Virus record (IMG/VR): IMGVR_UViG_3300026534_000036 | Coordinates: 1-21,770 of that record | DNA length: 21,770 bases | Source: a virus | Strand: one strand, 5' to 3' | Shown here: positions 1-21,770 of the stretch, one piece after another | Position numbering within the stretch: the first letter of the stretch is position 1 | Layout of the letters: each line of letters starts with the position of its first letter | Position numbers and translations under genes: made by a program | The notes under the pieces: generated by a model | What the model was told of the DNA's origin: nothing | The model's database searches: none | What the model saw: only the letters and a program-made list of their open reading frames with translations

Positions 1-18
1 TGTTGTTTCTTCAATCAA

Positions 19-46
19 TAAAAAACCCAACCACGCAGGTTGGGTT
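19..46 (-). terminator. Rho-independent terminator of the tRNA-Ala locus
   Basis: Read on the minus strand, a 9-bp stem (AACCCAACC / GGTTGGGTT, loop TGCGT) runs directly into a stretch of T residues. It lies about 15 bases beyond the CCA end of the tRNA fragment, so it is probably the host's tRNA terminator and marks sequence outside the element. Confidence 0.8.
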
Positions 47-60
47 GAGTTTACAATTAT

Positions 61-106
61 TGGTGGAGCTGAGCGGGATCGAACCGCCGACCTCCTGAAT
101 GCCATG
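61..106 (-). tRNA. 3' half of tRNA-Ala(GGC), partial; phage attachment site
   Basis: The minus strand carries the CCA end, the 3' acceptor strand, a complete T-arm (loop TTCGATC), the variable loop AGGTC and an anticodon loop ATGGCAT with anticodon GGC. This closely matches bacterial tRNA-Ala. Identity stops in the anticodon stem: the 5' strand pairs at only three positions and no D-arm or 5' acceptor strand follows. A tRNA 3' fragment next to an integrase gene is the classic footprint of integration into a tRNA gene. The intact tRNA should lie at the far end of the element, outside this window. The exact crossover point cannot be set from one junction. Confidence 0.85.
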
Positions 107-153
107 CAGCCGGTCATTGTTTTCTTGCCCTCTATTCATGGCTTTTTTTGTTG

Positions 154-210
154 AACCGGATAACATTTTTGTGCTTAAATGACAAGAAATGTTATCCGGT
201 TTTGTTATCC
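154..210. repeat. Inverted/direct repeats beside att; possible integrase or excisionase arm sites
   Basis: A perfect 15-bp inverted repeat (AACCGGATAACATTT at 154-168, its complement at 187-201) is followed by another copy of its core. The heptamer GTTATCC therefore occurs three times in 53 bases: inverted at 158-164, direct at 191-197 and 204-210. It lies 50-100 bases inside the tRNA fragment, where arm-type integrase sites usually sit, and overlaps the last codons of the integrase. A terminator is less likely, because no T-run follows on the integrase strand and only a short one on the other. Confidence 0.45.
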
Positions 211-1262
211 ACCACCAACCTGATGATCTTTTTATTGTCATCTTTTTCATTGGGAAGATCAGGCAAAAGATTTACGGCCCTTTGTTTTTCCCCATGCAAA
301 AGGTGATAATAAACGTCGCTTGTCATTTTGGTGCTTGAATGCCCGAGGATTTTAGAGACCGCGGCTAAATCGGCACCACCGGCAAGCATTACTGAAGCGA
401 AAAGATGCCGGAGATCATACATCCGAACAGGATATTTTATCCCGGCTTTTTTACATGCTGTCTTAAAGGAACGTCTTAATTGTTTGATCGGTTTCCCATT
501 ATATTCAATAAGGTATGGGGTGGAGGCAACCCTTTTCATTTCAAGCAACCTTTGTCTGAACGTCGCTCTTATAGGAACCTCGCGCCACGTTTTAGTTTTT
601 CGTCCGTACACACGGACCACCCCGGCTTCAAAATCAACTTGATCCCAGCGAATAGAGAAAAGCTCACTGGGGCCGGGACGGGTCCCAAGATTCCACTGGA
701 CTTCTATGGCCCATTTAAGATGAGGCGCGGCATGTTTATATATCTTTTGAAGATCATGGACAGTGAGAAGTGTTTGTCTTGGCACTTCTTTTGCTTTTTT
801 CCACGTCGCGAGGGGATTATTGTGTGTTAATCCATGTTTAATTCCAAAATTAAAAATAGCATTCATATAGGATAAATACCTATTCCTAGTGGATTGACTA
901 CGGTCTTTATAATATTCAGCGACTCTCATTACATCTTTATACGTAAGATGATCGACGGGTTTATTGGGGAGGATGGGAGCTATATGATTACGAATCAAAT
1001 TTACAAGTTCTTTAATATATTTTTTAGACCCTCCATTAGCTTGACAATTTTTGACATATTCTGCTGTCAAAGCGACAAAATTTGTCGATGCAGTAGCTCC
1101 AACTTGCCTGCCAAGTTTTTTCTTGGCTTTTATTTCAAAATCAAAAGCTTGGGCAAGTTTTTTCGCACCGGAACCACGACCAAAAGTCCTAGTTCGCTGT
1201 TTCCCGGACGAATCACGATAGCTTGCATACCAACGTCCGTCTGGTTTTTGATGAACACTCAT
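192..1262 (-). CDS. int: Tyrosine recombinase/integrase
   Basis: This 356-residue protein should integrate and excise the element at the adjacent tRNA-Ala site. The N-terminus (about 1-55) resembles a small arm-binding domain, residues about 60-155 a SAM-like core-binding domain, and 165-335 the catalytic domain. Visible catalytic residues are R195 (in TRPGPSE), a lysine at 222 or 224, R285 and H286 in YDLRH, H308 in LGHSS, and a nucleophile at Y318 or Y319. The first histidine of the usual HxxR box is a tyrosine, a common phage variant. The start overlaps the stop of the excisionase-like gene (ATGA), so the two are translationally coupled and probably expressed from the promoter at 1537-1566. 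Length and domain order are normal for phage integrases. Confidence 0.95.
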   Translation of the reverse strand: MSVHQKPDGRWYASYRDSSGKQRTRTFGRGSGAKKLAQAFDFEIKAKKKLGRQVGATASTNFVALTAEYVKNCQANGGSKKYIKELVNLIRNHIAPILPNKPVDHLTYKDVMRVAEYYKDRSQSTRNRYLSYMNAIFNFGIKHGLTHNNPLATWKKAKEVPRQTLLTVHDLQKIYKHAAPHLKWAIEVQWNLGTRPGPSELFSIRWDQVDFEAGVVRVYGRKTKTWREVPIRATFRQRLLEMKRVASTPYLIEYNGKPIKQLRRSFKTACKKAGIKYPVRMYDLRHLFASVMLAGGADLAAVSKILGHSSTKMTSDVYYHLLHGEKQRAVNLLPDLPNEKDDNKKIIRLVVDNKTG

Positions 1263-1486
1263 AGATCAATTAAATCGAGCAAATCAGGTGTTTTTTGAGA
1301 ATGGGCATGATTGCATTGAATGAAACAATAGGGGGATTCCATAAAATTGTCAAGATCCAATTGGCGATAGCGATTACGGGATGGTCCATATTTAGGAATT
1401 TGATAATCTCGAACAAGTTTATAAAAAACCTGGAGACTATAACCAATATATTTTGCGGCCTGTTTGGCTGTGAGATATGGACCCAT
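1259..1486 (-). CDS. Excisionase-like HTH DNA-binding protein
   Basis: The 75-residue product carries a MerR/excisionase-type winged helix: LTAKQAAKYIGYSLQVFYKL followed by a short wing and YRQLDLDNFM. Proteins of this kind bend att DNA and decide the direction of integrase action, or act as small regulators. The frame is open further upstream to about 1591, but that extension would contain the promoter and operator, so the ATG at 1486, which begins at the HTH domain, was chosen. No good ribosome binding site precedes it, so the start is uncertain. Its TGA overlaps the integrase ATG. Function rests on fold and position only; the C-terminal 25 residues look unstructured. Confidence 0.7.
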   Translation of the reverse strand: MGPYLTAKQAAKYIGYSLQVFYKLVRDYQIPKYGPSRNRYRQLDLDNFMESPYCFIQCNHAHSQKTPDLLDLIDL

Positions 1487-1527
1487 AAAAAGTTGCTTTA
1501 ATGTTAGTTTTGTGATAATTTCTAGCC

Positions 1528-1544
1528 TGTACCTAAATGGTACA
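1528..1544. promoter_or_regulatory. GTACC-N5-GGTAC palindrome, copy 1 (integrase promoter)
   Basis: TGTACC-TAAAT-GGTACA is a perfect palindrome with 6-bp arms. It overlaps the -10 box of the leftward promoter, so a bound protein would block integrase/excisionase transcription. It is one of six copies in the window. Confidence 0.6.
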
Positions 1545-1566
1545 CCACCTAGACATGACATGTCAA
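1537..1566 (-). promoter_or_regulatory. Leftward promoter for excisionase/integrase
   Basis: On the minus strand a perfect -35 box TTGACA (1566-1561) is followed after 18 bases by TACCAT (1542-1537). It would yield an mRNA with a leader of about 40 bases before the excisionase ATG. The -10 overlaps palindrome copy 1. Confidence 0.55.
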
Positions 1567-1585
1567 CCCTTTTTGTGGTTAGAAG

Positions 1586-1614
1586 TTGCAATATACTAAA
1601 ATCTTAGTATATTG
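1586..1614 (+). promoter_or_regulatory. Rightward promoter with TACTAA-N4-TTAGTA operator
   Basis: TTGCAA (1586-1591) and TATATT (1608-1613) are 16 bases apart. Between and across them lies an extended perfect palindrome, CAATATACTAA-AATC-TTAGTATATTG (1589-1614), whose core TACTAA-N4-TTAGTA recurs at 2289 and 12662. The site is the likely operator of the phage repressor. It points toward the gene at 1663. Confidence 0.6.
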
Positions 1615-1662
1615 TAGTTAGGACATTAATTAAAATGTTAACCGCAAGAAAGGGGAAAGGAT

Positions 1663-2058
1663 ATGGCAAATTGGGAGGTCCATAAGGCATTATTTGAGAT
1701 CCTTGACAGGACGGCGGAAGATTATGAGATTTCAGATACAATATGGGCAAAGAAGGCGGGCCTTGTTAGACCCAGGTTGAGTGATTTTAGGGGAAATAAA
1801 CCGGGGAGATCATTCACTTTCAACGTTTTTCATAGACTCTCTACCGCACTTCGCGAGATCATAGGAGACAAGGGGTTTATGGCCGCAATAAATAAACATG
1901 CTAACACGATCTTAGACAAAGAATTTGAAACGCCAGACGATTTAAGTAAATTTGCCTTATTTCTAATGAAAGGAGGCTCAATTATAGACAGAGCCATTGA
2001 AAAAGAAAGTAAGTGGGATGAGATCTTTAAGGCGATCGAATCAGTCTTGGACGAATAG
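1663..2058 (+). CDS. Possible HTH regulator, unrecognised family
   Basis: I do not recognise this 131-residue protein by family. Residues 26-62 (IWAKKAGLVRPRLSDF, then a basic turn and FNVFHRLSTAL) have the pattern of an XRE-like helix-turn-helix, so a DNA-binding regulator such as an immunity or Cro-type protein is a reasonable guess. The rest is acidic and helical. The start has a good ribosome binding site (GAAAGGGGAAAGG). It is expressed from the operator-controlled promoter at 1586-1614. Its last 18 bases overlap the 3' end of the convergent repressor gene, so transcription of the two should interfere. Confidence 0.65.
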   Translation: MANWEVHKALFEILDRTAEDYEISDTIWAKKAGLVRPRLSDFRGNKPGRSFTFNVFHRLSTALREIIGDKGFMAAINKHANTILDKEFETPDDLSKFALFLMKGGSIIDRAIEKESKWDEIFKAIESVLDE

Positions 2059-2238
2059 ATCTTGGACTTTAACACCAAGGGCCAGAGCAATCTTATATAA
2101 AGTTTTTAATGAACAATCAGAAATTTTTTCATTCCGGGCACGCCTAATTGTCTCGCGGGCTAGCCCGGTTTTTTTCTCTAAATCGGAAAACGTTAAACCC
2201 TTTTTTTCCATAACTTCTTTAACTCTACTTTTTAACAT
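2041..2238 (-). CDS. Small Cro/CI-like XRE-family repressor
   Basis: This 65-residue protein is essentially one XRE helix-turn-helix domain: VKEVMEKKGLTFSDLEKKTG, then LARETIRRARN as recognition region and LKTLYKIALALGV as the closing helices. Single-domain members bind palindromic operators as dimers and set the lysis-lysogeny choice. It lacks the C-terminal peptidase/dimerisation domain of lambda CI, so RecA-stimulated self-cleavage is not expected. A strong ribosome binding site (GGAGGG) precedes the ATG, and its own promoter (2260-2287) faces the early promoter across a TACTAA-N4-TTAGTA site. I infer this is the protein that binds that site. Confidence 0.85.
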   Translation of the reverse strand: MLKSRVKEVMEKKGLTFSDLEKKTGLARETIRRARNEKISDCSLKTLYKIALALGVKVQDLFVQD

Positions 2239-2259
2239 TTTTAACCCTCCGTAGCAGCT

Positions 2260-2287
2260 ATTATACCATTTTTCACTTGCACGGCAA
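2260..2287 (-). promoter_or_regulatory. Repressor promoter
   Basis: On the minus strand TTGCCG (2287-2282) and a perfect TATAAT (2265-2260) are 16 bases apart. It lies about 20 bases upstream of the repressor's ribosome binding site. The -35 is part of the inverted repeat ACTTGC-ACG-GCAAGT (2275-2289), which abuts the operator. Confidence 0.55.
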
Positions 2288-2305
2288 GTACTAATGTGTT
2301 AGTAT
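2277..2305 (+). promoter_or_regulatory. Early rightward promoter with TACTAA-N4-TTAGTA operator
   Basis: TTGCAC (2277-2282) and TAGTAT (2300-2305) are 17 bases apart, with the palindrome TACTAA-TGTG-TTAGTA at 2289-2304 between and over them. This matches the arrangement at 1586 and 12650. Divergent to the repressor promoter, it is the natural switch for the replication operon starting at 2375. Confidence 0.6.
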
Positions 2306-2342
2306 TTAAGTACTTGGTTCTTTTATTTTTTTAACCTTAACC

Positions 2343-2357
2343 GTACCATAACGGTAC
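2343..2357. promoter_or_regulatory. GTACC-N5-GGTAC palindrome, copy 2
   Basis: GTACC-ATAAC-GGTAC ends 17 bases before the ATG of the RecB-like nuclease and 3 bases before its AAAGGAG ribosome binding site. It could be a DNA operator or, in mRNA, a small hairpin next to the ribosome binding site. Confidence 0.6.
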
Positions 2358-2374
2358 AGAAAGGAGCAGTTAAA

Positions 2375-3292
2375 ATGCCTGCTAAATGGTTTATTTGTCC
2401 TGATGGGCAATGGACGAAAATCAACGAATGTTATGAAAAATGTAGAATGCACCAAAGATGTATGACCATTGAAACCTTAATGGAAATAGGAAGGGAAAGA
2501 AAATGGACTGGCGTACCAAGCGTGACCCAACTCCTAAAAGGAACTCGCCAGGCATACCTTGAAATCAGGAAAGATTATGCAATCGACCCACAGGATCAAG
2601 CATTTTCACTCCTGGGAACAAAACATCACCTCAAACTTGAAAAAAATCTCATAAACACACCAACACTTTTAGAGGTTGGAATGTCAGAATTTGGTATTAG
2701 CGGGATAGCGGATCATTATGACGCAGAATCACAAATATTAACTGATTACAAAACGAGCGGAAGTTATAAAGTTGCTAAAGTGGTTGGGATTGTCAAGATA
2801 ACCCGGGAAGAACCAATTTTAAGGCCAGATGGCACACCACTTATACTGAAGTCAGGTAAAAATAAGGGAAAACCCAAAACTAGAAAAATTACTTCATTTG
2901 AAATAAGGCCGGAAACGAGAGATGGTTTTGATTGGGATATGCAGTTGAACATGTATCGAATCTTTTTTGAACGAGCCGGGTTTAAGGTCAAAAAGATGCA
3001 GATACAGGCAACAGTAAGAGATGGAGGAACCTACATTGCTAAACAACGTGGCATTGATAAGAACATTTATTTAATTCCAATTCCGTTTATAAACGATAAT
3101 GATGTTATTATTTACTTCAAATCAAAAGCCGATGATCTTTTATGGGCACTACAAAATGAGGTTATGCCTTATAGATGCTCGGATTATGAATCATGGAAAG
3201 GGAGAAGATGTGAGAACTATTGCCCGGTTAGCGCTTATTGCTCACATTATGAAGAAACTGGAAAAGAAGAGGATCTTTTTTTTATTCAATAA
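2375..3292 (+). CDS. RecB/Cas4-like PD-(D/E)XK nuclease with two cysteine modules
   Basis: This is a 305-residue member of the RecB/Cas4/AddB nuclease class, likely a DNA exonuclease of the phage recombination module. The nuclease core shows H84/H85, D113 in GIADHYD, D124-Y-K126 (DYKTS) and the Q190-xxx-Y194 motif. The N-terminus has cysteines C8, C19, C23 and C29, and the C-terminus C268, C279, C283 and C289. Both sets have the spacing C-X10-C-X3-C-X5-C. The C-terminal trio fits the iron-sulfur cluster ligands of Cas4/AddB; a complete second set at the N-terminus is unusual. Residues about 135-180 form a basic insertion. It is the first gene of the early operon, followed by a second nuclease and a Rad52-like protein. 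Confidence 0.85.
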   Translation: MPAKWFICPDGQWTKINECYEKCRMHQRCMTIETLMEIGRERKWTGVPSVTQLLKGTRQAYLEIRKDYAIDPQDQAFSLLGTKHHLKLEKNLINTPTLLEVGMSEFGISGIADHYDAESQILTDYKTSGSYKVAKVVGIVKITREEPILRPDGTPLILKSGKNKGKPKTRKITSFEIRPETRDGFDWDMQLNMYRIFFERAGFKVKKMQIQATVRDGGTYIAKQRGIDKNIYLIPIPFINDNDVIIYFKSKADDLLWALQNEVMPYRCSDYESWKGRRCENYCPVSAYCSHYEETGKEEDLFFIQ

Positions 3293-3293
3293 G

Positions 3294-3308
3294 GTACCAA
3301 TGCGGTAC
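3294..3308. promoter_or_regulatory. GTACC-N5-GGTAC palindrome, copy 3
   Basis: GTACC-AATGC-GGTAC lies in the 30-base gap between the two nuclease genes. It ends directly before the ribosome binding site GGAAAGGA and 14 bases before the next ATG. Confidence 0.6.
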
Positions 3309-3322
3309 GGAAAGGACCGGAT

Positions 3323-3994
3323 ATGAAAGAGAGTGAAATTGCCAAAGCAGTTGTAGGATGGTTAACAGAGAACGAATGGGACGTTTATAAGGAAGTGTGT
3401 CTGGGAGATTGGGCGGAAGGAGCCCCAAAGGCAGATATCGTTGCAGTCAACCTTCCGCTTATATGGATAATCGAAACTAAGACAAGAATGTCTCTATCTC
3501 TATTAGACCAGGTTTTTAGAATATACAGATATTACCCCGCTCATTACATAAGCGTTGCAGTCGGAACACCGGCATGCTTATGGAAGAGATATTACCATTT
3601 CGCAGCGAAAGATTTTCTTCAATCTCACGGAATAGGGCTTTTTTATGTAAGCGATTATGGGAAGGTTAATTGCATTCTAGCACCACAAATACGCCGAAAA
3701 ATCAAGGCAAACTGGATTTTGAAGAGACTTCACCGAGAACAGAAACACAGTGAGGCCGGAACTAAAGACGGAAATTATTTCACTCCATTTAAGGCCACAC
3801 TTGCTAGTCTGTATGCTTATCTCTCAGCGAGACCAGGGAGCACCTTAAATGAAATTATGTCATCTATAAAAACTCACTACAATTGCGAAAATACCGCTAG
3901 AGCTGCAATAGCAAAATACATAAGGGATGGCGTAATTAAGGGGATAAGAATCGACAAAAGCATAAAACCATATCGTTACTATCTAGAAAAATAA
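3323..3994 (+). CDS. PD-(D/E)XK-fold nuclease-like protein with C-terminal winged helix
   Basis: The 223-residue protein has an N-terminal restriction-endonuclease-like core: E24, D38 in KADIVAV, and E51-T-K53 in WIIETKTR, followed by LLDQ. That is the D-x(n)-ExK pattern of the family. Residues about 150-215 (LASLYAYLSARPGSTLNEIM, ENTARAAIAKYIRDGVI) look like a winged helix, suggesting a DNA-targeting part. A role in DNA end processing or repair is inferred from its position between a RecB-like nuclease and a Rad52-like annealing protein; a nicking or defence role is also possible. The ribosome binding site GAAAGGA supports the ATG. Confidence 0.7.
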   Translation: MKESEIAKAVVGWLTENEWDVYKEVCLGDWAEGAPKADIVAVNLPLIWIIETKTRMSLSLLDQVFRIYRYYPAHYISVAVGTPACLWKRYYHFAAKDFLQSHGIGLFYVSDYGKVNCILAPQIRRKIKANWILKRLHREQKHSEAGTKDGNYFTPFKATLASLYAYLSARPGSTLNEIMSSIKTHYNCENTARAAIAKYIRDGVIKGIRIDKSIKPYRYYLEK

Positions 3995-4008
3995 AGAAAG
4001 GAATAACT

Positions 4009-4698
4009 ATGGACTTATCAAAACTAAAAGAACCTTTTGGAAAAGATGAAGTTGAATGGAGGGTTCAGCAACTTGGAAAAAATAATGGAAAATGCTGGGC
4101 TCTATTGGTTCCATATATCCAAAACAGGGCTATTCAAAACCGGTTGGATGAAGTATGTGGGCCGGAAAATTGGAAAAATGATTTTATGCCCGGACCGGAT
4201 GGCGGCGTTTTATGCGGAATATCCATTAAGATCAAAAACGAATGGATTACAAAATGGGATGGAGCGGAAAACACAGACATAGAGCCCGTAAAAGGAGGAC
4301 TTTCAGACTCCATGAAAAGGGCAGCAGTGCAATGGGGAATGGGAAGATATCTCTATGAATTAGACCCAATGTTTGTGGCTGTCGTCGAAAAAAAACCAGA
4401 TACCCGACATATTAGGATAAACGATAAAAAGAAGGGGATATATGGATACGCTATTATGCCAGATATCACAAGATTGGTATTACCCAAAGAGAACCAACAA
4501 TCAGAAGAAAAACCAAAGCCAGACAAAAACCCCTCGCCGGCAGAAATAAGTAAAAAAATATACGCATGCAAAAATTTAGAGGAGCTGCAGGCTTATTGGA
4601 ACAACCATTTCCACGAATGGGAGAAAACATTAACCAAAAGACAGATGACGGCGATAACAAAAGCCAAAGATAAAATGAAGGATAAATTATCAAAATAA
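4009..4698 (+). CDS. Rad52/22-like single-strand annealing protein
   Basis: The 229-residue product matches the phage Rad52 group. The N-terminal domain (1-125) has the hallmark order LKEPFGKDEVEWRVQ, RAIQNRLDEVCGPENW, VLCGISIKI, WDGAENTDIEPVKGGLSDSMKRAAVQWG and GRYLYEL. These proteins form rings on single-stranded DNA and anneal complementary strands, working with an exonuclease like lambda Bet with Exo. Residues 160-229 form a charged tail of the kind that often binds SSB or replication partners. The upstream nuclease genes complete the module. The start is preceded by AAAGAAAGGA. Confidence 0.85.
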   Translation: MDLSKLKEPFGKDEVEWRVQQLGKNNGKCWALLVPYIQNRAIQNRLDEVCGPENWKNDFMPGPDGGVLCGISIKIKNEWITKWDGAENTDIEPVKGGLSDSMKRAAVQWGMGRYLYELDPMFVAVVEKKPDTRHIRINDKKKGIYGYAIMPDITRLVLPKENQQSEEKPKPDKNPSPAEISKKIYACKNLEELQAYWNNHFHEWEKTLTKRQMTAITKAKDKMKDKLSK

Positions 4699-4706
4699 AA
4701 ATATCA

Positions 4707-4729
4707 CGGGGTGGGAGACACCCACCCTG
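4707..4729 (+). other. GC-rich stem-loop between annealing protein and initiator
   Basis: GGGTGGG-AGACA-CCCACCC forms a 7-bp GC stem, extendable to 9 bp with a G-T and a C-G pair, in otherwise AT-rich DNA. There is no T-run on the plus strand, so it is not a standard terminator. It sits about 20 bases upstream of the initiator's start and could be an mRNA processing or stabilising element. Confidence 0.5.
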
Positions 4730-4749
4730 GATATAAAAAGGGGAAAGTC

Positions 4750-5703
4750 ATGGCAAGATCCAGGATAATTAAACCGGAATTTTTTAATGATGAAAAACTA
4801 GCTAAGATATCTCGTGATGCTAGGCTAGTTTTTGTTGGATTATGGGTTAACTCGGATGATTATGGAGTCGTGAAAGGACATCCGGCATGGCTAAGAAGTA
4901 TGATATTCCCATATGAATACGAAATTAAAATAAATCAATTTGAAAAATGGTTAGAAGAATTATCTAACATAGGAATGATTAGAAGATTTCAACACAATGA
5001 CGAAACATATTACTACATCGTCAACTTTTTAAAATTTCAAAAAATTCAAAAACCCTCCAAACAAAGAAATCCAGAACCACCAGAAGAAATAAAAAATTTA
5101 AAATTTTCAGAAAAAAAATTAGAAAAAAATAAAAAAAATATAAAAAATTCGGACGAAACAGAAACAGAAACAGAAACAGAAACAGAAACAGAAACAGAAA
5201 TAAATATTTTTGCTCGGAACGAAAAAAATCATTCCGAGCAACCACCAGCAAAACCACTCTTTGAAATTCCACTTGTCGGCACTAAAGATAAACATAAGAG
5301 TACACATAAAATTTATCCTGAAGATATTAACACTTGGCAGGAACTATACCCAGGCATCGACGTGGAAAAAGAGATACGGAAATTAGTTGCATGGAATATT
5401 GCTAATCCAACCAGAAGGAAAACCCCGAACGGGATTAACAGGCATATTAATAGCTGGTTGGCAAAAGCCCAGGATAGCGGAAACGGGAACAGAAAACACA
5501 AAATCCACACGAGGGCCGAAGCGGAAGAAGCGTGGAAAAAAGTAATGCTAAAAATTAGGGGGCATGGAGAATTAGACCCATACACTAAAGATATCATAGA
5601 AACGATGGGTGGAATTTCATCACTCGGTAAAATGACAGAGAAGGAAATTAATTTTAGACGGAATGATTTTTTTAAACTTTATGAACAAGGGGTTGAAAAA
5701 TGA
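4750..5703 (+). CDS. Phage replication initiator/helicase-loader-like protein
   Basis: The 317-residue protein starts with SRIIKPEFFNDEKLAKISRD and ARLVFVGLWVNSDDYG, the winged-helix N-terminus common to phage replisome organisers. In that family the N-terminal domain binds the origin and the C-terminal part loads the helicase. The middle (about residues 98-155) is lysine/glutamate-rich and includes a Glu-Thr dipeptide repeated seven times, encoded by a hexanucleotide tandem repeat. The C-terminal part (about 175-317) contains a possible DnaB-interaction region with INRHINSWLAKA. The ATG at 4750 was chosen because the conserved N-terminus starts there and AAGGGGAAAG precedes it. Its stop overlaps the dnaB start (ATGA), which fits initiator-helicase coupling. 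Confidence 0.75.
   Translation: MARSRIIKPEFFNDEKLAKISRDARLVFVGLWVNSDDYGVVKGHPAWLRSMIFPYEYEIKINQFEKWLEELSNIGMIRRFQHNDETYYYIVNFLKFQKIQKPSKQRNPEPPEEIKNLKFSEKKLEKNKKNIKNSDETETETETETETETEINIFARNEKNHSEQPPAKPLFEIPLVGTKDKHKSTHKIYPEDINTWQELYPGIDVEKEIRKLVAWNIANPTRRKTPNGINRHINSWLAKAQDSGNGNRKHKIHTRAEAEEAWKKVMLKIRGHGELDPYTKDIIETMGGISSLGKMTEKEINFRRNDFFKLYEQGVEK
5085..5240. other. Possible replication origin inside the initiator gene
   Basis: Three features lie together: an almost GC-free A-rich stretch (about 5085-5150), seven perfect GAAACA units (5155-5196), and a perfect 9-bp inverted repeat TGCTCGGAA / TTCCGAGCA (5211-5219 and 5232-5240, spacer 12). Lambdoid phages carry their origin within the initiator gene as repeats beside an AT-rich unwinding region, so the arrangement is suggestive. 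The GAAACA array could also be simple coding microsatellite. Confidence 0.4.
5155..5196 (+). repeat. Tandem repeat, seven GAAACA units
   Basis: Seven perfect hexamers encode seven Glu-Thr pairs. The unit length keeps the frame, so slippage would change linker length without breaking the gene. Confidence 0.9.
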
Positions 5704-7013
5704 AAAATATCCCTAAAAATATCGAGGCAGAACAGGCTTTACTTGGCTTATTAATAAGTAAAAATGACACTATTTATGATGCCATAGATGAAATAGAAGG
5801 TTGGGAATTTTTCAAGGAATCTCATTACAAGATTTACAGGGCAATTATAAAATTGTTTGAGACTGGCAAGGACCACGACATCATTACCCTGGTTGATTTT
5901 TTGAGGGACAATGGGGAACTAAAAAAGATCGGTGGTGCTGGTTATCTAGCACAATTAGCGGCTGGGATTAAGGGCACCAATGCGAAGATGTACGCCAGAA
6001 TCATACGTGAAAAAGCCCTGTTAAGGGAACTTCTAAATACTTGCACTTTGATACAATCATGGATTGAGGATAATGAAACAAATATAGAAGAAACGATTGA
6101 AGCGGCTGAACAGGCAATTTTCAATATTGCAGAAAAGAAAATTGACCGAGAGAGGATTAGGGACATCGAGGAAATATTAAGATCAACAGTTGAAAAAATA
6201 GATCTTGTTAGGGCAAACACAGGCGATTATACCGGGGTCCAGAGTGGATTTACAGATCTTGATAGGCTCACAGCCGGATTTCAGGACCAGGACCTTATCA
6301 TTTTGGCGGCAAGGCCGGGAATGGGGAAAACAGCCTTTGCCTTAAATATAGCAAGGAACGTTTCTGAACATACCCCGGTTCTTTTCTTTTCTCTGGAAAT
6401 GGGTGCTGAACAACTCGGGACACGCCTGCTTAGCGGGGAAACGGGGATTGACTCGCATAAGATGAGGGCTGGCTATCTAAGTAAAGATGAAATGGCCGAA
6501 ATTAAAATGGCCAAGGAAAAATTAGGCAAACTTAATCTGATGATTGATGATAGGCCATATATTTCAGCCCTAGATATCCGGGCAAAGGTAAGAAGGATGA
6601 AGGCTGAAAACGAAATCGGGCTAGTAATAATAGATTATCTGCAAATCATGAAACCAGATGAGAAAATTCCACGGGAGCAACAGATAAGCCAACTTTCAAG
6701 ACAGATAAAGGCAATAGCAAAAGAAATAGATATCCCAATAATACTCTTATCTCAACTTAACCGTGAGTTGGAGCGCAGAACAGACAAGAGACCACAACTT
6801 TCTGATTTAAGAGAATCGGGAGCCATAGAGCAGGACGCAGATATTGTTATGTTTATATACCGGGAAGACGTCTATCACGATGACACGCCGGAGAAGGGGA
6901 TTGCAGAAATAATTATTGAAAAACATCGTAACGGTCCGACTGGAACGGTTAGACTATTTTTTCATGAGAAGACGACGAGTTTTAAAAACCTCGTATTGGG
7001 CCACGATTTTTAA
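5700..7013 (+). CDS. dnaB: DnaB-type replicative helicase
   Basis: This 437-residue protein is a full-length hexameric 5'-3' replicative helicase. The N-terminal helical domain (about 1-110; IPKNIEAEQALLGLLI at 4-19) interacts with primase and loader. The C-terminal RecA-like ATPase has Walker A ARPGMGKT (204-211), FFSLEM (229-234), Walker B VIIDYLQ (309-315), LLSQLNRELERR and an arginine-finger region near EKHRNGPTG. It overlaps the initiator stop by ATGA and is the core of the replication module. No intein or truncation is visible. Confidence 0.95.
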   Translation: MKNIPKNIEAEQALLGLLISKNDTIYDAIDEIEGWEFFKESHYKIYRAIIKLFETGKDHDIITLVDFLRDNGELKKIGGAGYLAQLAAGIKGTNAKMYARIIREKALLRELLNTCTLIQSWIEDNETNIEETIEAAEQAIFNIAEKKIDRERIRDIEEILRSTVEKIDLVRANTGDYTGVQSGFTDLDRLTAGFQDQDLIILAARPGMGKTAFALNIARNVSEHTPVLFFSLEMGAEQLGTRLLSGETGIDSHKMRAGYLSKDEMAEIKMAKEKLGKLNLMIDDRPYISALDIRAKVRRMKAENEIGLVIIDYLQIMKPDEKIPREQQISQLSRQIKAIAKEIDIPIILLSQLNRELERRTDKRPQLSDLRESGAIEQDADIVMFIYREDVYHDDTPEKGIAEIIIEKHRNGPTGTVRLFFHEKTTSFKNLVLGHDF

Positions 7014-7024
7014 GTTGCTTAAAT

Positions 7025-7039
7025 GTACCGATCTGGTAC
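7025..7039. promoter_or_regulatory. GTACC-N5-GGTAC palindrome, copy 4
   Basis: GTACC-GATCT-GGTAC lies in the 44-base gap after dnaB, ending 5 bases before the GGGGGA ribosome binding site and 18 bases before the next start. Confidence 0.6.
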
Positions 7040-7057
7040 TATATGGGGGACATAAAG

Positions 7058-7414
7058 ATGGAACAGTTAAATCCAAGATATGTTGACGCTATAAAATATG
7101 ATTATTCAAGACAAAGGCGGGCACTTATTATGGGCATTATAAAATGGGCACTCAAAGACTACCTGGATTATCTAAGCGGCGGGGAACTTTCTTTTATCGG
7201 CAATGATGATCCACATCGAATTTTTGAGGATGCAGAACAATACATCACGGGAGAACTATTTTTAAACGATTGTGATGAGGCTGGTATTGATTCATGCGCA
7301 ATGTACTCAAAACTTGAATCACATTTAAAGACTTTACTTAAAAATGGAAATGGGAAAGGGGGTGACATAAAAAGGACCCTTAAAAAAATTAGGAAAAGAT
7401 TGGAGATATTATGA
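7058..7414 (+). CDS. Small early protein of unknown function
   Basis: The 118-residue protein is not recognised with certainty. Its pattern (ALIMGIIKWALKDYLDYLSG, HRIFEDAEQYITG, DEAGIDSCAMYSKLESHLKT) recalls a group of short phage proteins with a conserved aromatic/acidic middle and a C-terminal 'late helix', but this is weak. An in-frame ATG at 7043 exists. The ATG at 7058 is preferred because GGGGGA sits seven bases upstream of it, whereas the 7043 ATG would overlap that site. The C-terminus is strongly basic. Its stop overlaps the next ATG (ATGA). Confidence 0.6.
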   Translation: MEQLNPRYVDAIKYDYSRQRRALIMGIIKWALKDYLDYLSGGELSFIGNDDPHRIFEDAEQYITGELFLNDCDEAGIDSCAMYSKLESHLKTLLKNGNGKGGDIKRTLKKIRKRLEIL

Positions 7415-7560
7415 AACCAAGGCCAACTTATGAGGGAGACTTAAGGAGAAATTTCGACTGTAAAAATTACGAAAAATGCTTGACGCGCGCAGCAAAACGC
7501 AATTGGAAGGGTTTTAGGTGTAGCTTAAAATGCAAATACATAAGGAAAGGTGGTGATTAA
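7411..7560 (+). CDS. 49-residue cysteine-containing basic protein
   Basis: This small ORF overlaps the previous stop by four bases and ends directly before the next ATG, typical of a tightly packed operon. It has four cysteines at residues 17, 24, 37 and 41 (C-X6-C-X12-C-X3-C) among many lysines and arginines, which could bind zinc and nucleic acid. GATTGGAGATATT upstream supplies a weak ribosome binding site. I do not recognise the family. Confidence 0.6.
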   Translation: MKPRPTYEGDLRRNFDCKNYEKCLTRAAKRNWKGFRCSLKCKYIRKGGD

Positions 7561-7701
7561 ATGAATGATTTTATTAAACGATTCGAAGAACTTTTTGACA
7601 GAGAAATTTCAAGTAAAAATTCATGGGGGAAAAATGAAATTTTAAGGGTAAAGGATATAGCAATTAAAAAAGCATTATTAGAAATCGTAGGAAAGGAGTA
7701 A
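7561..7701 (+). CDS. 46-residue charged protein, unknown
   Basis: It begins immediately after the previous stop, with GGAAAGGTGGTG as a ribosome binding site, and ends two bases before the SSB ATG. The sequence is one or two charged amphipathic helices ([30 protein letters not shown]). There is no recognised domain. Its context suggests a small accessory protein of the replication operon. Confidence 0.55.
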
Positions 7702-7703
7702 TT

Positions 7704-8108
7704 ATGGCTCGGACATTAAACAGAGTAGAATTAATCGGAAGATTGGGGAAAGACCCGGAAATTAGATACACCCCTAGCGGCACAGCAGTTTGCAACTTTT
7801 CAATGGCTACAGACGAAGGTTATAAGGACAACAACGGCGAATGGATTGACCGGACAGAATGGCATAAAATCGTCTTGTGGGGGAGATTAGCTGAAATAGC
7901 GTCAGAATACCTTGAAAAAGGATCCCAGATTTTTATTGAAGGTAAATTACAAACAAGGAAATGGGAAACTCAATCAGGGGATAAGAAATACTCAACCGAG
8001 ATTGTCGGGACAAAATTGATCATGCTTGGATCAAGCCCAGCAAATGCGAGCCCGAATGAAGACAATAACGTCCCAGACGATATCCCAGATGATGATATCC
8101 CATTTTAA
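7704..8108 (+). CDS. ssb: Single-stranded DNA-binding protein
   Basis: The 134-residue protein coats single-stranded DNA at the fork and recruits partners. An OB-fold covers residues 1-105 ([62 protein letters not shown]). A short acidic linker then ends in DDDIPF, the conserved partner-binding tip of bacterial SSBs. The linker is short compared with host SSBs, as is usual in phages. Start by strong AAAGGAG. Confidence 0.95.
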
Positions 8109-8121
8109 GAAAGGAGAGATT

Positions 8122-8601
8122 ATGACAGAAGATATCCATGGAACCGATAAATTTGAGGATTGTAACAGTCCATATTCAGGTTTGGCCGGGGACCTAATCA
8201 ATAAATGTTTCGAATCCCGGAAACATGATGCAATGATCCGAATGGCAAAATACATCGGAAGGGTTGTTGGATATTGCCCACGAGCATTTTTGCTCTATGA
8301 TGGAATAAATTGCCAGGAAATATGCAATATGCCGGGACGGAAGCGGGAGAATTATTTTTACCAATGTTGGATTGACTATTTTATGAACGGTAGGGACCTT
8401 AAACAAGGGGCAATATATCATTTCTTTTACGTTGACATGCACAAGGAATATAAAAGGCCGGAAACGATAACAATAATTTTAAATGGCGAAGAATTTAAAT
8501 ATAACTTTCAGGATGAAGACCTTTTGTGTGACATATTGAAGGACTTCCTGGGAGAGCCGGTCACAATAGATAGAAGAATGCAGATGATAGAATCATCATA
8601 A
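8122..8601 (+). CDS. Hypothetical early protein, 159 aa
   Basis: Not recognised. The product is mixed alpha/beta and rich in Cys and aromatic residues (CPRAFLLYDGINCQEICNMP, NYFYQCWIDYFMNG, QGAIYHFFYVDMHKEY), with no signal peptide or membrane segment. The frame is open upstream into ssb, but AAGAAAGGAGA directly before the ATG at 8122 fixes the start. It lies between ssb and the resolvase, so a role in replication or recombination is possible but unsupported. Confidence 0.6.
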   Translation: MTEDIHGTDKFEDCNSPYSGLAGDLINKCFESRKHDAMIRMAKYIGRVVGYCPRAFLLYDGINCQEICNMPGRKRENYFYQCWIDYFMNGRDLKQGAIYHFFYVDMHKEYKRPETITIILNGEEFKYNFQDEDLLCDILKDFLGEPVTIDRRMQMIESS

Positions 8602-8618
8602 TTTTTTTACCAAAAACA

Positions 8619-8633
8619 GTACCGAACCGGGAC
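8619..8633. promoter_or_regulatory. GTACC-N5-GGTAC palindrome, copy 5 (one mismatch)
   Basis: GTACC-GAACC-GGGAC differs from the other copies by one base in the right arm. It lies in the gap before the resolvase and ends 9 bases before its ATG. Confidence 0.5.
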
Positions 8634-8642
8634 AGGTGGCTT

Positions 8643-9104
8643 ATGATAATAGCGATAGATCCAAGTAAAAAAACTCCCGCAGTAGCAATTTTTGATAAGG
8701 GTAAATTTAAAAAGGCATTTAAATTAAGCAGAAGTAAGAAGGGATATTATGATTCACTTTACGATCTAATGAATTATGCCAAGGAACATGATGCACAAAT
8801 AATTATAGAAGATCAATATAAGGGAATAAATTTTAACTCTATTACCTCATTAATTGAGTGTAGGGCTGAAATACAAGCTATAGCGGCGCTAGTGGGTGTC
8901 CCGATTGAGATAATTCACCCTAAAACATGGCAGACTAAAGCTTTACATATACGAGGTAAAAGGATGTGTAGAAATGATTTAAAAAAACTCTCAAAGATTA
9001 GAGCGAGTGAACTGATTGGGAAAGAAATTAAAGACCATGACCTTGCTGATGCTATAAATATGGCTGATGTATGGTTGAATGTTTTACGATTTAATGACAA
9101 TTAG
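8643..9104 (+). CDS. RuvC-like Holliday junction resolvase
   Basis: The 153-residue protein has the RNase H-like resolvase pattern: D6 in IIAIDPS, E56 in IIIEDQY, and the C-terminal acidic cluster D131-H-D133 plus D136 (KDHDLADAINMADVW). These match the metal-binding carboxylates of RuvC, and the length fits too. It should cleave four-way or branched junctions made by phage recombination, preparing DNA for packaging. The ribosome binding site GGTGG supports the ATG. It is probably the junction-cleaving partner of the upstream Rad52-like protein and nucleases. Confidence 0.85.
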   Translation: MIIAIDPSKKTPAVAIFDKGKFKKAFKLSRSKKGYYDSLYDLMNYAKEHDAQIIIEDQYKGINFNSITSLIECRAEIQAIAALVGVPIEIIHPKTWQTKALHIRGKRMCRNDLKKLSKIRASELIGKEIKDHDLADAINMADVWLNVLRFNDN

Positions 9105-9116
9105 ACGGGGGTTATT

Positions 9117-9563
9117 ATGGAAATTATCTACAAGGGAATAAAACCAGAAAGAGCAACAGAAGCGTCAAGTGGCTACGATTTGCGAGCAACCTTGGAACAT
9201 CCGACATTAATTATGCCAGGTGAGCGACTGCTAATTGGGACTGGCCTTCACATAGCAATGGGTAAGGGATATGAGGCTCAAATTAGAAGCAGATCGGGGC
9301 TTGCCATTAAACATGGCATCATTGTTCTAAATTCACCTGGGACGATTGACAGTGACTATCGCGGAGAAATTAAGGTAATTCTATATAACGCAGGGAAGAA
9401 GGTATATACAATCAATCCAGGTGAACGAATTGCACAACTTATTTTTGCCAAGGTCTATTACCCTGAATGGATTAATGGGGAACTGCCTTTAACTGGAAGG
9501 GGAATCAATGGCTTTGGCTCAACAGATAAAAAGTACAATCAAAGGAATGGGATGAGATTATGA
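9117..9563 (+). CDS. dut: dUTPase
   Basis: The 148-residue product hydrolyses dUTP to dUMP and pyrophosphate, keeping uracil out of phage DNA and supplying dUMP for dTTP. All five trimeric dUTPase motifs are present: SGYDLRA (18-24), RSRSGLA (57-63), GTIDSDYRGEI (75-85), GERIAQLIF (102-110) and the phosphate-binding RGINGFGST (128-136). The aspartate in motif 3 and the aromatic stack are intact. It overlaps the next gene by four bases (ATGA). Confidence 0.95.
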   Translation: MEIIYKGIKPERATEASSGYDLRATLEHPTLIMPGERLLIGTGLHIAMGKGYEAQIRSRSGLAIKHGIIVLNSPGTIDSDYRGEIKVILYNAGKKVYTINPGERIAQLIFAKVYYPEWINGELPLTGRGINGFGSTDKKYNQRNGMRL

Positions 9564-9835
9564 AAGAGAAAAAAGAAATAAATAAAATAGATGATGGATT
9601 CGTTTTTCTGGTAGGCGTCTTGGAAGAAAAACGCCCCATAGGTCTTAGAGATGCTAAAATTGACATCGACATGAAATGGGCAGAAGGAATGATTGGGGTG
9701 GCGCCAGTTTTCGATTCATTAGAGGCGGCTAAGAAATACGGAAATGGAAAACATCAAATTCTATTACTCGGGATTGATTGGACAGGGGGCACGACTAAAA
9801 ATGGAGAACTACCAAAAACTAAAGATAGCAATTAA
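9560..9835 (+). CDS. Hypothetical protein, 91 aa
   Basis: Coupled to dut through an ATGA overlap. The protein is soluble and charged, with a beta-rich middle (DDGFVFLVGVLEEKRP, APVFDSLEAAKKYGNGKHQI) and no recognised domain. DSLEAAKKYG resembles a generic helix of small phage regulators but gives no function. Its last 35 bases overlap the next small ORF in another frame. Confidence 0.55.
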   Translation: MKEKKEINKIDDGFVFLVGVLEEKRPIGLRDAKIDIDMKWAEGMIGVAPVFDSLEAAKKYGNGKHQILLLGIDWTGGTTKNGELPKTKDSN

Positions 9836-9968
9836 ATTTGCTCTAAGGGCATTCAAGGACGTACCGGAACTCTGGGACGTTCTGGAGGATATTGAGAATG
9901 AATGGACAAGATCTACGAGCGCAAATAAGATAGATTATTGTCTTATAAACCAAGAATGTTCAACTTGA
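9801..9968 (+). CDS. 55-residue helical protein, unknown
   Basis: A short ORF beginning MENYQKLKIAIKFALRAFKD and continuing with an acidic helix (VPELWDVLEDIENEW). The ATG at 9801 is preferred over 9744 because GGGGGC lies at a suitable distance. It overlaps the previous gene by 35 bases and is the last gene before the terminator at 9982, which supports its being expressed. Confidence is moderate because of its size. Confidence 0.45.
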   Translation: MENYQKLKIAIKFALRAFKDVPELWDVLEDIENEWTRSTSANKIDYCLINQECST

Positions 9969-9981
9969 GACTAATAAACAG

Positions 9982-10009
9982 CCCGTCCCGTGCGGACGGG
10001 TCTTTTTTT
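9982..10009 (+). terminator. Rho-independent terminator of the early operon
   Basis: A perfect 7-bp GC stem (CCCGTCC / GGACGGG, loop CGTGC) is followed by TCTTTTTTT. It ends the long plus-strand run that begins at 2375. Confidence 0.92.
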
Positions 10010-10020
10010 GCGGAGGTTTT

Positions 10021-10605
10021 ATGAAGCCCGTGAATATTAATGAAATGATAGCTATCCACAGAAGATGTAAGGCATTTTATTCTAATCCGGCACAACTCAA
10101 AATCCAGACCCACTTTAACCCAATATCCCTAAACGGATCTAAATACCCTCTTTCTATAGACGATAGCACAAGGAAATATTCAACGGTTTTTGGAGATAAA
10201 CGCTTTTCGAGCGATAAATTTTTTAATTACTTGATGATTGATATTTTTTTTAACAAATCATTGTCAACAAAGGAGTGGCAGGTATTGGAAAGTATAAGAT
10301 TATTGGAGCTGGCTATTGAGAGGCTAAGCGGATTGGCTGTGCATTTTTCGCTGTGTGCGGAAGACAGAACGAATACCGGGGAATATAGGGTGGAGTGCAA
10401 GAAAAAGGCGGAGAAATATAGAAATGACTTAGATATGTTAATGGCTGAAACAAAAAAACTCACAAGAGAATTTAACAGGATTAAGAAAAAATTGGGAAGT
10501 GCATGGCAGATGAAATGCGTTAACTGCTTAACCAAGAGGATGAAAATTAAGAAAAAATTTAACTCAATGGGTCAACTCTTTGATTATATTGCAAATAAAA
10601 ATTAA
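10021..10605 (+). CDS. Hypothetical protein with coiled-coil region, 194 aa
   Basis: Not recognised. A good ribosome binding site (GCGGAGG) lies right after the early terminator, so expression needs read-through, anti-termination or a promoter that I cannot see. Residues 80-160 are mostly long charged helices (VLESIRLLELAIERLSGLA; KKKAEKYRNDLDMLMAETKK), probably a coiled coil. Residues 150-194 are very basic with a CVNC pair. A nucleic-acid-binding or structural helper role is possible. Confidence 0.6.
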   Translation: MKPVNINEMIAIHRRCKAFYSNPAQLKIQTHFNPISLNGSKYPLSIDDSTRKYSTVFGDKRFSSDKFFNYLMIDIFFNKSLSTKEWQVLESIRLLELAIERLSGLAVHFSLCAEDRTNTGEYRVECKKKAEKYRNDLDMLMAETKKLTREFNRIKKKLGSAWQMKCVNCLTKRMKIKKKFNSMGQLFDYIANKN

Positions 10606-10634
10606 TACCCATAGGGCTATAATAAGGATGATTC

Positions 10635-10648
10635 TGCTATACTATAAT
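10635..10648 (+). promoter_or_regulatory. Possible middle promoter (extended -10)
   Basis: TGCTATACT (10635-10643) is an extended -10 and overlaps a perfect TATAAT (10643-10648). No convincing -35 is present. It sits in the 111-base gap upstream of the zinc-ribbon gene and palindrome copy 6. Confidence 0.35.
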
Positions 10649-10687
10649 TAGAGCAGGGGAAAAAGACCCATTTTTTTATTTTAATAT

Positions 10688-10702
10688 GTACCAGAACGGT
10701 AC
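10688..10702. promoter_or_regulatory. GTACC-N5-GGTAC palindrome, copy 6
   Basis: GTACC-AGAAC-GGTAC, with flanking T and A making 6-bp arms, ends 4 bases before the TTAGGA ribosome binding site and 14 bases before the zinc-ribbon ATG. It is the last copy I see; none occurs in the late region. Confidence 0.6.
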
Positions 10703-10716
10703 AATTAGGACTGATA

Positions 10717-10875
10717 ATGGTAAAAAACCTCTTAGATTTTCCATGTCAAATTATTTTTTTAGACCATTACGGACAGGCCCCAGACATTACCTACCGGGCA
10801 ACATGCCCATGGTGCGGGGAACTTATTAATATAAATGATGATATATGCCCTTTTTGTGGGCACTTGGCACCTTAG
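10717..10875 (+). CDS. 52-residue zinc-ribbon protein
   Basis: A very small protein whose second half is a zinc ribbon: C-P-W-C-G (residues 31-35) and C-P-F-C-G (44-48), two CxxC knuckles ten residues apart. Such mini-ribbons in phages are often RNA- or DNA-binding or act as transcription/translation modulators. It stands directly downstream of palindrome copy 6 and a possible promoter. Mu controls its mom gene with the small zinc-finger protein Com. A similar job for this protein on the Mom-like gene downstream is only speculation. Confidence 0.7.
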   Translation: MVKNLLDFPCQIIFLDHYGQAPDITYRATCPWCGELININDDICPFCGHLAP

Positions 10876-10932
10876 ATTATGACCTCTGATTTTTGCTTAT
10901 CTTATCTTTTACCAAAACGAAGGATGAACAAC

Positions 10933-11244
10933 ATGGAGAAAGACAGACCGGGGCATCCACGATTTTATGAGCTTATTGGGGAGATGCAGCGTATCCACGA
11001 CAAGAAAAATAATGATTATGCTGGCAATGAGACTCCCTTGGCTAATTTGTTAGAATGTAAAAAAATTGGCATTGACCCATTTAAGGGGGTCCTCGTAAGG
11101 ATGTCCGATAAATGGAGTAGGATTTGCCGTCTTGCATCCGGTGTTCAGCCACAGGTAAAAGATGAGTCGATTAAAGACACTCTCTTAGATATTGCTAATT
11201 ACGCGCTTTTCGCAATTATCATACTGGAAGAGGCTGGAGAGTGA
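10933..11244 (+). CDS. DUF1599-family protein (nucleotide-modification associated)
   Basis: The 103-residue protein shows the DUF1599 pattern: HDKKNNDYAGNETPLANLLE, GVLVRMSDKWSRICRL and VKDESIKDTLLDIANYALFA. The family has a MazG-like helical look and is common in phages with modified DNA. A nucleotide-binding or hydrolysing role is inferred, not shown. The frame is open from 10879. The ATG at 10933 is preferred because GAAGGA lies eight bases upstream and the conserved part begins soon after. Its stop overlaps the following start (GTGA/ATGA-type overlap). Confidence 0.75.
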   Translation: MEKDRPGHPRFYELIGEMQRIHDKKNNDYAGNETPLANLLECKKIGIDPFKGVLVRMSDKWSRICRLASGVQPQVKDESIKDTLLDIANYALFAIIILEEAGE

Positions 11245-12086
11245 AGCCATTTTATTATGACTTCGATGCCCCATTTATTGACCTGGTGATTTTTACTGAT
11301 TGGCATATCGGGGCTGGGGGCTATGAGGGGAAGATTGTTGATGAATCTTTTATCGAATTATTAGTAAAACATGTCCTTAAAAATGATCGGTGTTACTGCT
11401 ACGTCCTGGATGACTTAATGGAATGTACTTTAAGAAACTCCATTGGAAATATATTTGGGCAATATTTAAGTCCTCGCGCGCAAAAATACAGGATTTTAGA
11501 CCTTTTGGAACCATTGGCAGAATCCGGAAAAATATTGGGTTGGGTCCATTCAAATCATTCCCAAAGATTAACCAGGGAAGCCGATATTTACCTTGGTGAG
11601 GAAATAGCGAGGCAGTTGAATTTTCCATTTCACGGATACCAAGGAGCTGGTTTTTTTAAAATTGGCAGAGTTACCTATATGGCAGGGTTTCATCATGGGA
11701 CCGGGGGAGGATATACGGAGGGAGCCAAAATTAATGCTGCAGATAGAATTGCGGCTGGACTCCCAATGAGTGACATATATTGCCTGGGACATTCCCATGT
11801 GGTACGGCATTTCACGCGCGTAAGAAAATGCCCTACTATAATCAGGCGCCGAAGGGGACAACAAACATCATGTGAAATCAGGGACCACTTACAGCATGTA
11901 TGTATTTGTGGCTCCATGATGACATATGACGGGAGTTATGCAGAAGCCAAGGGATATCCCCAGGCTGAGTGCTCCGCTGTTAGTATAAGGTTACATGGGC
12001 TCAATAACGGGCAAGCAACTAGACGGATAGAATTTTTTCGAATCATAAGATCTGGGGGGAAATTAGATATTTCGGGTGTGGCATGA
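11241..12086 (+). CDS. Calcineurin-like metallophosphoesterase
   Basis: The 281-residue product has the metallophosphoesterase motif order: TDWHIG (19-24), DDLME (57-61, in place of GDxxD/E), SNHS (104-107, in place of GNHD/E), H151-H152 in GFHHGTGGG and GHSH (183-186). The metal-binding Asp, Asn and His residues are retained although two glycines are changed, so it is probably an active di-metal phosphatase or nuclease. The substrate is unknown; phage relatives are thought to act on nucleotides or DNA ends. The start codon is GTG, overlapping the upstream stop. The C-terminal 90 residues are less conserved. Confidence 0.8.
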   Translation: MKPFYYDFDAPFIDLVIFTDWHIGAGGYEGKIVDESFIELLVKHVLKNDRCYCYVLDDLMECTLRNSIGNIFGQYLSPRAQKYRILDLLEPLAESGKILGWVHSNHSQRLTREADIYLGEEIARQLNFPFHGYQGAGFFKIGRVTYMAGFHHGTGGGYTEGAKINAADRIAAGLPMSDIYCLGHSHVVRHFTRVRKCPTIIRRRRGQQTSCEIRDHLQHVCICGSMMTYDGSYAEAKGYPQAECSAVSIRLHGLNNGQATRRIEFFRIIRSGGKLDISGVA

Positions 12087-12394
12087 CAAACGGGATTATT
12101 CATGGGATTGTAAGTGGATTGGCGGTTTTTGGGGCCTGCATGGCCTTATTTATTTTCCAAGTTAAGCGCATCTATCAGATGCTAGACGATATGCAAAGGG
12201 CTATTAATGAATTTACCCATGAAATTTTAACTAAATTTAATACCTTCACACTTGTTATGACTGAAAAATATGTTTCAGAGGAAAGGTATCTCAGGGAACG
12301 TGATGAATGTAGGCAAAATTGTAAGGAGAAAATTGAAAACCTTCAACACGAGATTGCAGAAGTCAAAAAGAATTACGAACAAAGATTATCTTGA
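12083..12394 (+). CDS. Membrane-anchored coiled-coil protein, 103 aa
   Basis: Residues about 5-28 (IIHGIVSGLAVFGACMALFIF) form one transmembrane helix, followed by a long charged coiled coil (IYQMLDDMQRAINEFTHEIL to the end). This looks like a small membrane-tethered phage protein, for example a spanin-like, holin-associated or superinfection protein, but no family is recognised. It overlaps the metallophosphoesterase stop by ATGA, and its last 92 bases are shared with the next gene in another frame. Confidence 0.6.
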   Translation: MTNGIIHGIVSGLAVFGACMALFIFQVKRIYQMLDDMQRAINEFTHEILTKFNTFTLVMTEKYVSEERYLRERDECRQNCKEKIENLQHEIAEVKKNYEQRLS

Positions 12395-12644
12395 CTACAT
12401 TAGATGCCAACCGTGTTGTGTGTGTGGAAGATCAGGACCAAGTGACCCACACCATGTCAGATCAAAAGGGGCAGGTGGAAGCGATTATGAAACCGTGCCG
12501 CTTTGCCGGATGTGTCATACAGAAGTACACAGTAAGGGACGGAATACTTTTCAAGAACAAAATGATGTCGATTTTAGAGACGTGATGATCAAGCTTTTAA
12601 TCCCATTTGTTGAAACGATGAAAAAATTTACAATAATAGGATAA
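12303..12644 (+). CDS. DUF968/HNH-like nuclease
   Basis: The conserved part (residues about 30-95) has CQPCCVCGRSG, DPHHVRSKGAGGSD and VPLCRMCHTEVHSKGR, the CxxC...HH...CxxC-H pattern of DUF968-type HNH-fold proteins. Phage members are linked to recombination and may cut branched DNA. The ATG at 12303 follows AGGGA at five bases; an ATG at 12270 is also in frame. Either start gives an overlap of at least 92 bases with the coiled-coil gene. The first 25 basic residues may not be translated if a rare start near 12370 is used. Confidence 0.65.
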   Translation: MNVGKIVRRKLKTFNTRLQKSKRITNKDYLDYIRCQPCCVCGRSGPSDPHHVRSKGAGGSDYETVPLCRMCHTEVHSKGRNTFQEQNDVDFRDVMIKLLIPFVETMKKFTIIG

Positions 12645-12649
12645 AATGC

Positions 12650-12678
12650 TTGACTCTTTTGTACTAATATATTAGTAT
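12650..12678 (+). promoter_or_regulatory. Promoter with TACTAA-N4-TTAGTA operator upstream of DUF488
   Basis: TTGACT (12650-12655) and TAGTAT (12673-12678) are 17 bases apart. The palindrome TACTAA-TATA-TTAGTA (12662-12677) fills the spacer and touches the -10, as at 1586 and 2277. A good ribosome binding site (AAAGGAG) and the ATG follow. Confidence 0.65.
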
Positions 12679-12696
12679 AAATACAAAGGAGATAAA

Positions 12697-13092
12697 ATGT
12701 TCTACACTATAGGATATCAAAAACGAAGACTCCAAGACCTAATTGATGATCTTGAAAAATGGTTAATTGATATTGTAATTGATGTCAGATCTAAACCAAA
12801 TTCAAAAAACCCGACCTGGAGACCAGATAATTTGAGGGATGCCCTGGGGAAGAGGGGTATAAAGTATTATTACAATGGCCGGAAATTGGGAGGATTTGGG
12901 AAATTTAATAAAGAAGCCCTTGAACCATATATAAAGAAAATCGAAAGAGATGAAATTAATATATGTTTTTTGTGCTTTGAGTCAGACCATAAAACATGCC
13001 ACCGATATTATAAAATAGGGAAGCTTCTAAACTCTAGGGGCCATACTGTTTGGCATATTACCCCATTGGGGAGACTATCGAGACAGAAATAA
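12697..13092 (+). CDS. DUF488-family protein
   Basis: The 131-residue protein matches DUF488: FYTIGYQKRRLQDLI at the N-terminus, VIDVRSKP (27-34), GIKYYYNGRKLGG (54-66) and the C-terminal LCFESDHKTCHR (92-103). The two conserved regions with Arg and Cys/His look catalytic, but the family's biochemical function is not established. The gene has its own operator-controlled promoter and its own terminator, so it is an independent cassette in the middle region. That layout is typical of morons, which add a lysogenic or host-takeover function. Confidence 0.88.
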   Translation: MFYTIGYQKRRLQDLIDDLEKWLIDIVIDVRSKPNSKNPTWRPDNLRDALGKRGIKYYYNGRKLGGFGKFNKEALEPYIKKIERDEINICFLCFESDHKTCHRYYKIGKLLNSRGHTVWHITPLGRLSRQK

Positions 13093-13119
13093 ATTCCTGG
13101 AAAAGGAAGGGAGATATTT

Positions 13120-13151
13120 AAGGATCACCTGATATAAGGAGGTCCTTTTTT
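13120..13151 (+). terminator. Terminator of the DUF488 unit, containing the next gene's ribosome binding site
   Basis: AAGGATCACC pairs with GGAGGTCCTT (nine of ten positions, one A-A mismatch and one wobble) around loop TGATATAA, followed by six T residues. The 3' arm contains the GGAGG that serves the Mom-like gene at 13155, so the same hairpin may also hide that ribosome binding site. Confidence 0.65.
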
Positions 13152-13154
13152 ATT

Positions 13155-14462
13155 ATGTTCATTGGGGCGATTAAAGCTGAAATTAGAAGGTTCCTGGCAA
13201 CGCACGGAAAGATGTTTAATGATCGTGATATTTATATTGGGTGTTCTGGGAATTTCACGATTGAACAAACTCTTACGAGATATGCGAAACCGAAATCAAT
13301 CAATTCTAACGACGTATCACTATACACATGCACTCTTGCCGCTTTTTTCATGGGATCCAGGTTACCAATGAGGATTAAAAATGAGGAATACAAATTTCTT
13401 CAACCATTATTAGATTCAAACAAACAGGCTGCAGCCATAATTAACCTCACTGCACTTGGAGCATTCGCTAAGAGTAAAAACGCATATGCCAGACGGATGT
13501 TCAATGGATATAGACGACAACTCCTAAAAAATATCGAGACAACCCATAACCGCTTAAAAGAAATCAGGCCACACATTAGAATTGATTCATTTTTCCAGGG
13601 TGACGTAAGGGACTTTATTGACAATATTCCGGATGAAGCTGTCATTATTGCGTCCCCTCCAACATACAAAGGCGGGTACGAAAAGATATATGATTTTCTC
13701 GAATCAATTGTTGAGTGGGATAAACCGGATTACGCAATAATGGACGAGGATGGTTATTGCGAATTATTTTCGAAAATTAAGAAGCGTGGTAACTATATTT
13801 TTATATCTGACAGGGAAATTGATGAAGAGATAGCCGCTAAGTGTGATTACCGGGGATTTAAAACGATATATGTTTTCTCAGATCTTAACCCAAAAACATA
13901 TGTGAATAAAGACAAGCTGAATGAGCAAATAGTTAAATATCCGCTTATTAATTACCATGACAAGATAACAAGACATTCCCAATTAAAAATACACAAAACA
14001 ACGGCGAACATTTTTAATCATTATCGCTTTATGTTCATCAAAGGTGTTAAAAAAGTATCGAATGCAGGTGTACCCTTTTTAATCACTCTTGATGGTAAAT
14101 TGATCGGTTGTATAGCCGTGGACATAATAGCTTATGGGACTTCTTCGCGCCATATGCTTTACCTCAACTCAGATTTCGCGGTCCCGTATAGTCGATATAA
14201 GAGGCTCTCTAAACTTATTGTTATGGTGTCCCTCTCGACGGAAATTAAGGAATTTATGGAGCGCGAGAAGTTGCAAGAATTTACAACCCTGAGAACCACG
14301 GCATTTACAAACAAACCGGTTTCGATGAAATATAGGGGACCTTTTAAATTAGAAAAAAGACAAGAGGGCCAACTTAATTATATTGCACCATTAGGGTGCC
14401 AGGGACCATTAAAAAAGGTGCTAAAAACATGGCTGCAGAAGCACTCGCAGTATCAGCGTTAG
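13155..14462 (+). CDS. Mom-like DNA-modification protein with methyltransferase-like N-terminal part
   Basis: The 435-residue protein resembles the large phage proteins annotated as putative antirestriction adenine methyltransferases. The N-terminal part has MFIGAIKAEIRRF, IYIGCSGNFTIEQ (27-39), a QGDVRDF segment (148-154) and ASPPTYKGGYEKIYD (166-180), reminiscent of a methyltransferase SPP/DPP motif. The C-terminal 290-410 region resembles the GNAT-like Mom of phage Mu, with LIGCIAVDII, SDFAVPYSRYKRLSKLIV and TLRTTAFTNKPVSMKYRG. Mom adds a carbamoylmethyl group to adenine and protects DNA from restriction. I infer such a role; the exact modification is unknown. Its end overlaps the ParB-like gene by 34 bases. 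GGAGG lies 12 bases upstream, inside a terminator-like hairpin. Confidence 0.7.
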   Translation: MFIGAIKAEIRRFLATHGKMFNDRDIYIGCSGNFTIEQTLTRYAKPKSINSNDVSLYTCTLAAFFMGSRLPMRIKNEEYKFLQPLLDSNKQAAAIINLTALGAFAKSKNAYARRMFNGYRRQLLKNIETTHNRLKEIRPHIRIDSFFQGDVRDFIDNIPDEAVIIASPPTYKGGYEKIYDFLESIVEWDKPDYAIMDEDGYCELFSKIKKRGNYIFISDREIDEEIAAKCDYRGFKTIYVFSDLNPKTYVNKDKLNEQIVKYPLINYHDKITRHSQLKIHKTTANIFNHYRFMFIKGVKKVSNAGVPFLITLDGKLIGCIAVDIIAYGTSSRHMLYLNSDFAVPYSRYKRLSKLIVMVSLSTEIKEFMEREKLQEFTTLRTTAFTNKPVSMKYRGPFKLEKRQEGQLNYIAPLGCQGPLKKVLKTWLQKHSQYQR

Positions 14463-15361
14463 AGAAATTAAACAATTTCTTGGATCAAACTGGACTCGGA
14501 TTCCATATTGACCTAGTTGATCCCGGGGAAATCCAATACGCGGAGAAAAACGCTCGATACATGGATGACGCCACAATGAGGCGGCTGAAATCCAATGTTG
14601 AACAGGTTGGCTTTCTTGAATCATCAATTTTTTGTTACAAAGATAAAGGGAAATATAGAACTATATCCGGGAACCACAGGCTTGAAGCGGCCATTAACGC
14701 TGGGGTCCCTAAAATCCTGGTTATTTACCCAACCAGGAAACTTACACGAGATGAGATTATCAGTAAGCAACTTGCCCATAATGCAATTGTCGGCAAGGAT
14801 GACATGGTTGTCCTTGCTGAACTATACAACGAGATCCAAGATATAACTGCAAAAGAAGCCACGGGACTTGATGATGAGACCTTAAAACAGCTTGAGAAAA
14901 TGACATACGATACAATTAAGGAGACGAGACTTGATTTTGAATCGGTGACCCTTGAATTTTTCCCTGAAGAAAAAGAAGAGATCGAAAAAGTTTTTGAGAG
15001 CGTGCTTAACGCGCACCATGAGGATGAAAACTGGGTCCTAAAATACAAAGATTATGAGACTTTTTTCAACCTCATTAAATCTATTAAGAAAAATTTTAAT
15101 ATTCTTAATAATTCCATGGCATTACTGAAAATATTTGAGCTTGCAGGATATAAACTTAATGCTCTTGCAGGGGAGTCAGGTGAAAACTGGGTCGCACTTC
15201 CGGACCTATTCGGAACATTTGAGATCCCAGAAGAAATTGCACGTCTGGTAGAATCTGTAACAGAAAAAGCAATTAAAAAGGACGTTATTAAAAAATCAAA
15301 CAAATGGCAACTCATAGAATTTGCATTTGCAGAGTTAAATCAAACACTTGAAGCACTATAG
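14429..15361 (+). CDS. ParB/Srx-fold protein
   Basis: The 310-residue protein has an N-terminal ParB-type domain: DPGEIQYAEKNARYM, TMRRLKSNVEQVGFLES, then the signature TISGNHRLEAAINAG (78-92) and VIYP, followed by QLAHNAIVGKDD. The C-terminal two-thirds are helical and unrecognised. ParB-like proteins of phages often sit beside DNA-modification genes or near the terminase, and can be DNA-binding, nuclease or CTP-using proteins. This one overlaps the Mom-like gene, so a joint role in modifying or recognising phage DNA is plausible. An upstream ATG at 14396 exists, but AAAAGGTG precedes the ATG at 14429. Confidence 0.75.
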   Translation: MAAEALAVSALEKLNNFLDQTGLGFHIDLVDPGEIQYAEKNARYMDDATMRRLKSNVEQVGFLESSIFCYKDKGKYRTISGNHRLEAAINAGVPKILVIYPTRKLTRDEIISKQLAHNAIVGKDDMVVLAELYNEIQDITAKEATGLDDETLKQLEKMTYDTIKETRLDFESVTLEFFPEEKEEIEKVFESVLNAHHEDENWVLKYKDYETFFNLIKSIKKNFNILNNSMALLKIFELAGYKLNALAGESGENWVALPDLFGTFEIPEEIARLVESVTEKAIKKDVIKKSNKWQLIEFAFAELNQTLEAL

Positions 15362-15432
15362 GGCGGCCACCGGGAAGGCGGGTATATTGACCAGATATGC
15401 TCGATTGGTTCAACTCCAATATGGCCGCTCCA
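15361..15432 (+). ncRNA. tRNA-like cloverleaf element
   Basis: The DNA folds into a reduced cloverleaf. A 9-bp acceptor-like stem (15361-15369 with 15422-15430, one G-T) encloses a mini D-arm CCG-GGAAGG-CGG (15370-15381), an anticodon-like arm (15382-15387 with 15395-15400, loop TGACCAG) and a perfect T-arm ATTGG-TTCAACT-CCAAT (15404-15420). The T-loop fits the tRNA consensus TTCRANN. Reading the acceptor as GCGGCCA/TGGCCGC leaves T plus an encoded CCA at 15430-15432. The D-arm is far too short and position 33 is not T, so it is unlikely to work in translation. It fills the gap between the ParB-like stop and the candidate small terminase. Confidence 0.6.
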
Positions 15433-15460
15433 ACTCTATTTTGACACGATTAAAAAAAAT

Positions 15461-15955
15461 ATGGCTATGCGTAAGAGTACAAAAGATAAGTATGCTCGCA
15501 TTTATGCCCTACATATTAGCGGTATACGGACCGAGGACATATGCGAGATGCTTAACATCAATCTATCTACCTACCGGCGTGCTCTCGCATGGGCTAGGAA
15601 ACAATCATTAGACTTTACCAAAGAAGAACAACTCAAAGATGCGATTGAGGGAACCAAGGAACATCTTAAATTTCTCAGAAAACAACTTAAGGATGAATTG
15701 ACCGGGCACAAAGTTGAAAAAAAGAAGATAGTCACAAATCCAAAAACCGGAGATCAACGGGTTGAAATACAGACATCCAAAAAGGTGATGGCGGGGGTTA
15801 TTTCAACCCTAATCCAGGAAATAGGGAAATACCAGCGTCAGCTTTTTGTGTTGCAGGGACTCTTAAGAGGATTAGAAGATGGCGTTGGTGATGGAGAGGA
15901 ACCAGAACAAACTAACAACGTTTACTTCATAGGTGTGCGCCCGGAGAAGTTATAA
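15461..15955 (+). CDS. Candidate terminase small subunit
   Basis: The 164-residue protein begins with a helix-turn-helix (YARIYALHISGIRTEDICEM, NINLSTYRRALAWARKQ). A coiled-coil helical region (about 55-75 and 105-140) and an acidic tail follow. That order fits small terminase subunits, which recognise the packaging site and stimulate the large subunit. It is not the classic form, and the large subunit lies 2.1 kb downstream, so another DNA-binding role is possible. Two ATGs (15461 and 15467) are available and neither has a ribosome binding site: an A-rich stretch precedes them, just after the tRNA-like element. Confidence 0.55.
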   Translation: MAMRKSTKDKYARIYALHISGIRTEDICEMLNINLSTYRRALAWARKQSLDFTKEEQLKDAIEGTKEHLKFLRKQLKDELTGHKVEKKKIVTNPKTGDQRVEIQTSKKVMAGVISTLIQEIGKYQRQLFVLQGLLRGLEDGVGDGEEPEQTNNVYFIGVRPEKL

Positions 15956-15975
15956 CGATAGATATGGGAGGATGA

Positions 15976-16104
15976 ATGATCTGGCTTAATTTTGATTCCT
16001 GGAACCATTGTGCCGGACGATATTTTATCCGGACTAGAATTTATTGGCGTGGTTATAAATGGACCCCTTTTGTGAAGATTGAAAGACGGAGATTTTTATT
16101 TTGA
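15976..16104 (+). CDS. 42-residue aromatic/basic protein, unknown
   Basis: A small ORF with a strong ribosome binding site (GGGAGG) and a stop overlapping the TTG start of the next gene. The sequence is rich in Trp, Tyr, Phe and Arg (MIWLNFDSWNHCAGRYFIRT), with no clear membrane helix. No family is recognised. Confidence 0.5.
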   Translation: MIWLNFDSWNHCAGRYFIRTRIYWRGYKWTPFVKIERRRFLF

Positions 16105-16349
16105 AGAGAAAAGACGATACGGTTGAACTTGGTTTGTTTGAGCTTGGTGGGATTATTTCACAGGCAAATTACGGGGAACCATTTATTATTGATGCGTTTA
16201 TAGAAACACTAGCGAGTATCCTTAAAACACATGACGTTATTGGGGACCATAACGAAGTTGGTGCTTTTGATCCAGGGAAACGGATACGCAAGATTGTAAT
16301 TGCACTAGATAAAACCATTGTACCGGAGGATGGATGCTATATTCATTAA
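16101..16349 (+). CDS. Hypothetical protein, 82 aa
   Basis: The start is a TTG overlapping the preceding TGA, with GGAG about ten bases upstream; no in-frame ATG exists near the N-terminus. The protein is acidic and mostly helical in the middle (FIIDAFIETLASILKTHDVI), with a GKRIRKIVIALD strand. It overlaps the endolysin gene by 16 bases. Its place directly before the endolysin suggests a late function, but nothing in the sequence shows one. Confidence 0.5.
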   Translation: MKRKDDTVELGLFELGGIISQANYGEPFIIDAFIETLASILKTHDVIGDHNEVGAFDPGKRIRKIVIALDKTIVPEDGCYIH

Positions 16350-16780
16350 TCCAGGGATTTGAACATTGGAGTGAATTAGACCTTTTAACTGCAACGATAC
16401 TCGGTGAAGCAGAAGGCGAGCCCTGGGGTGGGAAGGCTGGGGTTGCTATTACTATTAAGACCAGGGTTGATCATCCAAGGTGGTGGGGTAGAAATTGGAG
16501 GGAGGTTATTTTAAGGGCGACACATGACGGAATTGCTCAATTTGAATGTTGGACTAAACCCCACAGGATAGAACGGATGGAACTTGGCAGGGAAAGGGGA
16601 TGTGACGATAAAATATGGGAACAATGCCGTCAAATAGCAATATTTTGCTATCTAGGGAAAATACAAGATAGACTTGGATGTCCGACTCATTATTGTAGGA
16701 TTGATGCTAAACCTGCGTGGAAGGAAAAACTAAAGTTTCTCGGGCAAATCGGCCACCATTTATTTTATTCTGAAATATAA
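16334..16780 (+). CDS. SleB-type cell-wall hydrolase, probable endolysin
   Basis: The 148-residue protein matches the SleB/Hydrolase_2 fold, whose members are lytic transglycosylases that cut peptidoglycan. LTATILGEAEGEPWGGKAGV (18-37) contains the likely catalytic Glu at residue 25, and conserved tryptophans, AQFECW and the C-terminal GHHLFY follow. There is no signal peptide, so it needs a holin for export; a membrane protein is encoded 90 bases downstream. GGAGG precedes the ATG. Confidence 0.85.
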   Translation: MLYSLIQGFEHWSELDLLTATILGEAEGEPWGGKAGVAITIKTRVDHPRWWGRNWREVILRATHDGIAQFECWTKPHRIERMELGRERGCDDKIWEQCRQIAIFCYLGKIQDRLGCPTHYCRIDAKPAWKEKLKFLGQIGHHLFYSEI

Positions 16781-16791
16781 GCAATATCCAC

Positions 16792-16858
16792 ACCCGGTTT
16801 TACCATTATAGCGCGGGAGGTTGGCCGCTCCCCTGGGTAAAGCCGGGTTTTTTATTTT
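16792..16858 (+). terminator. Nested-hairpin terminator after the endolysin
   Basis: An outer stem joins ACCCGG (16792-16797) to CCGGGT (16843-16848) and continues through TTTTACC with GGGTAAA. An inner hairpin GGGAG/CTCCC (16815-16819, 16828-16832) sits inside. A long T-rich run follows. The next gene's AAAGGAG starts right after it. Confidence 0.75.
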
Positions 16859-16870
16859 AAAGGAGAAAAA

Positions 16871-17095
16871 ATGAAAGAAATAATTTCTAAGAGAAGAAGG
16901 CAGGGACATAAGATTTCGGATGCCATTTATAAAATGTTCAGCGGGATAGAATGGAAACGGGCTGATGACCTCTTTCTTTTTGCAATGCTTATTGGGGTTA
17001 TTGCACTTTTGGCACACTTTGAAATGAAGAAAGAGGCCGCTACAATAGCCACTGGGCTTGCCGGCGCTGCATGGATGTATATTAAGGGGAAATAA
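16871..17095 (+). CDS. Holin-like small membrane protein
   Basis: The 74-residue protein has a basic N-terminus (SKRRRQGHKIS). One hydrophobic helix follows at about 33-50 (DDLFLFAMLIGVIALLAHF), and a second weaker one at about 56-72 (AATIATGLAGAAWMYIKG). Size, two membrane segments and closeness to the endolysin fit a class II holin, though the topology and function are inferred. AAAGGAG supports the start. Confidence 0.6.
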   Translation: MKEIISKRRRQGHKISDAIYKMFSGIEWKRADDLFLFAMLIGVIALLAHFEMKKEAATIATGLAGAAWMYIKGK

Positions 17096-17116
17096 ATATC
17101 AAAGAGGGGTTTTAAA

Positions 17117-17269
17117 ATGCCGATTCATTTAATTAAGGGTAAATGCTACCAATGGGGAACCCACGGGAAAGTATATTGAGGAAAGGGGGCTAAGGCCAAG
17201 GCCGGGCGCCAAGGGAGAGCAATCAAGGCGAGTCAATCCAAAAGGAGAGGGCGTAAAAGAAAAAAATGA
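17117..17269 (+). pseudogene. Small basic phage protein frame interrupted by an in-frame TGA
   Basis: The frame starts with a good ribosome binding site (GAGGGG) and encodes CYQWGTHGKVY. It meets TGA at 17177-17179, then continues for 29 more codons as GKGAKAKAGRQGRAIKASQ plus a very basic tail. It ends in a TGA that overlaps the next ATG (17266) in the ATGA arrangement seen elsewhere in this phage. From memory, small phage proteins have this W-G-x-x-G-K-V-Y / GKGAKAKA / QGRAI composition, which supports one original reading frame. TGA is a normal stop in other genes here, so the options are nonsense mutation, read-through or selenocysteine. No clear SECIS hairpin follows. Confidence 0.6.
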
Positions 17270-17793
17270 ATAAAGCTGAACAATATAACATTAAACTCCA
17301 ATATGGAGATGTTTTTGCATCATCTAATCATGCTTTAGACGCCAAGATTATTGATTTCGTGGAAAAAATATGGAGCCACGACAACGAGGCCTACTACAAT
17401 CACACTGGAATTATAATCAACCCGGACGGCACAACGCTTGAGGCGCTTCTTACTGTGAGATCCCAGAATATTTATCGTGCCTACCATGGCCGTAAAATTA
17501 TCATAGCACGCTGGAAGTATATGAATCATGAAACATTCCATTTGGCATTCCAGGGCATTAAGAGGGAAATCGGCAAACTATATCCATTATGGCGGCTCCC
17601 GCTCCACATTATACCACCACTAGCAAAATATCTTGGTTTTGGCCATATGGTTTGTTCTGAATTAGTGGCGAAATTCCTTTATTTGGCCGGGGCACGTTAT
17701 TCACAATACCAGGGAACCAACCCGGATACCCTTGTTGATGAATGGCGCTACTGGAGGTCATATGAAATAATTTTTGAGGGGGTCCTGAAATGA
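17266..17793 (+). CDS. Permuted papain-like (YiiX/NlpC-P60-type) protein
   Basis: The 175-residue protein has the order of a circularly permuted NlpC/P60 fold: QYGDVFASSNHA at 12-23, then H46 in NHTGII and E59 in LEALL, and the presumed catalytic C130 late in MVCSELVAKFLYLAG. Such proteins are amidases, peptidases or lipid hydrolases. In a late phage region it could act on peptidoglycan during entry or lysis, or on lipids. It is coupled to its neighbours by ATGA overlaps on both sides. There is no signal peptide. Activity is inferred from the Cys-His-Glu pattern only. Confidence 0.65.
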   Translation: MNKAEQYNIKLQYGDVFASSNHALDAKIIDFVEKIWSHDNEAYYNHTGIIINPDGTTLEALLTVRSQNIYRAYHGRKIIIARWKYMNHETFHLAFQGIKREIGKLYPLWRLPLHIIPPLAKYLGFGHMVCSELVAKFLYLAGARYSQYQGTNPDTLVDEWRYWRSYEIIFEGVLK

Positions 17794-18086
17794 AAATTAA
17801 TGTGCAATACACCATAACTGAATCCAAAGAAACTGATCTTGACATCCCGGAAGGGGCACGCATAACCACAATGAAGATCGGGGATAAGGATATTTTTGCT
17901 GAAAGTAACGACGAACTCTTAAAATTGCTCATTCAAACTCTCGATGCAAGCGGCTTTGATAAAATTGAAATAAAAGGGAAAGATGTACCCTTAGCCAACC
18001 TTATCTTGCTCGGAACTCGGGCAATACCATTGCTTTTAAATAAGTTTGGCCCGCTTATCGGTCTTTTGGCGAAAACCATACTGTAA
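17790..18086 (+). CDS. Hypothetical protein with hydrophobic C-terminus, 98 aa
   Basis: Not recognised. The first 65 residues look beta-rich and acidic (INVQYTITESKETDLDIPEG). The last 30 (LANLILLGTRAIPLLLNKFG, PLIGLLAKTIL) are strongly hydrophobic, perhaps a membrane-associated segment. It overlaps the papain-like gene by ATGA and ends 7 bases before the large terminase. Confidence 0.55.
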   Translation: MKINVQYTITESKETDLDIPEGARITTMKIGDKDIFAESNDELLKLLIQTLDASGFDKIEIKGKDVPLANLILLGTRAIPLLLNKFGPLIGLLAKTIL

Positions 18087-18093
18087 TGACTAG

Positions 18094-19476
18094 ATGGATA
18101 TTCGTTTTGAATTTATGCCCAAACAACTTGAATTGGTACATGTCCCGCATAATCACCCAGTGGATGTCGCGTGCTTTTCAGGGGCTTTCAGGGCAGGTAA
18201 AACCCAGGCAGGGGTACAACTAGGGTTATTATTAGCATACATATACCCAGGGTCGCGGGGACTTGTTGGGGCTGCAGAAAATACATTACTGGAAGACACT
18301 ACATATCAAAAATACAAAGAATTGACACCGCGCGAATGGCTACCGCCAAAGGACAGGCACCATGAAAATTGGAGTGGGTGTCCAGATGAGCTTATTTTCC
18401 ACTGGGGCGATGGTTTACCACCGTCTGAGATATGGTTTAGGCATCTAAAAGATCCGGAACGACTTAAATCAACATCTTTTTCATGGGTTCATATTGAAGA
18501 GGCATCCCAGGTTTCCAGGAACACCTTTAATATGCTCATAGGAAGGCTGGATTATGACTTTCAAGTCAGATACCCTGAAATACCAAAACGCTACCGGATG
18601 TTTTTAACAACAAACCCGGAAGAAAATTTAGGTTGGCTCTATGAAACGTTTTGGACAGGGGATGCAACGGCGGGTTTAGAAGTAACCCCATATTTCAGAT
18701 TAATTCGTACAAAAACATCCGAAAATTACAAGCTTTTAGAACGACAACCGGACTTTGTTGACAGGCTCCTAAATGTCTATGACAAGGATTACGCAGATGT
18801 TTACCTTGAGGGGATCCCTGGGGCACTCTCACGAGGCGGGAGGCCATACAATAAATTCAGCCGCGACTATAATTTAAGGCCAGTTGAATACAATAAGGAA
18901 AAAGACCTCATAATTACACTAGACTTTAATGTTGAACCGGGTGTTGCGGCAATAATCCAAGAATATGGTGACGATGCCTACCAGATAGACGAGATTTTTA
19001 TTGAAAGAGATAGCACTACAGAGCTTATTTGCCGTGAATTTAATAGAAGGTACAACCAACACGAACATTTAGTAAGGGTATTTGGTGATTCTACTGGCGG
19101 TGCTAGATCATCGGCAACCGGACGGAGAACTAACTGGGTTATTGTGCAAGAGGTCTTATCAGAGGTATTCCATGGAAGGGTATCAATCGAATATGTGCAG
19201 AACCCTCTTGAAATTGACCGGGTAAACGCGGTGAATGCAAGGCTTTTAAATGCCAAGGGTGAAACACATTACTTCATTAATCCTAAATGTAAAATGACCA
19301 TAAGGGACCTTGAGCGTGTACGTTATAAACCTGGAACGATGATTATTGAGAAAGACACCCGGGATCCTGATAAGAGAATGTTAACCCACATTAGCGACGC
19401 CGTGGGGTATTACATTTGGGCTCGATGGCCAATTAAACGAACACAACAATCTAAGACAGTGAGGCGCTTTGCATGA
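18094..19476 (+). CDS. terL: Terminase large subunit
   Basis: This 460-residue packaging motor cuts concatemeric DNA and pumps it into proheads. The ATPase domain has Walker A GAFRAGKT (30-37), Walker B WVHIEEA (131-137) and coupling motif LTTNPE (171-176). The RNase H-like nuclease domain has D277 in TLDFNVEPG, D332 in FGDSTGG and a final Asp in THISDAVGYYIW. It is full length. No clear ribosome binding site precedes the ATG. It overlaps the portal start by four bases, the usual terL-portal order. Confidence 0.95.
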   Translation: MDIRFEFMPKQLELVHVPHNHPVDVACFSGAFRAGKTQAGVQLGLLLAYIYPGSRGLVGAAENTLLEDTTYQKYKELTPREWLPPKDRHHENWSGCPDELIFHWGDGLPPSEIWFRHLKDPERLKSTSFSWVHIEEASQVSRNTFNMLIGRLDYDFQVRYPEIPKRYRMFLTTNPEENLGWLYETFWTGDATAGLEVTPYFRLIRTKTSENYKLLERQPDFVDRLLNVYDKDYADVYLEGIPGALSRGGRPYNKFSRDYNLRPVEYNKEKDLIITLDFNVEPGVAAIIQEYGDDAYQIDEIFIERDSTTELICREFNRRYNQHEHLVRVFGDSTGGARSSATGRRTNWVIVQEVLSEVFHGRVSIEYVQNPLEIDRVNAVNARLLNAKGETHYFINPKCKMTIRDLERVRYKPGTMIIEKDTRDPDKRMLTHISDAVGYYIWARWPIKRTQQSKTVRRFA

Positions 19477-20861
19477 TAGACCTTAAGGAATTAAGGAAAA
19501 CGCATCAATATTACAGCACATTTTATCCTGCATGGGATCTTTTTTACCGATCATATTTCGGGGGGCAAATTTACTTAGATGGAGGATATCTTATTAAGTT
19601 ACCCGCTGAATCTGAAATGAAATACGCGGCAAGGAGGGGCTTGGCTTATTTCTTTAATTACTGCAGGCCGATAGTAAATATATATATTAATTTTTTAATG
19701 AGTAAGCGGGTTACACGTGATTTTGGCAGGTTAGCAAAGGATAAGACCCTTGAAGCCTTCAAACAGGATGTTTCTTATGATGGTGTCCCGCTCCAACGTT
19801 TTATGCGCGATGCCGCAACAAGGGCCAGCTATTATGGCCACGTCGGAATTATCGTCACTAAGGGCTCTACCATTGGACTAAACAGCAAACAGGATGAAAT
19901 TGACGCTGGAATAAGACCATATGCGTACATAGTAAATCCGCCAGATATCTATGACTGGGCATACACAAGAGAGCCAAATGGGAGGGTAAGACTCACATAC
20001 CTTAAAATTAAAGAAAGTGATGACCCGGAAAGATACAGAATTTACTTGCCAGATAGATGGATGGTTTATGAAGTTGCCAAGGCTGGTGGACAACAACAAA
20101 TACGAAGGGTTGCCGGGGGATTGAATGAAATAAGGGAGATACCTTTTGTGCTGCTCTATAATCGACCAACGGATATTCGGATGATAGGGCTCTCGGATCT
20201 AAATGACATTGCATATATAAATAAGGCCATTTTTAATGTCGCATCATGGGATGATGAGGATTTCAAATACAGTTGTTTCAATATGTTGGAGACGGATGAA
20301 AAACCACCTGGGCAAAAAACAAATCCAGCTGATGATATTGTTGGCGTTGGTGTGATCAAGGAGAGAGACCCGGACAAACCGAATAGTGGTTGGAGGTGGA
20401 TTGAGGCGCCCAAGGGATCTGCTGAAAGGGCTGAAAAGTGGTTTGAGCGCAGGATAAAAGAGATATACCGGCTGGCAATGATGGGTGGTGTTGTTACCGG
20501 GGACACTAAACAGGCCATGTCTGGATATGCCAAGACCATTGATTTTCAGGAACTTGGGGCCGCCATAATAGAGAAAGCTAATAATGTTGAAGCGGCAGAA
20601 AACGCTATATTCCGCTTATATGCTCGATACCAGGGGGAAGAATGGGACGGAAATATTGATTACCCGGATAACTTTAATGTTGATGATCTGGCAACGGAAA
20701 TAGACAACGCTATTAAGGCCGTTACACTACAACTCGGGATGACGGCCAACCAGGAAATCAAAAAACGCATTGCTAAACGATTACTACCAAAACTAAACCC
20801 GGATAAGCTAAAAAAAATTGAGGACGAAATTGAAAATCAGAAGGTTAAACCGGGCGAATAA
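19473..20861 (+). CDS. Portal protein
   Basis: The 462-residue protein forms the dodecameric ring at the head vertex through which DNA enters and leaves. It fits the DUF4055-like portal group in length and in segments such as YCRPIVNIYINFLMSKRVTR, ATRASYYGHVGIIVTKG, EIPFVLLYNRPTD, INKAIFNVASWDDE and SGYAKTIDFQELGAAIIEKA. Its place between terL and a MuF-like gene is the standard order. Its stop and the next start share one base (TAATG). Confidence 0.88.
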   Translation: MIDLKELRKTHQYYSTFYPAWDLFYRSYFGGQIYLDGGYLIKLPAESEMKYAARRGLAYFFNYCRPIVNIYINFLMSKRVTRDFGRLAKDKTLEAFKQDVSYDGVPLQRFMRDAATRASYYGHVGIIVTKGSTIGLNSKQDEIDAGIRPYAYIVNPPDIYDWAYTREPNGRVRLTYLKIKESDDPERYRIYLPDRWMVYEVAKAGGQQQIRRVAGGLNEIREIPFVLLYNRPTDIRMIGLSDLNDIAYINKAIFNVASWDDEDFKYSCFNMLETDEKPPGQKTNPADDIVGVGVIKERDPDKPNSGWRWIEAPKGSAERAEKWFERRIKEIYRLAMMGGVVTGDTKQAMSGYAKTIDFQELGAAIIEKANNVEAAENAIFRLYARYQGEEWDGNIDYPDNFNVDDLATEIDNAIKAVTLQLGMTANQEIKKRIAKRLLPKLNPDKLKKIEDEIENQKVKPGE

Positions 20862-21770
20862 TGCGTGAAAAACTAGAGCGTACACTTAAACGGAAAACGG
20901 AATACATAGAAGCACTTCCAGACGTTTTCAGAAATGGTGTTCAGAAAGCAACAAACTACCTGGAAAAAAGGATCATAGGTCAAGTTGCAGAATTAAAAAA
21001 GACTGGTAAGATAGATGATGAGCCACTTTTCCTAAGTAATACCCTTGTTAAATTAACGGAGCAACTCAGAGATTATTTCGGGATAGTACATGAATTTTCC
21101 GATGAATACACAAAAGCTGCCGAATTTTTAAAAAAACAATGGGGGTCCCTTGGATTCGATGATACTTTTACAAAAAGGGACCGGGCAGTTGTTAAATCAC
21201 TTCAAAACTACATGGTAAGTGACCTTGAATTACTAGGACGTGATACTATTATTAATATCACTTCCGAACTTTATAAATCTATTCTTGGTGGCCAGCCATT
21301 TAACGAATTGATAGGAGGGGTCCAGAAATATTTAACCGGGAATTTCGCCAAACATGCGTATCAAATAGCGCATGATGGTTTGATGGAATTTTGGGCAACT
21401 TTTGAACATGAACAGGCAAAACAATTTAATCTCAACACTTACCTCTATTATGGGAACATCATCAAGACAAGTAGACCATGGTGTATTTTATGTGCCGGGA
21501 AAGCGTTCAATGATAAACAGATAAGGAAGTGGCCTAAACTCCGCATGGAAAATGCAAAATGGGCACAGGGGATGAAACCGGGGAATCCCTATATTGTAAG
21601 AGGCGGTTATAATTGTAGGCACCACTTTCAACCAATTAAAAAGGAATGGTTACCTGAAGGTCAGATAGCAGTACAGAATTATTACAAGGAAAATGGGATA
21701 TCACCGGACGTCCCTGAACCAAAGAAAAAATTTTGGATAAGCGCACTTGCATTACCCAAAAAAAAACATA
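20861..21770 (+). CDS. MuF-like minor head protein, partial
   Basis: The frame is open from the ATG at 20861 to the window end, giving about 303 residues. The N-terminal two-thirds are helical. Near the end lie SRPWCILCAGKAF, IRKWPKL and GGYNCRHHFQP, the tail of the SPP1 gp7/Mu gpF-type head morphogenesis domain. These proteins sit inside the prohead near the portal. The protein continues beyond the domain into a lysine-rich stretch, so a C-terminal extension may lie outside the window. Confidence 0.82.
   Translation, partial: MREKLERTLKRKTEYIEALPDVFRNGVQKATNYLEKRIIGQVAELKKTGKIDDEPLFLSNTLVKLTEQLRDYFGIVHEFSDEYTKAAEFLKKQWGSLGFDDTFTKRDRAVVKSLQNYMVSDLELLGRDTIINITSELYKSILGGQPFNELIGGVQKYLTGNFAKHAYQIAHDGLMEFWATFEHEQAKQFNLNTYLYYGNIIKTSRPWCILCAGKAFNDKQIRKWPKLRMENAKWAQGMKPGNPYIVRGGYNCRHHFQPIKKEWLPEGQIAVQNYYKENGISPDVPEPKKKFWISALALPKKKH

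Follow-up and report, generated by a model that had tools for sequence, protein, structure and literature searches.

A viral DNA of 21,770 nucleotides, referred to here as the window, carries a tRNA-like element wedged between a gene for a ParB-like protein and the genes that follow. What is this RNA for, and why is it found at this place? The initial annotation had put it at 15361–15432; the element itself proved real but it starts at 15363, since the ParB stop codon ends at 15361. The features of the locus, all on the plus strand, are:

12697–13092, plus strand: DUF488 protein, a likely accessory of the DAM/GNAT cassette
13155–14462, plus strand: DAM-like and GNAT-phage-like protein (PF22555 + PF22559), similar in fold to E. 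coli Dam and phage Mu Mom, the putative glycyl transferase
14396–15361, plus strand: ParB-like protein (phrog_7405), cassette partner, ending 1 nt 5' of the RNA
15363–15432, plus strand: tRNA-Gly-like RNA with encoded CCA, 70 nt, recognized by its fold, a covariance-model match, and family alignment with covariation
15363–15369, plus strand: acceptor 5' strand GCGGCCA, with G1, C2, and G3 of the glycine identity pairs
15370–15381, plus strand: reduced D region, 12 nt, with 2–3 possible pairs (CC/GG or CCG/CGG)
15382–15400, plus strand: anticodon-like arm, with the 7-nt loop TGACCAG (15388–15394), G33 (15389), and the anticodon ACC (15390–15392)
15404–15420, plus strand: T-arm, with ATTGG (15404–15408), the loop TTCAACT (15409–15415), and CCAAT (15416–15420)
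15422–15432, plus strand: acceptor 3' strand TGGCCGC (15422–15428), discriminator U73 (15429), and CCA (15430–15432)

Read 5' to 3', the element is GCGGCCA CCGGGAAGGCGG GTATAT-TGACCAG-ATATGC TCG ATTGG-TTCAACT-CCAAT A TGGCCGC T CCA. GTATAT and ATATGC are the two halves of its middle stem around the loop TGACCAG, and A15421 is one extra base between the T-arm and the acceptor. The acceptor stem forms 7 perfect pairs (15363–15369 with 15422–15428). The T-arm with TTCAACT, the discriminator, and the encoded CCA had all been described from the sequence, and each was located. At minimum free energy the element forms a cloverleaf whose D arm is vestigial (−32.2 kcal/mol, versus a mean of −21.6 for shuffled sequences). 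Compared with dinucleotide shuffles, the fold has a z score of −3.23, and 2 of 200 shuffles folded equally well; the opposite strand scored −1.15.

ARAGORN called no tRNA at 15363–15432, and no Rfam family matched the element at or above its gathering score. The best Rfam match, to tRNA-Sec, was weak (15.7 bits versus a cut-off of 47), and we rejected this assignment because the score is below the cut-off and the anticodon is ACC, not UCA. A covariance model built from 11 other members, with the window left out, found the element at 40.2 bits (E = 5.6e-8) as its single match in the window, a score that measures likeness to tRNA and not membership of a special class because the same model gives ordinary tRNAs 25–55 bits. 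We therefore rejected the model as a class detector, and our class claims rest on anticodons, identity bases, and gene context.

Single-sequence scans with TerS, TerL, or ParB found no close relatives of the window. A profile of the ParB-like protein yielded 80 viral loci, and two of these, which carry the same RNA (L139 and L142), have a tRNA-like element at exactly the window's place; its stems differ and its loop is again GACCAG. Later pattern scans of viral and bacterial contigs gave about 40 elements with full or nearly full acceptor pairing; the scans demanded GACCA and CGCTCCA, so the frequencies of G33 and ACC in this pattern-found set are biased upward. Three matches (L336, L343, and L345) were left out as ordinary tRNAs and 41 non-ordinary elements were counted. 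Two other search patterns were discarded: the T-arm motif alone retrieved many ordinary tRNAs and unrelated elements, and GACCAG was swamped by tRNA-Pro. The loci that we inspected also held other conserved noncoding or phage sequences. L004, L011, L013, L016, and about 20 more loci share a conserved phage sequence in which ATGGTTGCTTGCGTC is followed by the T-arm ATTGGTTCAACTCCAAT; ARAGORN called no tRNA there. In L103, L107, and L110, the ParB stop is followed by noncoding DNA that is AT-rich, conserved, and includes a TATATATATAT run.

We then aligned 66 distinct members, in which 97.1% of cells were paired and double changes occurred at 20 of 22 pairs (429 cells). The covariation score of 0.756 compares with 0.165 after shuffling and no more than 0.110 when partners were slid. 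Because the alignment had been fitted to the model, its counts lean towards it, but the margin is far larger than expected from this bias. RNAalifold, run on the same model-fitted alignment, predicted largely the same structure. The initial annotation had named an absence of compensatory base changes in relatives as the result that would speak against the element; the data strongly show the reverse. Thus, the element belongs to a real RNA class.

Which amino acid would such an RNA carry? G1-C72, C2-G71, and U73 are present in 66/66 members and G3-C70 in 65/66; C35 and C36 are also near-invariant, giving NCC anticodons. These conserved bases coincide with the published determinants of bacterial glycyl-tRNA synthetase, namely U73, G1-C72, C2-G71, G3-C70, C35, and C36 (PMC9976931). 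The window's element has all of them. By its glycine identity and a covarying cloverleaf beside DAM/GNAT cassette genes, it falls in the Mom/GNAT-linked class.

U33 is needed for decoding. A translating tRNA-Gly requires U33 and a normal D-arm; the element has G33 and its 12-nt D region, as the initial annotation had seen in noting the lack of both. Its suggestion that the element is more a mimic than a translating tRNA fits these features, together with the kept glycine identity bases. U33 is absent in about three quarters of members overall, a set that includes the pattern-found elements and is biased. We therefore turn to the 29 distinct elements that were not chosen by RNA pattern: all 29 have an NCC anticodon and U73, and the base at position 33 is U or G in 13 each, C in 2, and A in 1 (the L155 loop was corrected by eye). 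The members that keep U33, about half of this unselected set, could translate. As far as sequence can tell, kept identity bases with a lost U33 are the pattern expected from selection for charging without decoding. Of 68 linked members, whose sources had been chosen as linked, 23 are 70 nt or shorter with a D-arm reduced as in the window. A G·A mismatch recurs in the T-stem of many members and is suggestive of weak EF-Tu binding in those members; the T-stem of the window is fully paired.

We wondered which genes keep company with this RNA. DNA-modification neighbors had been predicted from the window's DAM/GNAT gene before neighbors were clustered, and clustering agreed. The commonest neighbor of the pattern-found elements was the Mom family (PF25680, E down to 4e-53; phrog_1384), at 23 loci where the Mom gene abuts or overlaps the RNA. 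ParB-like proteins (19 loci) and the DAM-like/GNAT protein (7 loci) came next. HMM searches added 3 Mom loci, and Mom (26) and DAM/GNAT (7) together account for 33 of the 41 non-ordinary pattern-found elements. The other 8 (L293, L322, L325, L332, L334, L350, L352, and L353) show neither a Mom nor a DAM gene nearby; among them, L334, L350, L352, and L353 are Gly-like elements with G33 on bacterial contigs.

The linkage was also seen from the protein side. A DAM/GNAT gene is present in 77 of the 80 ParB-profile loci, and in at least 33 of these 77 the cassette includes a gene for tRNA-Gly or a Gly-like RNA, usually directly 5' of DAM and sometimes 3' of ParB as in the window; 3 more DAM/GNAT-ParB loci hold degenerate forms. 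A first descriptor scan of cassettes without an RNA match found nothing; a looser one, for which chance alone would give 0.45 regions, found elements in L148/L149, L171, Sting, and Clawz. When ARAGORN was run on DAM/GNAT-ParB cassettes, including that of phage Brigit, 18 of its 20 tRNAs were Gly, versus 7.8% in control phage loci (P = 2e-18). The remaining two calls are the Lys of Brigit and a "Ser" that overlaps a Gly-like element. No such RNA lies nearby in about half of the DAM/GNAT loci, and none was detected at most of the examined Mom loci that did not come from the RNA pattern scans, including those of Mu and about ten other phages (phiEf11 and JD024 among them), where it was sought by mom; the Mom locus of Pseudanabaena phage Pan3 gave only a marginal model match (E = 0.03). 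Because no such RNA was seen nearby, host tRNA-Gly must suffice in these Mom and DAM/GNAT loci. In Mom loci such as L242 and L307, the frame of mom often stays open through the tRNA-like element, with tails like DQxxxGGSTPT.

The same arrangement occurs in cultured phages. A tRNA-Gly or Gly-like gene lies immediately 3' of mom in Arthrobacter phages BarretLemon and Sicarius2 and in Salinibacter phage B2_17, and right after mom on the opposite strand in Microbacterium phage Dropshot. Psychrobacter phage Y8A has two tandem tRNA-Gly-like genes after mom (L362, 3162–3302), with T-loops that start TGC, not TTC; its genome paper reported no tRNA genes (PMC10434257). In Mycobacterium phage Jeon, an annotated tRNA-Gly(tcc), the sole tRNA annotated in bases 1–56000, overlaps the start of the DAM/GNAT gene. 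Gordonia phages Sting and Clawz have unannotated covarying Gly-like elements in the slot before DAM/GNAT. Faecalibacterium phage Brigit has an unannotated tRNA-Lys(CTT) (L396, 13917–13993) in the slot that tRNA-Gly occupies in other DAM/GNAT-ParB cassettes.

To what extent does the window's modification protein resemble Mom? The protein was modelled with AlphaFold2 (mean pLDDT 87.8); the model matches E. coli Dam, and the GNAT structure that its GNAT part matches is phage Mu Mom (8bv8, E = 1.8e-4). Profile comparison of the GNAT domain with Mom by hhalign gave a probability of 77% (E = 2e-5). The protein has no match to Pfam Mom (PF25680) and matches PF22555 and PF22559 instead. Its similarity to Mom, as read from sequence profiles and the predicted structure, is confined to the level of fold and profile. 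The DUF488 gene recurs by DAM/GNAT genes and not by Mom (window, L142, L116, L118, L134, L148, L165, L171, and L314), and its product is possibly an extra component of the DAM/GNAT cassette. On the other side, 28 bases separate the 3' end of the element from a small HTH protein, which is likely the small terminase; the element's position in the gap before the terminase is incidental. Elsewhere in the window, the 3' part of a tRNA-Ala(TGC) gene (62–112, minus strand) adjoins an integrase (192–1262, minus strand) and is probably an attachment site, separate from the tRNA-Gly-like element. An ORF at 4711–5703 contains a run of alternating Thr-Glu residues (TETETETETETETETE).

The modified base of phage Mu is glycinamide-adenine (N6-carbamoylmethyl-adenine). 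In one review, the acyl group that Mom transfers comes from an acyl-CoA, for instance glycyl-CoA (PMC7824862). According to a 2025 conference report, hypermodification of adenine in Mu depends on tRNA-Gly for the transfer of the glycyl group (PMC12908700). Given the gene linkage and this reported dependence, a dedicated glycyl carrier for a DNA-modification enzyme is the simplest account of the element. We thus think it probable that this phage-encoded RNA mimics glycine tRNA and carries glycine for DNA base modification. The RNA would be cut out of the mRNA and, as the conserved identity set suggests, charged by the host glycyl-tRNA synthetase; G33, the small size of the D-arm, and the unusual junction of acceptor and T-arm would keep it out of translation and away from EF-Tu. 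By analogy with Mom, the GNAT domain of the DAM-like/GNAT protein would accept the glycyl group and attach it to adenine of the phage DNA, possibly in partnership with the ParB-like protein. On chemical grounds, the glycyl group would go to N6 and then rearrange intramolecularly to glycinamide-adenine as in Mu. Glycine on the phage's own DNA would most likely serve as protection. Counting against this reading are the many Mom loci and about half of the DAM/GNAT loci with no RNA detected nearby, the unselected members that keep U33 and could translate, the tRNA-Lys of Brigit, and the 8 pattern-found elements that lie by neither gene.

The best-surviving alternative, which we still judge unlikely, is a phage tRNA-Gly kept for translation that is now decaying and lies by DAM/ParB genes by chance. 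tRNAs are common in phages, 13 of the 29 unselected members keep U33, and some members are canonical tRNA-Gly. However, decay would not spare the acceptor, U73, and C35/C36 with covariation in every stem, and the slot, mostly glycine (18/20), is common to unrelated phages and to two different enzyme families. A dedicated Gly-tRNA could instead serve elsewhere outside the ribosome, donating glycine to, for example, a protein or a cell-wall precursor, as the non-proteinogenic tRNA-Gly of Staphylococcus does for peptidoglycan (PMC9976931, PMC4052509). We give this little credence: the partner proteins are of DNA-modification types (Mom, DAM-like), and no Fem-like gene was recognized among the recurrent neighbor clusters.

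A cis-acting structure, whether an mRNA processing point, a translation control element, or a packaging signal before the terminase, had been offered by the initial annotation and now looks highly improbable. The element does fill the ParB-terminase gap of the window and would have to be cut from a shared transcript. However, relatives keep the RNA by Mom or DAM/GNAT-ParB, usually 5' of DAM or where mom ends and not next to the terminase, and in Dropshot it is on the other strand. A processing site would need neither the NCC anticodon nor U73, and the invariant bases are those that glycyl-tRNA synthetase reads. The packaging-signal idea was dropped because the position relative to the terminase is not conserved. 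Least probable of all is a decoy, a role that had also been proposed; its target could be a toxin or anticodon nuclease of the host, or a T-box riboswitch. TacT and other GNAT toxins read Gly-tRNA-Gly via U73 and G71 (PMC9976931) and a non-translating mimic could titrate them, but this leaves unexplained why relatives' RNA stays beside the Mom and DAM/GNAT-ParB DNA-modification genes.

If the RNA is indeed a glycine carrier for DNA modification, phage tRNAs would have a function beyond translation, with their genes providing dedicated cofactors to DNA-modification cassettes. The linkage would then support, from independent comparative data, the view that glycyl-tRNA is the donor that Mom uses, and would extend this chemistry to DAM-like/GNAT-ParB cassettes. 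A tRNA-Gly by a GNAT gene would mark amino-acid-based DNA modifications, with the cultured phages as a ready test set. Our literature search for a phage tRNA-Gly serving DNA modification, which covered no preprints and few subscription papers, gave only the Mu note (PMC12908700). More speculatively, and with considerable doubt, we suggest that some phage tRNAs only carry an amino acid for DNA modification and that the tRNA of a cassette sets which one, mostly glycine and perhaps lysine in Brigit; the D-arm and U33 may have been lost in some because the ribosome is never met.

How does the element compare with known systems? It shares with canonical bacterial tRNA-Gly the full glycine identity set, CCA, and the T-loop, and differs in its G33, reduced D-arm, extra base at the T-arm/acceptor junction, and lack of an ARAGORN call. 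Like tRNA-Sec and tRNA-Pyl it has unusual arm lengths, and its weak Rfam match is to tRNA-Sec; unlike them it has neither a UCA or CUA anticodon nor a long variable arm, and it has U73 and glycine identity. The phage Mu system has a GNAT-fold enzyme acting on adenine, as proposed for the window, with reported use of tRNA-Gly (PMC12908700); no such RNA was detected by Mu mom, whereas the window has a DAM-like/GNAT fusion, a ParB-like protein, and its own tRNA. The non-proteinogenic tRNA-Gly of Staphylococcus, which serves peptidoglycan bridges, provides glycyl-tRNA for a non-ribosomal transferase, as the element probably would, and has changes expected to weaken EF-Tu binding or decoding. Those changes are at 49-65, 51-63, and 18-19, whereas the element, which is phage-borne and linked to DNA-modification genes, has G33 and has lost its D-arm.

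What the first reader, a model, noticed from the sequence alone, without database searches (positions are those of the whole stretch)
17117..17269. In-frame TGA in a small basic gene whose frame clearly continues
Codon 21 is TGA, yet the next 29 codons keep phage-protein-like composition (GKGAKAKA...QGRAI) and end in an ATGA overlap with the next gene. No start codon lies just after the TGA, so the basic C-terminus can only be made by read-through. Other genes use TGA as stop, so whole-genome recoding is unlikely. Possibilities are selenocysteine, regulated read-through giving short and long forms, or a recent nonsense mutation.
Basis: partly seen in the sequence, partly recalled or inferred. 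Interest (0 to 1): 0.65.

Follow-up and report, generated by a model that had tools for sequence, protein, structure and literature searches.

The report
Stop codon in a phage cysteine slot
A small gene of a bacterial virus has a stop codon exactly where its relatives keep one half of a cysteine pair; this is most likely a point mutation or an assembly error that cuts the protein short, but selenocysteine, the selenium-containing amino acid, cannot be excluded and would be new for such a phage protein.

Summary
An in-frame TGA (17177-17179) interrupts a 50-codon gene at codon 21, and the 29 codons after it are genuine. All 52 distinct homologous cores continue through the site, and every invariant column after the TGA is kept in the window. 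Which residue belongs there can be inferred. Every homologue core has either no cysteine or exactly two. In all 4 homologues with Cys at site 21 there is also Cys at site 10; in the 48 others there is neither. The window has Cys10 plus TGA21, so the TGA sits in a cysteine slot.

For selenocysteine: the Cys/TGA pairing, and a probable host group in which all 13 genomes tested have tRNA-Sec and SelB. Against it: no relative has TGA there, the downstream RNA fails the published bacterial SECIS model that 92% of sites taken as real Sec-UGAs in same-phylum genomes pass, the cysteine pair is dispensable and looks structural, and another family member is plainly broken.

Best verdict: a recent nonsense change, or consensus error, of a cysteine codon (about 0.57). 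Selenocysteine is the main rival (about 0.30). Regulated read-through is unsupported. Whole-genome recoding is rejected.

The parts
17117..17269 (+). interrupted 50-codon gene, homologous to proteins that match PHROG family 31267 (unknown function)
17103..17109 (+). AGAGGGG, likely ribosome-binding site of the gene
   Evidence: read directly from the sequence
17144..17146 (+). TGC, codon 10 (Cys10), partner of the interrupted site
   Evidence: Cys here only when Cys is at site 21: 4 of 4 versus 0 of 48 distinct homologue cores
17177..17179 (+). in-frame TGA, codon 21
   Evidence: homologues have T, K, R, C, Y, S, I or P here, never a stop
17180..17266 (+). 29 codons after the TGA; basic C-terminal helix with QGRAIKASQ motif
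   Evidence: conserved in all homologues; helix 25-47 in the model of L004
17186..17210 (+). RNA hairpin GG-GCU-GGC/GCC-GGC-CC, 4-nt loop CAAG beginning 17 nt after the UGA, -13.9 kcal/mol; does not meet the bacterial SECIS model
17266..17793 (+). next gene, start overlapping the end of the interrupted gene (ATGA)

Best explanation
The gene belongs to a family of small basic head-module proteins of tailed phages: a three-stranded N-terminal hairpin region followed by one long basic helix. In the window's lineage the hairpin carried a cysteine pair, Cys10 and Cys21, facing each other across two strands and probably forming a disulfide or a shared metal site. A recent single-base change of the codon for Cys21, or an error in the assembled consensus, produced TGA. 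Translation then stops after 20 residues and the helix is not made. The rest of the gene is still intact because the change is recent, or because it exists only in the consensus. Shown: the TGA, the conserved continuation, the cysteine coupling, the absence of TGA in relatives, and the failure of the SECIS model. Inferred: that the change is recent, that it inactivates the protein, and the disulfide or metal role.
For: Broken copies of this gene exist: L043 has a frameshift plus a TGA at a glycine position, about 1 in 70 loci. The best hairpin fulfilling the published bacterial SECIS constraints (PMC13188914) is only -4.9 kcal/mol against the required -7.5. In contrast, 23 of 25 in-frame UGAs taken as Sec sites in SelD/FlpD matches of same-phylum genomes pass and all are -6.1 or lower. 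The cysteine pair is dispensable: 31 of 52 homologue cores have no cysteine. That fits a structural role better than a catalytic one.
Against: If a random nonsense change hit this gene, only about 6% of the weighted possibilities would be a TGA at one of the two cysteines (2 of 34). All invariant columns after the TGA are intact, with no second lesion. The plain hairpin after the UGA is more stable than 98% or more of synonymous recodings, although not more than shuffles of the same composition (z about -1). The probable host group decodes selenocysteine.
Confidence: 0.57

Rival explanations
1. Selenocysteine: the host's SelB and tRNA-Sec read the UGA as Sec, giving a Cys10-Sec21 pair in place of the Cys10-Cys21 pair of relatives, and the full 50-residue protein is made.
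For: The TGA occupies a cysteine slot (4/4 coupling, never an odd number of cysteines), the pattern expected for Cys/Sec replacement (PMC13188914). The inferred host group, from integrase similarity and the tRNA-Ala attachment site, has tRNA-Sec and SelB above cut-off in all 13 genomes tested and many in-frame TGA selenoprotein genes. A hairpin starts 6 nt after the UGA with its loop at 17 nt, within the model's spacing, and is stabler than 98% or more of synonymous recodings.
Against: Loop CAAG has no G in its first two positions and the apical stem is 3 bp; the best model-satisfying hairpin is -4.9 kcal/mol, weaker than every one of 25 reference sites. No second TGA-bearing homologue. The cysteine pair is often absent in the family, so it is unlikely to be catalytic. 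The host was not identified directly.
Confidence: 0.3
2. Leaky or programmed read-through of UGA by a near-cognate tRNA, giving a short hairpin form and a long form, perhaps tuning translation of the overlapping next gene.
For: Intact frame after the stop and an ATGA overlap with the next gene; a stable hairpin just downstream of the UGA.
Against: No relative has a stop there; the short form would lack the only helix and the most conserved motif; UGA followed by G is not a known strongly leaky context (own knowledge).
Confidence: 0.08
3. UGA is reassigned to an amino acid throughout this phage.
For: None beyond this one codon.
Against: 11 other called genes end in TGA, and their in-frame continuations look like noise; no suppressor tRNA or other tRNA gene in the window.
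Confidence: 0.01

Closest known systems
PHROG_31267 (unknown function) and its unnamed relatives in phages of Roseobacter, Vibrio, Aeromonas and Streptomyces
   Same: Size, MP[VI]...[YW]G..GK.Y...QGRAIKASQ pattern and basic tail; in Roseobacter phage CRP-901 also packed in an overlapping gene string
   Different: The annotated relatives are uninterrupted; the window's own translation, even read through, scores below the reporting limit of the PHROG model
Phage Mu protein F-like minor head proteins with this module at their N-terminus (L016; L038 and L070 look similar)
   Same: The same small module forms the N-terminus; L016 has Phage_Mu_F at residues 216-320, E 1.4e-23
   Different: In the window the module is a separate gene, upstream of the terminase and portal genes
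Bacterial selenoproteins with Cys-containing homologues (SelD, FlpD/FrhD in the same phylum)
   Same: UGA at a position held by Cys in homologues
   Different: No bacterial SECIS by the published model, no second TGA homologue, no catalytic role known
Broken family member L043
   Same: Same gene with an in-frame TGA
   Different: TGA at a Gly position, plus a frameshift, so it cannot be Sec

Membership tests
Bacterial selenoprotein gene | In-frame UGA aligned with Cys in homologues | tested here: met
   Cys at the site in L004, L015, L082, L083, always together with Cys10 as in the window
[quoted passage not shown]
   Best is -4.9 kcal/mol; 23 of 25 reference sites pass. The paper notes that a subset of selenoprotein genes fails the model
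Bacterial selenoprotein gene | Other TGA-containing homologues | tested here: not met
Bacterial selenoprotein gene | Host has SelA/SelB/tRNA-Sec | tested here: inconclusive
   Host only inferred; 13 of 13 genomes of the inferred group have tRNA-Sec and SelB; SelA not searched
Bacterial selenoprotein gene | Sec incorporation shown in protein | not testable with these tools
   Needs proteomics or 75Se labelling
Small phage protein family of PHROG_31267 | Conserved MP[VI]..WG..GK.Y..(K)AK.KA..QGRAIKASQ core | tested here: met
   Up to 69-70% identity to homologues
Small phage protein family of PHROG_31267 | Match of the window protein itself to the PHROG profile | tested here: not met
   No match at E up to 1 with X or Cys at codon 21, while homologues L004, L002, L014, L042 and L057 match at 6e-6 or better
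Genome-wide UGA reassignment | UGA not used as a stop | tested here: not met
   11 other called genes end in TGA
Pseudogene by nonsense mutation | Further lesions or relaxed constraint after the stop | tested here: not met
   No second lesion; invariant columns kept. Expected to be absent if the change is recent or a sequencing error

The most novel reading that the evidence does not exclude
A temperate phage of a selenocysteine-decoding bacterium makes a head-module protein with a Cys10-Sec21 pair, using the host's SelB and tRNA-Sec and a SECIS hairpin outside the standard model. This would be a phage selenoprotein in a structural gene.
Probability: 0.28. Interest if true: 0.85.

Novelty: new member of a known kind. 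Interest (0 to 1): 0.42.

Why it matters
If selenocysteine were confirmed, it would show a phage spending selenium on a virion-associated protein and tying its development to the host's selenium supply; the papers searched here name no phage selenoprotein in the titles, abstracts and passages that I read. If, as is more likely, it is a nonsense change or consensus error, it is a useful warning that a TGA in a cysteine slot plus a selenocysteine-using host is not enough. Either way, the strict cysteine pairing gives a small untyped head-module family a structural hypothesis.

Tried and rejected
Whole-genome UGA reassignment: rejected, TGA is a normal stop. Arginine as the ancestral residue (CGA or AGA to TGA): R is common at the site in relatives (9 of 52), but Cys10 occurs only with Cys21, so Cys is favoured. 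Finding close relatives through the next gene, the terminase or the upstream 435-aa protein in IMG/VR: nothing. Finding the family in 395 genomes of the inferred host phylum: nothing. A second Sec site in the other cysteine-pair clade: no hit. Terminase in 39 genomes of one order: one weak relative. The window against annotated phage records by tblastn: no match. Viral fold library: only unnamed phage proteins. A first SECIS calibration misread loci on the minus strand and was replaced.

Full report
What is there. The window is a 21.8 kb IMG/VR virus record, apparently a temperate tailed phage. It has an integrase (192-1262, minus strand) beside a tRNA 3' part at 61-118. It also has replication genes, a cell-wall hydrolase (16334-16780, Pfam Hydrolase_2), a terminase, a portal, and a head maturation protease-like or head protein. 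The reported gene, 17117-17269, lies between the hydrolase and the terminase. The TGA at codon 21 and the open frame up to the overlapping ATGA are exactly as described.

The frame is real. Seventy IMG/VR loci encode relatives, and nearly all run straight through the site. In the alignment the columns after the TGA (A29, Q32-I36, and nearly K28 and K37-Q40) are conserved and all present in the window. Close homologues match PHROG 31267, unknown function, although the window's own protein falls below that model's reporting limit. In L016 the module is fused to the N-terminus of a Phage Mu F-like head protein, so a role in head assembly is the best guess; L038 and L070 look the same by eye.

Which residue belongs at codon 21. 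Across 52 distinct homologue cores the site holds T 17, K 14, R 9, C 4, Y 4, S 2, I 1, P 1. Cysteines come strictly in pairs: 31 cores have none, 21 have exactly two. Seventeen have a pair near sites 6 and 19; four (L004, L015, L082, L083) have the pair 10 and 21. Cys10 never occurs without Cys21 (Fisher p = 4e-6; the sequences are related, so this overstates independence, and two of the four were collected by asking for Cys21, though not for Cys10). The window has Cys10. The AlphaFold model of L004 (mean pLDDT 86) has strands 10-13 and 19-21, which puts residues 10 and 21 across from each other, and a helix 25-47; the facing is inferred from the strand limits, not measured. So the TGA stands in a cysteine slot and cuts the protein just before its helix.

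Sec or nonsense. For Sec: under random nonsense changes only 2 of 34 weighted outcomes would be a TGA at one of these two cysteines. The probable host group uses Sec: the integrase matches best in the phylum of a 'Deltaproteobacteria' MAG (47% identity in G772; 57% over part of the protein in G657, where it lies next to tRNA-Ala(GGC)) and among plasmids in Nitratidesulfovibrio. The integrase was not searched in other phyla. The tRNA-Ala attachment sequence is found at 1e-10 or better in 152 of 395 genomes of that phylum, against 29 of 377 in another. Thirteen genomes picked for these matches all have tRNA-Sec and SelB above cut-off, and a set of 25 that includes them has many TGA-bearing SelD and FlpD genes. 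The literature names Deltaproteobacteria as selenoprotein-rich and about a fifth of bacteria as Sec users (PMC1794560).

Against Sec: the published bacterial SECIS model (PMC13188914) was coded and calibrated. Of 25 in-frame UGAs taken as Sec sites in SelD/FlpD matches from those genomes, 92% pass and the weakest is -6.1 kcal/mol (one of the 25, L311, may not be a true selenoprotein); random positions pass in 37%. The window's best is -4.9. Its strongest hairpin (-13.9) has loop CAAG, without the required G, on a 3-bp apical stem. That hairpin is stabler than 98-99% of synonymous versions but not unusual for its base composition (z about -1), and 3 of 33 homologues without any UGA have one as stable or stabler in the same place. 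No other member has a TGA there. Another member, L043, is plainly broken by a frameshift and a TGA at a glycine, so damaged copies do appear in assembled contigs. The cysteine pair is missing in most of the family, which argues for a structural rather than catalytic role, and Sec is normally catalytic.

Weighing. The cysteine slot and the host raise Sec well above its low prior for a phage head-module gene; the missing SECIS and the lack of TGA relatives lower it. I put nonsense or consensus error at about 0.57, Sec at 0.30, ordinary read-through at 0.08 and others at 0.05. These numbers are judgement, not computation. The raw reads would settle the first question; I could not see them.

Noticed in passing
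L043:2960-3110: Another member of the family carries a frameshift near codon 10 and an in-frame TGA at a glycine position: a pseudogene or poor sequence.
   Followed up: yes
L016, L038, L070 around 3001-3100: The small module is the N-terminus of longer proteins; in L016 the protein is Phage Mu F-like (minor head protein).
   Followed up: partly
L021, L025, L032 and others (17 distinct sequences): A different, equally strict cysteine pair (about sites 6 and 19) occurs in another clade of the family.
   Followed up: partly
window 61-118 (minus): 3' part of a tRNA-Ala(GGC) beside the integrase, probably the attachment site; Rfam scores part of it as a weak tmRNA match.
   Followed up: yes
window 17180-17225: The stretch after the TGA is about 69% G+C in a 40% G+C phage, with more stable RNA folding than synonymous alternatives would give.
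   Followed up: yes
window 17266-17793: The next gene has H..G and C-S-E-L-V motifs reminiscent of YiiX/NlpC-P60-like enzymes, but no Pfam match.
   Followed up: no
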